A DNA stretch of 64,000 bases, from NCBI RefSeq assembly GCF_000725285.1, contig NZ_CP007161.1, positions 667,911-731,910 on the forward strand, given 5' to 3'. Of this stretch, positions 1 to 64,000 are shown in pieces. The notes below the pieces were generated by a model that saw only the letters and a list, made by a program, of their open reading frames with translations, was not told where the DNA came from and ran no database searches. Source of the DNA: Virgibacillus sp. SK37 (lineage in GTDB: Bacteria; Bacillota; Bacilli; Bacillales; Amphibacillaceae). Numbering within the stretch: position 1 is the stretch's first letter; each line of letters starts with the position of its first letter. Made by a program: the position numbers and the translations under genes.

Positions 1-387
1 GGAAAAGAATTAGTATGGGTTGGCCGTATTGCTACATTGGGGATTGCTTTAATTGCGGCGATTATTGCAATGAATCCGGAAAGCTCTGTACTGGAATTGG
101 TCAGCTACGCATGGGCAGGCTTTGGTGCAGCGTTTGGACCGATTATTCTCTTGTCCTTATTTTGGAGAGGCATTACTCGAAATGGAGCGCTTGCAGGAAT
201 CATTGTAGGTGCTGGAACGGTTATTATATGGGGGGAATTCCTATCAGGTGGAATTTTTGATTTATATGAAATAGTTCCAGGATTTCTGTTGAACTTACTT
301 GTTACTATTATCTTCAGTATGTTTAGTAAGCCAGCACCGGAAATAGAAGCAGAGTTTACCGAAACGTTGACGAAATTAAAAGAATAA
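1..387 (+). CDS. putP: Sodium/proline symporter (PutP/OpuE type), C-terminal part
   Basis: The gene is cut by the left edge of the window. It is open in frame 1 from base 1 and ends in TAA at 385-387, giving the last 128 residues. The visible part has the final membrane helices of a sodium:solute symporter (SSS family), including an AGFGAAFGP stretch followed by LSLFWRGITRNGALAG, as in PutP and OpuE, and an acidic tail. Such proteins import proline with Na+ for nutrition or osmoprotection. In Bacillus subtilis the homologue opuE also lies next to gatCAB, so synteny supports the call. Whether its main role is osmotic (OpuE) or catabolic (PutP) cannot be told from this fragment. Confidence 0.85.
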   Translation, partial: GKELVWVGRIATLGIALIAAIIAMNPESSVLELVSYAWAGFGAAFGPIILLSLFWRGITRNGALAGIIVGAGTVIIWGEFLSGGIFDLYEIVPGFLLNLLVTIIFSMFSKPAPEIEAEFTETLTKLKE

Positions 388-394
388 ATGTAAT

Positions 395-428
395 AATGGT
401 CTACTTCTTTAAGAAGTGGGCCATTTTT
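395..428 (+). terminator. Rho-independent terminator after the symporter
   Basis: Inverted arms at 395-408 and 412-425 form a 14-bp stem with some G-U pairs around a tiny loop, followed by a T run. It ends the symporter transcript before gatC. Confidence 0.85.
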
Positions 429-477
429 ATAGTGAAGAGTGACCTTTTATCTCTGTCTTATTTGCTTAATAGCAGTC

Positions 478-514
478 AATTCTGCTATCATCTATAGTGT
501 TATAATAGTATAAT
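478..514 (+). promoter_or_regulatory. Possible gatCAB promoter
   Basis: Two perfect TATAAT hexamers occur at 501-506 and 509-514, about 60 bp upstream of gatC and just after the symporter terminator. No convincing -35 box sits at the right distance, so only the -10 part is supported. Confidence 0.4.
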
Positions 515-568
515 TAGACAATAATAACTAAAATAAACCAAAGATAGATAAAGACTGGAGGGTAATAA

Positions 569-859
569 ATGGCTGATATCACCAAAGAACAGGTTAAACA
601 TGTTGCGAATTTGGCAAGACTTGCAATTACAGAAGAAGAAGCAGAAATGTTTCAGGGACAGTTGAATTCCATTATTTCCTTTGCGGAGCAATTAAATGAA
701 TTGGATACAGAAGGTGTAGAACCAACTACACACGTATTAGATTTAAAGAACGTATTACGCAAGGACGAGCCGAAGGAATGGATTACACAAGAGGAAGCAC
801 TGAAAAATGCTCCTGATAAAAAAGATGGACATTATCGCGTGCCATCCATTTTGGAATAG
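569..859 (+). CDS. gatC: Aspartyl/glutamyl-tRNA amidotransferase subunit C
   Basis: This 96-residue protein is the GatC subunit of the GatCAB amidotransferase, which converts Glu-tRNA(Gln), and Asp-tRNA(Asn) where needed, to the amidated form. GatC wraps around GatA and GatB and stabilises the complex. The sequence has the typical N-terminal motif [17 protein letters not shown] and the C-terminal LRKDEP segment, and the length is normal. A good ribosome site (TGGAGGG) precedes ATG 569. It leads the gatC-gatA-gatB operon, with 13 bp to gatA. Confidence 0.97.
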
Positions 860-872
860 GGAGGGAAAATAG

Positions 873-2339
873 ATGTCATTATTTGATTACACGATAAAAG
901 AACTGGAAGAGAAAATACATAATAAAGAAGTTACGGTCGAGGATCTCGTAGACACTTCTTATAAACGTATTAAAGAAGTGGATGGACAGGTTCATGCTTT
1001 CTTAACATTAAATGAAGAAAGTGCAAGAGAAGAAGCAAAGAAATTAGATGCTGCAGCTGATCAAACTGCAAGTCTTTTCGGTATGCCAGCAGGGATTAAG
1101 GATAATATTGTAACGAAAGCGTTGCGCACAACCTGTGCCAGCCAATTCTTGGATAACTTTGATGACCCGTTATATAATGCAACGGTTGTTGATAAGCTGG
1201 CAAGCCAACAAGCAGTAACAATTGGAAAATTAAACATGGATGAATTTGCTATGGGTTCATCTAATGAAAATTCAAGCTATACACCAACACGTAACCCATG
1301 GAATACCGATTATGTTCCAGGGGGCTCCAGTGGTGGCTCTGCAGCTTCTGTAGCGGCAGGAGAAGTGTTATTCTCCCTAGGGTCTGATACAGGTGGATCG
1401 ATTCGTCAGCCTGCAGCATTCTGTGGTGTGGTTGGATTGAAGCCGACATATGGCCGTGTATCTCGTTTTGGTCTTGTAGCATTTGCATCCTCCTTGGATC
1501 AAATTGGACCGATCACCCGTAATGTGGAAGATAATGCTCGCGTGCTAGAAGTAATCGCTGGAATCGACCCGATGGATTCTACTAGTGCCAATGTAGATGT
1601 ACCAAAGTATACAGAAGCACTAACAGGAGATGTCAAAGGATTAAAGATCGCAGTACCAAAGGAATATCTTGCTGAAGGTGTTGCGCCTGAGGTGAAGGAA
1701 TCTGTACTTCAAGCATTGAAAGTATATGAATCGCTTGGTGCAACATGGGAAGAGGTTTCCTTACCACATTCTAAATATGCGGTAGCAACCTACTATCTGC
1801 TTTCATCATCTGAGGCATCAGCAAACCTTGCTCGTTTTGATGGAGTAAGATACGGTGTGCGCAGTGAAAATGCAGATAATATGATCGATATGTTCAAAAA
1901 ATCCCGTAGTGAAGGCTTTGGTGAAGAAGTGAAGCGTCGTATTATGCTTGGAACCTTTGCATTAAGCTCGGGCTACTATGATGCTTACTATAAAAAAGCA
2001 CAAAAAGTTCGTACATTAATCAAAAATGACTTTGATAAGATTTTCGAAGACTATGATGTAGTTATCGGACCAACAACCCCAACTCCAGCATTTAAAGTTG
2101 GAGAGAAAATAGATGATCCACTAACCATGTATGCAAATGACATCCTTACTATTCCGGTTAACCTTGCAGGCGTACCAGGAATTTCTTTACCATGTGGTTT
2201 CTCTGAAAAAGGCTTACCATTCGGATTGCAAATTATCGGAAAGCATTTTGATGAGAGTACGGTTTATCGTGCAGCACATGCCTATGAACAGGCAACAGAC
2301 CACCATAAAAAACGACCTCAACTAGGAGGTGCCAACTAA
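873..2339 (+). CDS. gatA: Aspartyl/glutamyl-tRNA amidotransferase subunit A
   Basis: GatA (488 aa) is the glutaminase subunit. It hydrolyses glutamine and feeds ammonia through a tunnel to GatB. The amidase-signature triad is present: Lys near residue 76 (GIKDNIV), the cis-Ser near 152 in the GSSGGS loop, and the nucleophilic Ser near 176 in DTGGSIRQP. Length is normal for the family. GGGAGGG precedes ATG 873. The stop codon overlaps the gatB start as TAATG, a sign of translational coupling within the operon. Confidence 0.98.
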
Positions 2340-3769
2340 TGAATTTCGAAACAATTATCGGATTAGAAGTGCACGTGGAATTAAAAACAAACTCGAAAAT
2401 TTTCAGTCCTAGTGTGAACGCATTTGGAACGGACGCGAACACGAATGTAAACCCAATCGATTTAGGGTATCCTGGGACGTTACCAGTGTTAAATGAAGAA
2501 GCAGTTAACTTTGCAATGAAGGCTGCTATGGCGCTAAATTGTGAAATTGCGACAGATACAAAGTTTGATCGTAAGAACTATTTTTACCCGGACAATCCAA
2601 AGGCATATCAAATTTCACAGTTTGATAAACCAATCGGTGAAAACGGTTGGATTGAGATCGAAGTAAATGGTGAAAAGAAGCGTATCGGAATCACTCGTCT
2701 TCACTTAGAGGAAGATGCAGGAAAGCTGACTCATGGTAATGATGGCTATTCGCTAGTAGACTTTAACCGTCAAGGGACGCCACTCATTGAAATTGTTTCC
2801 GAGCCGGATATGCGTTCACCGGAAGAGGCTTATGCTTATCTGGAGAAATTAAAAAATATTATCCAATATACAGGCGTTTCCGATGTGAAGATGGAAGAAG
2901 GTTCCCTTCGCTGTGATGCCAATATTTCTTTACGCCCAGTTGGACAGGAAGAGTTTGGTACAAAAGCAGAATTGAAGAACTTGAACAGCTTTAGCTTTGT
3001 ACAAAAAGGACTTGAATTTGAAGAAAAACGCCAAGAGAAAGTTCTTTTAACTGGTGGGGAGATTTTACAGGAAACCCGCCGTTATGATGAAAAAACAAAA
3101 GAAACTATTCTCATGCGTATTAAGGAAGGGTCAGACGATTATCGTTACTTCCCTGAACCGGATCTGGTTCCATTATATATTGATGATGCTTGGAAGGAAC
3201 GTATTCGTAAAGAAATCCCAGAGCTTCCTGATGCTCGCAAAAAGCGCTATATTGAAGAGTTGGGGCTACCTGCATATGACGCAGCTGTTCTAACAAGCTC
3301 GAAGGAAATGGCTGACTTTTTTGAAGCTGCGTTACAAGATGGTGCTGATATGAAGCAGGTATCCAACTGGTTAATGGGCGAGGTATCCGCTTATATGAAC
3401 AAGCATTATAAAGAACTGCATGATCTTGCTATAACTCCACCAGCTCTTGCAAAAATGATTAAGCTAATAGAAGATGGTACTATATCATCTAAAATTGCCA
3501 AAAAGGTATTTGCAGAGTTAGTAGAAAATGGCGGAGATCCAGAGCAGATCGTGAAGGACAAAGGTCTTGTACAGATTTCCGATGAAGGTCAGCTAAGAGA
3601 AATTATTGCTCAAGTTCTTGCTGAAAATGAACAATCCATAATTGATTATAAAAATGGAAAAGATAAAGCACAAAAGTACTTAGTAGGACAAGTAATGAAA
3701 GCAACCAAAGGACAGGCAAACCCTCCAATGGTGAATAAGATTCTTGTGGAAGAGCTTGATAAGAAGTAA
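2339..3769 (+). CDS. gatB: Aspartyl/glutamyl-tRNA amidotransferase subunit B
   Basis: GatB (476 aa) binds the misacylated tRNA, phosphorylates the acyl group with ATP and amidates it with ammonia delivered from GatA. The start [14 protein letters not shown], the kinase-core motif [17 protein letters not shown] and the C-terminal YqeY-like tail ending [10 protein letters not shown] are all present, at the usual length. The ribosome site lies inside the end of gatA (AGGAGG near 2325). It is the last gene of gatCAB and a terminator follows. Confidence 0.98.
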
Positions 3770-3780
3770 GAGAAATGTGG

Positions 3781-3820
3781 CGGTCTGTTGTTCTGTTTTA
3801 GGCAACAGACTGTTCTTTTA
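3781..3820 (+). terminator. Terminator after gatB
   Basis: Arms GTCTGTTG (3783-3790) and CAACAGAC (3803-3810) pair perfectly and are followed by a T-rich tail. Confidence 0.7.
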
Positions 3821-3924
3821 GTCCTTACCCCTTTTCAAATTCAATGAAAAGGGCTATGATAAGCAATGGACAAACAAACATATCATTTGCCCTTGCAAAA
3901 TTGAAGGAATGGGGAGGGAAAACA

Positions 3925-4848
3925 ATGAAGAAGGCCCGAATCATTTATAACCCGACATCTGGACGGGAAGCTTTTAAAAAAGAACTGGCGACCGTTTTAG
4001 AGCGTTTTGAAGTCGCAGGATATGAAACATCTGCACACGCAACTACTTGTGAAGGTGATGCCATCCATGCAGCAAGAATAGCTGTAGAGAGAGGCTTTGA
4101 TTTAGTTGTTGCAGCTGGTGGAGATGGTACGATTAATGAAGTCATAAATGGCTTGGCAGAGCAGGAGAATAGGCCAAAATTGGGTATTATACCAGTCGGC
4201 ACAACAAACGACTTTGCCAGAGCATTAAGTATCCCTCGTGACATAAAAAAAGCGGTTGATGTAATTTTAGAAGATCAATCCATGTTTTTAGATATAGGAA
4301 GAGTAAACGATCACTATTTTATGAATATCGCAGGTGGCGGTAAGCTGACAGAATTGACCTATGAGGTACCAAGTAAGCTTAAGACAATGCTTGGACAGTT
4401 GGCTTATTATATGAAGGGAATGGAGATGCTTCCTTCGTTAAAGCCGATCCGCGCCAAAATAGAGTATGATGATAACATCATCGATGAGGATATTATGCTG
4501 TTCTTAGTTTCCAACACGAATTCAGTTGGAGGATTTGAGAAGCTTGCTCCAGAAGCAAATATGCATGATGGCTATTTTGACTTGTTAATTTTACGTAAAA
4601 CAAATCTTGCGGAATTTATTCGCATTGCTTCTTTGGCATTGCGAGGAGCACATTTAGACGATAAAAATGTAATTTATGCAAAAGCTAAGAAAATAAAAGT
4701 AACTACTGATGAAAAAATGCAGTTGAATATTGACGGAGAATTCGGTGGCCTGCTCCCAGGTGAGTTTATTAATTTGCAGGAGCATATCGAATTTTTCGTA
4801 CCAAAAGCGTTTATGGAGAAAGAAATGAACAGGGAACTTCCGTCATAG
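3925..4848 (+). CDS. dgkB: Diacylglycerol kinase, soluble DgkB type
   Basis: This 307-residue protein belongs to the DAGK catalytic family. DgkB phosphorylates diacylglycerol released during lipoteichoic acid synthesis to phosphatidic acid, recycling it into phospholipid. Visible motifs are the N-terminal RIIYNPTSG strand-loop, the ATP-binding GGDGTINEVINGL near residues 65-77, PVGTTNDFARAL, and the C-terminal NIDGE motif. An in-frame ATG at 3844 exists, but the protein is started at 3925 because GGGGAGGG sits 7 bases upstream and the homologous N-terminus begins MKKARIIYNP. In B. subtilis dgkB also lies near gatCAB and rlmCD. Confidence 0.93.
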   Translation: MKKARIIYNPTSGREAFKKELATVLERFEVAGYETSAHATTCEGDAIHAARIAVERGFDLVVAAGGDGTINEVINGLAEQENRPKLGIIPVGTTNDFARALSIPRDIKKAVDVILEDQSMFLDIGRVNDHYFMNIAGGGKLTELTYEVPSKLKTMLGQLAYYMKGMEMLPSLKPIRAKIEYDDNIIDEDIMLFLVSNTNSVGGFEKLAPEANMHDGYFDLLILRKTNLAEFIRIASLALRGAHLDDKNVIYAKAKKIKVTTDEKMQLNIDGEFGGLLPGEFINLQEHIEFFVPKAFMEKEMNRELPS

Positions 4849-4864
4849 GGAGTTCTTTTTTTTA
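4834..4864 (+). terminator. Terminator overlapping the dgkB stop
   Basis: GAACTTCC (4834-4841) pairs with GGGAGTTC (4848-4855) with one wobble, followed by eight or more T. The stem includes the stop codon region. Confidence 0.75.
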
Positions 4865-4971
4865 GTTTCAAGCTCAAACCCTCATTCCCTTTTAAAAATG
4901 TATGAAAATGATTTTACCTAACAAAATATGATAAGATAGCATCACATACTAGCACGCAAAGGAAGATATAA

Positions 4972-6348
4972 ATGGGAAAACAAGCAGCACCGGTTAAAAA
5001 GAATGAAACAGTGACAATAAGCTTTGAAGATCTTACACATGAAGGAAATGGTGTAGGCAAAATTGACGGTTATCCATTATTTGTACCTCATGGTCTTCCT
5101 GGTGAGGAAGCAGAAGTAAAGGTAGTAAAAGTTAATAAAAACTTTGGGTTCGGAAAGCTATTAAAAGTGATAAAGTCAAGTCCACAGCGTGTTGAGCCAC
5201 CTTGTGATGTGTATTACAAATGTGGTGGCTGCCAATTACAGCATATGAGCTATGCCATGCAGCTGGAAATGAAGCAAAATCAAGTGAAAAATGTTATGCG
5301 GAAGATCGCCCATATGGAACACGTACCAGTGCATTCGACTATAGGGATGGAGGACCCGTGGCGTTATCGTAATAAAATTTCCATTCCTGTGGGTGAACGA
5401 AATGGAGAACTTATTACAGGCTTTTACCAAAAACGAAGTCATCATATTATTGAAGATATGGACACATGTGTGATTCAGGATGAAGTGAATGATCGGATGG
5501 TAGAAGCTGTTCGTCGTATTGCAGATCGCCTTGGAATTCAAGCATATGACGAGAAGAAAGACCGTGGAGTGTTAAGGCATATTATGGTACGTACAGGGAG
5601 AGCAACCAATGATACGATGATAGTACTCGTTACCAGAACGGACAAGCTACCATACCAGGAGCAGTTAGTTAAGGAATTAACGGAAACCTTTCCACACGTG
5701 AAATCTATCGTGCATAACATTAATAATAAGCAAACAAACGTAATTTTAGGTCGAAAAACGAAATTGGTCTGGGGAGAAGAATATATTTACGACACGATCG
5801 GAGACATTCGCTTTGCCATCTCTGCAAAGTCATTTTATCAGGTGAATCCTCCACAGACGAAGAAACTCTATGACAAAGCCCTGGAATATGCTGAAATTGA
5901 ACCTAATGACATTGTAATTGATGCATATTGTGGTATTGGAACGATTTCTTTGTTCCTGGCACAGAAAGCCAAAAAGGTATTTGGTGTGGAAGTTGTTCCA
6001 GAAGCCATTAGTGATGCTAAAATGAACGCAAGAATAAATGGGATTACCAATGCAGAATTCGTAGTAGGAGAAGCAGAAAAGGTGATGCCATGGTGGAAGG
6101 CACAAGGATTGCAGCCAGACGTAATTGTGGTAGATCCCCCAAGAAAGGGCTGTGAAGTGGATTTTCTACAGGCGATGATCGACATGAAGCCAAAGAAAAT
6201 TGTTTACGTATCATGCAACCCATCTACCTTGGCAAGAGATCTTAAAATCCTTGATGAAGGCGGGTATGAAACGAAAGAAGTGCAGCCTGTCGATATGTTT
6301 CCGCAGACAAATCATGTCGAGTGTGTTGTGAGGTTGGAGTTGAAGTAA
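4972..6348 (+). CDS. rlmCD: 23S rRNA (uracil-C5)-methyltransferase RlmCD
   Basis: This 458-residue RumA/TrmA-family enzyme uses SAM to methylate C5 of uridines in 23S rRNA. In B. subtilis the single orthologue (YefA) modifies both U747 and U1939, hence RlmCD. The N-terminal TRAM domain covers about residues 10-70. Three clustered cysteines (about C78, C84, C87 in CDVYYKCGGC) and a fourth near C166 form a likely iron-sulfur site. The C-terminal Rossmann domain carries DAYCGIGTISLFLA, and the catalytic Cys near 415 lies in VSCNPSTLARD. The ATG start has AAGGAAG upstream. Which uridines are modified is inferred from the B. subtilis protein. Confidence 0.92.
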   Translation: MGKQAAPVKKNETVTISFEDLTHEGNGVGKIDGYPLFVPHGLPGEEAEVKVVKVNKNFGFGKLLKVIKSSPQRVEPPCDVYYKCGGCQLQHMSYAMQLEMKQNQVKNVMRKIAHMEHVPVHSTIGMEDPWRYRNKISIPVGERNGELITGFYQKRSHHIIEDMDTCVIQDEVNDRMVEAVRRIADRLGIQAYDEKKDRGVLRHIMVRTGRATNDTMIVLVTRTDKLPYQEQLVKELTETFPHVKSIVHNINNKQTNVILGRKTKLVWGEEYIYDTIGDIRFAISAKSFYQVNPPQTKKLYDKALEYAEIEPNDIVIDAYCGIGTISLFLAQKAKKVFGVEVVPEAISDAKMNARINGITNAEFVVGEAEKVMPWWKAQGLQPDVIVVDPPRKGCEVDFLQAMIDMKPKKIVYVSCNPSTLARDLKILDEGGYETKEVQPVDMFPQTNHVECVVRLELK

Positions 6349-6360
6349 AGTATCAAGTAG

Positions 6361-6394
6361 AAAGCCTTATTCTTTTTAGAATGAGGCTTTTTTG
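6361..6394 (+). terminator. Terminator after rlmCD
   Basis: A 13-bp stem (6361-6373 with 6378-6390, one G-U pair) closes a four-T loop and is followed by Ts. Confidence 0.9.
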
Positions 6395-6487
6395 GTAAAT
6401 TAATAAAAACCTCTTAAAAGTGTACATCCCACAAAACAGGGAACTACTCTATAGTGAAGCATATACCTAGAAAACGGAGGATAAAAA

Positions 6488-8758
6488 GTGGCGGAAAATA
6501 AAGATGAAATTATCTTAAAAGGACTTCAAGAAAACAATTTAAAAAATATAGATATCAATATACCTAAAGAGAAGATAAATGTATTTACTGGTATTTCAGG
6601 TTCAGGAAAAAGTTCAGTTGTTTTTGATACATTGGCAACGGAAAGCAGAAGGCAAATGACGTTGAATTATCCTCTTTATGTCAGAAATCAGATGCCAAGA
6701 TATGAAAGGCCTCATGCTGATCTGATGCAGCATTTAAGTCCAGTTGTAGTAGTAGAGCAGAAAGCTGTTGGAAGTAATTCTCGTTCAACAGTTGGTACCT
6801 ATATGGACATTCATCCATTGATTCGACTATTGTTCTCTCGTATTGGCAGTCCTCCTATAGGCACAGCAACCGATTTTTCTAGCCAGAGTTCTTTTGGCAA
6901 ATGTCCTGAATGTAACGGGTACGGTGAAATAATTGCTCCTGATTTAGATAAGATTATTGACCTGGATAAGTCACTTCGAGAATATGCAGTAAAATTTAAA
7001 CCTTTATCCCCTTCTGGTTGGCAAGGCAGATGGGTGATTACTGGTGGATTATTTAACCCTGACATTCCGATAAAGGATTATCCAAAAGAAAAGTTTGATT
7101 TACTCATTTATGGACCACCAGAAGGAGAACGTGTCTTCGCGCCTTTCCATACGAAAGATGGTCCACATGACCATGAGTGGGATGGATTACTACCTAGGTT
7201 TACGCGTCTTTACATAAACAGGGATGTATCAAAGTTAAAACAAACATCTCAGGATGATGTTTTAGCTGTGTCTACACATACATTATGTCCCGTTTGTGAA
7301 GGTTCAGGCCTAAATCCTAAAGTTCTGGAATGTAAAATAAATGGCTTCAATATTGCAGAATATGATCAATTGGAATTGACAGAATTACTGGTAGAGTTGT
7401 CTAAAATAACAGACCCAATTGGAAACTCCATCGCACAACAGGCTATCCCAAATGTCCAGCAACTTGTTGAGTTAGGATTAGGTTATTTGAGTCTGGCAAG
7501 GAAAATGGGAACACTGTCTGGTGGTGAAGCCCAACGAGTTAAGATTGCTCGTCATCTGGGGAGTAGCCTAAACAATATGACGTACATTTTCGACGAACCT
7601 AGTGCCGGGCTACATCCAGAAGAAATAGATAAATTGATATACATGCTCAAAACATTGCGTGATAATCATAATACGGTAGTTATTATTGAACATAATCTCT
7701 CTGTGATAAATGCAGCAGATGAAATAATTGAGATGGGCCCAGGAGCGGGTGTGCATGGCGGAGAAATAGTATATCAAGGTGAACTGGAAGGATTAAATAA
7801 AGCTTCTGAGATTACGGACCTGTCTCATAAGCCTATTATAAACGAAACTCCCAGAGACACAGAAGCATATTTTACTATAACAAAAGCGACAGATAATAAC
7901 CTCAAAAATATTAGTTTGAAGATACCAAAGAATGTCTTAGTCTCTGTATGTGGAGTTTCTGGTTCAGGAAAAAGCTCTTTAATGTTTAAGGCATTCAAAG
8001 AAAAGTACCCGGACACTATAGCGGTAAGCCAAGGGAGTATTGGAACATCCAGCCGTTCGACACTTGCTACTTATATGGGAATTATGGATGATATTCGTGC
8101 AATTTTTGCGAAGGAAACTGGCCAGCCAGCAGGTTTGTTTAGCTTTAACTCTTTAGGGGCATGCCCTTATTGTGATGGAAAGGGTGTCACCATTCCAGAC
8201 GTAGCCTTTGCAGACCCGATAACTGTCACTTGTGAAGCTTGCGGAGGCACAAGGTATTCGAAAGAAGCATTATCTTATTACTACCGAGGAAAGAATATAG
8301 TGGAGATTTTGGAACTTACGATAGATGAAACAAATAATTATTTTACATTGCCAAAGATCGTGAAAAAGGTAAATACGCTAAAGGATGTAGGATTGGAGTA
8401 TTTGACATTAGGACAAAAAACAAGCTCTCTAAGTGGTGGCGAAGTACAGCGGCTTAAGCTGGCCAGCCAACTGAAGAAAGAGGGGCAAATCTATTTGTTA
8501 GACGAACCATCATTAGGGCTGCATGCACAGGATAATGGCAAACTTTTAGATGTCTTTTATAGCCTCGTAAATAAAGGGAATTCGGTTATTATCATTGAAC
8601 ACAATTTGGATTTTCTTGCAGCAAGTGATTGGGTCATTGAAATGGGCCCAGCAGGAGGAAAAGAAGGGGGATATGTTCTGTTTGAAGGAACACCGACACA
8701 TATGCTACAAGCAAACACACCAACAGCAAAGTGGTTAATAGAGGCCACTAATAACTAA
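6488..8758 (+). CDS. Short UvrA-like ABC ATPase (excinuclease-like, DrrC-type)
   Basis: This 756-residue protein has two UvrA-type ABC ATPase halves. Walker A motifs GISGSGKSS (near residue 35) and GVSGSGKSS (near 490), signature motifs LSGGEAQR and LSGGEVQR, and Walker B/H-loop segments IFDEPSAGLHP and LLDEPSLGLHA are intact. UvrA zinc-module cysteines are present as CPECNGYG, CPVCEGSG, CPYCDGKG and CEACGGTR. It is about 190 residues shorter than housekeeping UvrA (about 940-950). Such short paralogues occur as stand-alone genes, and DrrC in Streptomyces peucetius gives daunorubicin self-resistance. The start is GTG 6488 after CGGAGG. It stands alone between terminators. A DNA-bound drug protection role is inference. 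Confidence 0.85.
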   Translation: MAENKDEIILKGLQENNLKNIDINIPKEKINVFTGISGSGKSSVVFDTLATESRRQMTLNYPLYVRNQMPRYERPHADLMQHLSPVVVVEQKAVGSNSRSTVGTYMDIHPLIRLLFSRIGSPPIGTATDFSSQSSFGKCPECNGYGEIIAPDLDKIIDLDKSLREYAVKFKPLSPSGWQGRWVITGGLFNPDIPIKDYPKEKFDLLIYGPPEGERVFAPFHTKDGPHDHEWDGLLPRFTRLYINRDVSKLKQTSQDDVLAVSTHTLCPVCEGSGLNPKVLECKINGFNIAEYDQLELTELLVELSKITDPIGNSIAQQAIPNVQQLVELGLGYLSLARKMGTLSGGEAQRVKIARHLGSSLNNMTYIFDEPSAGLHPEEIDKLIYMLKTLRDNHNTVVIIEHNLSVINAADEIIEMGPGAGVHGGEIVYQGELEGLNKASEITDLSHKPIINETPRDTEAYFTITKATDNNLKNISLKIPKNVLVSVCGVSGSGKSSLMFKAFKEKYPDTIAVSQGSIGTSSRSTLATYMGIMDDIRAIFAKETGQPAGLFSFNSLGACPYCDGKGVTIPDVAFADPITVTCEACGGTRYSKEALSYYYRGKNIVEILELTIDETNNYFTLPKIVKKVNTLKDVGLEYLTLGQKTSSLSGGEVQRLKLASQLKKEGQIYLLDEPSLGLHAQDNGKLLDVFYSLVNKGNSVIIIEHNLDFLAASDWVIEMGPAGGKEGGYVLFEGTPTHMLQANTPTAKWLIEATNN

Positions 8759-8800
8759 TTATATAAAGGCTTACTTTCTTTTAATAAATAAATTTTTAAA

Positions 8801-8838
8801 TAAAAGAGCCTTATCACAAAATGATAAGGTTCTTTTGC
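8801..8838. terminator. Terminator after the UvrA-like gene
   Basis: AGAGCCTTATCA (8805-8816) pairs with TGATAAGGTTCT (8822-8833), flanked by A- and T-rich tracts, so it may work in both directions. Confidence 0.85.
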
Positions 8839-8913
8839 TATACATAGATTTCATGTTTCTAAAAAAAGTACGAGAATAATTCAATACCTTTTTAGATGGC
8901 ACTATTATATAAT

Positions 8914-9186
8914 TTACTTTCCCAAGTCCGCATTCAAAGCTTCTTTTAGATTTATTCCGCAAATATCACTACATACAGGAAATAAGCCGTCTTGCCCTTG
9001 TTTCTTTGCCAGGGAATCTGATGTGGTTACAATCATGGAAACATTTCTGTCTGCTGATTTTAGATATACAGGAATAATTTCACCTTCCTGATCCGAAAAA
9101 TCCATTCCTTTGTGAAATTTAACATCGATTGCACTTAACGGGTCATTTTCACCGATCTTTTTATTGCACCAGGAGCAATTTAGCAT
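8914..9186 (-). CDS. Small Cys-rich (zinc-ribbon-like) protein of unknown function
   Basis: This 90-residue protein is not recognised. It starts MLNCSWCNKKI, giving a CxxC knuckle, and has a second pair as CSDIC near residue 74, so it could bind one zinc ion. No signal peptide or membrane segment is seen. The start is supported by GGAAGGAG upstream of ATG 9186. It is monocistronic and convergent with the UvrA-like gene. No function is proposed. Confidence 0.65.
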   Translation of the reverse strand: MLNCSWCNKKIGENDPLSAIDVKFHKGMDFSDQEGEIIPVYLKSADRNVSMIVTTSDSLAKKQGQDGLFPVCSDICGINLKEALNADLGK

Positions 9187-9294
9187 TGTGATTTCTCCTT
9201 CCTACAGGGGTATTATGGCACTATTTTATTTGATCATTATAATACATATACGTGGCTTGATACAAACGCCTGAATCAAGATACATATCAGAGCC

Positions 9295-9330
9295 ATAAAA
9301 AAAGAGGCTCAACAACCGAGCCTCTTTTGT
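9295..9330. terminator. Terminator between ctaB and the small Cys-rich gene
   Basis: AAGAGGCTC (9302-9310) pairs with GAGCCTCTT (9318-9326), with a run of seven A on the left that gives a U tail to minus-strand transcripts leaving ctaB. Confidence 0.85.
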
Positions 9331-9352
9331 AATACCAGCTGTCATGCTTTAA

Positions 9353-10261
9353 CTATAACTTAAATATAATCCCCATCAGCGAATAAATAATGACAGTGGA
9401 AAATAATACTGTCATATGAATAAGCGAATATACAAACAGGGAGGTTGCCCATTTTTCAGACGTTGCTTTGTGATACTGGGTAATGCTTAAGATAAGCCAT
9501 CCTGAACTTAACAATAAAGCCACAAGCATTAAGCCTAAGCTCAATGTACCAAAAAGGAAACTTATTGCAATCATAATAATCAAATAAACATTTGTTTGCA
9601 GATATGTCCTTCTTATTCCTTTTACTACAGGAAGCATGGGAACCTTTGCTGCTTCATATTGTTTATGGTTTCGAATAGCAATTGCGTAAAAGTGTGGCAT
9701 TTGCCAAATAATCATAACAACAAATAAACCTAGGACGGCTGGATGACTAATGTCAGGATATATTGCTGCCCAGCCAATTAGTGGAGGCATGGCTCCGGAG
9801 ATACTCCCTACCTCTGTGTTATACACTGTTCTCCTTTTCGTCCACATCGTATATGGTACGACATAAAAGAAAAGCCCCAAAAACCCGAGTAATGCAGCAA
9901 GCCAAGTAGTTAGGCTTAATAGTCCGATACCCGCAATACTTAAAATGATACCCATCCATAAAACAGTATGGAAGTTAATATCACCGGTAACGGTTGGGCG
10001 GCTTTTCGTTCTTTCCATAACAGCATCAATATCTCTATCATACAGATTATTAAATGCCCCGGCTGCTGCAATGACAAAAGCAGAGCCTACAATGGCAAAT
10101 AGTATATCAGGGAGCTTCTCCATGATACCGAATTGGTACGTATACATCGCTAGAGTAAGGCCAGCGAACATTGGTATTAAATTAGAACGTATAATTCCTA
10201 TTTTTACCGTCTTTGATAAAATATCAACAAATTTATGCTTTGCTCCCATTTTTTTGCTCAT
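9353..10261 (-). CDS. ctaB: Protoheme IX farnesyltransferase (heme O synthase)
   Basis: This 302-residue polytopic UbiA-family prenyltransferase adds farnesyl to heme B to give heme O, the precursor of heme A for aa3-type oxidases. The aspartate-rich motif NNLYDRDIDAVMERTKSRP and the second motif region YTMWTKRRT are present. The open frame reaches 10348, but ATG 10261 is chosen because AAAGGAAG lies upstream and MSKKMGAKHKFVDIL matches the usual N-terminus. It lies downstream of the same-strand qoxABCD operon, whose terminal oxidase needs heme A. A second copy is at 20333-21250. Confidence 0.93.
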   Translation of the reverse strand: MSKKMGAKHKFVDILSKTVKIGIIRSNLIPMFAGLTLAMYTYQFGIMEKLPDILFAIVGSAFVIAAAGAFNNLYDRDIDAVMERTKSRPTVTGDINFHTVLWMGIILSIAGIGLLSLTTWLAALLGFLGLFFYVVPYTMWTKRRTVYNTEVGSISGAMPPLIGWAAIYPDISHPAVLGLFVVMIIWQMPHFYAIAIRNHKQYEAAKVPMLPVVKGIRRTYLQTNVYLIIMIAISFLFGTLSLGLMLVALLLSSGWLILSITQYHKATSEKWATSLFVYSLIHMTVLFSTVIIYSLMGIIFKL

Positions 10262-10509
10262 TATATCTATCTTCCTTTTCTTTAACTGGTAAATCGTTGG
10301 ATAAAACGAACCAGTAAATATATGTCTCCTTGTACTATTATAGGACAAGTCGAGGTTTTTATCATGTGACAGTTTTTCAATAATTAACAGTCTTTTCTAG
10401 CGCTAGATGTTTTGTAAGTTTATCAGGAGGGAAATGATAAATAAATTTATAATAATTGTGTACATTTTGTGTCCAAAATAGGAATTATTTGTTACAATAG
10501 TTATATAAG

Positions 10510-10523
10510 AGAAATCGTTTTCA
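10510..10523. promoter_or_regulatory. cre-like (CcpA) site upstream of the 89-aa protein
   Basis: AGAAATCGTTTTCA matches the catabolite-responsive element consensus TGWAANCGNTNWCA at all but the first position. It follows a TACAAT -10-like box (10493-10498) and precedes the gene at 10552, a position expected to block transcription. The promoter lacks a clear -35, so this is tentative. Confidence 0.45.
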
Positions 10524-10551
10524 AGAAAAACACACAAAGGAGTTGAGATAA

Positions 10552-10821
10552 ATGGGTGTTACTGCAATGTTCTTGTTATTGGCAACGATTACGCCATTTC
10601 TACTAATTCAATTAAAAAGGCCGGTGTTTGCGGTAGTTCAGTCCGTGCTGCTCGTTGGTATGTGGTTGTATAGTTTTCAAATCATGTTTTTTACCGCGCC
10701 AGGTGCTTTTTCAATTTCTTGGATGATGTTTTACGGAAGCCTTATTGGTGCACATGTTGCTTGGATCATGTTTATTATCGCTTTGGTGGAAGAAAAACCT
10801 GCTACACTACAAGAGAACTAA
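10552..10821 (+). CDS. Small three-helix membrane protein, unknown function
   Basis: This 89-residue protein has about three hydrophobic segments (residues about 3-20, 26-47 and 52-78) and a short acidic tail. No family is recognised with certainty. ATG 10552 follows AAAGGAG. It lies divergent from ctaB and convergent with the qoxABCD-67-aa transcript. The position beside heme O synthase and the aa3-600 oxidase suggests a respiratory link, but that is only context. Confidence 0.7.
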   Translation: MGVTAMFLLLATITPFLLIQLKRPVFAVVQSVLLVGMWLYSFQIMFFTAPGAFSISWMMFYGSLIGAHVAWIMFIIALVEEKPATLQEN

Positions 10822-10831
10822 TTTAATAAAT

Positions 10832-10866
10832 AAAACGCGCTTGCTTTTCGGGCAAGCGCGTTTTTT
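10832..10866. terminator. Bidirectional terminator
   Basis: A perfect 13-bp GC-rich stem (10832-10844 with 10852-10864) carries A and T runs on both sides. It serves the plus-strand 89-aa gene and the minus-strand qox operon. Confidence 0.93.
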
Positions 10867-11068
10867 ATTTGTTATCTGGCTGCATTTTAAAAAGCTGAAA
10901 CATTGCTTGAATAAATGCAAGCACAGTTATTATTAAGAGAATAAATTTTGGTTCATAAGAGGAATAAAGAAAGCCACCCAAGGAAAAGGCTGTAAGAATA
11001 ATACAGGTAATAAACAAAAACATTGGCTTCCACGTATTTTTCTGTACGCTTTCGAGTTCTGTTTTCAT
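10865..11068 (-). CDS. Small two-helix membrane protein, QoxD-like
   Basis: This 67-residue protein has two membrane helices (about residues 15-37 and 41-58). Its second helix ends AFIQAMFQLFKM, resembling AVLQAGVQLFMFM in the neighbouring QoxD, so it may be a truncated or paralogous subunit IV. It starts 25 bp after qoxD ends, with GGAGAAG upstream, and is probably the fifth gene of the operon. A role as an accessory oxidase subunit is inference. It is too short for a firm family call. Confidence 0.7.
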   Translation of the reverse strand: MKTELESVQKNTWKPMFLFITCIILTAFSLGGFLYSSYEPKFILLIITVLAFIQAMFQLFKMQPDNK

Positions 11069-11093
11069 TACTTACTTCTCCTTCGTTTTTATA

Positions 11094-11462
11094 TTAATAG
11101 CCAGATTCCTCTTGATGTTGTTCATGATGGTGCTCATCGCCTCCGTTATCCCCATGATCATGACTAAATCCAAATGACATCGTGAAAAGGGATCCTGCTA
11201 CGACAATTGCTGCAAGTGCAAAGCCGTGGAACATCATATTCCATGGAACATGACCATTACCGCTTGCGGATTCTGTAACATGCATGAACATAAATAATTG
11301 GACGCCGGCTTGAAGAACCGCAAGTGCCATAATTCCAATTATAATCCACATTACTGGCAAGTCAGACTGCAATGCTGCCCAAGCAGCGACAACGGTCATA
11401 ACTAATGATAAAAGAAAACCGATAATATGGTTGGTTGGTATTCGTTTCTTACTGTTTGCCAT
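11094..11462 (-). CDS. qoxD: Cytochrome aa3-600 menaquinol oxidase subunit IV
   Basis: This 122-residue subunit has three membrane helices and a histidine-rich C-terminus (HDHGDNGGDEHHHEQH). The segment VLQAGVQLFMFMHVTESASGN is the family hallmark of bacterial subunit IV (QoxD/CyoD/CtaF). It is the fourth gene of qoxABCD, starting one base after the qoxC stop region. Subunit IV supports assembly of the oxidase and has no cofactor. The choice of QoxD over CtaF follows from the operon (see qoxA). Confidence 0.92.
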   Translation of the reverse strand: MANSKKRIPTNHIIGFLLSLVMTVVAAWAALQSDLPVMWIIIGIMALAVLQAGVQLFMFMHVTESASGNGHVPWNMMFHGFALAAIVVAGSLFTMSFGFSHDHGDNGGDEHHHEQHQEESGY

Positions 11463-11463
11463 A

Positions 11464-12069
11464 CTATAACACCATCCCTATTAGATAGACACTTGTAAAG
11501 ATAAAGATCCAAATGACATCCAAGAAGTGCCAATATAAACTGATGATAAAGAATTTACGGCTTGTAACGTTCGTAATACCTCGTTTTGAAATTTGGTGGA
11601 GCAATGCGAATGCCCAACCAATCCCAAGGGTAACGTGCAAACCGTGAGTGCCGGCTAAAATAAAGAAGCCTGACCAGTAGGCACTGGACTGTATTGTAGC
11701 ACCTTCATGTGCATAATGAATAAATTCATAGATTTCAAAACCAAGAAATCCTAAACCAAGCACAAGTGTAATCAACATCCACGTAGTAAGACCTTTCACA
11801 GATCCTCTTCGCATTTCATGGATAGCTAAACCACATGTAAAGCTACTGGTAAGCAGTAAAAAGGTCATGATTAAAACAATGCCCGGTTCAAACAATTCGG
11901 CAGGAGTCGGAGCATCTGCAGTACGGCCAAATAGTACCGCATAGGTTGCAAATAGGGTAGCAAACAACACGACTTCTGCTCCAAGGAAAATCCAGAAACC
12001 AAGAATCGTCATTTGACCTTCATTTGTTCTGTATTCCAATGGACCGGTAGTTTTTACTTCTTCCGACAT
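11464..12069 (-). CDS. qoxC: Cytochrome aa3-600 menaquinol oxidase subunit III
   Basis: This 201-residue subunit III has five membrane helices. ILGFWIFLGAEVVLFATLFATY, the invariant HEMRRGS loop, and the C-terminal SLYWHFLDVIWIFIF match QoxC. The open frame runs to 12117, but ATG 12069 is chosen because AAGGGGG lies 7 bases upstream and the frame before it overlaps qoxB. Subunit III stabilises the catalytic core. It lies between qoxB and qoxD with almost no spacing. Confidence 0.94.
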   Translation of the reverse strand: MSEEVKTTGPLEYRTNEGQMTILGFWIFLGAEVVLFATLFATYAVLFGRTADAPTPAELFEPGIVLIMTFLLLTSSFTCGLAIHEMRRGSVKGLTTWMLITLVLGLGFLGFEIYEFIHYAHEGATIQSSAYWSGFFILAGTHGLHVTLGIGWAFALLHQISKRGITNVTSRKFFIISLYWHFLDVIWIFIFTSVYLIGMVL

Positions 12070-12070
12070 A

Positions 12071-14014
12071 TCATAACCCCCTTGCTTTCCGCTCTGTGCG
12101 CTTAATTTCTTCAACACTTACATAATAACCTTCATCATAATCATAAGAACGAACGATCATGAGAATAATTCCGCCAATCAACCCAACAATGGCCAGCCAA
12201 ATCCATTCAAAAACAAGACCAAAGCTTGCAAGCCCTAAGAAAGCCATCATAATAAATGGTCGACCGGTATAGCTTGGCATATGGATCGGTTTTACATTGG
12301 TCTCATCAAAGGTAGTTTTTCCTTCTTTCTTCATGCGCACATATGGATCAATTTCATCTACATATGGCACAGTGGCGAAGTTATAGTAAGGAACTGGTGT
12401 AGTTGTAGCCCACTCCAGTGTACGCCCATTACCATTCCATGAATCACCGACTTTTTCACGTTCGCTATGACGATAGCTATAGTAAACGTTGTAAACGAAG
12501 ATAGCGAAGCCTATGCCCATTCCAAATGCACCTACGGTTGAAATAACGTTTAATGGCAACCATTCTGCCACATTTGTAATGAATAGTCTTCTAGGCATTC
12601 CATCTAATCCCAGGAAGTATTGTGGGAAGAAACAAACATGGAAGCCAATTACGAAAAACCAAAATGCCCATTTTCCGATTCGCTCGTTCATTTTGTGACC
12701 GAACATTTTCGGGTACCAATATACAAGACCTGCAAAGCAAGCAAATACAGTTCCAGCAATTAACACATAGTGAAAATGTGCAATAAGGAAATAAGAATTA
12801 TGGAATTGGTAATCTGCTGCTGCCATTCCAAGCATAACACCTGTAACTCCACCAAGTATAAAGCTAGGGATGAAGGCTAATGCCCACATCATGGCAACAG
12901 AGAACTCAATTTTTGACTTGTACAAAGTGGCAAGCCAGTTAAATATTTTAACACCTGTCGGAATCGCAATTAACATAGTAGATACAGAGAATACAGAATT
13001 AACAAAGGCGCCTGCACCCATTGTAAAGAAGTGATGCACCCAAACTAAAAAGCTGAGTAATGCAATGATAATCATCGACCATACCATGGCACTATAGCCA
13101 AATAGGCGTTTCTTTGCAAATGTGGCAATAACCTCGGAAAATATCCCGAACGCCGGTAAGATAACGATATAAACTTCCGGGTGTCCCCACATCCAAAACA
13201 GGTTTGCCCACATCATTGGCATGCCTTCCCCTGTTAATGTGAAAAATTGTGAGCCAAATACACGATCGATCGTTAGTAATGCTAGTGCGATCGTTAATAT
13301 TGGAAAAGCAAACACAATAATAAATGAAGTCACTAGTGTGGACCATGTGAATATCGGCATATGGAAAAGCTTCATTCCAGGTGCACGCATTTTTAGGATG
13401 GTTACCATTAAGTTAATCCCGGTTGCCAAGGTACCTATTCCCGAAAGTTGCAGTCCCATTAAGTAAAAGTTCTGCCCTGGTCCAGGACTCATAGCAGCTC
13501 CGGATAGTGGGGTATAGCTTGTCCAACCAGCATCCGGTGAACCTCCGATAACGAAGGAAATGTTGAATAACATTGCACCTATAAAGAAGGCCCAGAAACT
13601 TAAGGCATTTAAATATGGAAACGCGAAGTCACGTGCTCCTATTTGTAATGGAACAATAATATTCATTAATCCGATTAAAAATGGCATTGCCATAAATATA
13701 ATCATAATTGTACCGTGTGTTGTAAAAATTTCATTATAATGTTGCGAATCTAAAAAACCTAAATCCGGAAATGCCAGCTGTACACGCATCATCATGGCGT
13801 CCATTCCACCACGGAATAGCATGGCAAGGGCACTTAGGATATACATGATCCCGATTTTTTTATGGTCAACAGTAGTCAACCATTCTCTCCATAGCCATCC
13901 CCATTTTTTAAAATAGGTTAATAGAAAGAGAATTGCTACTGTTACAAGACCAATAGAGACCATTGCTCCGTAAATGAGCGGGTCGCCATCAACTAAAAGG
14001 GCTTTTATATTCAT
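12071..14014 (-). CDS. qoxB: Cytochrome aa3-600 menaquinol oxidase subunit I
   Basis: This 647-residue subunit I carries the heme-copper core that reduces oxygen to water and pumps protons. Metal ligands appear in THGTIMIIFMAMPF (low-spin heme His), WGHPEVYIVILPAFG (CuB His and the Tyr), HHFFTMG (CuB His pair) and HFHYVLIAG (heme His pair). The N-terminus DGDPLIYGAMVSIGLVT and the extended C-terminal helices match QoxB and not CtaD of the caa3 oxidase. It is a polytopic plasma-membrane protein. ATG 14014 follows an AAAGCAGGTG ribosome site. Confidence 0.95.
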   Translation of the reverse strand: MNIKALLVDGDPLIYGAMVSIGLVTVAILFLLTYFKKWGWLWREWLTTVDHKKIGIMYILSALAMLFRGGMDAMMMRVQLAFPDLGFLDSQHYNEIFTTHGTIMIIFMAMPFLIGLMNIIVPLQIGARDFAFPYLNALSFWAFFIGAMLFNISFVIGGSPDAGWTSYTPLSGAAMSPGPGQNFYLMGLQLSGIGTLATGINLMVTILKMRAPGMKLFHMPIFTWSTLVTSFIIVFAFPILTIALALLTIDRVFGSQFFTLTGEGMPMMWANLFWMWGHPEVYIVILPAFGIFSEVIATFAKKRLFGYSAMVWSMIIIALLSFLVWVHHFFTMGAGAFVNSVFSVSTMLIAIPTGVKIFNWLATLYKSKIEFSVAMMWALAFIPSFILGGVTGVMLGMAAADYQFHNSYFLIAHFHYVLIAGTVFACFAGLVYWYPKMFGHKMNERIGKWAFWFFVIGFHVCFFPQYFLGLDGMPRRLFITNVAEWLPLNVISTVGAFGMGIGFAIFVYNVYYSYRHSEREKVGDSWNGNGRTLEWATTTPVPYYNFATVPYVDEIDPYVRMKKEGKTTFDETNVKPIHMPSYTGRPFIMMAFLGLASFGLVFEWIWLAIVGLIGGIILMIVRSYDYDEGYYVSVEEIKRTERKARGL

Positions 14015-14038
14015 GGTTTCACCTGCTTTCCTAATCCT

Positions 14039-14980
14039 TTATTGAAAAGTTTCCTCTTCTTTAATTTTGTCTAAATGTAGTTTTTGTTCAAAAAGCTCAC
14101 GATAACGTTTAACTGAGTAATCCATGCCTTCCTTTGTGGCATGATTCACATATTCTAAATGAGTGGAAGAAAATGAATCTATATCCGTAAGACCGGGTTT
14201 TAGTAATTCATCATACTTTTTCTGTGTTAATTTTGGAGCTTCATTTTGTATATTGCTTACCCAATCATTGAAGGCTGATTCACTTTCTGCATGTACCTTA
14301 AAAGTTTGTGCTGCAAAGCCTTCTCCATTAAAATTGGAATTTCGTCCATCATAGACGCCTTCCTCATCTGCCTGTAGGAATAAAGTTGTTTGCATTCCAG
14401 CCATGTTGTATTTCTGACCACCAAGAGATGGAATCCAAAGTGCTGTCATCGCATCAGCTGAGGTGAGTCTAAACTCAATTGGTCGGTCCTTTGGTATGTG
14501 TAAGTAATTGACCGTCTCAATATTTTGTTCCGGGTAGCTGAAGAACCACTTCCAGTCAGCTGTTGTTGCATGAATCACTAAAGGTTCTTTTGCCGGCTCT
14601 GCCTCCACAGGCTCGGGTGCTTTCTCCAAATCAAATAAGGTAGTAACTGTTGGAATAGATAACATTACCACTATGATAACAGGGATAACTGTCCATACTA
14701 CTTCAATAGCTTTATTACCATGTAAGTTTGGAGCATAGTCACTTTCTTTACGATTTGGGCGACTTTCCCTATATTTGATGATCATGTACGTAAACAAAGC
14801 GAATACTACTACAATAATTCCAAGCATAAACCATAGGGAGTATATAATCAGATCATATTGCTTTTGAGCAACCGGCCCTTTTGGATCAAGCACTGTGATA
14901 CCTTCACAACCACTCAAAAATACGAGTAAAACAAGTGATGCTAAAACAATCCATTTTGACCGCAGAAGTTTAGATTTCAT
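14039..14980 (-). CDS. qoxA: Cytochrome aa3-600 menaquinol oxidase subunit II (lipoprotein)
   Basis: This 313-residue subunit II starts with a lipoprotein signal (hydrophobic stretch then LSGC, the Cys near residue 25), has two membrane helices (about 43-66 and 88-110) and a periplasm-facing cupredoxin domain. The lipobox Cys is the only cysteine in the protein, so the CuA Cys pair is missing, and there is no cytochrome c domain. This marks it as a quinol oxidase, not caa3. VLDPKGPVAQKQ and DWKWFFSYPEQNIETVNYL are typical of QoxA. GGAGGGG precedes ATG 14980. It leads qoxABCD. Confidence 0.95.
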   Translation of the reverse strand: MKSKLLRSKWIVLASLVLLVFLSGCEGITVLDPKGPVAQKQYDLIIYSLWFMLGIIVVVFALFTYMIIKYRESRPNRKESDYAPNLHGNKAIEVVWTVIPVIIVVMLSIPTVTTLFDLEKAPEPVEAEPAKEPLVIHATTADWKWFFSYPEQNIETVNYLHIPKDRPIEFRLTSADAMTALWIPSLGGQKYNMAGMQTTLFLQADEEGVYDGRNSNFNGEGFAAQTFKVHAESESAFNDWVSNIQNEAPKLTQKKYDELLKPGLTDIDSFSSTHLEYVNHATKEGMDYSVKRYRELFEQKLHLDKIKEEETFQ

Positions 14981-15040
14981 GGGATTGCCCCTCCTGTCTA
15001 TCCATTATTTTAAAAAATTTATTCATTATCGGATTTCCCG

Positions 15041-15049
15041 AGTATACCA
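15041..15049 (-). promoter_or_regulatory. Possible extended -10 promoter of qoxA
   Basis: On the minus strand TGGTATACT (TGn plus TATACT) lies about 60 bp upstream of qoxA. A TTGACA at 15084-15089 is too far (37 bp) to be its partner. The rest of the 363-bp gap to the PBP gene is AT-rich with nothing else recognised. Confidence 0.4.
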
Positions 15050-15343
15050 AATTTAAAGAGCTTTTTTTACGTTTTTATAAAAGTGTCAAGTAACTTTCAA
15101 TTTATAGTAAAATTTTTGTCACAAATTGTCGACGGTCAAAGGGAATTTGTCTGGTGTTTTCCCTAAATTAAAGAAAATAAGCCATATGTTTCTTTAAAAG
15201 CTACTTCTTTTTCACTATTAAATTAAATGCATAAAATACGTTTTAACCGAAAGAGACACAAGTTACCATTTTCTTTATGTTTCAGATTTTATGGGAATGG
15301 GTATCTCTTCATAAGGAATGAAGTGGCATAAGGGGGGAGAGAC

Positions 15344-17878
15344 ATGGGGAAAAATATCCAGTCTCGTAAACAATATAAAAAGGAAAAGAAGAAGGGTGCG
15401 AAAGAAAAAAGTAAATCTAAAAAAGTCTTTTTTCGTATCTTTATGGCATTTGTGTTAATAGGTGTATTAGCCATCGGTTTAGGTGGTTATACAGTAATAG
15501 CATACATAAGTGATGCACCGGAAATTACACCTGCCCAGTTGGAAAATCCCCAGTCATCGACTATCTATGATATGAATGATCAAGAGGTAACAGATGTAGC
15601 TGGGAAAGAATATAGAGAGGTTGTTCCACTCGAAAAAATACCGAAGCATGTCCAAAATGCTTTCATCGCCGTGGAAGATGTCCGATTTTGGGAGCATGGA
15701 GGCGTTGATATTAAACGCATTGGTGGCGCTGTGCTTGCGAATGTAAAGAATGGTTTTGGTGCGGAAGGTGCCAGTACCATTACACAACAGTTAGTGAAAA
15801 AATCTTTTCTGAGCCCGGAGAAAACGATTGAAAGAAAAGTACAGGAAGCTTACTTGGCAGTTAAGATGGAGGAAAAGTACACCAAAAAAGAAATATTGGA
15901 AATGTATTTGAATAAAATCTATTTTGGTGAAGGTGCTTATGGTGTTTCTACAGCAGCAGAAGTTTACTTTGGAAAATCTGTGGAGGAGCTGACCAACAGT
16001 GAAGCAGCTCTGCTTGCAGGCTTACCACAGCGTCCAAGTGGCTATAATCCATACAAGCATCCGGAGCTTGCTAAAAAACGGAGAGATACAGTTATTTCTT
16101 TAATGGAAAAGCATGGTTTTATATCTGCAGAGGAGAGTAAAAAGGCTCAATCAACTGCAGTAGAAGATATGCTGACAGAACAAAAGGACAATACTTCTTA
16201 TGATAGTTATGTCGATCAAGTTATTCATGAATTAAAAAAGAAGGGCATTTCTGAAAAGGACCTCTATACTTCCGGTCTGAAAATATACACTACCCTTGAT
16301 CCGAAAGCTCAAAAATTCACTGATAAAGTATTGACAACAGATGAATATATCTCCTATCCCGATGATAAGCTGAAAGCAGGTGTAGTCCTACTTGATACAA
16401 AAACGGGGGCTATTCGTGCAATTGGCGGGAATAGAAGTCCGGATGAAGAAGATATAAAGAAAGGATATAACTATGCAACACAATTAAGACGTCAGCCTGG
16501 TTCCACAGCCAAGCCGATTATGGCGTATGGGCCGGCAATTGAAAAATTAAAATGGTCTACGTATAAGCAAATTGAGGATGAAGAAGTAGAAATAAATGGG
16601 AAGACATTCCGAAATTGGGATAGGAGGTTCCATGGTGAGATTTCTATCCGGACCGCATTGCAATGGTCCTATAACATTCCGGCAATTAAGACCATGCAAA
16701 AGGTCGGGCCTGAGAATGCTAAAGAATTTGCAGGGAAATTAGGAATCAACTTGGAGAACGTATATCCATCCTATGCAATTGGTGGATTTGAGCATGGTAC
16801 TTCACCAATGCATCTGGCAGGGGCTTACGCTGCTTTTGGTAACAAAGGGGAATATAATAAACCCCATACAATTCGAAAAGTAGTTTTTCCTGAAGGTAAG
16901 GAAGAAAATTTTCAACCAGAATCAGAAAAAGCCATGAGTGACTATACAGCATATATGGTTACAGATATGTTGAAAACGGTAGTTAAAGAAGGAACAGGGA
17001 AAATGGCTAATATTCCTGGTCTGCCCTTAGCAGGAAAAACCGGTACAAAAATGCTTCCTGAACACATTCAGGGAGAAGGTGTATCTGACGCTTGGTTTGC
17101 AGGCTATACAACAGATTATACTGCAGCAGTATGGACCGGTTATGATAAAACAACCCAGGAAACCTATATTAAAAAAGAAGATGATGATATTTCTAAATTG
17201 ATCTTCAAGTATATTATGGAAGAAGTATCAAAAGAAAAAGAGACATCCGACTTTGAAAAACCATCTTCTGTCGTAGAAGTGGAAATCGATAAAGAAACCG
17301 GTCTTAAAGCAAATAAATATACTCCGGAAGAAAATACTGTTACCGAATTATTCGTAAAAGGCACTGTTCCTGAAACGAAGCCAATTCCAGTACCAAATAA
17401 CCCAGATCCGGAAGAAAAAAATAAGGAAGAAAAGGAGCAAGAAAAGGATAAAGAAGAAAAAGACCAGGAGAAAAAAGAAAAGGATAAAGAGAAAGAGAAA
17501 AAAGAGCAAGAAAAGAAAGATAAAGAAGATAAGACAGATAAAGACAAGAAAGACGAACAGAATAAAGATCAAGAACAAAACGGTGATCAAGGCAAAGATC
17601 AAGGAGAAAATTCAGACCAAGACAAAGACAAAGACAAGGGAAATGAAGGAACGGAACAAGATAAGGGGAATAAAGACGAAGGTGGCGATTCAGAGGAGGG
17701 ATCCAATAAAGAAGATAAGAAAGACGAAAGCTCCTCTGAAAATAAAAAAGATGGCCAATCCAATGGTGGCGACAAAAAGGATGTAACTAATCAAAGTAGC
17801 TCTAAAAATAAAACAGGGAGTTCAGCGGATGCTCAAAAGAAGGATTCCAGCTCAACGAAAAATAATGGTGGTGGCTGA
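15344..17878 (+). CDS. Class A penicillin-binding protein (transglycosylase/transpeptidase)
   Basis: This 844-residue bifunctional peptidoglycan synthase has a basic cytoplasmic N-terminus, one membrane anchor (about 28-55), a GT51 transglycosylase domain with catalytic Glu about 111 in EDVRFWEHGGVD and GASTITQQLVKK, and a transpeptidase domain with SxxK at Ser about 387 (GSTAKP), SYN near 442 and KTGT near 565. From about residue 688 to the end is a low-complexity tail of Lys, Glu, Asp, Gln and Ser, likely an extended linker in the wall. GGGGGGAG precedes ATG 15344. It resembles PonA (PBP1) in domain order. The exact orthologue is not certain. Confidence 0.92.
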   Translation: MGKNIQSRKQYKKEKKKGAKEKSKSKKVFFRIFMAFVLIGVLAIGLGGYTVIAYISDAPEITPAQLENPQSSTIYDMNDQEVTDVAGKEYREVVPLEKIPKHVQNAFIAVEDVRFWEHGGVDIKRIGGAVLANVKNGFGAEGASTITQQLVKKSFLSPEKTIERKVQEAYLAVKMEEKYTKKEILEMYLNKIYFGEGAYGVSTAAEVYFGKSVEELTNSEAALLAGLPQRPSGYNPYKHPELAKKRRDTVISLMEKHGFISAEESKKAQSTAVEDMLTEQKDNTSYDSYVDQVIHELKKKGISEKDLYTSGLKIYTTLDPKAQKFTDKVLTTDEYISYPDDKLKAGVVLLDTKTGAIRAIGGNRSPDEEDIKKGYNYATQLRRQPGSTAKPIMAYGPAIEKLKWSTYKQIEDEEVEINGKTFRNWDRRFHGEISIRTALQWSYNIPAIKTMQKVGPENAKEFAGKLGINLENVYPSYAIGGFEHGTSPMHLAGAYAAFGNKGEYNKPHTIRKVVFPEGKEENFQPESEKAMSDYTAYMVTDMLKTVVKEGTGKMANIPGLPLAGKTGTKMLPEHIQGEGVSDAWFAGYTTDYTAAVWTGYDKTTQETYIKKEDDDISKLIFKYIMEEVSKEKETSDFEKPSSVVEVEIDKETGLKANKYTPEENTVTELFVKGTVPETKPIPVPNNPDPEEKNKEEKEQEKDKEEKDQEKKEKDKEKEKKEQEKKDKEDKTDKDKKDEQNKDQEQNGDQGKDQGENSDQDKDKDKGNEGTEQDKGNKDEGGDSEEGSNKEDKKDESSSENKKDGQSNGGDKKDVTNQSSSKNKTGSSADAQKKDSSSTKNNGGG

Positions 17879-17947
17879 TCCTTCCTGTGAACTTCTAATG
17901 AAATAAATACAATATGTAAAAATTTTTTACTAATTTTGTATAATCCC

Positions 17948-17975
17948 TTGCATTTTATATTTTTTTCAGTATAAT
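17948..17975 (+). promoter_or_regulatory. Promoter of the cold-shock gene
   Basis: TTGCAT (17948-17953) and a perfect TATAAT (17970-17975) are 16 bp apart. Transcription from about 17982 gives a 5' untranslated leader of about 107 nt, as is usual for cold-shock genes. Confidence 0.65.
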
Positions 17976-18088
17976 AAAGAGTAATTATTCTTGTTCGGTG
18001 TGTAAGAAGGATTTAATTTTCACCTTCGATTTCTAATTGAGCAACAATAGTAATATAATGTGGCTATGCCACGTAGGAGGAAACAAAC

Positions 18089-18289
18089 ATGCAAGAAGGT
18101 TCAGTAAAATGGTTTAACGCAGAAAAAGGTTTCGGTTTCATCGAAGTTGAAGGTGGAGACGATGTATTCGTACATTTCTCAGCTATCCAAGGTGAAGGAT
18201 TCAAAACTTTAGAAGAAGGTCAAAAAGTTTCTTTTGATATCGAAGAAGGACAACGCGGACCTCAAGCAACTAACGTTGTTAAGGCGTAA
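18089..18289 (+). CDS. Cold-shock protein (CspA/CspB family)
   Basis: This 66-residue OB-fold protein binds single-stranded RNA and DNA and acts as an RNA chaperone. RNP1 is seen as KGFGFIEV (about 13-20) and RNP2 as DVFVHFSAI (about 25-33), with the start [13 protein letters not shown]. Length is typical. A strong TAGGAGG lies upstream. The approximately 107-nt leader could allow temperature control. The paralogue name (cspB, cspC or cspD) cannot be settled here. Confidence 0.96.
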
Positions 18290-18294
18290 CTTAT

Positions 18295-18327
18295 AAAAAA
18301 AGGACTCTATTACAGAGTCCTTTTTTA
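18295..18327 (+). terminator. Terminator after the cold-shock gene
   Basis: AGGACTCT (18301-18308) pairs with AGAGTCCT (18314-18321), with A and T tracts of about seven bases on the sides. Confidence 0.93.
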
Positions 18328-18360
18328 TTTTTATGAAAACATTGATGCTCCGGTAATTGC

Positions 18361-18573
18361 TGGAAAGCGGATGACGGACATTGGGAGCGCAAAATCGTGG
18401 TGGAATGTCTATCATAAAGTGGATGACAGACATTGGGAGCGCAAAACCAGCCGTGAATGTCTATCATAAAGCAGATGACAGACATTGCGAGCACAAAACC
18501 GGTCGTGAATGTCTATCATAAAGGTAATGACAGACATTGGGAGTGCAAAATCGCGGTGGAATGTCTATCATAA
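18361..18573. repeat. 52-bp tandem repeat array, left part
   Basis: Four diverged units start GACATT at 18377, 18429, 18481 and 18533, an exact 52-bp period. Each unit carries AATGTCTATCAT and ATGACAGACATT, which form a hairpin with one mismatch. The array continues on the far side of the IS element at 20059. Confidence 0.9.
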
Positions 18574-18675
18574 GATGATGTACAATATTTTGTGTAAGAA
18601 AGAAGTTTAAATAAAAATAGGTAGGACATCCTCTTTATAGCTAGTCCAATAACTAATTGAAAGGATGACCTACCG

Positions 18676-19848
18676 ATGTCTAATAGTCTACCCGAAAATC
18701 TATTTTCTAATCACTTAGAAAACCTTGTACAAAGCTTTGTAAAAGAAAAATTGGAATTAATTATGGAAGAGGAAAGAGAAAACTTTTTTAAAGTAGAAAA
18801 TCCGGAATTAGATAGTAGTAAAAATGGTTATTATCAACGCAATTTAGATACAAAGTATGGAAGAATAAACCTATCTGTCCCTAGAGATCGAGAGGGATAT
18901 TACACAACCCATGTTTTTGGTCCTTATGAAAGACGTGAAAAATGGTTAGGAGAAACTATTATCAATATGTACCAACATGGTTTCAGCACGAGAGAAGTGG
19001 GGCAATTTATTGAAAGAATATTAGGCGACCAATATTCTGCAGCCACCATAAGTAATATTACAGATGTAGTAGTAGACGATATTGAAAGCTGGAAGAAACG
19101 TTCATTATCCAGACGATATTCGGTTCTTTATTTAGATGGGACCTATTTTAAATTGCGCCGGCAGGATGTAGATAACGAGGTCATTTATATGATTATTGGG
19201 ATGAATGAAGATGGACAAAAGGAAATTCTTGATTTCCGTGTGGGCGGTAAAGAAAGTGCTAATGTGTGGAAAGAACAGTTATATAAACTACGCGATCGTG
19301 GTGTAGAAGAAGTTCTATTAGGCGTTTTCGATGGTCTAACAGGACTAGACGCAGCGCTAAAAGAAGTATTTCCTAAAGCTGACGTACAGCGCTGTGTTGT
19401 TCATAAATTACGGAATACTCAATCCATGGTACGTGTAAAAGATAAAGAACATTTATTTGAAGATTTAAAACCAGTTTACCGTGCGGAAGATAAAGAACAA
19501 GCATTAGAAAACTTCGAGAAATTTAAACAGAATTGGAAAAAAATATATCCAAAGGTAATTCAGTCATGGGAAGAAGACTTGTCAGACTTATTACGGTTTT
19601 ACGATTATCCACCAATCATTCGACCTCAAATATATACAACAAATACAATCGAAAGAGCTATAAAAGAAATTAAAAAGAGGCTTAAACCGATGAATAGTCT
19701 ACCTAGTGAAAAAGCTGTCGAAAAGATCATCTATTTGGTTTCTATTGACTATAATGAAACTTGGAAAAACAGGAAAAATACTACTTTTAGATCTGCCTAT
19801 ACAGAATTACAAAAGATGTTTAAAGAAAGATATCAACTAAATGAGTAG
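18676..19848 (+). CDS. IS256-family transposase
   Basis: This 390-residue mutator-type transposase is full length with no frameshift. The DDE residues fit D154 (LYLDGTYFKL), D219 (GVFDGLTG) and E326 (TTNTIERAIK), and the family C/H motif is present as QRCVVHKLRN near 238-247. It catalyses cut-and-paste or copy-out movement of the element. The ATG follows AAAGGATG. The gene is intact, so the element may still be active. Confidence 0.95.
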   Translation: MSNSLPENLFSNHLENLVQSFVKEKLELIMEEERENFFKVENPELDSSKNGYYQRNLDTKYGRINLSVPRDREGYYTTHVFGPYERREKWLGETIINMYQHGFSTREVGQFIERILGDQYSAATISNITDVVVDDIESWKKRSLSRRYSVLYLDGTYFKLRRQDVDNEVIYMIIGMNEDGQKEILDFRVGGKESANVWKEQLYKLRDRGVEEVLLGVFDGLTGLDAALKEVFPKADVQRCVVHKLRNTQSMVRVKDKEHLFEDLKPVYRAEDKEQALENFEKFKQNWKKIYPKVIQSWEEDLSDLLRFYDYPPIIRPQIYTTNTIERAIKEIKKRLKPMNSLPSEKAVEKIIYLVSIDYNETWKNRKNTTFRSAYTELQKMFKERYQLNE

Positions 19849-19851
19849 CAC

Positions 19852-19959
19852 CCTTCGCCTGCCTAATCTATTGTCTCGGATGGTGGCTAAGTAGTAAAGA
19901 AAACCGCTTGACAACCTAACCACCATCCAAGATATATTTGCCGGCAAGGCAAGCGAAGG
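19852..19959 (+). other. Long nested inverted repeat inside the IS element
   Basis: An outer stem of 12 bp (19852-19863 with 19948-19959, one G-U) encloses a second stem (GGATGGTGG 19878-19886 with CCACCATCC 19920-19928). It lies directly after the transposase stop and could end transcription, protect against read-through or form a structured RNA. No T run follows it. Confidence 0.6.
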
Positions 19960-20058
19960 AGAACCTAAGCGAATCATATTAAATCTTATTTAGATCAATA
20001 ACTATATATGGAGGATAAATCCCCTGTTTAGTAGCTTACACATAATTATTGACATTAC

Positions 20059-20245
20059 CTATCATAAAGTTGATGACGGACATTGGGAGCGCAAAACCGC
20101 ATCGGAATGTCTATCATAAAGCGGATGACAGGCATTGCGAGCGCAAAACCGGTCGTGAATGTCTATCATAAAGTTGATGACGGACATTGCGAGTGCGAAA
20201 CCGCGTTGGAATGTCTATCATAGAATCTATGACGGACAATGTAAT
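20059..20245. repeat. 52-bp tandem repeat array, right part
   Basis: Four further units have the GACATT-like landmark at 20079, 20131, 20183 and 20235, keeping the 52-bp period of the left part. The last is degenerate. Together about eight units were present before the IS inserted. Confidence 0.88.
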
Positions 20246-20332
20246 CTAGAGTAATAGTCTGCCATGTCATTCCATGATATGATAACAGTATAAGAATGTA
20301 AACAATTGCCCCAATCAGGGAGGGTATATGAT

Positions 20333-21250
20333 ATGGGAAATGAAAGTGTATCAACAACGATACCAAGCGATTCGGAACGAACCACGTTTTCGGATATAAA
20401 ATCACTTATAAAAGGACCAGTTTTAATTGCAAACGTATTACCTGTTTTCTCCGGCTTCTGGCTTGCCCTTTATTTTTCTGGAGCTTTAATAACAGAGCAA
20501 TGGCCCCTTTTTATACTTACCATGCTTGGAAGTACTCTAGTTATGGCTGGAGCATTAGTAATTAATAATTGGTATGATGTGGATATTGATGAAGTTATGG
20601 CCAGGACGCAGAATCGTCCTACTGTAACAGGTAAGATACCACTTAAAATTGTGTTATGGACAGGGATTGGCTTGTCACTGGCAGGTTTTGTCCTGTTATG
20701 GTTTACGACATGGGAAGCTACATTATATGCCTTCATCGGCTGGTTTACCTATGTGGTTCTTTATACGATGTGGACAAAGCGAAAATACACATTAAATACG
20801 GTGATCGGTAGTATATCTGGTGCAGTTTCTCCTTTAATTGGCTGGGCTGCGATAGAATCTGCTTTTCATATTGTTCCGATTATGCTTTTAGCTATTTTAT
20901 TTATTTTCCAAATGCCGCATACATTTGCGATTGCTATTAAAAAATATGAGGAGTACAAAGCGGCAGATGTTGCCATGCTGCCTGTAGTGCATGGGTTTTC
21001 GATAACAAAGCGGCAAATAGTAATTTATATTGCCTGTTTGTTACCATTGCCATTTTACCTCATTCAACTAGGAACCTTTTTTATTACAGTGGCAACAATA
21101 TTGAATGTCGGTTGGCTGATCATTGCCTTAAGAGGGCTTTTTATGAAAGATGATCAAAAGTGGGCCCATTGGATATTCTTATATTCAGTCAACTATATTA
21201 CGATTATTTTCGTTCTTGCTGTGTTAGTCACCCTGCCAGCATTTCAATAA
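20333..21250 (+). CDS. Protoheme IX farnesyltransferase, second copy
   Basis: This 305-residue UbiA-family protein resembles the ctaB product at 9353-10261. It keeps NNWYDVDIDEVMARTQNRP and YTMWTKRKYTLN, the two prenyltransferase motifs, and about seven to nine membrane helices, so it should make heme O. A TTG at 20306 is in frame, but ATG 20333 is preferred because GGGAGGG lies just before it and inside the longer version. It stands right beside the repeat array and IS. It may form a transcript with the small GNAT gene 16 bp downstream. Confidence 0.88.
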   Translation: MGNESVSTTIPSDSERTTFSDIKSLIKGPVLIANVLPVFSGFWLALYFSGALITEQWPLFILTMLGSTLVMAGALVINNWYDVDIDEVMARTQNRPTVTGKIPLKIVLWTGIGLSLAGFVLLWFTTWEATLYAFIGWFTYVVLYTMWTKRKYTLNTVIGSISGAVSPLIGWAAIESAFHIVPIMLLAILFIFQMPHTFAIAIKKYEEYKAADVAMLPVVHGFSITKRQIVIYIACLLPLPFYLIQLGTFFITVATILNVGWLIIALRGLFMKDDQKWAHWIFLYSVNYITIIFVLAVLVTLPAFQ

Positions 21251-21266
21251 ATAAGGAGGAATTTTT

Positions 21267-21536
21267 GTGGAAATAAAGCAAGGGAATCATACGTTTTTTA
21301 TCGGTGAGGAAGATAATCCTTTAGCTGAAATATCATTCATTCCGGGTGAGGGAAACGAGATTATTGTAGATCATACTGTCGTATCAGAGGAGCTGCAAGG
21401 ACAGGGCGTTGCGGGGCAATTAGTCGAGAGGCTAGTACAGTATGCCAGAGAGGAAGGATTAAAAATTAAACCTCTATGCTCTTATGCACAAAAGAAACTT
21501 GAAAATACACCGGAATATCAAGACGTACTAATTTAG
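21267..21536 (+). CDS. Small GNAT-fold N-acetyltransferase (YjdJ type)
   Basis: This 89-residue protein is a minimal GCN5-related acetyltransferase of the YjdJ type. The acetyl-CoA pyrophosphate loop is VSEELQGQGVAGQLVERLV (about residues 39-57), followed by GLKIKPLCSYAQKKL. The substrate is not known. The start is GTG 21267 after AAGGAGG. It follows ctaB2 by 16 bp and is probably co-transcribed. Confidence 0.85.
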   Translation: MEIKQGNHTFFIGEEDNPLAEISFIPGEGNEIIVDHTVVSEELQGQGVAGQLVERLVQYAREEGLKIKPLCSYAQKKLENTPEYQDVLI

Positions 21537-21558
21537 AAATTTCAAAGACAAATTAAAT

Positions 21559-21659
21559 GAATTGGGATTAGTGAAGTATGGTATCAATTTGAAAGAGAAG
21601 AAGCAAGAACTGAAGTAATGAATTGGTTGGATAGGGAGAATATACCTGTTAAACGATAG
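21559..21659 (+). pseudogene. Possible gene remnant
   Basis: A short open stretch without a standard start codon reads about 32 residues containing EVWYQFEREEARTEVMNWL and ends in TAG. The composition looks like real protein, but no ribosome site or ATG is seen. It may be the tail of a decayed gene. No family is recognised. Confidence 0.25.
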
Positions 21660-21698
21660 GGAAAGCTGACTGGACTGTTTTAGGAAAGGACCAAGGAT

Positions 21699-21929
21699 AT
21701 GTACAAAACCATACAGGAGACTGCTGAGTATTTATCAATGGATATAGCAAAAGTAAGCGCACTAGTATTGGAAGGGAAAATCCGTGCCATTCATGATGGG
21801 AACCAATACTTAATAAATCAAGATCAATTTAAAACACACTTTGAAGATGTGGAGAAATATAGACAAAAGATTCAGGAATACTTAAATGAACCGATTCCAG
21901 AGGATATTGACGTGAAGGATGAAGATTAG
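21699..21929 (+). CDS. Excisionase-type helix-turn-helix protein
   Basis: This 76-residue protein begins with a MerR/excisionase-like winged-helix segment (KTIQETAEYLSMDIAKVSALVLEGKIRAIHDGNQYLI), which normally binds DNA. The C-terminus is acidic (IPEDIDVKDED). No integrase or other prophage gene lies nearby, so it is not shown to be a true excisionase. ATG 21699 has a weak ribosome site (AAAGGACCAAGG). A terminator follows. Target and role are unknown. Confidence 0.7.
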   Translation: MYKTIQETAEYLSMDIAKVSALVLEGKIRAIHDGNQYLINQDQFKTHFEDVEKYRQKIQEYLNEPIPEDIDVKDED

Positions 21930-22016
21930 TATCCGATATGAAGAAAAAGAGTAATAACTAAACCAGACCGAATTACTAGCAGCTGAAAGAGAACTTGCTT
22001 ACAAATAAGTTATCGG

Positions 22017-22056
22017 AAAACGAGTAGAACCCTAAAAGGATTTTTACTCGTTTTTA
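22017..22056 (+). terminator. Terminator after the excisionase-like gene
   Basis: AAAACGAGTA (22017-22026) pairs with TACTCGTTTT (22045-22054), followed by Ts. Confidence 0.8.
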
Positions 22057-22148
22057 TTAATAAAAAAGATTATTATATAGAATGAGCATAAAAAGGCCAG
22101 TATGTATTAATACATAATTTATAAATTATAATGCAGGGGGCGGAATGG

Positions 22149-22595
22149 GTGAAAGTGAGTATATTAAAGAAAAGTGACTTTGAGAAAATGAAAACTCTAT
22201 TTTTGGATGTGTTTACAAATGAACCTTGGTTTGATAGATGGGATAATGAAGAACAATTACATGCATATTTAACAGAACTAACCGAAAATAATAACTCATT
22301 AACGTTAGCTTTATATAGTGAGGAGGAAGAGCTCATTGGGTGTGCATTAGGTTATATCTTTAACTGGTGGGAAGGGCGGGAATATTTTATTAGGGAGTTT
22401 TTTATTTCTAGAAAAATACAAAACCAAGGAGCAGGTAGTTCCTTTCTGCAATTAATGAATGGAATCTTAAAAGAAAAAGAGGTTAAACATATCACATTAA
22501 CTACCGAAAAGAATGTTCCAGCATATCGATTCTATCATAAAAATGGATTTTCAGATTTAAAAGATTCAGCTAACCTGGTTAAGAAAGTAACTTAA
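22149..22595 (+). CDS. GNAT family N-acetyltransferase
   Basis: This 148-residue acetyltransferase has the fold with an acetyl-CoA loop at FFISRKIQNQGAGSSFLQLM and the C-terminal NVPAYRFYHKNGFS motif (strand-helix with the conserved Tyr). The substrate is unknown. GTG 22149 is preferred over ATG 22131 because AGGGGG lies eight bases upstream of the GTG, and that sequence would lie within the longer version. Confidence 0.82.
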   Translation: MKVSILKKSDFEKMKTLFLDVFTNEPWFDRWDNEEQLHAYLTELTENNNSLTLALYSEEEELIGCALGYIFNWWEGREYFIREFFISRKIQNQGAGSSFLQLMNGILKEKEVKHITLTTEKNVPAYRFYHKNGFSDLKDSANLVKKVT

Positions 22596-22658
22596 TGATG
22601 ACAAAAATCATAGTTTGCTAGAATGATAAAGGTTGGTTAATGAAAGGATTGATAGAAA

Positions 22659-23270
22659 ATGTCTGTACACCGTGGGGAGTATGTATTACAAGAAAAGTAC
22701 GGAACAACCAAAAGAGCGGCTGCCTTTTATAATAAACAAATGCTTAATCAGCTAAATGATGTAATGAAAGAATTTATCAGTGAGCAAGCGATGATGTTCA
22801 TTTCCACAGCTGATTCGAATGGAAACTGTGATTCATCTTTTCGGGCAGGGACACCAGGATTTGTACGGGTGATCGATGAAAAGACGTTAATATATCCCGA
22901 ATATAAAGGAAATGGTGTTATGGCAAGCTTGGGGAATATTAATGAAAATCCACATATTGGTTTAATGTTTATCGACTTTTTTGAAAATCAAATTGGCTTA
23001 CATGTCAATGGTAAAGCCTCCATATTAGAAAACAGTCAATTAATTTCACTCGAGATTTCTGATGAGATAATGGATGAAATGATTGAAAAGGAAGGGAGAA
23101 AGGCAGAACGCTGGGTGGTTATCGAAGTGGACGAGGCTTACATTCACTGTTCTAAACATATACCGAGGCTAAAAAAGCTTCAAAAAGAAATTGAGTGGGG
23201 AACGGATGACATAAAACAAAAAAGTGGAGACTTTTTTAAAGTAAAGCAAGATAAAAGAAAAGAAGAATAA
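22659..23270 (+). CDS. Pyridoxamine 5'-phosphate oxidase-like flavin-binding protein
   Basis: This 203-residue protein has the split beta-barrel of the PNPOx-like superfamily. Key segments are AMMFISTADSNGNCDSSFR (about 46-64), YPEYKGNGVMASLGNINENPHIGLMF (about 87-112) and AERWVVIEVDEAYIHCSKH (about 147-165). Members bind FMN or F420 and reduce unknown small molecules, so a general redox role is likely. Its C-terminus is lysine-rich. ATG 22659 has a GAAAGGATTG ribosome site. Confidence 0.85.
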   Translation: MSVHRGEYVLQEKYGTTKRAAAFYNKQMLNQLNDVMKEFISEQAMMFISTADSNGNCDSSFRAGTPGFVRVIDEKTLIYPEYKGNGVMASLGNINENPHIGLMFIDFFENQIGLHVNGKASILENSQLISLEISDEIMDEMIEKEGRKAERWVVIEVDEAYIHCSKHIPRLKKLQKEIEWGTDDIKQKSGDFFKVKQDKRKEE

Positions 23271-23325
23271 GCATTCACGAGTATACGAAGGTAGGAAGGT
23301 AAAAAAATTTAATTTTTAATATATG

Positions 23326-23356
23326 AAAAAAGAAGCCCATGAATAGGCTTCTTTTT
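23326..23356. terminator. Terminator between convergent genes
   Basis: AAAAAAGAAGCC (23326-23337) pairs with GGCTTCTTTTT (23346-23356). A and T tracts on both sides allow both directions. Confidence 0.9.
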
Positions 23357-23422
23357 AGGTTGAATTTAACTATGAAATTAGTGTGCCTACAAACTCATCG
23401 GGCTTTCCTATGTTTCAATACA

Positions 23423-23827
23423 TCAAACCCACTGTGCTACTTCCTCCATATTTCTTCGTGCTTTTCCTCGTTTTGGTTCTTCTTTTCTATAGCCAAATGT
23501 AGCGAGTACGGATGCACCAAATTGATCATTTTCAAGTAGACCTTCTTCTTCAAGTAATGCATCAAGCTTTTCTTGATTGAACCCTTCCATCGGAGTGGAG
23601 TCAATTCCGAGGAGTGCTGCAGCTGTCAGCATATTTCCTAGGGCGATATAGGTTTGTTTAGATGCCCAATCAAAAAGGGTGCGCTCATTATCTAATATCT
23701 GTTTTTGTTCCTGGAAGCGTTTATAATGACCGGAAACCTCTGTAACAATTGGTGCTGGCATTGTAGCATGGCGAAAGTGGTATGCCTCCATTACTCTTTC
23801 TTTTATTGTAGATGTTTGATTTGTCAT
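23423..23827 (-). pseudogene. Nitroreductase family protein with internal in-frame deletion
   Basis: The reading frame gives only 134 residues from ATG 23827, against about 210-220 for NfsB/YdgI-type NAD(P)H nitroreductases. The first 22 residues (TIKERVMEAYHFRHAT) match the family N-terminus. The sequence then jumps to MPAPIVTEVSGHYKRFQE, which belongs before the FDWASKQTYIALGNMLTAAALLGIDSTPMEGF region. About 80 residues, including part of the FMN pocket, are missing, but the frame is kept and there is no stop. It is probably inactive, or an unusually reduced protein. The ribosome site (AGGATGG) is weak. Confidence 0.7.
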
Positions 23828-24010
23828 ATAAATTTCCATCCTAATATGATAATAAGTTGACAGGTATAATGTAGGAAGTAATGTGCTTCTGGAATTAAAT
23901 TTAAAGTGAGTGGTAATTATGTTGGGCATTTTAGGATTTGCGTAACGATCAAATAAAGATTAATCTTATATATAAGAAATACGTTCTTTAATGATAAAGG
24001 AGTTTTACTA

Positions 24011-24910
24011 TTGCCGAAAAAACAGCAATCAAGAGATAAGAATAATTTACATTTTACTGTGGAAAAGAAAATGGAGCTGCTTCCTTTTTTATTGGAAGCC
24101 ATGCCCAACCGTAGCCGGAATTCCGTGAAATCCATACTGACACGTGGCCAGGTAACCGTGGATGATCATATTGAAACAAAGCATAATTACCCTTTATATA
24201 AAGGTCAAACGATTAAAATTTTAAAAAATAAAGCAGCAGTGAAGGAAAGTGCACTGATTGGCATGACGATTCTATATGAGGATGAAGATATAATTGTCAT
24301 TAATAAAGAGGCGGGATTGTTGTCCATTGCGACACAGAAAGAAAAAAAGCAGACCGCTCATCATCAGCTTATGGAGCATGTCCGGAGAGAAGATCCCTTA
24401 AACCGAGTTTTTGTCGTTCACCGATTAGATAAAGATACTTCTGGAGTGATGCTTTTTGCTAAAAATGAAGCTGCGAAGAGAAAGCTTCAAGATACTTGGA
24501 AAAAAAGCGTAAAGGAACGCACATATGCTGCGCTTGTTGAGGGGAAGGTAGAGAAACAAAAAGGATATATTTCTTCATGGTTAAAAGAAAGTAAAACCCA
24601 TATGATGTATTCAAGCCCTGTTAAAAATGACGGACAGCATGCAATAACCCATTATAAGGTGGTTCAGTCCAACAATGATTTTTCTTTACTAGAGGTTGAG
24701 TTGGAAACTGGTCGTAAAAACCAAATCCGCGTACACATGCAGGATCTGGGGCATCCTGTAGTAGGAGATAAGAAATACGGATCTAAGCAAAATGTAATCA
24801 GAAGACTGGGACTGCATGCGAAAGTGCTTTCTTTTATTCATCCGAGTACTGGGCAACTATTACTGTTTAAAGCAGAGGTCCCAAAGTCATTTTATGTAAA
24901 ATCAAAATAA
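24011..24910 (+). CDS. RluA-family pseudouridine synthase
   Basis: This 299-residue enzyme isomerises uridine to pseudouridine in RNA. An N-terminal S4-like domain (about 15-75, with SRNSVKSILTRGQVTVDD) is followed by the catalytic domain with HRLDKDTSGVMLFAK, where D140 is the catalytic Asp, and ETGRKNQIRVHMQDLGHPVVGD. The start is TTG 24011, with AAGGAG eight bases upstream. Which position in rRNA it modifies cannot be read from the sequence. A terminator follows. Confidence 0.92.
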   Translation: MPKKQQSRDKNNLHFTVEKKMELLPFLLEAMPNRSRNSVKSILTRGQVTVDDHIETKHNYPLYKGQTIKILKNKAAVKESALIGMTILYEDEDIIVINKEAGLLSIATQKEKKQTAHHQLMEHVRREDPLNRVFVVHRLDKDTSGVMLFAKNEAAKRKLQDTWKKSVKERTYAALVEGKVEKQKGYISSWLKESKTHMMYSSPVKNDGQHAITHYKVVQSNNDFSLLEVELETGRKNQIRVHMQDLGHPVVGDKKYGSKQNVIRRLGLHAKVLSFIHPSTGQLLLFKAEVPKSFYVKSK

Positions 24911-24916
24911 GCAAAT

Positions 24917-24957
24917 AAAGGCCAGGTCAGGGATATTAACTGATCTGGCTTTTGTTT
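24917..24957 (+). terminator. Terminator after the pseudouridine synthase gene
   Basis: GCCAGGTCAG (24921-24930) pairs with CTGATCTGGC (24940-24949) with one wobble, followed by a T-rich tail. Confidence 0.85.
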
Positions 24958-25056
24958 TTGCTATATGATTTGTGATGGTGTCAGATTTCAAGGAATGTTC
25001 TACATATAATTGAACTTTTCCAGCAGAATATCTCCACTTCTGAAAATGGATTTATA

Positions 25057-26052
25057 TTAAATAGGAGCTCTTTCGACTATCCTGCCATTTCTTCCTTCTG
25101 TCGTTTTTGCTTGCATTAAAGAACGAATTACTGCTTCCTCTGTTGTTTCGATCACTGCTTGAAACAGATCATTCATGACAGGGTGATCATCACGCAGGAA
25201 GGAAATGGTGTCCTTAGCAGAATCACTCTCATGGTCGTATAGATTGGCAGTTGAAAAGGCAATGGCAATATCACCACTTCCGTTATCAATGTGACTTCCC
25301 GCTCTGCCAAGACCGGCAGCACAACGCTTTGCGAGTCGTCTCAGTTGCCTGTCATATAAAGGGGCATCCGTGGCGATAATCATCATGGTGGAGCCATCAG
25401 GTGTATTCATTGGCTTGCTTTCCAGATTTGCAAATAAAGCATGTTCTCTTTTACCAAAATTACTTACAACAAGACAACCGACAGTGTATGTATCTAAACG
25501 ATCTGTAATCCTTCGTGAAGCAGTTCCTATGCCTCCTTTATATCCAAAGCAGACCATTCCCTTACCTGCTCCGACATCACCTTCCTCCACTGGGTTAGTC
25601 GTTGCATTCTCCAACGCGCTGATTGCATGTTTAGGTTTGATTGCTTGTTCGCGAATCGAATTCAAATAGCTATCATTACATTCGCCTACTACAATATTAA
25701 TTGAACTTGTTGTATCACCGATTTCATCTGTACAATCGAGCATGTATTTTAATGTGCCTTGCCAAACAGCTCCTACACTAAATGTATTTGTCAGCATAAT
25801 TGGAGATTCCAATAGTCCAAGTTCTTCTATTTGTACAAGCCCGGTTGTTTTTCCGTATCCGTTAATCACAGCACTTCCTGTTCTTACTTTTTTACGAAAA
25901 AGATTCCCTTCATGTGGTAATATTGCTGTTACTCCTGTACAGATTGTTTTTTTCTCACTTCGTTTTTCATAAAGTGTGGTATGACCAACTTTTACCCCAG
26001 AGACATCTGTAATACAATTTGCATTTCCTTTTTGTAGTTGCAAAAAAACCAC
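25057..26052 (-). CDS. P1 family peptidase (DmpA/L-aminopeptidase-like)
   Basis: This 331-residue protein is an N-terminal nucleophile hydrolase of the DmpA/BapA family. These enzymes cleave themselves between Gly and Ser, and the Ser becomes the nucleophile. The likely site is in HIDNGSGDIAIAFST. Other hallmarks are ITDVSGVKVGHTTLY at the start, VRTGSAVINGYGKTTGL and GDVGAGKGMVCFGYKGGIGTAS. It releases N-terminal amino acids, sometimes D- or beta-residues. Start choice is uncertain: GTG 26052 is only two bases from GGAAGG, and TTG 26043 would have better spacing. Confidence 0.87.
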   Translation of the reverse strand: MVFLQLQKGNANCITDVSGVKVGHTTLYEKRSEKKTICTGVTAILPHEGNLFRKKVRTGSAVINGYGKTTGLVQIEELGLLESPIMLTNTFSVGAVWQGTLKYMLDCTDEIGDTTSSINIVVGECNDSYLNSIREQAIKPKHAISALENATTNPVEEGDVGAGKGMVCFGYKGGIGTASRRITDRLDTYTVGCLVVSNFGKREHALFANLESKPMNTPDGSTMMIIATDAPLYDRQLRRLAKRCAAGLGRAGSHIDNGSGDIAIAFSTANLYDHESDSAKDTISFLRDDHPVMNDLFQAVIETTEEAVIRSLMQAKTTEGRNGRIVERAPI

Positions 26053-26190
26053 TACCTTCCAATTTGTATTTATTTATTATTAGAATTATAGCAAAAAGTA
26101 AACTATATATTTTCATTCAACAAAAAATAAACAAAACCTGCTAATAAAAGTCTATTCTCCAACATATGGTTTTCCAGGATTTATCTTATA

Positions 26191-26225
26191 ATAAGAAAAA
26201 GCAGACTACCTGCGCAGTCTGCTTT
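26191..26225 (-). terminator. Terminator of the alkaline phosphatase gene
   Basis: AAAGCAGACT (26198-26207) pairs with AGTCTGCTTT (26216-26225). On the minus strand the stem is followed by TTTTTCTTAT. Confidence 0.85.
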
Positions 26226-26230
26226 AAAGC

Positions 26231-27586
26231 TTATTTAAGAAAGTTGAATACTTCATTGGCGATGTCTGTGTTATCAATTAATCCGGAGAAGACCTCACTC
26301 TTCGGACCATATGCGTAGACGGGAACATCTACTCCTGTATGCCCGCTTGTGGTAAATCCGATGCCTGCTCGCACATTGAATACTTCGGAAATCGCTGCAT
26401 AGACCTTATCGAAATCTTCTGTTTCTGCTGCTTGCTGGATAGCTGAGATTTCTTCTTCAGTAAAGTCCAGGTCAGCATATTCATCTAACACCTCTTCAAC
26501 CTCTTCGCCACCAATTACCTCTTCTGCCATGAACTCAGGGGTACGTTCAGCTGCTTTAATTGCTTCGGGATTCATATTGTACTCTCCGTCACGACCAATA
26601 GAAAACCCACCTGTAGAATGGTCGGCTGTTAACACAACCTGTGTATGTTTATCCTTCATAGCAAATTCAATAACAGTTTCAAATGCTTTAGCAAAGTCCT
26701 CCATCTCACTCATAGCACTGACAGAATCATTTGCATGCCCAGCCCAGTCTATTTGACTCCCCTCTACCATGAGGAAGAAGCCATCTTTATTCTTACTTAG
26801 CTGTTCAAGAGCTGTTGTCGTCATTTCTTCAAGTGACGGACTATCTTCCCGGTCAATTGCTTTTGGAAGACCAACAGGAGCAAACAAACCTAGTAATTTA
26901 TCATTTTCGTTCTCAAGCATTTCTTCTTTATCATCTACATAATTATAGCCATCTTCTTCAAATTCCTCTATTAAATCTCTATCTTCCCGGTCGAAATAGT
27001 CTGTACCTCCGCCGAGCATGATATCTACTTTATGTTCTCCATTAATCATTTCATCAAAGTAATCATCAGCAATGTCATTATAATTTCTTCTAGATTCATC
27101 ATGTGCGCCAAAAGCTGCTGGAGTAGCATGGTTGATTTGGGATGTGGCAACAAGCCCAGTAGATTTTCCTTTTTTCTTGGCAACTTCAAGGACGGTTTCT
27201 ACTTCGTTTCTTTTTGTATCAACAGCAATTGCTCCATTATATGTTTTTATCCCTGCCGACATAGAGGTCGCAGCAGCTGCTGAGTCAGTAATATTTTCTT
27301 CTGGGTCGTCTGCATAGGTGGTTGCCATTCCTACTAAATGCTTGTCGAATACGGTTTTTTCCATCTGTGGAGTTGAAGGGTCATCCTTCATGTAACGATA
27401 GGCTGTTGGATAGGATGGCCCCATTCCGTCACCGATCATAACGATCACATTCTTTACTTTGCCGTTATTCGGGTAGGCATTGTTATCTTTTCCTTTTTTA
27501 GCACCAGTTACTTCCCCGTTCATAGCTAACAAGCTTCCAATTGCCAGTACAAAAATTGTGGCGATAATCCAGAGCTTCTTCTTCAT
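26231..27586 (-). CDS. Secreted alkaline phosphatase
   Basis: This 451-residue phosphomonoesterase releases phosphate outside the cell. A signal peptide (KKKLWIIATIFVLAIGSLLAM) is followed by the metal-binding IGDGMGPS and the phosphorylated Ser102 in TDSAAAATSMSAG, then VEGSQIDWAGHAND and LTADHSTGGFS with further zinc ligands, and a His in TSGHTGVDVPVYAYG. It is very acidic, as expected for a protein working in saline surroundings. The open frame reaches 27634, but ATG 27586 has GGAGGAGG upstream and starts the signal peptide. No clear Pho box was found. Confidence 0.93.
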   Translation of the reverse strand: MKKKLWIIATIFVLAIGSLLAMNGEVTGAKKGKDNNAYPNNGKVKNVIVMIGDGMGPSYPTAYRYMKDDPSTPQMEKTVFDKHLVGMATTYADDPEENITDSAAAATSMSAGIKTYNGAIAVDTKRNEVETVLEVAKKKGKSTGLVATSQINHATPAAFGAHDESRRNYNDIADDYFDEMINGEHKVDIMLGGGTDYFDREDRDLIEEFEEDGYNYVDDKEEMLENENDKLLGLFAPVGLPKAIDREDSPSLEEMTTTALEQLSKNKDGFFLMVEGSQIDWAGHANDSVSAMSEMEDFAKAFETVIEFAMKDKHTQVVLTADHSTGGFSIGRDGEYNMNPEAIKAAERTPEFMAEEVIGGEEVEEVLDEYADLDFTEEEISAIQQAAETEDFDKVYAAISEVFNVRAGIGFTTSGHTGVDVPVYAYGPKSEVFSGLIDNTDIANEVFNFLK

Positions 27587-27610
27587 CCTTTTCCTCCTCC
27601 TAATTAATAA

Positions 27611-27624
27611 TAAGACTAGTCTTA
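27611..27624. promoter_or_regulatory. Perfect palindrome upstream of the phosphatase
   Basis: TAAGACTAGTCTTA is a 14-bp perfect palindrome 25 bp upstream of the phosphatase start, between a minus-strand GATAAT -10-like box (near 27630) and the ribosome site. It may be an operator. Confidence 0.4.
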
Positions 27625-27881
27625 CTATTATCATAGTTGAAAATGGTCACTAACTAAATGGTAGAAAAGGTATATTTTTAGAAGAAGAGATTAATAGAAG
27701 AAAGCATTGGAAAGATATAACCAAGCAAACTAGTAAAAAGGCATTACAAAAATTTACACGAGATTTATAAAATAGCTTTAAAATTGTCAAAAATAATTCC
27801 ATATCCCTGGTAAAAAAGTATGTTATGTCCTATTTTGTGGAAGGCTATCGTTAAATGTAATGGAGAAGCAGGAGGATGGAC

Positions 27882-28460
27882 ATGAAAAAAGTATTATGGG
27901 TTGTCGTGTTGTCAGGCCTCTTCTGGGTCGGATACTACAGTTATGGTTTAATAAATTCAGCTCCAAATTCGTCTGAGACTATACAGATGGAAAAGAAAAC
28001 AGCCATGGTACATACCTCTCAGACAGAGAAAGCAATGGAAGGAACAGAAATCGGTGAGACTGCCCCGGATTTTGAATTGACAACAACAGACGAAGAAAAG
28101 GTGAAGTTATCTGATTATCGTGGAAAAAAAGTGATGCTAAATTTCTGGGCTACATGGTGTCCGCCGTGTAGAGAAGAAATACCGGATATGCAAAATTTCT
28201 ATAATGAAAAGGAAATCGTCATTCTTGCGGTTAATCTGACACAAACGGAAGCCAAAAAGCAAGATGTGGTAGATTTCATGGATAAGCATCATGTATCATT
28301 TCCAGTCTTGTTGGATGAAGCATCTGAAGTAAGCAATAAGTATCGTATTCAACCAATTCCAACCACCTATATGATCGATACACAAGGTAAAATCAGGTTT
28401 AAAGCATATGGGGCTATGACCTATGAACAAATGGTTAGTGAGTTTGAAAAAATGAAATAA
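27882..28460 (+). CDS. ResA/TlpA-like membrane-anchored thiol-disulfide protein
   Basis: This 192-residue protein has an uncleaved N-terminal anchor (about residues 4-24) and an extracytoplasmic thioredoxin-like AhpC/TSA-Redoxin domain. The active site is FWATWCPPCREEIP with C93 and C96, and the cis-Pro loop is QPIPTTYMID. Such proteins reduce or oxidise thiols outside the membrane, for example the heme-binding cysteines of apocytochrome c by ResA. It is not next to a res operon. The start is ATG 27882 with GGAGG six bases upstream. An ATG at 27876 directly touches that site and is rejected. Confidence 0.88.
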   Translation: MKKVLWVVVLSGLFWVGYYSYGLINSAPNSSETIQMEKKTAMVHTSQTEKAMEGTEIGETAPDFELTTTDEEKVKLSDYRGKKVMLNFWATWCPPCREEIPDMQNFYNEKEIVILAVNLTQTEAKKQDVVDFMDKHHVSFPVLLDEASEVSNKYRIQPIPTTYMIDTQGKIRFKAYGAMTYEQMVSEFEKMK

Positions 28461-28476
28461 TGTAACTTTTCCCGAC

Positions 28477-28521
28477 GACCAAGGTACAGCAATTGTAAAT
28501 GCTGATTTCCTTGGTCTTTTT
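28477..28521 (+). terminator. Terminator after the ResA-like gene
   Basis: GACCAAGG (28477-28484) pairs with CCTTGGTC (28509-28516), with an inner CAGCA/TGCTG stem, followed by five Ts. Confidence 0.92.
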
Positions 28522-28567
28522 GTGGTAAACTAGCATATAGTATGAAACACTATCGGGGGAGATTATC

Positions 28568-28744
28568 ATTAAACTTTTAGTGACACAACTGCTTATCACA
28601 GCGGTGATTTGGACGGGAATGGCTTTCTTTTTTTCAGACATGAATGCACAAAGCAAAGCTATTTTCTATCTTGTTACATCTTGGTTACTATTTTTGGTCG
28701 TAATTATTTTAAGAACATTACTTGGGAAAAGAAAAAGTAAATGA
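28568..28744 (+). CDS. Small two-helix membrane protein with a non-standard start
   Basis: A 58-codon frame reads two hydrophobic segments (TQLLITAVIWTGMAFFF and IFYLVTSWLLFLVVIIL) and ends in a basic tail before TGA 28742. A strong GGGGGAG at 28555-28561 is six bases before ATT 28568, the only start at proper distance. GTG 28580 is 19 bases away. If real, it uses the rare ATT start. It fills the gap before the ABC-F gene by 31 bp and may be co-transcribed. Function unknown. Confidence 0.55.
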   Translation: MKLLVTQLLITAVIWTGMAFFFSDMNAQSKAIFYLVTSWLLFLVVIILRTLLGKRKSK

Positions 28745-28775
28745 ATGACTATAAGTCAAGGGAAGGTTTCTTGTT

Positions 28776-30650
28776 ATGCTAACTATTGAAAATTTATATA
28801 AATCATTTGGTGAGAAGGTCTTGTTTGATACTATTTCCACCACCATAACGGAGCGTGAAAGAATAGGGCTTATTGGTGTGAATGGAACAGGGAAGTCCAC
28901 CTTTTTAAAGACGATTGCCGGAATAGAGTCACCTGAAAAAGGGGTTATCAAACATCCTAAGGAGTACCATATTGAATATGCTGCACAGGAGCCAGTCCTT
29001 CATCCTGAACTAACAGTAATTGAACAAATCTATTATGGGGAATCCACCATTATGCAAGTAATGCGTGCATATGAGCAAGCATTATTGGAGCTGCAACGTG
29101 ATCCTTCCAGTAAAAAAGCACAGGAAAACCTTCTTCATTGTCAGCAAAAAATGGACGAGGCAGATGCTTGGGAGGCCAATACCACAGCGAAAACGATTCT
29201 AACAAAATTAGGTATTACTTCTTTTAATAATAAAATTACCACATTATCAGGTGGCCAAAAAAAACGTGTTGCTATAGCAAAGTCACTCATCCAACCCGCA
29301 GATTTACTCATCTTGGATGAGCCTACTAACCATTTGGATAATGAATCTGTTGAATGGTTGGAAAAATACCTACAGACATATAAAGGAGCATTATTGCTCG
29401 TAACGCATGACAGATATTTTCTTAACCGTGTGACCAACCGTATATTTGAGCTGGATAAGGGAAATTTATATGTTTATGAAGGGAATTATGAACTTTTTCT
29501 TGAAAAGAAGGCAGAGCGGGAGGCTTTGGAAAAAAGCTTGGAAGCAAAGCATAAGAATACCCTTACCAGAGAGCTTGCATGGCTTCGCCGTGGAGCGAAG
29601 GCGCGTTCCACCAAGCAAAAAGCCAGAATAGAACGCGTGGAGGAAATGAAGCATAAAACCTTCGATACCAAAAAGCAGCAAGCGGAATTCCAAGTAGGGT
29701 CTGCACGACTTGGAAAAAGAGTAATTGAGCTTGAAGGTATTCAAAAATCATATGGCGATAAAAAGTTAATCGATAATTTTAGTCACATTGTGGTGCCTGG
29801 AGAAAGAATGGGGATTATTGGCCCAAATGGTACAGGAAAAACGACGTTATTAAATATAATGGCTAACCGAATTTCTCCCGACAGCGGCAAACTTGATATT
29901 GGTGAAACAGTCAAAATTGGCTATTATACACAAGGGGATGAGGAGCTGGATGGCAGTGTCCGGATCATCGATTATATTAAGGAAATTGCCGAGGTTATTT
30001 ATACACAGGATGGAGATGAGATTACTGCAGAGCAAATGCTTGAAAGATTCTTATTTTCGAGGGCCGAGCAATGGACATATATTCGTAAGCTCTCCGGTGG
30101 GGAGAAACGCCGTCTTTATTTGCTGAAAGTCCTTATGAGCGAGCCGAACGTACTCTTCCTTGATGAGCCAACAAATGATTTGGATACACAAACGTTGGGC
30201 GTTCTGGAGGATTATTTAGAACATTTCCCTGGAGTTGTTATTACCGTTTCCCATGATCGTTATTTTCTGGATCGGGTTGTTGATCGCTTGCTAATTTTTA
30301 AAGGAGACGGTAAAGTTGAACTCTATTATGGAAACTACAGTGAATACTTGGACCAACATGTGCGAGAGTCTACTAAAGCAAAGCCAAAACCGTTAAAAGA
30401 GCAGCCGAAAAAGCAAAAGAAAAAGCTATCTTATATGGAACAAAAAGAGTGGAATGAAATTGAAGATATTATTTCTGATTTGGAGAGCAAGGTAGAATTA
30501 CTGAAGGAAGAGATCGCCTCTGCTGGTAGTGACTCTGAAAAAGTACAAAGCCTTTTTGCGGAACAGCAGGCTGTAGAGGAAGAGCTCGAGACAAAGATGG
30601 AACGTTGGGAAGAACTATCCTTGCTTGTTGAGGAACTGGAAAGTAAATAG
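28776..30650 (+). CDS. ABC-F ATPase, Uup/YfmR type
   Basis: This 624-residue protein has two ABC domains and no membrane part. Walker A motifs are GVNGTGKST (about 34-42) and GPNGTGKTT (near 350). The signature motifs LSGGQKKR and LSGGEKRR and the Walker B segments LILDEPTNHLD and LFLDEPTNDLD are intact. The linker LTRELAWLRRGAKARSTKQKAR is typical of Uup/YfmR, and the C-terminal coiled coil (about 545-624) is present. YfmR acts on stalled ribosomes and overlaps with EF-P in B. subtilis. ATG 28776 follows GGGAAGG. Confidence 0.93.
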   Translation: MLTIENLYKSFGEKVLFDTISTTITERERIGLIGVNGTGKSTFLKTIAGIESPEKGVIKHPKEYHIEYAAQEPVLHPELTVIEQIYYGESTIMQVMRAYEQALLELQRDPSSKKAQENLLHCQQKMDEADAWEANTTAKTILTKLGITSFNNKITTLSGGQKKRVAIAKSLIQPADLLILDEPTNHLDNESVEWLEKYLQTYKGALLLVTHDRYFLNRVTNRIFELDKGNLYVYEGNYELFLEKKAEREALEKSLEAKHKNTLTRELAWLRRGAKARSTKQKARIERVEEMKHKTFDTKKQQAEFQVGSARLGKRVIELEGIQKSYGDKKLIDNFSHIVVPGERMGIIGPNGTGKTTLLNIMANRISPDSGKLDIGETVKIGYYTQGDEELDGSVRIIDYIKEIAEVIYTQDGDEITAEQMLERFLFSRAEQWTYIRKLSGGEKRRLYLLKVLMSEPNVLFLDEPTNDLDTQTLGVLEDYLEHFPGVVITVSHDRYFLDRVVDRLLIFKGDGKVELYYGNYSEYLDQHVRESTKAKPKPLKEQPKKQKKKLSYMEQKEWNEIEDIISDLESKVELLKEEIASAGSDSEKVQSLFAEQQAVEEELETKMERWEELSLLVEELESK

Positions 30651-30675
30651 TTTTCAAATAAATGAGGGATGTACG

Positions 30676-31728
30676 ATGAAAAGAATATATAGTGATATTT
30701 TTCAGTTCCGAGGAAATCATTATGAATTCGGATATCATCAGGGCCTTTTATTAAAGGACTCTTTTACATTAAAAAATAGAGATAAACAGTGGAAAATTAG
30801 AAGGCCGCGTTTTTCTATTTCCGAGGCGGAGGTTAAGGATGCTATTATGCCTTGGGCCCCTGGTGTGTGGGATGAATTAACAGGGTTAAAAGATGCGCTT
30901 GAATGGAGTATGGATAAGGTTTTGAAGGAATTTGGCGGTTACCGTCTTGACTACGTTAAAAGTGGATGCTCCATTTTCACGGATACAAACTATATGATCC
31001 GAAACTATGATTACCACCCAAAGACATACGAAGGACGTTATATATTGTATCAGCCCACTGATCAAGGTTACGCAGTTATTGGGCCTTCCCAGCGGATCAC
31101 TGGCAGAATGGATGGGATGAATGAAAAAGGCCTGGCGCTTGGTTACAATTTTATGCATCGAAAAAAGCCGGGAGAAGGGTTTATTTGCAATATGATTGGT
31201 CGAATGACCTTGGAGACTTGCGCAGATGTTGGGGAAGCCATTCGCTTTTTAAAGGAAATCCCACATCGACATTCTTTTAGCTATATTTTGCTTGACCGGG
31301 AAGGGGAGACATTTGTAGTCGAAGCTACCCCTCGTAGCGTTGAAGTACGCACATCCAATGTATGTACAAATCATTTTGAACTATTAAAAGATGAAAACCG
31401 CTACCATTTGGATGATTCCTATAAAAGGATGACAGCTATGGAAGAACAGAAGGGACAGGTTACAGATGCTTACAAAGCATTTCGTATGCTAAATGATACG
31501 GATAAAGGGGTGTTTTCGGATCAATACAAAAATTGGTCTGGGACCATTCATACTTCTGCATATTTTCCTAAAGAAATGAAAGCATGGTTTGCACTTGGTG
31601 GTGACCGAGAGCCGGTTGTTATCAATTTTCAGGAGTGGCTACAAGGTACCCAAGTAGGAATGAAACGGATTCTTGGAGAAGTCAATACAGATCTCCCTTT
31701 TGTTCATATGGAGGATCAAGTTCGTTAA
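30676..31728 (+). CDS. C45-family Ntn-hydrolase (acyltransferase/amidohydrolase-like)
   Basis: This 350-residue protein resembles acyl-CoA:6-aminopenicillanate acyltransferase and related autoproteolytic Ntn hydrolases. The probable nucleophile is C98 in VKSGCSIF, preceded by Gly as self-cleavage needs. Further family segments are NYDYHPKTYEGRY, GMNEKGLALGYNFMH and YILLDREGETFVVEATP. The substrate is unknown and may be an acyl-amine. Translation is taken from ATG 30676, with GAGGGA upstream. An in-frame ATG at 30625 lies inside the ABC-F gene. Confidence 0.8.
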   Translation: MKRIYSDIFQFRGNHYEFGYHQGLLLKDSFTLKNRDKQWKIRRPRFSISEAEVKDAIMPWAPGVWDELTGLKDALEWSMDKVLKEFGGYRLDYVKSGCSIFTDTNYMIRNYDYHPKTYEGRYILYQPTDQGYAVIGPSQRITGRMDGMNEKGLALGYNFMHRKKPGEGFICNMIGRMTLETCADVGEAIRFLKEIPHRHSFSYILLDREGETFVVEATPRSVEVRTSNVCTNHFELLKDENRYHLDDSYKRMTAMEEQKGQVTDAYKAFRMLNDTDKGVFSDQYKNWSGTIHTSAYFPKEMKAWFALGGDREPVVINFQEWLQGTQVGMKRILGEVNTDLPFVHMEDQVR

Positions 31729-31758
31729 TAACATAATTTAGGTTTAAAAGAAAAGTTA

Positions 31759-31791
31759 GAAAGGGAAACTAAGAATATAGGTTTCTTTTTT
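31759..31791 (+). terminator. Possible terminator after the C45 gene
   Basis: AAAGGGAAAC (31760-31769) can pair with GTTTCTTTTT (31781-31790) with two wobbles, followed by Ts. Confidence 0.5.
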
Positions 31792-31839
31792 TGAAATTGT
31801 AGTTATAATAGACACAAATGCATTATAGGAGGTAACGTG

Positions 31840-32514
31840 ATGAAGCTTTTTCAGGTTAGAAAAGGACAATTCGTTTTTTATAAAAATGAATTGCACAAAG
31901 TATATTCGGTTAAACCAATGTTTAAAAAGTCAGTCCATTTATATCGGTTAAAGGATATGCAGCAAATACTTACAAGTGCAAGTGAGATTGATCTGTATAG
32001 ACCGCAACATAATGACACGTTTATTTTTTATGGAAAACGATATACCATTGATAAAGATAAACGACCTGAGCCTGGCGATTATATATTAATTGTTAAGCCT
32101 GCACCGGATTTCCTCGATCATTATTCACTAAACGAGATCGAAAAAGTAGAAAGTGTTGAGGATGGTAATGTTGTAACAACACGTGACAATGGTGTAAAAC
32201 ATAGTGAATATGTTGTCCTCGTTCCGGGGAAAAATGATGCGAGCCAAGAGATTGCATATTATGATAAAAGTCTGGTCCCGGAAGCTCAACAAATTGAGGA
32301 TGAATCTATCAGTTATTTAGCAGAGTCAGATGATTCTCTTCAACCAGTTGTCGGGGATATCTATATGGACGTGAGAAATAATACGAAATCAATGATTGTT
32401 GCTATGACAGAGGATGAAGTTGTATTTGGACATGGCGTTCGCGTCCATGTTGCAGAACTTCTCGATGAAAGTAACTTCAAGCTTATTTACCAGTTTGAAG
32501 GAGAACTATTGTAA
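31840..32514 (+). CDS. Uncharacterised cytoplasmic protein
   Basis: This 224-residue protein is not recognised. It has a repeated pattern of short beta-like stretches (LFQVRKGQFVFYKNELHKV, DTFIFYGKRYTIDKD, GDYILIVKP) with acidic parts near the end, and no signal or membrane segment. A possible internal duplication of an SH3-like or KOW-like fold is suggested only by the GQFV-YKNE-HKV spacing. ATG 31840 is preferred over GTG 31837 because GGAGG is seven bases before it. It stands alone with a strong terminator. Confidence 0.75.
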   Translation: MKLFQVRKGQFVFYKNELHKVYSVKPMFKKSVHLYRLKDMQQILTSASEIDLYRPQHNDTFIFYGKRYTIDKDKRPEPGDYILIVKPAPDFLDHYSLNEIEKVESVEDGNVVTTRDNGVKHSEYVVLVPGKNDASQEIAYYDKSLVPEAQQIEDESISYLAESDDSLQPVVGDIYMDVRNNTKSMIVAMTEDEVVFGHGVRVHVAELLDESNFKLIYQFEGELL

Positions 32515-32527
32515 AAGTTCTCTTCGG

Positions 32528-32563
32528 AAATACCACAGTATACTTATACTGTGGTATTTTTTT
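32528..32563 (+). terminator. Terminator after the uncharacterised gene
   Basis: A perfect 13-bp stem (32528-32540 with 32547-32559) is followed by seven Ts. Confidence 0.95.
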
Positions 32564-32640
32564 GCTCTGCAGCTGATTAAATAAATCTGCGGCGGATAGT
32601 TATGCTCTGCAGCCGATTAATTCATTCTGCGGAAGATTTT
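32564..32640 (-). repeat. Two copies of the 40-bp repeat, inverted
   Basis: GCTCTGCAG occurs at 32564 and again at 32604, exactly 40 bp apart. The reverse complement (TCCGCCG ... AATCAGC ... AGAGC) matches the unit of the seven-copy array at 51977-52256. Confidence 0.75.
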
Positions 32641-32648
32641 ACACACAC

Positions 32649-32684
32649 TAGTTCGCATTTTACTCCAACAGTTGCAGTAGAACC
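32649..32684 (+). repeat. Short dispersed repeat, copy 1
   Basis: TAGTTCGCATTTTACTCC plus CAACAGTTGCAGTAGAACC recurs, split by about 30 bp, at 55472-55540. The rest of 32685-32808 holds only the ribosome site of the next gene. Confidence 0.7.
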
Positions 32685-32808
32685 GAAATTCCTCTCCCCT
32701 GCTCTTCAAAAGATCACATAGGCTAAACACCAAATATTAAAAAAATAATTGAAACTACAATAAGATTAACTGATAATAGAAAATAACAGCTTGTAAAGGG
32801 GCAAATTT

Positions 32809-34029
32809 ATGAAATGGAAGATAGAGAATACAGGAGAATCTGCTAATTCAGTCGAAATTTTAGTCACATTAATGATAGCCATTATGATTGGCGGAATGAT
32901 CTGGAACAATCCCTTAACATTTATTCTTGCAGGGTTTATCGGTATATATATTTTACTAATGTGGCAATATTCCAAGCGAATTGGGCAAGACTTGAAGCTA
33001 ACAAACCCAAAACAAACAGTTCGGCTATTCGAAGGAGAAGAAGCAGAACTGGAGATTAAATTAACTAATTACTTTTTACTTCCATATTTTAATGGGCAAC
33101 TTACATTTTCTTCTAATGAAAAAATAAAAAACAATAATTATCTAGTCCGCAAACAGATGGGGAAAAATAAGTATAAGTATTCTTTTTATCTAGGAGGAAA
33201 AAAAGTAGGGAAGTTTCTTTTTCCATTTCAAGCAAGACAACGGGGAACAGCGCGATTGGAAAATATACAGGTTAGATTTCCTCATTTATTTGACTTCCGG
33301 CTAATCTATTTAAAATATTGCGAGAGATACCAAACTGAAATTATTGTTTATCCCAGGCTAGAAACTGTAAGTGGGATAAAAGAAATTTCTTCTGACATAT
33401 TTGGTGAGCAGCATAGCCGTTTTTCGCCATTTGAAGATACCGTTTTAACCAAGGGAACAAGGGACTATATTTCTTCGGATCCCTTTAATAAAATTCACTG
33501 GAAAGCTACAGCAAGAAAGCAAGCACTACAGACTAAGGAGTTAGAGCCGGTCAAAAACCTCTCCTGGTCAATTGTTATTAATATAGCAAAAATAAGCCCC
33601 TTAGGTAATTTATACAATAATGAACAGCTGGAGCGTTTTATCTCTCAAGCAGCTTATATTAGTCGGTACCTCATCCAGCAGGGATTTCCCGTGGAGATCT
33701 ATATTAATTCTGCAACTTTCAACCATCGACCATATCATTTGCCATTGGGCGAAGGACGAGAGCATTTAAAAAGCATTCTGGAATTTTTAGCAAGATTTGA
33801 GGATGATGGTCCACTATTACCGATGCACAGAATTTATCGTATATTGGATTCACAAACCAGTGGTTCTCGCCTGCTTATATTAATTGGAGAAGCAGAAGAA
33901 AACACTAATTATTTTTACGAGAAATGGGCAAAGGGTCAAAAGCAAATATTTCATGTGAAAAATGGAAAGGCTGGGGTTCATATTAGGCTTTTACAAAAAG
34001 GTGGAGAGAAGTATGATAAAGCAAAATGA
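32809..34029 (+). CDS. DUF58 domain protein
   Basis: This 406-residue protein has two N-terminal membrane helices (about 14-52) followed by a beta-rich segment and the DUF58 core, seen as VLTKGTRDYISSDPFNKIHWKATARKQALQTKELEP (about 220-255). The core is related to von Willebrand A domains. DUF58 proteins usually sit with a MoxR AAA+ ATPase and a transglutaminase-like protein, but no MoxR gene is seen here. The start has AAAGGGG upstream. It overlaps the next gene by 17 bp, so the two are translated as a unit. Confidence 0.88.
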   Translation: MKWKIENTGESANSVEILVTLMIAIMIGGMIWNNPLTFILAGFIGIYILLMWQYSKRIGQDLKLTNPKQTVRLFEGEEAELEIKLTNYFLLPYFNGQLTFSSNEKIKNNNYLVRKQMGKNKYKYSFYLGGKKVGKFLFPFQARQRGTARLENIQVRFPHLFDFRLIYLKYCERYQTEIIVYPRLETVSGIKEISSDIFGEQHSRFSPFEDTVLTKGTRDYISSDPFNKIHWKATARKQALQTKELEPVKNLSWSIVINIAKISPLGNLYNNEQLERFISQAAYISRYLIQQGFPVEIYINSATFNHRPYHLPLGEGREHLKSILEFLARFEDDGPLLPMHRIYRILDSQTSGSRLLILIGEAEENTNYFYEKWAKGQKQIFHVKNGKAGVHIRLLQKGGEKYDKAK

Positions 34030-35224
34030 AAGTATTGTACTGTATTATCAATTGATTGCGGAGTATTTGCTTTTTTACTTTTTCCTTCACCCTGTACTTA
34101 TTGCGACAAATACATCCATTTCCTATGGGATATATCTATCTATTATTATCATCTTCTTGTTCATGCATGCTATGGTTCAAAGATGGCTAAGGAATTTCAG
34201 CTTATATGCAATTATGTTTATTTCCCTACTGGCTATACTTTTGTTTGTCTATGGAATGTCAACGTTTTTGGTAATTCTACTAACTATATTTCTCGTTTGG
34301 CGGCAGATTGTGCATGACGAAGAAGCCGATGTAAAACAGCAAAAAGTACTGATGGTTGTAATGCTCTCTATTTTTATTTTTGATATGTATTGGATGTATG
34401 ATGAACAACTGATTTGGATAGCTTTGACGTTTCTTATTGTGTTGATTGCGGGGTATATGGTCAGTAATGTTTCTTTTGGCAGGAACGGTTACCAGCAAAT
34501 AAGATTCATTAGCTTTACTATGGTAAGCATGCTTATTGGTGGTATATTATTTTATCTCTTATATGATGTGATTCAACCTGCAAGTGGCTTCCTCTGGAGT
34601 AGTGTGGCTCAATTATTAATGATTTTTGCTAAGGGAATTGCTTATTTAATTAATGTAAGCCCATTGGAAATAGAGGGGATAAGGGAGATGATTACCTCCA
34701 ACAATACGAATAACGTAAAAATGGAATTGCCTGATGAAATACCACGATCTGATAGTGAGGATAAGGATGACCAGGCAATAACCGATTCATCTTCTAGTTG
34801 GTGGCTATTAAGCATATTTGTTGTGATATTAATTATCTTACTTTTTTTCTTTTTGAAAAAGAAATATATGTCAAAAAAGCTAGAAGTAATTGAAGCAGCA
34901 GGTTCTGCTAGTCAAACTTCTGTAGAAAAGGAGGACACAAAAACCAGAATGATCCGCCGTATTTCCAAAAAGGAAACGAAGGTAGATAACGAAATACGTA
35001 AGCAAGTATTAGAACTGGAAGAACTGGCATCTGCAAAAGGCTATGGGAGGTTAGAATATGAAACAATTGAAGAATGGCTGGAGCGCCTCGACCTAAATAC
35101 CTCCCAATTAAAAATTTACCAAAATGTCAGGTATGGAAATAAATATGTAACGGAGGAAGAGACAGCCTATTTTATAGAAGAAATTACAAGAATAAAAGCA
35201 TGGCTTCATACAGCTGCTGACTAG
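34013..35224 (+). CDS. Membrane protein with C-terminal DUF4129-like domain
   Basis: This 403-residue protein has seven or more N-terminal membrane helices (about 10-220), a lone helix near 265-285 and a soluble C-terminus ending in a DUF4129-like region (ELEELASAKGYGRLEYETIEEWLERL, then VRYGNKYVTEEE). Normally this domain is fused to or next to a transglutaminase core, which I do not see here. ATG 34013 follows GGTGGAGAG and overlaps the DUF58 gene. An in-frame ATG at 33962 is too deep in that gene. Function unknown, possibly cell-envelope related. Confidence 0.8.
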   Translation: MIKQNESIVLYYQLIAEYLLFYFFLHPVLIATNTSISYGIYLSIIIIFLFMHAMVQRWLRNFSLYAIMFISLLAILLFVYGMSTFLVILLTIFLVWRQIVHDEEADVKQQKVLMVVMLSIFIFDMYWMYDEQLIWIALTFLIVLIAGYMVSNVSFGRNGYQQIRFISFTMVSMLIGGILFYLLYDVIQPASGFLWSSVAQLLMIFAKGIAYLINVSPLEIEGIREMITSNNTNNVKMELPDEIPRSDSEDKDDQAITDSSSSWWLLSIFVVILIILLFFFLKKKYMSKKLEVIEAAGSASQTSVEKEDTKTRMIRRISKKETKVDNEIRKQVLELEELASAKGYGRLEYETIEEWLERLDLNTSQLKIYQNVRYGNKYVTEEETAYFIEEITRIKAWLHTAAD

Positions 35225-35370
35225 TGAAACAAACCGTTTAGGAAAGTAGTAGCTTATGCTAAATACGAAGCGTAAACTTTTTGGTGCTAGTGCAAATGTT
35301 GGGCACAACCCTTATCTCGTGCAATCAATGGGAACTAGAGAAAACTTTTATAAGCATTAAGCCACTCTAG

Positions 35371-35515
35371 AAAGTGGATAATCCCATTGATTTCCATTAC
35401 AGATGGACGCTTTCCGCCGGCATGGCTTCAGCCGCTTCCTTCGCTACGCTCCGTCCAGGGTCTTCACCTCATGCTATTCCGGCTGGAGTCGCCATCTTCC
35501 ATTCCAATCAATTTG
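35371..35515 (-). repeat. Large dispersed repeat A, copy 1
   Basis: About 145 bp with GC content well above its surroundings. Its reverse complement closely matches 55257-55452 (GGCGACTCC-GCCGGAATAGCATGAG, CGGAGCGTAGCG-AGGAAGCG). No open frame. Part of the 600-bp gene-free stretch 35225-35825. Confidence 0.8.
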
Positions 35516-35575
35516 TAGCTGCTTTAAACCATAAATAGCGGGTTGCTATCTAACCACCTTACCAGTGAAGGAAAA

Positions 35576-35690
35576 ACACGAAGACTCCTGTGGGAAAAGC
35601 AACAGCTGAAGATCCCGCAGGAAGCGGTTTTCTTCCGAGGAAGCTGAAGCGTTGCCCACGGAAAGCGAAGTGTATTTTCCGAAACGGCAG
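35576..35690 (+). repeat. Large palindromic repeat B
   Basis: A Bacillaceae-type extragenic element: GACTCCTGTGGGAAAAGC at the left, CCCGCAGGAAGCG in the middle and CCCACGGAAAGCGAAGTG at the right, able to fold on itself. It shares its plan with repeat A and lies next to it. Confidence 0.7.
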
Positions 35691-35782
35691 TTTACACTCC
35701 GACAAAGTTAGTTCGTTTATCTATTTTGAGATTTATCGGATAACTATATATTAGAATCGTCTTTTTAGGATTTATCTATTGT

Positions 35783-35816
35783 AAAAAAACACCTATTTTA
35801 GTGAAGGTGTTTTTGA
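35783..35816 (-). terminator. Terminator of the CoA-disulfide reductase gene
   Basis: AAAAACACCT (35785-35794) pairs with AGGTGTTTTT (35805-35814). It sits 10 bp beyond the minus-strand stop. Confidence 0.9.
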
Positions 35817-35825
35817 ATTGGGTGA

Positions 35826-37175
35826 TTAAAGGCTTTTTAACATTGCTGCTGCCTTGTATCCCAATATATTAATTGGATCTTTTGGACTCGAATAGGGAGG
35901 AGCATAAGCAAGCTCTAATTCAGGGAGATCAGCTACGGTAAGGCCTGCCTTCAGTGCAGTTGCCAACACGGCAAGTCGTTTATCTACACCTGCATAACCA
36001 ACCGCTTGAGCCCCGTAAATACGTCCATGTGCTTCGTCAAATAATACTTTAATCCATAATTTATCAGCACCAGGGTAATAGCTGGCATTGGACATGGATT
36101 CCAATGAAGCAGTTTGAAAAGCCATGCCAAGTTCTTTTAATTTATGGCTATTAAGCCCAGTTGCTCCAACAGTTAGATCAAATACCTTTAGAATGGCTGA
36201 GCCTTGTGTGCCGTTAAATGGAATGCTCGCGCCTGTCAAATGGCTGGCGATAACATATGCCTGCCTGTGTGCAGGCCATGCTAATGCAACATGTCTCGGG
36301 GACCCTGTTACTAGATCAGGAGCTTCAACAACATCTCCCAAAGCATAAATATTCGGGTCAGATGTTTGCATATATTCATTCACCTTTATAGCACCTGTGG
36401 TACCTATTTGTAGTTTAGCGTCAATTGCCAACTTGGTGTTTGGTTTGATCCCCACTGCCATTATGATGAAATCTGCTTCCACTTTTCGCCCACTATTTAA
36501 ATGCAATGTTTTACCATCATTGGAACAAGAAGCAAGTCCATCATCAAGTAAGAGATGAACTCCTTTATCATTTAGTTGATTTTCCACGATGGAAGCAAGA
36601 TCCTTATCAATAATTTTTATGGCTTGTGAAGAGCGGTCAATGATCGTACACTCCAGGCCTAGTTCATGTAAGTTTTCAACCATTTCTAATCCTACGAACC
36701 CTGCCCCAACAATTGCAACGGACTGAGGTTTATTTGTTTCTATGAAAGTGGAAATGTTATCCATATCATATATGGTATGCAAAGGAAATGTACGCTGCGG
36801 ATTTAAACCTTCGATATTAGGAATGATCGCAGAAGCACCTGGAGCCAAAATAAGCTTATCAAAGTCTAACTCTCCAGATCCCAGAGTGGCTGATTGATAA
36901 GAAATACGTTGTGTCTTTCGATTAATGGCTTTAACTTCTGTATTGGTATGTACGGTAACATTATATTTTTCCCTAAACTGTTCTGTTGAGTATAGTATGT
37001 CATCACGACTTTCCACCATGCCACCAATATGATAAGGCATACCGCAGTTAGAAAAAGCAATGTGATTTCCTTTATCCAAAACGATAATCTCTGATTCCAG
37101 ATCCTCTCTGCGAAGTTGGGCAGCGACGGTTGCACCCCCGCCAACGCCGCCAATAACAACAATCTTTCTGGCCAA
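35826..37175 (-). CDS. cdr: CoA-disulfide reductase-like flavoprotein
   Basis: This 449-residue enzyme of the pyridine-nucleotide disulfide oxidoreductase family is close to CoA-disulfide reductase and NADH oxidase. It reduces CoA disulfide or polysulfide with NAD(P)H. The FAD motif GGVGGGATVAAQ at the N-terminus, the single catalytic Cys C44 in AFSNCGMPY, the second dinucleotide motif VAIVGAGFVGLEM and the C-terminal dimer domain with AVGYAGVDKRL are present. No rhodanese or TusA domain is fused. The start is TTG 37175 with GGAGG seven bases upstream. It follows the NSS symporter by 36 bp, a likely operon. Confidence 0.88.
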   Translation of the reverse strand: MARKIVVIGGVGGGATVAAQLRREDLESEIIVLDKGNHIAFSNCGMPYHIGGMVESRDDILYSTEQFREKYNVTVHTNTEVKAINRKTQRISYQSATLGSGELDFDKLILAPGASAIIPNIEGLNPQRTFPLHTIYDMDNISTFIETNKPQSVAIVGAGFVGLEMVENLHELGLECTIIDRSSQAIKIIDKDLASIVENQLNDKGVHLLLDDGLASCSNDGKTLHLNSGRKVEADFIIMAVGIKPNTKLAIDAKLQIGTTGAIKVNEYMQTSDPNIYALGDVVEAPDLVTGSPRHVALAWPAHRQAYVIASHLTGASIPFNGTQGSAILKVFDLTVGATGLNSHKLKELGMAFQTASLESMSNASYYPGADKLWIKVLFDEAHGRIYGAQAVGYAGVDKRLAVLATALKAGLTVADLPELELAYAPPYSSPKDPINILGYKAAAMLKSL

Positions 37176-37211
37176 ACAAACACCTCCAACATTTTTTACT
37201 TTTAGACTTCC

Positions 37212-38558
37212 CTAAAAAAGACCCACTGACCCAAGAAATACGACAATAATTGTAACAGGAACTAACCAGCGCATTAATTGAAACCAGATTTTATATACCG
37301 ATGGTGATAAATGGTTCCCATAGGAGAACTCTTTTTGCATGATAGCATGCTCCATTTTGTATCCAATAAAAATAGCGATAAACAAGCATCCTCCCGGCAA
37401 CATGATGTTACTGACAAGAAAGTCAGACGCATCAAAAAAGGTAAGTCCGAAGATTTTAAAATTAGCCAAGCTACTCGAAGATAAAGCTGCAGGGATTCCT
37501 GCAAGAAACACGAGTATTCCTGCAAATGCTGCTACTTTTTTTCGAGAACGGTTTTTATTTTCTGTAAATGCCGAAGTGATGATTTCAAGCATGCTAAAGG
37601 AAGAAGTTAGTACAGCGAATAAAAATAACAATAGAAATAAGCTTAAAAATACTTCCCCAAAAGGCATTTGAGCGAAGGCTTCCGGTAGCACAATGAATAA
37701 AAGACCAGGCCCTTCTGCAGGCTCTAATCCAAAAGCAAATACGACTGGAAAGATGGCCAATCCTGCAAGGAGGGATACAAAAATATTCATTAGGGATACC
37801 GAAGCGGCGGACATAGGTAAACTGACATCTTTTCTTAAATAAGAGCTGTACGTTACCATAACAGAAATACCTACTGCCAAGGAAAAGAAGGACTGCCCCA
37901 ATGCATATAGCACGTTAGATGCATTAAGCTTTGAAAAATCGGGCTGAAGGAAAAAACGTAAACCTTCCATCGCTCCTTCGAAGGTCAATGAACGGAAGAC
38001 CAAAATAATAAAAAAGATAAATAGTAAAGGCATGAGAATTTTACTCGATTTCTCAATTCCGTCTTTAATACCGAAAGATATTACAATAACGTTAATAAGC
38101 AAAAATAATGCAAACCCAAGCAGAGTTATTAGTGGGCTGCCAGTAATTGTTTCAAATAAGGCAGGGTAATCTGCCCCTTCTTTAATAATTAAGCCTGGTA
38201 TGGATAAAACGCTATAGGTCAGCACCCAACCACCTACAACACTGTAAAAGGACATGAGCAGAAATGCTCCCGCAACCCCCCACTTTCCGATAAAGCTCCA
38301 GTTTGATTTCGGGGCGAGTTTTTTGTAGGCAGTGACAGCTTCCTTTTGTGCCCCCCGACCGATAATGAATTCTGCGATTAAAATGGGAAGACCAATAATA
38401 ATTGTAAAAGCAATAAATAAAAGGAAAAATGCTCCACCGCCATTGACCCCAGTCATATATGGAAATTTCCAAATTGCTCCGAGTCCGATGGCAGCCCCTG
38501 CTGAAGATAAAATAAAGCCCAGCTTAGAAGCCCATTGGTCTTGTTTCTTTTCTTGCAT
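37212..38558 (-). CDS. Neurotransmitter:sodium symporter family transporter
   Basis: This 448-residue polytopic protein has about 11 helices and belongs to the NSS/SNF family (YocR/YhdH type). Sodium and substrate-site residues appear in the first helix as SAGAAIGLGAIWKFPYM. Substrates are often amino acids, but the specific one is not readable. ATG 38558 follows GGAGAGGAAG. It is divergent from the NhaC-family gene. The neighbouring CoA-disulfide reductase is probably in the same transcript. Confidence 0.9.
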   Translation of the reverse strand: MQEKKQDQWASKLGFILSSAGAAIGLGAIWKFPYMTGVNGGGAFFLLFIAFTIIIGLPILIAEFIIGRGAQKEAVTAYKKLAPKSNWSFIGKWGVAGAFLLMSFYSVVGGWVLTYSVLSIPGLIIKEGADYPALFETITGSPLITLLGFALFLLINVIVISFGIKDGIEKSSKILMPLLFIFFIILVFRSLTFEGAMEGLRFFLQPDFSKLNASNVLYALGQSFFSLAVGISVMVTYSSYLRKDVSLPMSAASVSLMNIFVSLLAGLAIFPVVFAFGLEPAEGPGLLFIVLPEAFAQMPFGEVFLSLFLLLFLFAVLTSSFSMLEIITSAFTENKNRSRKKVAAFAGILVFLAGIPAALSSSSLANFKIFGLTFFDASDFLVSNIMLPGGCLFIAIFIGYKMEHAIMQKEFSYGNHLSPSVYKIWFQLMRWLVPVTIIVVFLGSVGLF

Positions 38559-38734
38559 AATGTGTCTTCCTCTCCAAGTACATCTAGTGATGAAAATTTC
38601 TTTCTAGTATATCATGTTTGCGTTGTATTGTGTTTATGGTAAATAAATCAGGTATTTAGGAGTACATTCAAGTATATATTCTTATAAAAAAGGTTTTTCG
38701 GAAATAAAGTAGAATAGTATAAATAATCTAAATA

Positions 38735-38748
38735 TGTAAGCGATTACA
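38735..38748. promoter_or_regulatory. cre (CcpA-binding) site upstream of the NhaC-family gene
   Basis: TGTAAGCGATTACA matches the catabolite-responsive element consensus TGWAANCGNTNWCA at every defined position. It is 121 bp upstream of the GTG start. The 311-bp gap around it (38559-38869) shows no other gene or clear riboswitch. Confidence 0.75.
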
Positions 38749-38869
38749 AATAATGAATAAGGGGGTGGTTCCTTTCCTGTAACCTTGCATCATCACTTCA
38801 TCCTAACTGGAAAACCAGTAGCTCAGCAATTCAGTAAAAGATCTATAAATTGTAAAGGAGGTTTTTTTA

Positions 38870-40453
38870 GTGGAAAACACGATTTGGTCCTTGGTACCAC
38901 CATTATTGGCAATTATTATGGTATTACTCACAAAAAGAGTTTTACTGTCACTCGGAGTAGGTATTGTTGCTGCAGCTTTCTTTATAGGTAGTTTTAATGT
39001 TATGGAATCACTAATGCTTGTATGGGAGTCATTTAAAGGGGTCTTTATTGCAGACGGAGCTCTAAACACATGGAACATTTATATTTTATTGTTTGTATTA
39101 ATGCTTGGAATACTTACTGCGTTCGTAAGTATGATGGGTGGAACGCAGGCTTTTGCGAATTGGATGATTTCACGAGTAAAGACACGTGCGGGTGCGCAAA
39201 TTATGACGATGGTCCTGGGAATTATTATATTTGTGGATGATTATTTTAACAGCTTAACGGTAGGGCAAATAGCTAAGCCAGTGACGGATAAGCATCGCGT
39301 ATCTCGTGCTAAGCTTGCGTATATTGTTGATTCTACTGCTGCGCCAATTTGCGTTGTTGCACCAATTTCAAGCTGGGGAGCTTATATTATTGGAATTATT
39401 GGTACCATTTTTACAACACAACAGATTACAGAGCATACAGCTTTCGGTGCCTTTTTACAAATGATTCCTGTGAATTTTTATGTATGGGCAGCACTGGGAG
39501 TAGTTCTGATAATTGCCTTGAAACAAGTAGACTTCGGCCCAATGAAGATTCACGAGCAGCGTGCGATGGAGACTGGAGAAGTACTCGATCCGGCAAATAA
39601 AGAAAAGTTGGATGCAGAGTCAAAATTACCCGAAAGTGATATGGGAAGAGTTAGCGATTTAATACTACCTATCGCAGTTTTATTTGTGGCGACACTTGGT
39701 GCTATATACATGAATGGCCTTGGTGCGGTCGAGGGAGAAGCTACTCTTATTAATATTTTTGGAAGCGCCGATGTTTCAGTAGCCCTCTTCTATGGTGGAC
39801 TTATAGGTATAGCAGCTACTTTTCTATTGTTTAGTCGGCATTATCGTGCTAAGAAGCTGACAGGGAGGCAGTTCGTTGAAGGTGTAAAAGAAGGTGCTAA
39901 ATCTATGCTGCCAGGCTTCACTATTTTAATTTTTGCATGGGCAATTGTTGCTTTAATTGATCAGCTGGGCACAGGGACTTACCTTGCTGGGATTGTGGAA
40001 GCAGCTAATCTTAATCTTGCTCTACTTCCATTGATTGTTTTCGTAATGGCAGGTTTTATTGCATTTTCTACAGGTACTTCCTGGGGAGCATTTGGAATAT
40101 TGTTGCCGATTGCTGGACAAATTGCCGCTGTAACTGACCCTACATTAATTATGCCGATGATGGCAGCTGTTTTGGCTGGCGCAGTATTTGGAGACCATTG
40201 TTCACCGATTTCTGATACAACCATTCTTTCATCTACAGGATCCAGTTGTCATCATATTGACCATGTAACAACACAAATTCCTTATGCAATGGTTGCAGCA
40301 GCAATCACGGGGGGTGGATACTTGGCGCTTGGTTTCTCTGGGAGTGTAATTGTAGGTCTGGTTACAGTGCTAGTAGGATTGGGAATTTTCTTCGTTACTT
40401 TAAAGAAACCTGAGGCTAAAAGTGAGATAACAGAAGAACCAGTAGCAAAGTAA
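38870..40453 (+). CDS. NhaC-family Na+/H+ antiporter-like carrier (possible lysine transporter)
   Basis: This 527-residue carrier has about 12-14 helices. NhaC-family segments include VDDYFNSLTVGQIAKPVTDKH, DSTAAPICVVAPISSWGAYI and GDHCSPISDTTILSSTGSSC. The family contains Na+/H+ and amino-acid-linked exchangers, and a lysine-riboswitch-controlled branch was predicted by others to import lysine (LysW). Here it heads the lysine catabolism cluster, so lysine uptake is the favoured guess. The start is GTG 38870 after AAAGGAGG. An upstream cre site suggests CcpA repression when sugar is plentiful. A separate promoter follows before the next gene. Confidence 0.85.
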   Translation: MENTIWSLVPPLLAIIMVLLTKRVLLSLGVGIVAAAFFIGSFNVMESLMLVWESFKGVFIADGALNTWNIYILLFVLMLGILTAFVSMMGGTQAFANWMISRVKTRAGAQIMTMVLGIIIFVDDYFNSLTVGQIAKPVTDKHRVSRAKLAYIVDSTAAPICVVAPISSWGAYIIGIIGTIFTTQQITEHTAFGAFLQMIPVNFYVWAALGVVLIIALKQVDFGPMKIHEQRAMETGEVLDPANKEKLDAESKLPESDMGRVSDLILPIAVLFVATLGAIYMNGLGAVEGEATLINIFGSADVSVALFYGGLIGIAATFLLFSRHYRAKKLTGRQFVEGVKEGAKSMLPGFTILIFAWAIVALIDQLGTGTYLAGIVEAANLNLALLPLIVFVMAGFIAFSTGTSWGAFGILLPIAGQIAAVTDPTLIMPMMAAVLAGAVFGDHCSPISDTTILSSTGSSCHHIDHVTTQIPYAMVAAAITGGGYLALGFSGSVIVGLVTVLVGLGIFFVTLKKPEAKSEITEEPVAK

Positions 40454-40485
40454 CTAGGTCATTTGCACGAGTTTTAATCAGTATA

Positions 40486-40514
40486 TTGAAAATTTTAAAA
40501 TAATAGTCTATACT
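40486..40514 (+). promoter_or_regulatory. Promoter of the lysine-to-aminoadipate operon
   Basis: TTGAAA (40486-40491), 17-bp spacer, TATACT (40509-40514). An imperfect dyad TGAAAC-AAC-GTTTTA near 40527-40541 lies just after the start point and may be an operator, possibly for the IclR protein encoded downstream. Confidence 0.7.
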
Positions 40515-40568
40515 AATATTAGTTATGTGAAACAACGTTTTAATAAATGAAATGCAGGGGGATGGGAA

Positions 40569-41750
40569 ATGGGTTTTGTTTCAGAGAAGGTAATGAATTT
40601 ACCTCCATATTTATTCTCAGAATTCCAAGCAAAAAAGAAAAAGCTTCAACAAAAAGGTATGGATGTGATTGATCTTGGAATAGGAGCACCTGACTTAGCT
40701 ACACCAGCATTCGTTTATGAAAAGTTAGTTGAGGAAGCAAAATATCCCGAAAACCATGGATACTCCACTTATAGTGGTTGTGATGAATTTAAAGAAGCAG
40801 TAGCCTCATTTTATAAAAAACAATACAATGTAAGACTGGATCCGGAGACGGAGGTGCTTGCACTAATTGGATCTAAAGAAGGGATTGCTAACTTGGTTCA
40901 AGCTGTAATAAATCCTGGAGACAGTGTACTAATTCCCGACCCAGGTTATCCGGTTTATCAGAACGCTGTTCATTTGGCAGGAGGGGAAGGTATTCACTTT
41001 CCGCTGAAAAAAGAACATGGATTTTTACCTCAGTTTGAAAAAATATCAAGAATGGACGCAAAAAAATCCAAGCTGCTTTTCTTAAATTATCCTAGCAATC
41101 CAACAGCTGCCACAGCAAATTTATCGGTTTTTATGGAAGCGATTACATTTGCTGGAAAAAATGAGCTATTAGTAGTCAATGATGCGGCCTACGACCTTAT
41201 CACATTTGGAGATTATCGTTCACCCAGCATCCTGCAGGCTCCAAATGCAAAAAATCATGCTGTAGAATTCGGTTCTTTATCCAAAAGCTTCAACATGACT
41301 GGATGGAGAATTGGCTATGTGGTTGGAAATAAAGAAGTTATTCAGGCACTTGCCAGGTTAAAGAGCAATATTGATACAAGTCAATTTATCCCTATTCAAA
41401 AAGCAGCAGTAGCAGCTTTAAAAAGCGACTTTTCTACTGTTGCTGCTAACAACACCGTTTATGAGAAAAGGATGGAAAAACTGCAACCTGTTTTAAATGA
41501 ATTGGGAATTTATACAGAAAAACCAAATGGTACCATTTTTCTTTGGGCACAAGTACCTTCAGGCTACACTTCCATGGAGTTTGCAGATCGAATGCTGGAA
41601 GAACTGGGGATTATCTTGACACCTGGAACCGCCTTTGGTCCATCAGGTGAAGGATATGTGCGAATTGCTTTAACTGTGGATGAATCGAGGTTGGAAGAGG
41701 TGATTCTTCGTTTAAAAGAATGGAAGATAAAGGGGGCGAGCAAGGCTTGA
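40569..41750 (+). CDS. Class I/II aminotransferase, DapL/AspC-like; candidate 2-aminoadipate aminotransferase
   Basis: This 393-residue PLP enzyme of fold type I is similar in layout to LL-diaminopimelate aminotransferase. The PLP lysine is K239 in GSLSKSFNMTGWRIGY. NYPSNPTAATA, NDAAYDLITF and a C-terminal R-substrate site EGYVRIAL are present. In this cluster the likely step is 2-aminoadipate plus 2-oxoglutarate to 2-oxoadipate and glutamate. That is inferred from context, since the family has broad specificity. The ribosome site is CAGGGGG. Its stop overlaps the start of the next gene (TTGA). Confidence 0.88.
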   Translation: MGFVSEKVMNLPPYLFSEFQAKKKKLQQKGMDVIDLGIGAPDLATPAFVYEKLVEEAKYPENHGYSTYSGCDEFKEAVASFYKKQYNVRLDPETEVLALIGSKEGIANLVQAVINPGDSVLIPDPGYPVYQNAVHLAGGEGIHFPLKKEHGFLPQFEKISRMDAKKSKLLFLNYPSNPTAATANLSVFMEAITFAGKNELLVVNDAAYDLITFGDYRSPSILQAPNAKNHAVEFGSLSKSFNMTGWRIGYVVGNKEVIQALARLKSNIDTSQFIPIQKAAVAALKSDFSTVAANNTVYEKRMEKLQPVLNELGIYTEKPNGTIFLWAQVPSGYTSMEFADRMLEELGIILTPGTAFGPSGEGYVRIALTVDESRLEEVILRLKEWKIKGASKA

Positions 41751-43402
41751 AAGAAACAAAGAGAATGAATGCAGCAAAAGCAATTGTAGAATGCCTGAAA
41801 AGACAAGAGATAGAAAATGTGTTTTGTGTCCCTGGGGAAAGTTACTTACCTGTCCTTGATGCGTTGTATGACCAACCTTCCATTCAAGTTATCTCTGCAA
41901 GGCATGAAGGTGGAGCTTCCTTTATGGCAGAGGGGTATGCTAAATCCAAGCTAAAGGCTGGAGTTGTCTTTGCCACAAGGGGCGTCGGTGCAGCAAATTT
42001 ATCTATTGGGGTGCACACAGCATACCAAGACTCAACGCCAATGGTTGTTTTTCTAGGGCAGGTGCATAGCAAATTCAGAGGTAGGGAAGGTTTTCAGGAG
42101 GTTAATCTGGAAAACTACTTTCAAGAGATTGCTAAGTGGTCGGTAGAATTGACAGATGCAGAAAGAACCCCTGAAATCATACAGCGAGCCTTTCGAATAG
42201 CTCATTCAGGAAGACCAGGCCCGGTGATCGTTTCCTTGCCTGAAGATGTATTAGTGGAAGAAGCTGAAATGCAATTTGGTCCAGTTGCTCCATTGCCGAA
42301 ACCAGCTCCCTCCCAAATGGAAATAAAACAAATAGAGAGTGTATTACAAGCTGCGGAGAGACCAATTATTATCGCAGGAGGGGGAGTGAAGGGGGCGCGT
42401 ACGGAGGAAAAGTTAATAGAGTTTGCTGAGAAATACTCCCTTCCTGTTATCGCTGCTTTTCGGCGACAGGATGTATTTCCAAATGACCACAACCTATATG
42501 TAGGCCATCTAGGATTGGGCACAGGGAGAGAGGTAATTGACACTGTGGCTGAAGCCGATGTCATTGTCGCTTTGGGAACACGGCTGTCAGAAGTGACTAC
42601 CCAAGATTATTCCATCATAACTGCAGAGAAAAAGCTAATACACATAGATATAGATTTTCAAACCCTCGGAAAAGTGTACCCACCTGAAATTGGAGTGGTG
42701 GCAGATCTTAATGAGGCATTACAAGCACTTATGGTAATAGAGATCGAAACGAAATGGGAGAAGTGGGCTGAACATCGAAGGAATGCATTTCAGAAAGTTA
42801 GTTGTTTAGAAAAAAAGCCGAAAGAAGTGCTGAATAAAAATATAATTGCCGTACTAAAAGAAAAACTCCCTGAAGATGCATTATTGACAAATGATGCTGG
42901 AAACTTTGCCGGCTGGCTGCATGCCTTTTACCCTTTTCGAAAGGCACATACTTATGTAGGACCGACATCCGGCGCAATGGGTTATGGGATGCCCGCAGCT
43001 CTTGGAGCAAAGCTTGCTTTCCCAGAAAAAACTGTTGTTTCTCTGTCTGGAGATGGAGGTTTCATGATGACAGGCCAGGAACTGGAAACGGCAGTCAGAT
43101 ACAAGATACCTGTCATATGTCTCGTATTTAATAATAAAATGTATGGTACGATCCGTATGCATCAGGAAATGCATTATCCGGAAAAGGTAATGGCAACAGA
43201 TTTGGGGGAAGTTTCCTTTGTAGATTTTGCTGAAAGTTTAGGTGTTAGCGGCTTTAAGGTGACAACACTGGAAGAATTTGATACAGCTTTTGAGCAAGCT
43301 TTACATGGATCCGATCCGGTGCTTATTGAAATTGTAACAGGAAAAGAGCAAATATCTGTTTCATCCACAATTACTGAAATACGTAAGCGTGCAATGAAAT
43401 AG
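41747..43402 (+). CDS. TPP-dependent enzyme of the acetolactate synthase/2-oxoacid decarboxylase family
   Basis: This 551-residue protein has the three-domain TPP fold: a PYR domain with the activating Glu in RHEGGASFMAEGYA, a middle domain (PIIIAGGGVKGA, YVGHLGLG) and a PP domain with GDGGFMMTGQELETA and the Asn of NNKMYGTIRMHQ. It is not the operon-borne IlvB: ilvN, ilvC and leu genes are absent. In this setting it is proposed to decarboxylate 2-oxoadipate to glutarate semialdehyde, like AruI for 5-guanidino-2-oxopentanoate in the Pseudomonas arginine pathway. TTG 41747 overlaps the aminotransferase stop. ATG 41720 lacks a ribosome site and ATG 41765 is the alternative. Confidence 0.85.
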   Translation: MKETKRMNAAKAIVECLKRQEIENVFCVPGESYLPVLDALYDQPSIQVISARHEGGASFMAEGYAKSKLKAGVVFATRGVGAANLSIGVHTAYQDSTPMVVFLGQVHSKFRGREGFQEVNLENYFQEIAKWSVELTDAERTPEIIQRAFRIAHSGRPGPVIVSLPEDVLVEEAEMQFGPVAPLPKPAPSQMEIKQIESVLQAAERPIIIAGGGVKGARTEEKLIEFAEKYSLPVIAAFRRQDVFPNDHNLYVGHLGLGTGREVIDTVAEADVIVALGTRLSEVTTQDYSIITAEKKLIHIDIDFQTLGKVYPPEIGVVADLNEALQALMVIEIETKWEKWAEHRRNAFQKVSCLEKKPKEVLNKNIIAVLKEKLPEDALLTNDAGNFAGWLHAFYPFRKAHTYVGPTSGAMGYGMPAALGAKLAFPEKTVVSLSGDGGFMMTGQELETAVRYKIPVICLVFNNKMYGTIRMHQEMHYPEKVMATDLGEVSFVDFAESLGVSGFKVTTLEEFDTAFEQALHGSDPVLIEIVTGKEQISVSSTITEIRKRAMK

Positions 43403-43435
43403 TTAAATTTAATAGTATTTATAGGAGGTATAAGT

Positions 43436-44932
43436 ATGGCGACAGTATCATTACAAACAGAAAAACTGGCAAATTACATTAATGGAGAATGGGTGGAAGT
43501 AAATAAAACTACTTCTGTTATCAATCCGGCAACAGGAGAAGAAGTGGTTCAGGTTCCCCTTTCCGAAGCAGATAGTGTGGCACAAGCAGTAGCTGCAGCG
43601 AAAAAAGCGCAAAAGGAATGGGCATTGGTTCCAGCACCACAGCGAGCAGAGGTGCTCTATCAGGTTGGATATATTATGAAAGAACGTAAAGAAAGGCTTT
43701 CCCAGCTTTTAACGATTGAAAATGGAAAAGTAATCGAAGAAGCACGTGGCGAAGTTCAAGAGGGAATTGATATGGCTTTTTATATGGCAGGAGAAGGACG
43801 CCGTTTATTCGGTCAAACAACGCCAGCCGAATTAAAAGATAAGTTTGCGATGAGCCAGCGTTGTCCAGTAGGTGTTGTAGGTATTATCACACCATGGAAT
43901 TTCCCAATTGCGATCGCCACATGGAAGTCCTTTCCGGCAATAGTGGCGGGGAACGCAGTAGTTTGGAAGCCTGCAACAGAAACACCAATTATGGCATATG
44001 AACTTGCTAAGATTTTTGATGAGGCTGGGCTTCCTAAAGGTATTATTAACGTCGTCTTTGGCAAAGGGTCGACTGTTGGAGATGCGATGGTGCACCATGA
44101 TGATATTCGTGTCATATCCTTCACAGGGTCCAATGATACTGGACGTAATATAGCAGGTGAGTGTGGGAAGCAGTTGAAGAAGGTGTCACTTGAAATGGGA
44201 GGTAAAAACGCGGTAATTGTAATGGACGATGCTGATATCGATTTGGCTGTAGAAGGGATTCTGTGGAGTGCATTTGGAACCAGTGGGCAACGCTGTACAG
44301 CATGCAGCCGAGTTATCGTGCATGAAAAAGTGAAAGAAACGTTGGAAGAACGATTGCTTGCTTCCATGGAAAAGTTGACCATTGGGAATGGTTTAGATGA
44401 ATCGAATAAGGTAGGCCCAATTATTAATAAAGCTGGCTTGGATAAAATAAAAAGCTATATTGAAATTGGTAAGAATGAAGGAGCCAAATTGTTAGCGGGT
44501 GGCTATGAAATAACAGACGGTGAGCAACGTGCAGGGAATTATTTTGCTCCTACACTATTTACGGATGCTACCGCAGATATGAGGATAGCTCAAGAAGAAA
44601 TCTTTGGTCCGGTTGTATCTCTCATCCCGGTTAAAAGCTTTGAAGAAGCAATTGAAGTAAATAATGGTGTTACGTACGGTCTATCCAGCTCTATTTTCAC
44701 AGGTGATGTAAATAGGGTGTTTAAAGCACAACGCGATTTAGATACAGGAATTGTTTATGTTAATGCTGGTACTACTGGAGCGGAAATTCACCTTCCATTT
44801 GGTGGCACGAAAGGTACTGGGAATGGACACCGTGATTCTGGAGTGCAGGCACTGGATGTGTTCACGGAATGGAAAGCAGTCTATGTCGATTACAGTGGAA
44901 AGCTGCAACGTGCTCAAATTGACGTGGAATAA
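43436..44932 (+). CDS. Aldehyde dehydrogenase, ALDH7-like; likely aminoadipate semialdehyde dehydrogenase
   Basis: This 498-residue NAD(P)-dependent dehydrogenase has the catalytic Cys near 286 in SGQRCTACSR and Glu near 252 in SLEMGGKN. Two parts resemble antiquitin (ALDH7A1): YGLSSSIFTGDVNRVF and the end GTTGAEIHLPFGGTKGTGNG. ALDH7 enzymes oxidise 2-aminoadipate semialdehyde, in equilibrium with piperideine-6-carboxylate, to 2-aminoadipate. The neighbouring lysine 6-dehydrogenase would make this substrate. It has AGGAGG upstream, follows the TPP gene by 33 bp and precedes lysDH by 74 bp in one operon. Confidence 0.88.
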   Translation: MATVSLQTEKLANYINGEWVEVNKTTSVINPATGEEVVQVPLSEADSVAQAVAAAKKAQKEWALVPAPQRAEVLYQVGYIMKERKERLSQLLTIENGKVIEEARGEVQEGIDMAFYMAGEGRRLFGQTTPAELKDKFAMSQRCPVGVVGIITPWNFPIAIATWKSFPAIVAGNAVVWKPATETPIMAYELAKIFDEAGLPKGIINVVFGKGSTVGDAMVHHDDIRVISFTGSNDTGRNIAGECGKQLKKVSLEMGGKNAVIVMDDADIDLAVEGILWSAFGTSGQRCTACSRVIVHEKVKETLEERLLASMEKLTIGNGLDESNKVGPIINKAGLDKIKSYIEIGKNEGAKLLAGGYEITDGEQRAGNYFAPTLFTDATADMRIAQEEIFGPVVSLIPVKSFEEAIEVNNGVTYGLSSSIFTGDVNRVFKAQRDLDTGIVYVNAGTTGAEIHLPFGGTKGTGNGHRDSGVQALDVFTEWKAVYVDYSGKLQRAQIDVE

Positions 44933-45006
44933 TAGCCAGGAGACGATATAAAAAGCTGTTGAAAGATATATTTCTATAAATATTATTCTTTGCAGGGAGT
45001 GGTTGG

Positions 45007-46179
45007 ATGAAAATAGGTGTATTAGGATCTGGTTTAATGGGGAAAGAAGCAGCACGCGACCTCGTAGCAAGTGAAGGTGTGGCAGCAGTAGGTTTGGCAG
45101 ATATTGACCTATCAAGGGCCCAACAAGTATGTGACCAACTGAATTCTTCTAAGTTAACTGCATATCAAGTGAATGCAAGTAGTGAGCAGGAGCTTGCCAA
45201 TTATATGCGTCAGTTTGACGTGATTATCAATGCACTGTTTTATTCCTTTAATGAAATTGTTGCACGGACTGCAATACAGGTAGGTGTTAACTCTGTGGAT
45301 CTGGGTGGGCATATTGGTCATATGACAGACAAAGTGCTTGCTATGAAGGAGGATGCTGAGGCAGCAGGAGTAACTCTAATACCAGATCTTGGGGTTGCGC
45401 CTGGTATGATAAATATTTTATCAGGCTATGGTGCTAGCAAACTGGATAAGTTGGATTCAATCAAGCTATTTGTAGGAGGAATCCCCGTCCGCCCGGAACC
45501 ACCATTAGAATATAACCACGTATTTTCCATGGAAGGGGTGTTTGATCACTACACAGATCCTTCCCTTATAATACGAAATGGAATAAAACAGGAGATTCCT
45601 TCATTGAGTGAAGTGGAGTCCATTCATTTTGAAAAGTTTGGACCACTTGAGGCCTTCCATACTTCAGGTGGTACATCAACACTCTCCATATCCTATCCGC
45701 AATTGGAGACATTGGAGTATAAAACAATACGCTATCCAGGCCACGCTCAAAAATTTAAACTGCTTGTTGACTTAAATCTGACTCGTATGGATTACGAAGT
45801 AGATGTAAAAGGTCAGAGGATAAACCCAAGGGAAGTTTTGTTAAAAGTACTTGATCCAATCGTGGAACTAGGCGAGAAAGATGACGCTGTGTTGCTTCGT
45901 ACTGTTATTTCAGGAGAGAAGGCTGGCATGCCGGCAACATATCAATATGAAATGACGACATATAAAGATCGTACTACACAGGTTACAGCAATGGCTCGGG
46001 CAACCGCCAATACGATTTCAGTTGTTGCACAAATGATAGGGAATGGAACGATAGCAAAAAAAGGTGTCTTCCCTCCGGAAAAATGTGTGCCAGGAGCAGT
46101 TTATATTAAAGAAATGGCTAAACGGGGAGTAAATATTTTAGAAATAGAACAGTTGGAAAAGACCAGAATTAGCATGTAA
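45007..46179 (+). CDS. lysDH: L-lysine 6-dehydrogenase
   Basis: This 390-residue enzyme belongs to the saccharopine dehydrogenase fold. The N-terminal Rossmann motif [62 protein letters not shown] and [10 protein letters not shown] closely match the Geobacillus stearothermophilus lysine dehydrogenase as I recall it. That enzyme oxidatively deaminates lysine at the epsilon carbon with NAD+, giving 2-aminoadipate 6-semialdehyde and ammonia. Sequence similarity beyond the fold, including length (about 386 in the relative), makes the call strong. GGGAGTGG precedes the ATG. It is the key gene identifying the surrounding pathway. Confidence 0.9.
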
Positions 46180-46288
46180 AGAAAAATTATTTTATAATTG
46201 TATATTAAATAGTTAACCCTCTGCTACAAAAGGTAGGGGGACCTTTTCTTTTATCTACGATTCAACTATGACAGCAAGGAGATTAATA

Positions 46289-47050
46289 ATGAATCAAAGT
46301 GTAATCAAAGCACTAAAACTATTGGACTTGTTTACGGAGGAAAGCCCGGAATTAACCTTAAAAGAAATAGCACATCGTTCCCGCTTACCTAAACCAACTG
46401 CCTATCGAATGCTAACAGCCCTGGAGATGAGCGGCTTTCTCTACAAGACAAAAGAAACAGAACATGATAGTAAATATCGTTTAGGTTTGAAGCTGTTGGA
46501 ATTAGGACAACTTGTCTCTGATAATTTAGAGGTTAGGGAAATTGCTTTGCCATTTATGAAAAAGCTTGCCGAGGACATTAACGAGGTTATCCACTTAGTT
46601 ATTGTAAACGGTTCGGAAGCTACCTATATTGAAAAGGTGGAAAGCACCCGAGCGCTTCGGTTATACACACGAATTGGGAAAAGTTCACCGCTATATTCCG
46701 GGTCTGGTCCTAAACTACTTTTGGCGTTTTTGCCTAAAGAGAAACAAAATGATATTTTAAACAAATCAGAGTTGGATTCACTTACAAATAAACCAATTTC
46801 TGTAGATAAGCTTAGAGAAGAATTGAGTAGAATTAGGAAAACAGGCTATTCTTATAGCATTGGTGAACAGGATGCAGACACGACTGGAATTTCCTATCCT
46901 ATCTATGATTATAGCAATAGAGTTATTGCAGCATTAGCGGTTAGTGGATTATCCAGTCACTTTGAAGGAGAAAATTTAAATGAAATAAAAGAAAAGACAT
47001 CACAAACAGCTGGATATATATCAGAGGAATTAGGTTACCGAAGAGGGTAA
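46289..47050 (+). CDS. IclR family transcriptional regulator
   Basis: This 253-residue regulator has an N-terminal winged helix-turn-helix (VIKALKLLDLF ... LTLKEIAHRSRLPKPTAYRMLTALEMSGFL) and a C-terminal GAF-like ligand domain (HLVIVNGSEATYIEKVE, YSGSGPKLLLAFLP, GEQDADTTGISYPIYDY). IclR proteins bind a metabolic effector and control nearby catabolic genes. It likely controls the lysine operons, and lysine, aminoadipate or glutarate could be the effector. The open frame starts at 46268, but ATG 46289 has AAGGAG seven bases upstream. DUF3870 follows 12 bp later. Confidence 0.9.
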   Translation: MNQSVIKALKLLDLFTEESPELTLKEIAHRSRLPKPTAYRMLTALEMSGFLYKTKETEHDSKYRLGLKLLELGQLVSDNLEVREIALPFMKKLAEDINEVIHLVIVNGSEATYIEKVESTRALRLYTRIGKSSPLYSGSGPKLLLAFLPKEKQNDILNKSELDSLTNKPISVDKLREELSRIRKTGYSYSIGEQDADTTGISYPIYDYSNRVIAALAVSGLSSHFEGENLNEIKEKTSQTAGYISEELGYRRG

Positions 47051-47062
47051 GGAGGAGCGGAA

Positions 47063-47377
47063 ATGAATACAGTTTTTATTGCAGGCCATGCCCGTCTGCC
47101 ATCAGGAATGGCAGCCAAAAGCATCTATGAAACACTGACAATTACAGCAGAAATTGATCAAAAATATGGAGTGATAGTAGCTGCAAACTGTACTCTGGCA
47201 ACAGAACATGGAAAGAGCTTTATCCAACAACTGCTCAGAGGATATAGTCTACAGGATGGTATTGAGAAACCCGTTGATGAAATTAAAGCACGCTACCTTG
47301 GAAAAGCCGGTAATGCACTAGCATCTGCATTAAAGGACTTGTATAAACAATATAAAAGCTATAAACATATCGATTAA
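47063..47377 (+). CDS. DUF3870 protein
   Basis: This 104-residue protein fits DUF3870, seen as FIAGHARLPSGMAAKSIYETLTITAEID and VIVAANCTLATEHGKSFI. It appears small, cytoplasmic and without cofactor motif. Its function is not known. Members often accompany amino-acid catabolic genes, and here it follows the IclR gene with only 12 bp, GGAGG upstream. It could act in or regulate the lysine route. No terminator follows before the repeat array. Confidence 0.8.
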   Translation: MNTVFIAGHARLPSGMAAKSIYETLTITAEIDQKYGVIVAANCTLATEHGKSFIQQLLRGYSLQDGIEKPVDEIKARYLGKAGNALASALKDLYKQYKSYKHID

Positions 47378-47380
47378 TGA

Positions 47381-47550
47381 ATTTCCATATGAGAGACGCA
47401 TCCATCCAAATGAGAGAACTGCGTTTCATATGAGAGACGCAGCCATCCAAATGAGAGAACCGCGTTTCATATGAGAGACACATCCATCCAAATGAGAGAA
47501 CCGCGTTTCATATGAGAGACACAGCCATCCAAATGAGAGAGCCGGGTATA
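47381..47550. repeat. Array of eight ATGAGAGA motifs, 41-bp tandem repeat
   Basis: ATGAGAGA starts at 47389, 47410, 47430, 47451, 47471, 47492, 47512 and 47533, alternating 21 and 20 bp. The larger unit is 41 bp and is copied four times with small changes. There are no unique spacers, so it is not a CRISPR. It lies between the two convergent lysine operons. Confidence 0.92.
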
Positions 47551-47561
47551 ATTTCTTTAAA

Positions 47562-47602
47562 TAGCAGCACACCTATTAAGCTTTATAATAGGACTGCTGC
47601 TA
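47562..47602 (-). terminator. Terminator of the glutarate operon
   Basis: Arms 47562-47578 and 47586-47602 pair over 17 bp with two mismatches. On the minus strand TTTAAAGAAATT follows. It lies 70 bp after the semialdehyde dehydrogenase stop. Confidence 0.65.
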
Positions 47603-47671
47603 TGAAAACTATAAAATTCAGCACCTAGCGAGGATTTGTACGTTGCTAAACAGGCAATTGGGCTTTCCAAA

Positions 47672-49117
47672 TCAAGCCATTCCAATTGATATAAATTTTT
47701 GTTCCAAAAATTCATCCATCCCGTGATGACCGCCTTCTTTACCAATCCCAGATTGTTTAATTCCGCCAAATGGCGCTTCAGGTACTGCAGGAAACACATC
47801 GTTTACGCCAACGATGCCGTAATCTAATTTTTCCGAAACGCGGATAGCCCGGTTTGTATTTTCTGTGAAAATATAGGCAGCTAAGCCGTAATCGGTGTTA
47901 TTCGCCTTCTGAAGAACTTCTGCCTCATCTGTAAAGAACTGAATAGGAATTACTGGGCCAAAAGTTTCCTCATTCATTACTTTCATTTCATCATCCACGT
48001 TGGAAATAATGGTAGGCTCATAGAAATGCCCATCTAAATTGCTACTCCAATTCTTACCACCACATACAATCTCGCAGCCCTTTGAGACGGCGTCCTCCAC
48101 ATGTGAACCTACTTTTTCTAATGCCGCCTTATTAATTAGTGGTCCCAACTCTACTCCATCATCCAAACCATATCCAATTTTCATTTTTAAAGCTTTTTCC
48201 TTCAACAAATTGGTGAAAGACGATTTAATCGACTCATGGACGTATAATCGATTTGTACAAATACAGGTTTGCCCGTTATTCCTAAATTTACTGCCAAGTA
48301 CAAGGGTGGTTGCTTTGTCAATATCTGCATCTTCAAATACAATGCTTGGGGCATGCCCACCAAGCTCTAAAGATAGTTTTTTCACATGTGCTGCACTTTC
48401 TCTCATTAAGTATTTACCTACTTCTGTAGACCCCGTAAAAGTAATTAATCGTACACGCTTATCAACAAGTAGGGCATTGCCGATTTCTTCTGCATCTCCG
48501 GTCACAAGATTAACAACACCCGGAGGCATCCCTGCCCGTTCGAATACTTTCATTATTTCAATAGCGGACAAGGGCGTTTCCGGGGCGGGTTTCAAGACTA
48601 CCGTGCAACCCGCAGCCAAAGCAGGTGCAAGTTTTCTCGTTATCATCGATGATGGGAAATTCCAAGGAGTAATAGCGCCTACTACGCCAACTGCCTGTGG
48701 AATGACAAGCAATCGTTTTTCTTTTGAGGATGAGGGGATCCATTCTCCGTATCCCCGGCTTGCTTCCTCTGCATACCATAATAAAAAGTTGGCAGCACCT
48801 TTTACCTCCCCTACAGCCTCCTTTAATGGTTTTCCTTGTTCAAGTGTTAAAATTTTTCCCAGACGTTCCGCATCCTCCATCATAAGCTCGTATGCCTTAT
48901 ATAGTATCCGAGACCGCTCCCGCCCTGTTCTTTCACTCCAGTCAGAAAACGCTTCAGAAGCGGAGGTGATTGCTTCCTCTGTTTCAGCCTTACCTCCGTG
49001 TGCAACCTCTGTCACCACCTCCATTGTTGCCGGATTATAAATCGCATTCGTTCCCTTAGAACCTGTTTCTCTCCACTCACCATTAACGAAAATACTTTTT
49101 GTGAAATTAGTAAACAT
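47672..49117 (-). CDS. Aldehyde dehydrogenase, GabD-like; candidate glutarate semialdehyde dehydrogenase
   Basis: This 481-residue protein is of the succinate/glutarate semialdehyde dehydrogenase type. Catalytic Cys lies near 283 in NNGQTCICTNR and Glu in LSLELGGHAPSIVFEDADID. EAPFGGIKQSGIGKEGG near the end is typical of GabD. In this cluster glutarate semialdehyde is the expected substrate, giving glutarate. GabD-type enzymes often accept succinate semialdehyde too, so this is contextual. GGGAGG precedes ATG 49117. It is the third gene of the CoA-transferase, acyl-CoA dehydrogenase, ALDH operon. Confidence 0.86.
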   Translation of the reverse strand: MFTNFTKSIFVNGEWRETGSKGTNAIYNPATMEVVTEVAHGGKAETEEAITSASEAFSDWSERTGRERSRILYKAYELMMEDAERLGKILTLEQGKPLKEAVGEVKGAANFLLWYAEEASRGYGEWIPSSSKEKRLLVIPQAVGVVGAITPWNFPSSMITRKLAPALAAGCTVVLKPAPETPLSAIEIMKVFERAGMPPGVVNLVTGDAEEIGNALLVDKRVRLITFTGSTEVGKYLMRESAAHVKKLSLELGGHAPSIVFEDADIDKATTLVLGSKFRNNGQTCICTNRLYVHESIKSSFTNLLKEKALKMKIGYGLDDGVELGPLINKAALEKVGSHVEDAVSKGCEIVCGGKNWSSNLDGHFYEPTIISNVDDEMKVMNEETFGPVIPIQFFTDEAEVLQKANNTDYGLAAYIFTENTNRAIRVSEKLDYGIVGVNDVFPAVPEAPFGGIKQSGIGKEGGHHGMDEFLEQKFISIGMA

Positions 49118-49160
49118 GAAATATGCCTCCCTTTTAAGAAAATAGCCGCATGTGAAAATT

Positions 49161-50366
49161 TTATTTGATTAATTGGGATTGACCCCAGGCAGGGAGCATT
49201 CGATTAAGCTCTTTATCTTTTCGATAACCTAAAACATATTCGGCCTGCATCACAGTATGAATCTCCCGTGTACCTTCATATATAACAGGGGCTTTAGAAT
49301 TACGTAAATATCGTTCCACAGGGTATTCATCAGAAAAACCGTAAGCACCATGAATCTGGACTGCATCATCTGCAGCTTTATTGGCAAAATCGCATGCCTG
49401 CCACTTTGCGAGTGATGTCTCTCTTGTATTTCGTTTGCCGTCATTCTTGAGTTCTCCTGCTCGATAAACAAGTAGTCTGCTCATTTGCAGACCTGCTTCC
49501 ATATTAGCAATCATTTGTTGGACCAGTTGATGCTTTCCAATTGATTTTCCAAATGTCTCTCTTTCTTGGCAATACTTCACACTAGCCTCTAAACATGCCA
49601 TGATTTGTCCAACAGCCCCTGCAGCTACGGTGAAACGTCCGTTATCTAGAGCGGCCATTGCTATTTTAAAGCCTTCTCCTTCTTCACCAAGGAGGTTTTC
49701 TTTAGGAACTTTTACATTTTCAAAAAATAACTCACCTGTATTTCCGGCTCGAATACCTAATTTACCCTTAGTTGCTTTGGAAGAAAATCCATCCCACGTA
49801 CGTTCAACGATAAATGCAGAAATCGCCTTATGCTTCTCCGCACGATCCCCAGTATAGGCAAAAACTAAAAAGTGATCTGCTGTATCACAGAGAGAGATCC
49901 AGGTTTTTTGTCCATTTAAAATATAATAGTCTCCTTGCTTTTGTGCTGTTGATTGCAATGCGGACACGTCTGATCCAGCAGCTGGTTCTGTTAGACCAAA
50001 TGCACCAATTTTCTCCCCCTTTGCCTGTGGGACGAGATATTTTTGCTTCTGTTCCTCCGTACCCCATTGCAACAAAGTCATGCTGTTTAAACCAGTGTGT
50101 ACAGAGACGGCGGTACGAAATGCAGTATCCCCGCGTTCCAGCTCCTCACAAACAATAGCAAGTGAATTATAATCCATTCCACTGCCGCCATATTCTTCTG
50201 GAATACATACACCCATTAGACCAAGGCTGGCTAGTTTTGTTAAAATGGCAGGATCAAATTTCCCTTCCCGGTCCCATTGGCCAATATATGGCATAATTTC
50301 TTTATCCGTAAAATCTCTCACCGTTTTTCTTAACATTGTTTGTTCTTCGGAAAAATTAAAATCCAT
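49161..50366 (-). CDS. Acyl-CoA dehydrogenase, likely glutaryl-CoA dehydrogenase
   Basis: This 401-residue FAD enzyme has the acyl-CoA dehydrogenase fold: FGLTEPAAGSDVSALQSTA, the flavin motifs and the catalytic base E364 in YEGTREIHTV. An Arg at about 84 in FRTAVSVHTGL matches the spot where glutaryl-CoA dehydrogenases hold the substrate carboxylate (YRSAMSVQ in the human enzyme, from memory). The proposed reaction is glutaryl-CoA to crotonyl-CoA and CO2, but specificity is not proven. It sits 13 bp downstream of the CoA-transferase and 43 bp upstream of the semialdehyde dehydrogenase gene. AAAGGAGAG precedes its start. Confidence 0.83.
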   Translation of the reverse strand: MDFNFSEEQTMLRKTVRDFTDKEIMPYIGQWDREGKFDPAILTKLASLGLMGVCIPEEYGGSGMDYNSLAIVCEELERGDTAFRTAVSVHTGLNSMTLLQWGTEEQKQKYLVPQAKGEKIGAFGLTEPAAGSDVSALQSTAQKQGDYYILNGQKTWISLCDTADHFLVFAYTGDRAEKHKAISAFIVERTWDGFSSKATKGKLGIRAGNTGELFFENVKVPKENLLGEEGEGFKIAMAALDNGRFTVAAGAVGQIMACLEASVKYCQERETFGKSIGKHQLVQQMIANMEAGLQMSRLLVYRAGELKNDGKRNTRETSLAKWQACDFANKAADDAVQIHGAYGFSDEYPVERYLRNSKAPVIYEGTREIHTVMQAEYVLGYRKDKELNRMLPAWGQSQLIK

Positions 50367-50379
50367 GCAAATCTCTCCT

Positions 50380-51540
50380 TTACTTTTTATTGGTTTTGGC
50401 TACAAGTTTATCGACAATAGCTTCATTATGTTCGCCCGCATTCGGCGGATGATGTCTAACTGATATAGGAGTTCTGGAAAACTTCAGCGGACTTCCAATC
50501 ATTTTGACTTGCCCTGCAGTTGGGTGTTTGCAATCAATGAACATATTTCTTGCTTGGAGCTGTGGATCCTTTACTACTTCATCTAAATTCTGGATTGGTC
50601 CACAAGGGATATTATTTTTCTGGCACTCCTGCTGCCAGTGTGCTGTTGTATTTTTTATGAGTATATCTTGTAGTAGGGGGACTAAAATATCACGATTGGC
50701 AACACGATCGGGATTTGTTTGAAATCGATCATCCATACTGTATTCGTATTTTTGCAGAATAGAACACAATGCTTTAAATTGAGAATCATTGCCAATAGCG
50801 ATTACCATTTCACCATCCAATGTTTTAAACGATTGGTATGGGACGATATTTGCATGCTGATTGCCTAAAGGTCGTGGAATTTCCTCGGTCATTAAATAGT
50901 TACTGCCAATATTTACTAATGAGCTAACAGCGGAATCATAAAGGGAGATATCTAGCTTTTGTCCCTTTCCAGATACCGTTCGTTCAAGCAATGCACCTTG
51001 GATTCCAATACATGCATATAGACCGGTCAAAATATCCGTGATGGCAACCCCCATTTTTTGCGGGCCTGATTCTTTATCACCTGTTATACTCATTAATCCA
51101 CTCATCGCCTGAATAATGAAATCATAGCCGGGCATATCTTTATATGGGCCTGTTTCACCAAAGCCTGTTATGGAGCAAAATACGATAGCCGGGTTGATTT
51201 TGGCAAGTGTCTCATAGTCAAGCCCTAACCGATGCATGGTCCCAGTTTTGAAATTGTTAATTATAACATCGCTCTCTTTTACTAGTTCCTTAATAGCAGC
51301 GACGCCTTCATCAGTTTTTAAATTCAATGTAATGCTCTTTTTATTCCGATTGGCACATAAGTAATAAGCGCTTACATTATTCTTGAAGGGAGGCCCCCAT
51401 TTACGTGTCTCATCACTTCCGCCAGGAGCTTCTACTTTTATAATGTCAGCTCCCATGTCCCCAAGGATCATAGTGCAATAGGGACCTGCAAGTACACGAG
51501 ATAAATCAAGAATCTTTATATGTTCCAATGCGCCAGACAT
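50380..51540 (-). CDS. Class III CoA-transferase (CaiB/BaiF), likely succinyl-CoA:glutarate CoA-transferase
   Basis: This 386-residue protein is a family III CoA-transferase. The start ILDLSRVLAGPYCTMILGDMGADIIKVE, NRNKKSITLNLK and the catalytic Asp about 140 (MPGYDFIIQAMSGLMSITG) are hallmarks. Relatives include the glutarate CoA-transferase SUGCT. With an acyl-CoA dehydrogenase just downstream, the likely job is to give glutaryl-CoA from glutarate. The frame opens at 51576, but ATG 51540 has AAAGGAG at good spacing. It leads the minus-strand operon and is preceded by a structured leader with a terminator hairpin. Confidence 0.86.
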   Translation of the reverse strand: MSGALEHIKILDLSRVLAGPYCTMILGDMGADIIKVEAPGGSDETRKWGPPFKNNVSAYYLCANRNKKSITLNLKTDEGVAAIKELVKESDVIINNFKTGTMHRLGLDYETLAKINPAIVFCSITGFGETGPYKDMPGYDFIIQAMSGLMSITGDKESGPQKMGVAITDILTGLYACIGIQGALLERTVSGKGQKLDISLYDSAVSSLVNIGSNYLMTEEIPRPLGNQHANIVPYQSFKTLDGEMVIAIGNDSQFKALCSILQKYEYSMDDRFQTNPDRVANRDILVPLLQDILIKNTTAHWQQECQKNNIPCGPIQNLDEVVKDPQLQARNMFIDCKHPTAGQVKMIGSPLKFSRTPISVRHHPPNAGEHNEAIVDKLVAKTNKK

Positions 51541-51560
51541 ACGTTCACTCCTTTCATGGA

Positions 51561-51624
51561 AAAATAAAAAAGCCAATCCAAATAGATTACAGTTTTAACT
51601 GTAAATCCACTTGAACTGGCTTTT
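51561..51624 (-). terminator. Leader terminator hairpin directly upstream of the CoA-transferase
   Basis: A long imperfect stem (51568-51595 with 51597-51624; outer AAAAGCCA paired with TGGCTTTT, inner ACAGTT with AACTGT) is followed on the minus strand by TTTTTTATTTTT. It ends only 20 bases before the start codon, downstream of a promoter and with no gene in between, so it looks like an attenuator. Confidence 0.8.
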
Positions 51625-51736
51625 ACCTGTTGATTCAGTTCTGGGGTAGAACCGTGAACAGATTAGGCAGCAGAATGTTAATAGAAGTCATGGTATCATG
51701 CGATTCAAACGAGCAAATCGTTATGGGGCATGATTT
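51625..51736 (-). promoter_or_regulatory. Structured 5' leader, candidate riboswitch/attenuator
   Basis: On the minus strand the leader starts with a hairpin whose outer arms are ATCATG (51729-51734) and CATGAT (51695-51700), inner CGATT/AATCG (51701-51720), with a CCCCATAA bulge on one side. A second hairpin has CTGTT/AACAG (51627-51661) and GTTCT/AGAAC (51638-51652) around ACCCC. I do not recognise a known riboswitch class. Together with the terminator that follows it may sense a lysine-pathway metabolite. Confidence 0.55.
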
Positions 51737-51742
51737 AAATAT

Positions 51743-51771
51743 ATTATACTTTATTCTGAATAATTTGTAAA
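51743..51771 (-). promoter_or_regulatory. Promoter of the glutarate operon
   Basis: Minus-strand TTTACA (51766-51771), 17-bp spacer, TATAAT (51743-51748). It predicts transcription from about 51736 and a leader of about 195 nt. Confidence 0.78.
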
Positions 51772-51976
51772 TGTTAAATTAAAAAATAAACATTTTTTCC
51801 AATCTCTGTATATGCTTGGTTTTGTAAAGTGTATCAACTGGTGCTAAGAAATATCAATGCGCTAACAATAATAACTTAACGGAGAGCTGATTAAGAGCAG
51901 AATACCGCTAATTAGATCTTAATCTAGGTTACAGACACTGTTACTGGGAAATGCGAACAACCGACAGAAACTATTA

Positions 51977-52256
51977 GCAGGAGAGCGAAAGAATCCGCCG
52001 GAGCAGAAATAAATCAGCAGGAGAACGAAAGAATCCGCTGGAGCAGAGAATAATCAGCAGGAGAGCGAGAGTATCCGCCGGAGCAGAAATAAATCAGCAG
52101 GAGAACGAAAGAATCCGCTGGAGCAGAAATAAATCAGCAGGAGAGCGAAAGAATCCGCCGGAGCAGAGAATAATCAGCAGGAGAGCGGAAGAATCCGCCG
52201 AAGCAAAGAATAATCAGCTTTAGAACGAGATTATCCGCCATTATCTATTAGAAACG
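51977..52256 (+). repeat. Seven-copy 40-bp tandem repeat
   Basis: GCAGGAG-like unit starts occur at 51977, 52017, 52057, 52097, 52137, 52177 and 52217, an exact 40-bp period. Units differ at a few positions and the last is decayed. It covers much of the 840-bp stretch 51541-52380 that has no gene. Between 51772 and 51976 nothing else was seen. Confidence 0.92.
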
Positions 52257-52341
52257 GCAATTATAAATACTGAAAGTTACTCCGCATTTCATCTATTTTA
52301 CGATTCGTTGGAATACCCTAGCATATATATTTAGGTCATAA

Positions 52342-52377
52342 TTAAAATCCCCCTACCCATAAAGTGGATAGGGGGGG
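52342..52377 (-). terminator. Terminator of mreBH
   Basis: CCCCCTACCCA (52350-52360) pairs with TGGATAGGGGG with one mismatch or wobble. It lies directly beyond the minus-strand stop codon. Confidence 0.7.
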
Positions 52378-52380
52378 TTA

Positions 52381-53388
52381 CTATTTTGTTGCTTTTTGTA
52401 GTTTAGTAATCATTTTAAGTGCTCTACCTGTTCCGATTGCTACAGACTCAAGCGGGTTAGGTGCTAAATGTACAGGGACAATAATTTCATTGGCAAGCCA
52501 TTCCTGCATGCCATTTAACAAGGAACCACCCCCAGTAAGGACAATTCCATGGTCTACAATATCCCCACTTAATTCAGGTGGGCAGTTCTCCAATGTAGCA
52601 CGGACTGTTTCCAATATCTGTTCCAATGATTCTTTTAATGCTGTGTAGATTTCGGTAGAGGTAATCGTCACTGTTTTAGGAAGCCCTGAAACCATATCCC
52701 TTCCGCGAATCTCCATTGTTTCCTCTTGGTGATTCGGATGGGCATGGCCGATTTCCATTTTAATATTTTCGGCAGTACGCTCGCCGATTAATATATTGTA
52801 ATTTTTTCGGATGTGATGAATAATTTCTTCATCCATTTTATCCCCACCGGTTCGCACAGAATTACAAGAGACGACACCACCGAAAGATATAATACCTACT
52901 TCGGAAGTCCCTCCGCCAATATCAACAATCACATTTGCGATGGGTTCATCAACTGGTAAATCTGCACCAATTGCAGCAGCGACCGGTTCTTCAATAAGGT
53001 GTACCTGTTTGGCTCCGTAACTTGATACCGCATTATGAATGGCACGACGTTCTACAGTAGTACTGCCAGAAGGAGTACAAACGACAACAGTAGGTTTTCT
53101 CATAGACATACCCATTTTTTTACTGACTTTTTTCAAAAATTCTTTTAACATTTGAGCAGTTACATCATAATCAGCTATTACCCCATCTTTTAGGGGACGT
53201 ATTGGGATAATATTCTTAGGAGTTTTTCCGACCATTTCCTTTGCTTCTGCTCCTACAGCCACAACTTGCTTTGTGTTTACATCGATAGCTACTACAGATG
53301 GCTCATTTAAAACTATTCCTTTTGTTTTTGAATATATAAGTATATTAGCAGTACCAAGGTCAATTCCTATTTCTGCAGTTGATAACAT
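52381..53388 (-). CDS. mreBH: Rod-shape-determining actin-like protein MreBH
   Basis: This 335-residue MreB-family actin organises lateral wall synthesis. [46 protein letters not shown] and TGGGSLLNG are nucleotide-binding motifs. The length and the end [23 protein letters not shown] fit MreBH of B. subtilis, which positions the autolysin LytE. The frame is open to 53475, but ATG 53388 has GGAGG before it. An ACCCCC motif, the -35-like element of SigI promoters, occurs on the minus strand at 53453-53458. The neighbour is a secreted CAP protein. The terminator follows. Confidence 0.92.
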
Positions 53389-53458
53389 AATAAAGTTCCT
53401 CCATTGCTGACAATTTTCTTCTATAGTGATTCTACAAATTACCTCAATTTTTGGGGGT

Positions 53459-53829
53459 GGAAACAGAAGTGTCATTGTTTAGTAAATACTAATAAAAATA
53501 ATAGTATTACAGATAAACGTAAAGTAGTTTCACCCAAAAAATCAAGTAACATTTTGTTTACAAAAACCTTCCTATTGTAATATAACAGGTCTGTTTAGAG
53601 GGCTGTCAATATTCTTTTTGCTGAAATATTTCCCAGTTTACATAGAATCTTCCTCAATCACCAAATTGTATTCTTTAGCTATTTTCTTATTTTACAAGGA
53701 TTATGCTAGTTAACTTTCACTCTAGTAACATAAAACAGTGGTTGTGGGAAATCCTTCCACAAATATTACAAAAAACGCATGGTATGATGTTTTTGTCAAA
53801 CAAAACAACTCAAAAGGAGAGTGCATTTC
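53459..53829. other. Intergenic region between mreBH and the CAP gene
   Basis: AT-rich, no gene seen. A weak plus-strand extended -10 (TGGTATGAT near 53780-53788) lies upstream of the CAP gene. No other structure stands out. Confidence 0.4.
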
Positions 53830-54750
53830 ATGCTTAAGAAATTTGGCGTAGTAACAGCGTTATCTACTGCATTATTATTCGGAGGAACATTTCAACAAAC
53901 TGTGGATGCTTCAGCAAATGAGCAGCAAACACAGATTCCAACATATAAAATCTACTATTCTATAAATGGTAATTTGGAAAATATGTCAGGAGATCAATTG
54001 AATAGTATTCTAAATAAGTATCTTAAAAATAATAGTATCAATTGGTTGAATTTTGATTGGAATTTGAATGATGGAAGTAAAGAAGAAAAGGCACCAGAAA
54101 AAGAAGAAAATACAGAAAAGCCAGTGAAACAGGATAAACCTGTACAAAAAGAAGAAAAGCTAAATAAAGAAGAACCAAATAAAGAAGATACTGTAAAAGA
54201 AGACAAGCCTGCCAAGCAAGAGCAAGCGCCTGTAAAAGAAGACAAGCCTGCCAAGCAGGAGCAAGCGCCTGTAAAAGAAGACAAGCCAGTAAAACAACCA
54301 GAGGCACCTGTGAAGCAACCAGCTCAACCAGATAAGAAGGAAGAACAAACGAATCAAACACAATCACAGCAATTGAGTCAGTTTGAGCAGGAAGTATTTG
54401 AACTAACAAACCAAGAAAGAACAAAAAATGGTTTGGCACCACTAAAAGTGGATGTTGAATTGAGTAAGGTAGCACGTGAAAAATCTCGTGACATGGCTGC
54501 AAATAACTACTTTTCTCATAATAGCCCAACCTATGGTTCTCCATTCGATATGATGAAACAATTCGGTATTACGTACCGTGCAGCGGGAGAGAATATTGCT
54601 AAAGGACAACGTACCCCTGAGGAAGTTGTGAATGCATGGATGAACAGTGAAGGACACCGTGCGAATATCCTAAGCAGCAAATACACTCATATTGGTATTG
54701 GTTATGTAGAACAAGGAAATCATTGGACACAACAATTTATTGGTAAATAA
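53830..54750 (+). CDS. Secreted CAP-domain protein (YkwD-like)
   Basis: This 306-residue protein has a signal peptide (LKKFGVVTALSTALLFGG), a charged middle (about 85-170) with two or three copies of VKEDKPAKQEQAP and then a CAP/SCP domain (about 185-306). The CAP motifs VFELTNQERTKNGL, NYFSHNSPTYGSPFDMM and AGENIAKGQ and WMNSEGHRANILS are present, as in YkwD and CAP allergens. These are found at cell surfaces and spores and their activity is unclear. ATG 53830 is used because GTG 53821 directly follows the AAAGGAGA site. Strong terminator after. Confidence 0.9.
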   Translation: MLKKFGVVTALSTALLFGGTFQQTVDASANEQQTQIPTYKIYYSINGNLENMSGDQLNSILNKYLKNNSINWLNFDWNLNDGSKEEKAPEKEENTEKPVKQDKPVQKEEKLNKEEPNKEDTVKEDKPAKQEQAPVKEDKPAKQEQAPVKEDKPVKQPEAPVKQPAQPDKKEEQTNQTQSQQLSQFEQEVFELTNQERTKNGLAPLKVDVELSKVAREKSRDMAANNYFSHNSPTYGSPFDMMKQFGITYRAAGENIAKGQRTPEEVVNAWMNSEGHRANILSSKYTHIGIGYVEQGNHWTQQFIGK

Positions 54751-54760
54751 TAATAGAGAC

Positions 54761-54796
54761 AGAAGACTAGCATGGAATTGCTAGTCTTCTTTTTTA
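54761..54796 (+). terminator. Terminator after the CAP gene
   Basis: AGAAGACTAGC (54761-54771) pairs perfectly with GCTAGTCTTCT (54780-54790), followed by Ts. Confidence 0.95.
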
Positions 54797-54929
54797 TGGT
54801 TCTAATATATATTGGGGTTATTCAATGATTCGGAAAATAGATAAACTTCGACGTAACTTTTGATGTTTAAAGTGTGAAAAAAACTTTGTTGTTGGAAAGC
54901 TCACTGAAATATTGAATCTGGTTGCATCA

Positions 54930-55138
54930 CCGCTACGGAAAATACTGCGCTTTTCGGGGCGGCTGATGAGCCTCGGGCCAACACGATGTTGGCCATGAAG
55001 GCGTTGCGACAATGGGGTTTGATGGGGCGAGTATGCGCAGCCCCAGGACGTCGCGACTTTAGCCTTCCAACCTCTATACCGCATTCCGGGGTCTCACCGA
55101 TGCCTCATCTCCCCCAGGAGTCTCCGTATTTCCTCCGC
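54930..55138 (+). repeat. Large palindromic repeat C
   Basis: GC-rich stretch with GGAAAATAC near its left and GTATTTCC near its right end (54937, 55126), plus GATGAGCC/GCCTCATC pairs, forming a large imperfect hairpin. Several short antisense frames inside it look random. It is of the same general kind as A and B. Confidence 0.7.
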
Positions 55139-55256
55139 TTAATTTTAATTTTTCAGCAAAAAGTGTCTTTAGTATTAGGTGAAAAAAAGCTCGCTTAACA
55201 TCTACAATTACAAGTGAAAAGCCCATTCGGCATTTGGTAATATAAAGCTCATACTA

Positions 55257-55452
55257 ATTGATTGGAGCGGAAGGGGGCGACTCCTGCCGGAATAGCATGA
55301 GCTGAAGACCCTGCACGGAGCGTAGCGGAGGAAGCGACTGAAGCCATGCCGGGCGGCAAAGAAGACACTGTGAGGCAACGAACAGATGTCGCGCTTGTAC
55401 CCGGAGGTGTGAAAGCGTCCCCCTGCAGCAGAAATCAATGGGTCCATCCACT
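55257..55452 (+). repeat. Large dispersed repeat A, copy 2
   Basis: Reverse complement of repeat A at 35371-35515, with about 50 bp extra between GGGCGGCAAA and GAAAGCGTCC. No gene lies in 54797-55800; this repeat, C and the short repeat D copy account for much of it. Confidence 0.8.
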
Positions 55453-55471
55453 TCCTTAAAATGTGACTACT

Positions 55472-55540
55472 TTAGTTCGCATTTTATTCCAAATATGAAT
55501 GAACAAAATACGTTTGTACCCCAACACTTGCAGTAGAACC
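55472..55540 (+). repeat. Short dispersed repeat, copy 2
   Basis: TAGTTCGCATTTTATTCC (55472-55489) and CCAACACTTGCAGTAGAACC (55521-55540) match the contiguous element at 32649-32684 but are split by about 30 bp. Confidence 0.7.
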
Positions 55541-55800
55541 TTTTTTATAAAGAGGCTTTATGATGATCTTAGGCATAAAAATAAGACATTGAAATGGGAA
55601 TAACTAAGGCGAAGGACTAAAATAGATTATTTTAGGGAATTAATGCAAAGCATATGATAAAAGTCAGGTTTAGAAATGCTCAGCCTGAGTTGTTTGACAA
55701 TCATCCTTCGTTTTGAATACTGTATAGAAGAGGACAAATCGCTTTTCGTAAATAAGAATGGTCAAGTGTAAGGAGTACATAATAATAAAGGGGTGATTAA

Positions 55801-56796
55801 ATGGTACAAGGTGCAGCTAATTGGAATACAGAACAGACGCAGGAATGGTTGCAAAATTATGTAGATGATTGGGTTTCATTTTATCGTAAGCAAACAGCCG
55901 AGGGGGAAGTTGCTTCGTATATACCAATTTTGCAGGAAGCAAATCGAGATCATCTGGGAATATCTATTATTGGTAAAGATGGGATGACTGTACGCTCCGG
56001 TGATACCGGAATTCCGTTTACAATTCAGAGTATCTCGAAAGTACTTAGTTTTATTGTAGCATGTATGGAAAAAGGACTTGCCTATATGTTGGATCGAGTC
56101 GATGTAGAGCCAACTGGTGAGGCATTTAACTCTATTATGCACCTTGAAATGAGGAAGGTTCAAAAACCATTTAACCCCCTAATTAATGCAGGAGCTATTA
56201 CAGTGACTTCTATTTTAGAGGGGAATACATCAGATGAAAAATTAAAACCTATTTTGGATTTAATGGAAAAAATCCTTGGTTATAGACCTGCCCTTAATGT
56301 AGAGGTATACGAATCAGAAAGAGATTCATCTATGCGGAACCGTGCAATAGGCTATTATTTGCTTGAAACAGGGTTTCTTGAATCAGATCTTAATATTACC
56401 CTGGAAACCTATTTCAAACAATGCTCTATTGAAGTGACGGTAGATGATCTGGCAAAAATAGGCGTTGTACTGGCGAATGATGGAGAGGATCCGAAAACTG
56501 GTGAGGAAGTCATCCCAAGACAAATAACACGTCTGGCAAAGGCATTAATGCTGACTTGTGGGATGTATGATGCCTCAGGAAAATTTGCTGCATATGTTGG
56601 TATACCAGCGAAAAGTGGTGTATCAGGAGGGATCGTTGCCCTTGCGCCACCAAGGGTACGTGATGAAGACCTACCGTTTATAAATGGCTGTGGTATTGGA
56701 GTATACGGTCCTGCCCTTGATGATAAAGGGAATAGCTATGCAGGCATAAAGCTGTTACGCCACATTGCCAAACAATGGGATCTGAGTATATTTTAA
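55801..56796 (+). CDS. glsA: Glutaminase
   Basis: This 331-residue enzyme hydrolyses glutamine to glutamate and ammonia. It belongs to the serine-dependent beta-lactamase-like family. The SxxK motif is S77-I-S-K80 in TIQSISKVL. EPTGEAFNSIMHLE, NPLINAGAI and CGMYDASGKFAAYVGIPAKSGVSGGI are conserved. The length is right for GlsA/YbgJ. The ribosome site AAAGGGGTGA precedes the ATG. An SRAP gene follows by 23 bp, and an AGCS-type transporter lies nearby on the other strand. Confidence 0.95.
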   Translation: MVQGAANWNTEQTQEWLQNYVDDWVSFYRKQTAEGEVASYIPILQEANRDHLGISIIGKDGMTVRSGDTGIPFTIQSISKVLSFIVACMEKGLAYMLDRVDVEPTGEAFNSIMHLEMRKVQKPFNPLINAGAITVTSILEGNTSDEKLKPILDLMEKILGYRPALNVEVYESERDSSMRNRAIGYYLLETGFLESDLNITLETYFKQCSIEVTVDDLAKIGVVLANDGEDPKTGEEVIPRQITRLAKALMLTCGMYDASGKFAAYVGIPAKSGVSGGIVALAPPRVRDEDLPFINGCGIGVYGPALDDKGNSYAGIKLLRHIAKQWDLSIF

Positions 56797-56819
56797 ATTT
56801 TATATAAGGAGAGCTTCTC

Positions 56820-57488
56820 ATGTGTGGACGCTACACGTTACTTGCAGAGGAATTGCAAATACTAAATGAATATCAATTGGAACAAGACGGAATAGAGTCT
56901 TATCAGCCCAGCTATAATATCGCACCGGGTCAACAAGTGCTGGCAATTATTCATGATGGGAGAAGGAAGCGGGCAGGTTACCTGCGTTGGGGTCTTGTTC
57001 CCTCATGGGCAGAAGATGAGAAAATTGGTTATAAAATGATCAATGCAAGAAGTGAGACGGCACATCAGAAACCAAGCTTTAAAAAATTAATGTCTAGAAA
57101 AAGATGTTTGATCGTCGCGGATAGTTTTTATGAATGGAAAAAAGCGAATGGAGAAAAACAACCTAAGCGAATTCATACAAGCAATCGACAATTATTTGCA
57201 TTTGCAGGATTATGGGATAAATGGGAATCACGAGATAAAGATGTTTATACATGTACGATTTTAACAAAAGATGCCAACAATTTTATGAGGGATATCCATC
57301 ATCGAATGCCAATTATTCTACCAAAAGATAAAGAGGATATATGGATAAGACCGGAAAAGCAGTCACCGATAGAAGCGCATCAATTTCTAGCTTCACTTTC
57401 TGCAGAAGAGCTTACGGCATATGATGTTGGAACACACGTTAATTCTGCGAAAAATAACGATGCGGTGTGTATTGAGCCGATAGCATAA
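56820..57488 (+). CDS. SRAP-domain protein (YedK/HMCES-like)
   Basis: This 222-residue protein binds abasic sites in single-stranded DNA. The catalytic Cys2 follows Met1 in MCGRYTLL and forms a thiazolidine link. Asn in NIAPGQ, MINARSETAHQKPSF, Glu in SFYEWKK and HHRMPIIL complete the active site. Length matches YedK/YoqW. It uses AAGGAGAG and ends at a terminator. It may be co-transcribed with glutaminase without a functional link. Confidence 0.93.
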   Translation: MCGRYTLLAEELQILNEYQLEQDGIESYQPSYNIAPGQQVLAIIHDGRRKRAGYLRWGLVPSWAEDEKIGYKMINARSETAHQKPSFKKLMSRKRCLIVADSFYEWKKANGEKQPKRIHTSNRQLFAFAGLWDKWESRDKDVYTCTILTKDANNFMRDIHHRMPIILPKDKEDIWIRPEKQSPIEAHQFLASLSAEELTAYDVGTHVNSAKNNDAVCIEPIA

Positions 57489-57523
57489 AAAAGTTGACCC
57501 GGTGAAAACAGGTCAACTATTTT
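57487..57523. terminator. Bidirectional terminator
   Basis: AGTTGACC (57492-57499) pairs with GGTCAACT (57511-57518). A and T tracts on both sides serve the SRAP gene and the convergent transporter. Confidence 0.88.
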
Positions 57524-57611
57524 AATGAAAGGATATATGAAATTTCGTCTTTATTATTTTTTATGCATGAACCTACACAGTCTGCTTCAGCCCTTGCACC
57601 CTTCGAAAAAA

Positions 57612-58976
57612 TTAAGCGCTTCTTCCTGCTTTCTGCGCTTTCTCTTGTTCTTTTTCCTCTTTGGCTACTTTCAAGAACTTCTTTGTTTCGTATACAACGA
57701 CACCGGAGAGACCTAGTAGACCAATTAAGTTTGGTGCCGCCATGAGCGCATTCATTATATCGGAGATTGCCCATACTACGCTTAGCTTTTCGATGGCACC
57801 ATAGAAAACAGCTGCAACAAAAACAATTCGATAGTATGGAATAGCTTTTTCACTGAACAAATAACCGAAGCATTTCTCTCCATAATAAGACCAGCCAACT
57901 AATGTAGAGAATGCGAATAATACAATTCCGATTGTTACAATCATGCCGCCGAAATCACCGAGGAATTTACCAAATGAGGCAGCAGTTAAGTCACCGCCAG
58001 AAAGGTCCCCGCCGTACATGTTTGCCATAACAATGGTAATACCAGTAATAGAGCAAACGATGATTGTATCAATAAATACCTGAGTCATGGAAACAAGTGC
58101 CTGACGCCCAGGATAGTCCGTTTTTGCGGCAGCCGCGGCAATTGGAGCAGAACCTAAACCAGCTTCGTTTGAGAACACGCCACGGGCGACCCCATAACGT
58201 ATAACCGTACCTAGGATACCGCCACCAAGTGCACTACCTGTAAATGCATCTGAGAAGATTAAACCAATCGCTGCTGGTACAATATCCAAATTCATAATGA
58301 TAATAATTAATCCGCCAAGCACGTATAATGCCGCCATAATCGGAACGAAAAAGGCAGTTACACGCCCAATACTTTTAATACCCCCAAGAATAACTAAACC
58401 AACTAAAACAGTAAGAATAATACCAGTTGCCCATCCGGGTACATTAAAAGACCGTTCTAAAGCATCAGAAACTGAGTTTGATTGAACCATATTTCCTATA
58501 CCGAAGGCAGCACATGCACCAAATATAGCAAATAATACGCCAAGCCATTTAGCTTTCAAACCTCTTTCCAAGTAATACATCGGGCCACCAGACATTTCGC
58601 CTTTACTGTTTGTCACCCTGTATTTAACAGCTAAAATTGCTTCAGCATACTTTGTAGCCATTCCAAATAAAGCAGAAAGCCACATCCAGAATACTGCACC
58701 AGGTCCTCCTAAAACCACAGCTGTTGCCACACCAACAATATTACCGGTACCTATGGTTGCGGCCATGGCGGTAGTTAACGCCTGATAGTGACTAATGTCC
58801 CCTTTTGACTTTTTGTCCTGCTTGGACGGACTGAAAGCGAGCTTAAGCGCATAAGGCAATACTCTGAATTGCAAAAAGCCCAGACGAAAAGTCAAATATA
58901 AGCCTGTTCCCACAATTAGAATTAACGTGGGTGGGCCCCAGACAAAGCCACTGATTGCATCAAGAATTTCATTCAT
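57612..58976 (-). CDS. Alanine or glycine:cation symporter (AGCS family)
   Basis: This 454-residue transporter of the AGCS/AlsT family has about 11 helices. Hallmarks: AMAATIGTGNIVGVATAV, GGPGAVFWMWLSALFGMATKYAE, GGPMYYLERGL, NEAGLGSAPIAAAAAKTDYPGRQ. It imports alanine, glycine or glutamine with Na+ or H+. In B. subtilis a related carrier (GlnT) pairs with glutaminase, and glsA lies just upstream here on the other strand. ATG 58976 follows AAGGGGGAAG. An in-frame ATG at 59000 is further upstream. Confidence 0.92.
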   Translation of the reverse strand: MNEILDAISGFVWGPPTLILIVGTGLYLTFRLGFLQFRVLPYALKLAFSPSKQDKKSKGDISHYQALTTAMAATIGTGNIVGVATAVVLGGPGAVFWMWLSALFGMATKYAEAILAVKYRVTNSKGEMSGGPMYYLERGLKAKWLGVLFAIFGACAAFGIGNMVQSNSVSDALERSFNVPGWATGIILTVLVGLVILGGIKSIGRVTAFFVPIMAALYVLGGLIIIIMNLDIVPAAIGLIFSDAFTGSALGGGILGTVIRYGVARGVFSNEAGLGSAPIAAAAAKTDYPGRQALVSMTQVFIDTIIVCSITGITIVMANMYGGDLSGGDLTAASFGKFLGDFGGMIVTIGIVLFAFSTLVGWSYYGEKCFGYLFSEKAIPYYRIVFVAAVFYGAIEKLSVVWAISDIMNALMAAPNLIGLLGLSGVVVYETKKFLKVAKEEKEQEKAQKAGRSA

Positions 58977-59142
58977 GTTTTCTTCCCCCTTTGCCATCAT
59001 TTAGTTTTTTGTATCTATAATAAATATTCCGAAAATTTAGTTCAAATGTCAAGTAATTTTGTAAAAAAAGGTTAAAAAATATTACAAGTTAGTTGAGTAA
59101 TGTTGAAAAAGGGAAGCATACTGAAAATCAAGACGAAATCTT

Positions 59143-59172
59143 TTGCTTATCTTGTAAGTAGATGATTATAAT
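59143..59172 (+). promoter_or_regulatory. Promoter of the YtxH-like/YihY genes
   Basis: TTGCTT (59143-59148), 18-bp spacer, TATAAT (59167-59172), 62 bp upstream of ATG 59234. Confidence 0.6.
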
Positions 59173-59233
59173 AGAGGTAGATAGTAAGTTAACGTTTTAG
59201 AATACTTATACATACATAAAGGAGAGAAATTGG

Positions 59234-59530
59234 ATGGCAAAACGCAGATTAATTACCGGAATTTTATTAGGAGCAGTAGCAGGTGGCATAGCAACATTAT
59301 TTGACAGAGAAACGAGAAATTATACAAAAGGTAAGCTTAAAAATGTAAAAGCTGGGTCCAGTTATCTTATTAAAAACCCTTCAGATGCTGTACATAAAGT
59401 CCGTGTAGCTTTTGATGAATTTAATACGAAAATTACCAGTGGTTCAGAGAATGCAATTAATGCATTGGAACAAGTAGAATCAACCTTGGAAAAATATACA
59501 AATAAAGAGGGTTCCTCACGAATAGAATAG
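59234..59530 (+). CDS. YtxH-like small protein
   Basis: This 98-residue protein begins with a glycine-rich helix, LITGILLGAVAGGIATLFDRETR, typical of YtxH-like proteins that anchor to the membrane, and has a helical amphipathic remainder with NPSDAVHKVRVAFDEFNT. The role is unknown, often stress-related in other species. The ribosome site is AAAGGAGAG. It precedes YihY by 30 bp, so they are likely one transcript. Confidence 0.75.
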   Translation: MAKRRLITGILLGAVAGGIATLFDRETRNYTKGKLKNVKAGSSYLIKNPSDAVHKVRVAFDEFNTKITSGSENAINALEQVESTLEKYTNKEGSSRIE

Positions 59531-59560
59531 AGGTAGATAGATGTTGGGAGAGTGGTTGAT

Positions 59561-60379
59561 GTGAATGAAGTGGTTACATTCGGTAAGGAATTATATTCAA
59601 AGATGGAACAAACGGATGTCTTTGGACTAGCAGCTCAATTAGCTTATTTTTTCTTACTCTCACTCTTCCCATTCCTCTTATTTGTTCTTACACTTGTAGG
59701 ATATCTTCCTATTGGGGAGATATCCATTATTGAATTTGTTGGGACATATGCTCCACCTCAAATTAATGAATTAATTAATACGAATATTACGCAGCTTGTA
59801 AACGAACGCAATGGCAGTTTATTATCATTCAGTATTATTGGCACGCTTTGGTCAGCATCGAATGGTGTTAATGCAATTATGCGTGGATTCAACCGGGCTT
59901 ATGAAGTGGACGAAGATCGTTCGTTTATCATTTCAAGACTAATTGCAATTGTACTCACAGTCGCAATGGTTATTATCATACTGACCGCATTCTTACTACC
60001 TATCTTTGGTAAAATGATTGGTGTATATCTTTTCTCATTTATTGGTTTGTCTGAAGGGTTTATTACCGTTTGGCAGGCGTTGCGTTGGGTAGTATCCTCT
60101 GTTGTTTTCTTTATTGTTTTCCTGGCCTTGTATAAGTTGGCTCCAAACAAGCGGATTTATTTCAAAAACGCTATTTGGGGAGCTATATTTGCTACTGTAT
60201 TTTGGCAGCTGACTTCACTTGGTTTTTCCTACTATGTAAGTAGTATTGGCAATTACTCTGCTACCTATGGAAGTCTGGGTACAGTTATTGTTCTAATGAT
60301 CTGGTTCTATCTATCCGGAATTATTCTGATGATGGGTGGAGTCATTAATGCTGTACTAAGAACAGAAAAATTAAAATAG
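59561..60379 (+). CDS. YihY/BrkB-family membrane protein
   Basis: This 272-residue polytopic protein has about six helices. LAAQLAYFFLLSLFPFLLFVL, TLWSASNGVNAIMRGFNRAYEV, LYKLAPNKRIYFKNAIWGAIFATVFWQ and NYSATYGSLGTVIVLMIWFYLSGII are family features. Despite its old name as ribonuclease BN it is a membrane protein of unknown action. GTG 59561 is chosen because GGGAGA is ten bases before; GTG 59552 directly touches it. It ends at a shared terminator. Confidence 0.88.
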   Translation: MNEVVTFGKELYSKMEQTDVFGLAAQLAYFFLLSLFPFLLFVLTLVGYLPIGEISIIEFVGTYAPPQINELINTNITQLVNERNGSLLSFSIIGTLWSASNGVNAIMRGFNRAYEVDEDRSFIISRLIAIVLTVAMVIIILTAFLLPIFGKMIGVYLFSFIGLSEGFITVWQALRWVVSSVVFFIVFLALYKLAPNKRIYFKNAIWGAIFATVFWQLTSLGFSYYVSSIGNYSATYGSLGTVIVLMIWFYLSGIILMMGGVINAVLRTEKLK

Positions 60380-60404
60380 CTGCCGTAAGCCGGCAACTAT
60401 TTTA
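60373..60404. terminator. Bidirectional terminator
   Basis: AAAATAGCTGCCG (60373-60385) pairs with CGGCAACTATTTT (60391-60403) with one mismatch. It covers the ends of the convergent YihY and P-type ATPase genes. Confidence 0.85.
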
Positions 60405-62337
60405 ATAAACGTAACCCATTTAGTATAACCAAAATAGTACTCCCTTCATGGCCAATAACGCCCAATGGCAGGTCGAGTAATTGAAAAAAGTTAGAAAAGA
60501 TTAAAATTATAATTATGCTCAGAGAAAAAAAGACGTTTTGCTTAATAATTTTATTCATTTTAGTAGAAATAGCAATTGCTTCCGTAATCCTCGAAAGGTC
60601 ATTTTTCATTAGCACGATATCTGCAGTCTCCATTGCTACGTCAGTTCCTTCTCCCATTGCAATTCCGACGTTAGCACTTGCTAATGCTGGAGCATCGTTA
60701 ATTCCATCTCCCACCATAGAGACATTCTTGTATTGCGCTCGTAACTGCTTTACATGAGTAACTTTTTCTTCCGGTAAACAGTTAGCTATATAACTGTTTA
60801 TCCCAGCTTCTTCAGCAATTATTTTGGCAGTAAGCTCATTGTCACCAGTTAACATAATTGTAGTTATACCATGCTTTTTTAATAAGGATATTGCATTCTT
60901 TGCATCTTTTCTTATCGTATCCTTTAGTGCGAAAACTGCCTGGATTTCCTTATTCTTCTTGGCAAAAACGATTGTTTTCCCCTGATTTGCCAGCTTATTT
61001 GCTATTCCATCACGGAAGTTCATCGCCTCTTCTTTACCAACGAAGTTCGATTTACCAACCTTCCAGTGATCACCTTCGACTATAGCTGATACCCCATTTC
61101 CACTGAATGTTGTCATATCAGAGACTTCAGATGCTAAATTATCAAAACCTTTTTCTTTCGTAAATTGTACGATGGACGTTGCTAATGGGTGAGTGGAATA
61201 CTTTTCAATTGCAGCTACGACCTGCAATGTTTCCTTTTCGCTTTCATCTTCCTTATAAAAAGCTTCTGTTACAACTGGCTTCCCATTCGTCAATGTACCC
61301 GTTTTATCAAATGCTACTGCTTTTATATGGCTTAGATTTTCAACATGCACACCGCCCTTAAATAATACACCGTTTTTTGCACTATTAGAGATTGCTGATA
61401 AAGTTGCCGGCATAATAGAGGCAACCAAGGCACAAGGTGATGCAACAACAAGTAAGATCATTGCTCTATATATGCTTTCCGATAATGTCCAATTAAACAA
61501 TAGATATGGTAAGAACATCATAAGGATAACGACAGCTAAAACAATTTTTACATAGATCCCCTCAAATCTTTCAATAAATAACTGGGAGGGTGACTTTTCA
61601 TCCTGTGCCTGTTGTACAAGATCAATTATTTTTTGGAATAATGTTTCGTTTGCCGGTTTTGTAATTTCTATTGTGATGGTTCCATTCAGTGCCACTGTTC
61701 CTGCGTACACATCTGCATCCTGTGTCTTTTCCGCGGGAAGAGATTCACCGGTTATGGCACTTTCATCTATGGAAGTTGTTCCTTTACTTATTTTTCCGTC
61801 GGCGGGTATGCGTTCCCCCGCACGTATGATAACGGTGTCTTTAACCTGTAATGTGCGCACAGGAACTTTCTTTTCTACTCCATTCTTTATGATAACTGCT
61901 TCCTCTGGTTGTAAATTCATAAGAGAGGAAATTTCTTTGTTGCTTTTGTTAAGCGTATAGGTTTCTAATGCACCAGATAATGCAAATATGAAGATTAGAA
62001 TGGCTCCCTCTGTCCAATAGCCAATAATGGCTGAGCCAATTGCTGCAAAAATCATTAACATTTCAACATTTAATTCTTTGTTGGTGATTGTTTCTGTAAT
62101 GCCTTCCTTTGCTTTAGCATAACCACCAATAATAAATGCGAGTAGGTGGAGAATTACGAAAGCAGTACTGGTTAAATGAGACTCAAACATCCAAGCAAAA
62201 AGAATTACGATACCACTGATTAGCGCGGCAATCAACTCTTTATGTTCCTTCATCTTGATAAAGGGTTTCTTATTCAACAAATTTCTTTTAAACTGGTTTT
62301 GTTTTAAATTGTAAATCGAATCTGCCTCTGTAGTCAT
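60397..62337 (-). CDS. zosA: Heavy-metal P1B-type ATPase, ZosA-like
   Basis: This 646-residue ATPase lacks an N-terminal HMA metal domain. Six to eight membrane helices, the metal motif ASPCALVAS, phosphorylation site DKTGTLTNG, TGES, HP (STHPLA) and GDGINDAPAL are present. The length and lack of a metal-binding domain match ZosA of B. subtilis, which takes up zinc during peroxide stress under PerR control. A perfect PerR box at 62393-62407 strengthens this. ATG 62337 follows GGAGG. Metal specificity is not proven by sequence (CadA-like export is the alternative). Confidence 0.88.
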   Translation of the reverse strand: MTTEADSIYNLKQNQFKRNLLNKKPFIKMKEHKELIAALISGIVILFAWMFESHLTSTAFVILHLLAFIIGGYAKAKEGITETITNKELNVEMLMIFAAIGSAIIGYWTEGAILIFIFALSGALETYTLNKSNKEISSLMNLQPEEAVIIKNGVEKKVPVRTLQVKDTVIIRAGERIPADGKISKGTTSIDESAITGESLPAEKTQDADVYAGTVALNGTITIEITKPANETLFQKIIDLVQQAQDEKSPSQLFIERFEGIYVKIVLAVVILMMFLPYLLFNWTLSESIYRAMILLVVASPCALVASIMPATLSAISNSAKNGVLFKGGVHVENLSHIKAVAFDKTGTLTNGKPVVTEAFYKEDESEKETLQVVAAIEKYSTHPLATSIVQFTKEKGFDNLASEVSDMTTFSGNGVSAIVEGDHWKVGKSNFVGKEEAMNFRDGIANKLANQGKTIVFAKKNKEIQAVFALKDTIRKDAKNAISLLKKHGITTIMLTGDNELTAKIIAEEAGINSYIANCLPEEKVTHVKQLRAQYKNVSMVGDGINDAPALASANVGIAMGEGTDVAMETADIVLMKNDLSRITEAIAISTKMNKIIKQNVFFSLSIIIILIFSNFFQLLDLPLGVIGHEGSTILVILNGLRLLK

Positions 62338-62376
62338 CCCAGCACCTCCATTTTACTATTCATATGATAATTACAG

Positions 62377-62391
62377 TGAGAATGATTATTA
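62377..62391. promoter_or_regulatory. Fur-like box
   Basis: TGAGAATGATTATTA matches the Fur 7-1-7 consensus TGATAATNATTATCA at 12 of 14 informative positions and directly abuts the PerR box. It could reflect dual metal control or simple family resemblance. Confidence 0.4.
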
Positions 62392-62392
62392 T

Positions 62393-62407
62393 TTATAATT
62401 ATTATAA
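62393..62407. promoter_or_regulatory. PerR box of zosA
   Basis: TTATAATTATTATAA is a perfect match to the PerR consensus TTATAATNATTATAA, 56 bp upstream of the ATPase start. The peroxide regulator PerR should repress here until oxidised. Confidence 0.82.
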
Positions 62408-62532
62408 ATTAATACTTATTATTATATTATCATGAGGTAGGAAAAAGTCAAGATAATAATCGTCTTTTTTAAATAAAACCATAGAGGAAGAGAAGGTAAT
62501 TTTAGAGGATCATTAGGGTTATTCAGATCAGT

Positions 62533-62570
62533 ATATAAAAAAACCGGTTAGCACGATGTCTAACCGGTTT
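62533..62570 (-). terminator. Terminator of the MFS gene
   Basis: AAACCGGTTAG (62541-62551) pairs perfectly with CTAACCGGTTT (62560-62570). The stem covers the minus-strand stop, with a U tail from the A run at 62537-62543. Confidence 0.93.
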
Positions 62571-63735
62571 GTTCACCTATAGAAGAGGTATTTGCTTTTT
62601 TAAAATAAATGGCTCCCATAATCAGAAGCAAGATGGTCATAATTAAATAAAAAAAGGATAGATCAGGGAAAAGTTCAACATATAATCCTCCCAGGAATGG
62701 GCCACTAATACTTCCAAGACTAAAGGTTACACCTACCATTAGGTTACCAGCGGGAAGTAATTCTCCTGGAAGTAAATCTGTCATATAAGAAATACCTAAG
62801 GAGAACAACGAACCAACAAACATTCCCGACAAGGTGAATAAAATGAACAGCCCTACAACAGAAGTTTCTAATAATGCTGCTAAACCAAAAGTAATAACTC
62901 CACCAGCTAAAACGAATAATAAGACTGGTTTCCTTCCTAGTCGATCACTAAGAATGCCTAAAGGAAGTTGTGTGATAAGACTTCCAAATGCAAAGCAGGG
63001 AATAATTAAAGAAAGCATGTTCACATCATGACCTATTCTTAGACCATATACTGGAAAAATACCATGTAAAGATGCTTCAAGGAATCCATAACCAAATCCT
63101 GGTAATAATGCAATCCAGGCAATCTTCCCTGTCTGAATAAATCTTCCAATGGAGCTTGTAGTAGTAACTGTTTCCATATCATTCTCGGGCCACATATTTT
63201 TCACAAAAAACATCATAGACCAAACCAGCAAACTTAGCCCCGCTGAAGCTAGGAATGGTAATGCCTCATTAACGGATAACATTCTGGTCATCAATGGACC
63301 TAAAGCAAATCCCAGACCGAAGAAAAGACCATAATAAGCGATACTTCTACCTCGGGTTTCCTTCGTAGCTGTAGTGGTAATCCATGTTTGGGTTCCGAAA
63401 TGCAGCATCTGATCCCCAACACCAATAAGCATTCGAAGTATAAACCAAAACCATAAGGCTTCCCAAAATGGAAAAAGAGCCAACGATAAAAATACGAGCA
63501 TACCCCCAATAAGGATTATTGGTTTAAAGCCCAATCTTCTCATAGGTTTTTCCATGAAAGGGGAGGCCAGAATGACACCAATATACAATCCAGTAGCATG
63601 CAATCCATTTACAGAAGAAGATATTCCACCATGCTCAAGAATAATAGCTAGAAGAGGTAGAAGCATTCCTTGTGAAAAACCGGAAATTGTAACAAGTGAT
63701 ATTAATATCCAAAAACGTGTTTTTGCAGATACCAT
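62560..63735 (-). CDS. MFS transporter
   Basis: This 391-residue major facilitator has 12 helices. The motif A loop after helix 2 reads EKPMRRLGFKP, and the second copy after helix 8 reads DRLGRKPVLL. Other parts such as TISGFSQGMLLPLLAIILE resemble the YttB/YfkF group. Substrate is unknown, possibly drugs or sugars. ATG 63735 is preferred; GTG 63750 lies inside its AAGGTGGGG ribosome site. It is divergent from the OsmC-like gene. Confidence 0.86.
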   Translation of the reverse strand: MVSAKTRFWILISLVTISGFSQGMLLPLLAIILEHGGISSSVNGLHATGLYIGVILASPFMEKPMRRLGFKPIILIGGMLVFLSLALFPFWEALWFWFILRMLIGVGDQMLHFGTQTWITTTATKETRGRSIAYYGLFFGLGFALGPLMTRMLSVNEALPFLASAGLSLLVWSMMFFVKNMWPENDMETVTTTSSIGRFIQTGKIAWIALLPGFGYGFLEASLHGIFPVYGLRIGHDVNMLSLIIPCFAFGSLITQLPLGILSDRLGRKPVLLFVLAGGVITFGLAALLETSVVGLFILFTLSGMFVGSLFSLGISYMTDLLPGELLPAGNLMVGVTFSLGSISGPFLGGLYVELFPDLSFFYLIMTILLLIMGAIYFKKANTSSIGEQTG

Positions 63736-63817
63736 GTTTATGTTCCCCACCTTTATCTGTCCTCTAATCTAATTGGTTTTTTTCTGCAAGTCAATGATCA
63801 AACAAGTAATTCGTAAA

Positions 63818-63832
63818 ATAATAGGTTATTAT
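63818..63832. promoter_or_regulatory. Possible operator between MFS and OsmC genes
   Basis: ATAATAGGTTATTAT is a perfect 6-3-6 inverted repeat in the divergent region. The regulator is unknown. Confidence 0.35.
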
Positions 63833-63880
63833 GGTACAAAGAATATATAAGATAAGATTTACCTTAGGAGGATGTAAAAT

Positions 63881-64000
63881 ATGAAATTAGTGATGAAGGA
63901 AAATGGATTGAGAACTGAATTAGAGTATGGTGTTTTAGATATATCCGGGAATGAAGAATATGGATTTCGCCCGTATCAGCTAATGGTTGCTTCCATAGCT
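63881..64000 (+). CDS. OsmC/Ohr-family protein, N-terminal part
   Basis: The gene runs off the right edge, so only 40 residues are visible: a beta-rich start followed by GFRPYQLMVASIA, the segment that begins the central helix in OsmC-family proteins such as YmaD. Members reduce organic hydroperoxides with two cysteines, which would lie beyond the window. GGAGG precedes ATG 63881. Confidence 0.75.
   Translation, partial: MKLVMKENGLRTELEYGVLDISGNEEYGFRPYQLMVASIA

Follow-up and report, generated by a model that had tools for sequence, protein, structure and literature searches.

A conserved leader RNA of glutarate genes in Bacilli, a candidate riboswitch in which a closing stem and a terminator are predicted to compete

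The leader in front of the CaiB-type CoA-transferase gene of Virgibacillus sp. SK37 belongs to a family of structured RNAs that matches nothing in Rfam 15. It contains a conserved structured domain that is backed by covariation in two helices, P2 and P3, and by conservation and complementarity only in a third, P1. The RNA is associated with a single metabolic theme across its downstream genes, some of which are not homologous to each other. By computation only, its expression platform is mutually exclusive with the putative sensing domain. A sequence-only reading of the window, by which we mean the whole stretch of 64,000 nucleotides that was analyzed, had proposed a candidate new riboswitch or attenuator at this site. 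Conservation, covariation, the lack of an Rfam match, and a conserved upstream promoter support that proposal; the observation on the leader is thus confirmed, and the finding is larger than first described. Irrespective of how sensing works and of which ligand is involved, we think it highly probable that the leader acts as an antitermination switch that regulates a glutarate regulon. That glutarate binds the P1-P2-P3 element directly, as in a riboswitch, is to us the likeliest sensing step, but one that we hold tentatively, having no binding or expression data. Slightly more tentative still is the full picture of a new riboswitch class across Bacilli, with glutarate as its ligand and with an exchange between P1 and the terminator that activates two unrelated pathways as well as transporters. 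If true, a regulatory RNA not described before would come with an unusually clear candidate for its ligand, the control of glutarate and lysine-derived carbon in many Bacilli would be explained, and a compact sensor would become available for a compound that matters to industry and medicine.

The leader of about 196 nt lies on the minus strand and runs from about 51736, an inferred start, to the CaiB ATG at 51540. The features of the leader and of the genes around it are as follows.

51743..51771, minus strand: promoter, with -35 TTTACA at 51771-51766, a spacer of 17 nt, and -10 TATAAT at 51748-51743 (11 of 12 consensus bases)
51751..51763, minus strand: palindrome TTATTCAGAATAA in the promoter spacer
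51695..51734, minus strand: 5' hairpin P0, an optional part (from the fold and from relatives)
51615..51671, minus strand: conserved element P1-P2-P3, 57 nt, candidate aptamer (from covariance models R1-R3, covariation, and the MFE of the isolated element)
51665-51671 with 51615-51621, minus strand: P1, with a C.C mismatch at 51667/51619
51657-51663 with 51625-51631, minus strand: P2
51649-51654 with 51636-51641, minus strand: P3, with the apical loop at 51642-51648
51568..51624, minus strand: intrinsic terminator hairpin (from folds), whose 5' arm contains the P1 3' strand AGCCAGU (51615-51621)
51560..51571, minus strand: terminator U run TTTTTTATTTTT, ending 19 bases before the ATG
50383..51540, minus strand: CaiB-type CoA-transferase, the regulated gene (NCBIfam best match), with its stop codon at 50380-50382
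49161..50366, minus strand: acyl-CoA dehydrogenase, glutaryl-CoA dehydrogenase-like (profile matches below cut-off)
47672..49117, minus strand: aldehyde dehydrogenase of the succinate-semialdehyde type (SSADH, 620 bits; cut-off 646)
47063..47377, plus strand: DUF3870 protein, a near-constant genomic companion of the RNA and a candidate trans factor

From the sequence, a very good promoter had been described, followed by a transcript of about 195 nt with two hairpins and then a long terminator stem with a U run 20 bases before the start codon and no gene in between. All of this was borne out, the U run within one base. The predicted fold of 51737-51557 has an energy of -56 kcal/mol (z of -7.1), equalled by 0 of 200 shuffles, and consists of hairpin 1 (51734-51695), hairpin 2 (51663-51625), and the terminator hairpin (51624-51568). 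The only listed frame of at least 100 aa in the leader is the CaiB frame itself, extended upstream to a TTG by the tool. P1, which closes hairpin 2, lay outside what that reading had seen. When the window element is folded in isolation, its MFE is the P1-P2-P3 fold, at -16.6 kcal/mol. The leader terminator was absent from the output of a simple terminator scan, which held only four sites, all in upstream repeats; we nevertheless accept it on the evidence of the fold, the U run, and related sequences.

At the DNA level, 32 of the 100 related genomes searched had a match. CaiB lay beside the match in all 19 loci with E ≤1.1e-4 and in 21 of the 30 fetched; the other nine were short, weak matches. 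Among 159 genomes of the window's own family that were searched for CaiB orthologs, 79 had a match at E 1e-120 or better, and reading of the upstream regions placed the element before 77 of these 79 genes. In one of the two genomes without it, G002, the leader and terminator are gone and the promoter is still there; in the other, G035, only a terminator is present. Two CaiB paralogs at about 50% identity (L099 and L100) also lack the element. The core consensus within the own family is ACUGCCUAAUCUGUUCACAGUUCnAUnCCAGnnCUGUUCCAACAGAUAAAAGCCAGUUCA. A covariance model built from the 77 sequences, R1, scores the window element at 74.1 bits, the window being one of its training sequences. Upstream of the element, TTTACA-type promoter-like sites occur in 71 of the 77 own-family leaders, in a scan without a shuffle control. 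An inverted repeat of at least 6 bp, corresponding to P0, follows the -10 in 58 of 71 leaders, compared to 27.7 expected from shuffles.

P2 and P3 covary. In the own-family set, both sides had changed in 12 of 19 pairs (9.0 in shuffles), and the covariation score was 0.281 versus 0.157 in shuffles and at most 0.101 when the partners were slid. For a broad set of 98 matches the score rose to 0.493 (0.208 in shuffles, at most 0.119 when slid), and 88.8% of cells were paired versus at most 41.1% with slid partners. The number of pairs with double changes in this set, 14, was no higher than in shuffles (mean of 12.7, with 104 of 500 reaching it), whereas the double-change cells numbered 305 versus 86.8 in shuffles and the pair types also exceeded them. 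P1, in which ACUG-Y-CU faces AG-C-CAGU, is paired in 97.3% of the own-family set and 90.8% of the broad set, but hardly covaries, and three of its pairs never vary. Because P1 is almost invariant, it is supported by conservation and complementarity, not by covariation. Its mismatch is conserved as well: across 99 rows the base facing the invariant C of the 3' strand is C, U, or A, and never G. RNAalifold alone recovered P2 and the base of the terminator, and missed P1 and P3.

Several limits apply to these counts. Models R2 and R3 were built on earlier matches aligned to the model, so the pair counts in sets A7 and A8 are biased in favour of the structure; the sliding of partners and the GlaH loci outside the source list (below) serve as controls. 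Set A1 comprises 70 of the 77 elements, and 14 of its 70 rows carry extra 3' sequence. L038 was excluded from A4 because of a reverse-strand match. One match (L139, 1597-1680 minus) is contained in A7, was excluded from the hand counts of 99 members, and was avoided in A8.

The sequence-only reading would have been refuted by a lack of conservation in relatives, by a match to a known Rfam class, or by a transcript start downstream of the terminator. Conservation and covariation were both found, and the conserved promoter lies upstream of the element. At the gathering score, Rfam 15 has no match at the leader site or in 20 related loci, in agreement with the failure of that reading to recognize any common riboswitch class. 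Below threshold, the search gave only a match to the terminator part and matches at chance level.

We then considered how the element could control termination. The 3' strand of P1 (AGCCAGU) is common to P1 and to the 5' arm of the terminator in the window sequence and fold; therefore, P1 and the terminator exclude each other. When the window transcript is folded as it grows, P1 is in the MFE until the 3' arm of the terminator has been made, after which keeping P1 costs 12.1 kcal/mol. This arrangement is general: in all 99 members that were checked, a U-tailed terminator contains the CCAG of P1, and P1 is present in the MFE of the element alone in 96 of them, the window included (the misses are L016, L164, and L166). 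In the own-family alignment of 70 sequences, the terminator 5' arm has a stretch of five positions that never vary, and the opposite arm varies, to the point that at one position it has a G facing G in 11 of the 70. Such a pattern would be expected if the 5' arm also had another pairing partner. The computed logic is that of an ON switch, in which anything that stabilizes P1 blocks termination.

In searches of wider samples, R1 matched 82 of 159 own-family genomes and 35 of 397 genomes of the order, R2 matched 22 of 398 genomes of the class, and R3 matched 5 of 398 genomes of the phylum, three of them solid and within the class and two marginal and outside it. The genome samples for these searches overlap. 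The class that carries the RNA is inferred to be Bacilli from the named GlaH loci described below. Matches that were dropped or judged false are G052, G031, the second match in G166, G154:C22, and L165 in the own family, and L155 (order), L183 (class), L302, and L261 1500-1548 minus elsewhere. Six order-level R1 matches were left unread (G361:C273, G435, G446, G495, G086, and G359), although G495 is still among the 38 genomes checked for DUF3870. The element of G174 lies at a contig end, with no downstream gene assigned to it.

In the window, the best NCBIfam match of the CaiB protein is succinate--glutarate CoA-transferase, below the cut-off (432 of 750 bits), and the acyl-CoA dehydrogenase matches AcrC acryloyl-CoA reductase (389 bits, cut-off 640) and GlutCoADH_Des (379 bits, cut-off 470). 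CaiB follows the element in 77 own-family cases. Five second copies in the own family, at L161-L164 and the weak L166, are followed by genes for a TAXI-type receptor, a small protein (by eye, DUF1850-like), a permease of the DctM type, and a DASS symporter; at L163, profiles confirmed the receptor, permease, and symporter. Reading of 23 loci from other families of the order gave CaiB in 12, an APC permease in 5, GlaH in 5, and nothing convincing in 1. The class search contributed 22 loci that were read: 11 had CaiB, 3 an acyl-CoA dehydrogenase, 3 GlaH, 1 an APC permease, 1 a class III aminotransferase, and 2 a small frame starting with MC, with 1 not convincing. One genome (G701) has three copies within about 19 kb, before an aminotransferase, CaiB, and a permease.

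GlaH, the glutarate hydroxylase, was confirmed by NCBIfam at two loci, L154 and L157 (433 and 451 bits, cut-off 333). At L205 the copy precedes a GabT-like aminotransferase (589 bits, cut-off 507) and an aldehyde dehydrogenase. At L223 it is followed by a small frame, a GntR-like regulator, and the L-2-hydroxyglutarate oxidase LhgO (604 bits, cut-off 299), an order that L226 resembles by reading. Profile tests of these names cover LhgO, GabT, GlaH at two loci, and one case each of a permease, TAXI, DctM, and DASS; other downstream names were given by reading only. A tiny Cys-rich frame starting with MC was seen after the RNA at seven loci, whole in L219, L222, and L223 and by its first codons only in L186, L189, L226, and L305.

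An independent test was provided by loci pulled with the GlaH protein alone, namely the best 80 of 189, from named genomes that include Halobacillus, Thalassobacillus, Pseudalkalibacillus, Neobacillus, Fictibacillus, Aneurinibacillus, Brevibacillus, Paenibacillus, and others. Among these best 80 of 189, the element was found directly upstream of GlaH in 54 with R2 (E ≤0.5) and in 72 with R3 (E ≤0.1). For GlaH loci outside the R3 source set, it was upstream in 49 of 56. R3 found no element at GlaH in L215, L219, L229, L238, L239, L252, L254, and L265. L239 and L252 are Leeia and Silvimonas loci, and in L215 and L254 an RNA copy is located before a permease rather than GlaH.

The CaiB/GcdH and GlaH/LhgO routes are unrelated and have glutarate as their common entry substrate. 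The link to glutarate is stronger than a reader of the sequence could have known because the same RNA precedes GlaH, LhgO, and dicarboxylate-type transporter genes. Since one RNA is shared by several glutarate genes that are unrelated to each other, its signal is probably glutarate or a closely related compound. The dicarboxylate-type transporters, whose substrates are not established, and an aminotransferase that could use 5-aminovalerate fit this idea. Together with the shared substrate they make glutarate the first ligand candidate; 5-aminovalerate and L-2-hydroxyglutarate come next. Against the glutarate theme, the CaiB and acyl-CoA dehydrogenase assignments are below the NCBIfam cut-offs, and there are copies before Cys-rich frames and, at L250 (7659-7724), before a gene that reads as hydantoinase/oxoprolinase-like, outside the obvious glutarate theme.

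Our proposal, deduced from sequence and computation, is that RNA polymerase would start at the conserved promoter and make the P1-P2-P3 element first. Without ligand, we infer that the terminator would displace P1 and transcription would end before CaiB. When glutarate accumulates, its direct binding would clamp P1, allowing polymerase to continue into the genes. The module is found ahead of genes for both alternative glutarate routes (CaiB/GcdH and GlaH/LhgO), for supply enzymes, and for transporters.

The strongest competitor is a protein-dependent antiterminator, in which the signal, glutarate or its degradation, is sensed by DUF3870 or a different trans factor that binds the P1-P2-P3 hairpin, the RNA then being a protein site and not an aptamer. 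We consider this possible, if doubtful. LicT, GlpP, and HutP act in this way on their RNA targets. Beyond the own family, strongly conserved unpaired bases are few (the A after P1 and two C's in the apical loop), and the apical loop and P1 are far apart, which speaks against direct sensing of glutarate; because of both features, the hairpin could be one that a protein recognizes. In 62 of the best 80 of 189 loci, DUF3870 is encoded no more than about 6 kb from GlaH, in positions and orientations that vary as for a regulator, and it is near GlaH in 45 of the 54 loci with an R2 element and in 17 of the 26 others. It is present in 78 of the 82 own-family genomes with an R1 match, where the remaining four comprise two relic leaders and two weak matches, and in 35 of 38 RNA-bearing genomes outside the own family. 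Of 18 loci without DUF3870 near GlaH, ten named genomes were tested; all ten have the element, and all ten have DUF3870. Furthermore, the RNA is missing from only two of the 79 CaiB genomes, G002 and G035, and these two alone also lack DUF3870, a coincidence with a chance of 1 in 3081 if the two are independent; R3 finds no match in either genome. The state of G002, with its leader and terminator lost and its promoter kept, is expected if loss of an activator forced loss of the terminator. Among 24 controls first scored as RNA-negative, DUF3870 was found in 12 (one weakly), and R3 then detected the RNA in 3 of these 12 and in 0 of the 12 without DUF3870. The DUF3870 proteins of the pathway type are mildly basic, with a median pI of 7.9 and a pI of 9.0 for the window protein. 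These data favour a functional link between DUF3870 and the RNA.

However, in three genomes of one genus (G662, G720, and G744) DUF3870 was not found, yet the RNA is intact with terminators (L172, L175, and L169, respectively). Their elements precede a lone acyl-CoA dehydrogenase, and no close CaiB was found in the genomes (best, 33% identity). In these searches, DUF3870 thus does not accompany every intact copy of the RNA, although dependence in most lineages is not excluded. Conversely, there was no RNA, even with R3, in 9 of the 12 DUF3870-positive controls and in five DUF3870-positive own-family genomes. A second class of DUF3870 adjoins a permease (DUF819-like by eye) without a convincing element, and the presence counts mix both classes; moreover, joint loss of the RNA and DUF3870 could also be explained by loss of glutarate use. 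The predicted structure of DUF3870 (pLDDT 88.5) gave IscU proteins as the best fold matches (Z 9.4, 2.6 A over 94 residues). An IscU-like fold for the model is only tentative because other folds reach 8.7 and Foldseek with the model returned nothing at E 0.001. At this point, we cannot exclude that DUF3870 represents a new family of RNA-binding antiterminator proteins, possibly with an IscU-like fold, which would give DUF3870 a function. We place direct sensing ahead of a protein partner by a modest margin only.

A riboswitch of the same design could instead recognize another metabolite of the routes, such as 5-aminovalerate, L-2-hydroxyglutarate, glutaryl-CoA, or another acid. Some copies do stand before aminotransferases, an amino-acid permease, or LhgO, but the commonest first genes, CaiB and GlaH, encode unrelated enzymes whose common substrate is glutarate (GlaH being profile-confirmed and CaiB resting on its best, sub-cut-off match), and TAXI and DASS transporters fit a dicarboxylate. 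We regard a ligand other than glutarate as improbable.

Attenuation by a leader peptide, in which a short frame through the element senses translation, has very little left to support it: the window does have an 18-codon ATG frame through the element (by eye), but a start with a Shine-Dalgarno-like stretch and a frame entering the element occurs in only 2 of 71 leaders, so that the leaders share no conserved translatable short frame and the attenuator was rejected, and the distance between conserved blocks does not keep to one frame (47, 23, and 7 of 77 in the three classes). A plain terminator or insulator without regulation, suggested by a strong terminator in front of a gene, is hardly credible given the conserved promoter upstream and a covarying element that is coupled to the terminator in every one of the 99 members checked.

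Lysine and other Rfam riboswitches exert cis-acting metabolite control of transcription in Bacilli. None of them matched the leader at the gathering score, and the leader differs from them in its architecture of one long hairpin. In BglG/LicT-type control, an antiterminator hairpin overlaps the 5' arm of a terminator and prevents it from forming; the leader is similar in that its putative antiterminating hairpin shares the terminator 5' arm. A BglG/LicT site as such (RF03530, bglG-cis-reg) was rejected, with 30.7 of 80 bits for the terminator part only (51561-51628) and 18.8 bits in L050.

As far as the accessible parts of PMC6478431 show, the HMP-PP (thiS motif) riboswitch resembles the leader in having its aptamer embedded in a terminator, with binding that competes with termination. 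Its genes differ from those of the leader, and the leader element has no gathering-score match in Rfam. In Pseudomonas, according to the portion of PMC6667623 available to us, glutarate catabolism is regulated by CsiR and GcdR, proteins of the GntR and LysR families, whereas the leader is an RNA common to both glutarate routes. The available text of PMC9788692 concerns motifs other than the leader element, and that of PMC8632094 describes the odc1 motif, which is different from it. Within the open-licence literature on glutarate, caiB, CsiD riboswitches, or antitermination, to the extent that these sources could be seen, the element is not described.

The promoter spacer of the leader contains the palindrome listed above, which may resemble a CodY box, and TTCWGAA, the core of this palindrome, is found in the spacer of 38 of 77 own-family leaders in the promoter scan described above. 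Judged from sequence alone, the palindrome is a possible operator of an unidentified DNA-binding regulator, and the spacer motif suggests a second, DNA-level control of the leader. An IclR-type gene is located at 46268-47050 of the window. About six copies of a 40-bp tandem repeat occupy 51976-52218, upstream of the promoter region.

Two orphan leader copies, L159 and L160, have a short terminator and occur in genomes in which neither a CaiB match nor DUF3870 was found; for 3 kb there is no frame of at least 120 aa on the strand of the copy, and they are probably relics. One of the marginal matches outside the class (L303 in G976, 28.9 bits) has a good terminator and precedes a PrpF-like gene, named by eye. 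Elsewhere in the window, Rfam matches were obtained for a cspA thermoregulator (17970-18328, plus strand) and a Bacillaceae-1 RNA (54978-55078, minus strand).
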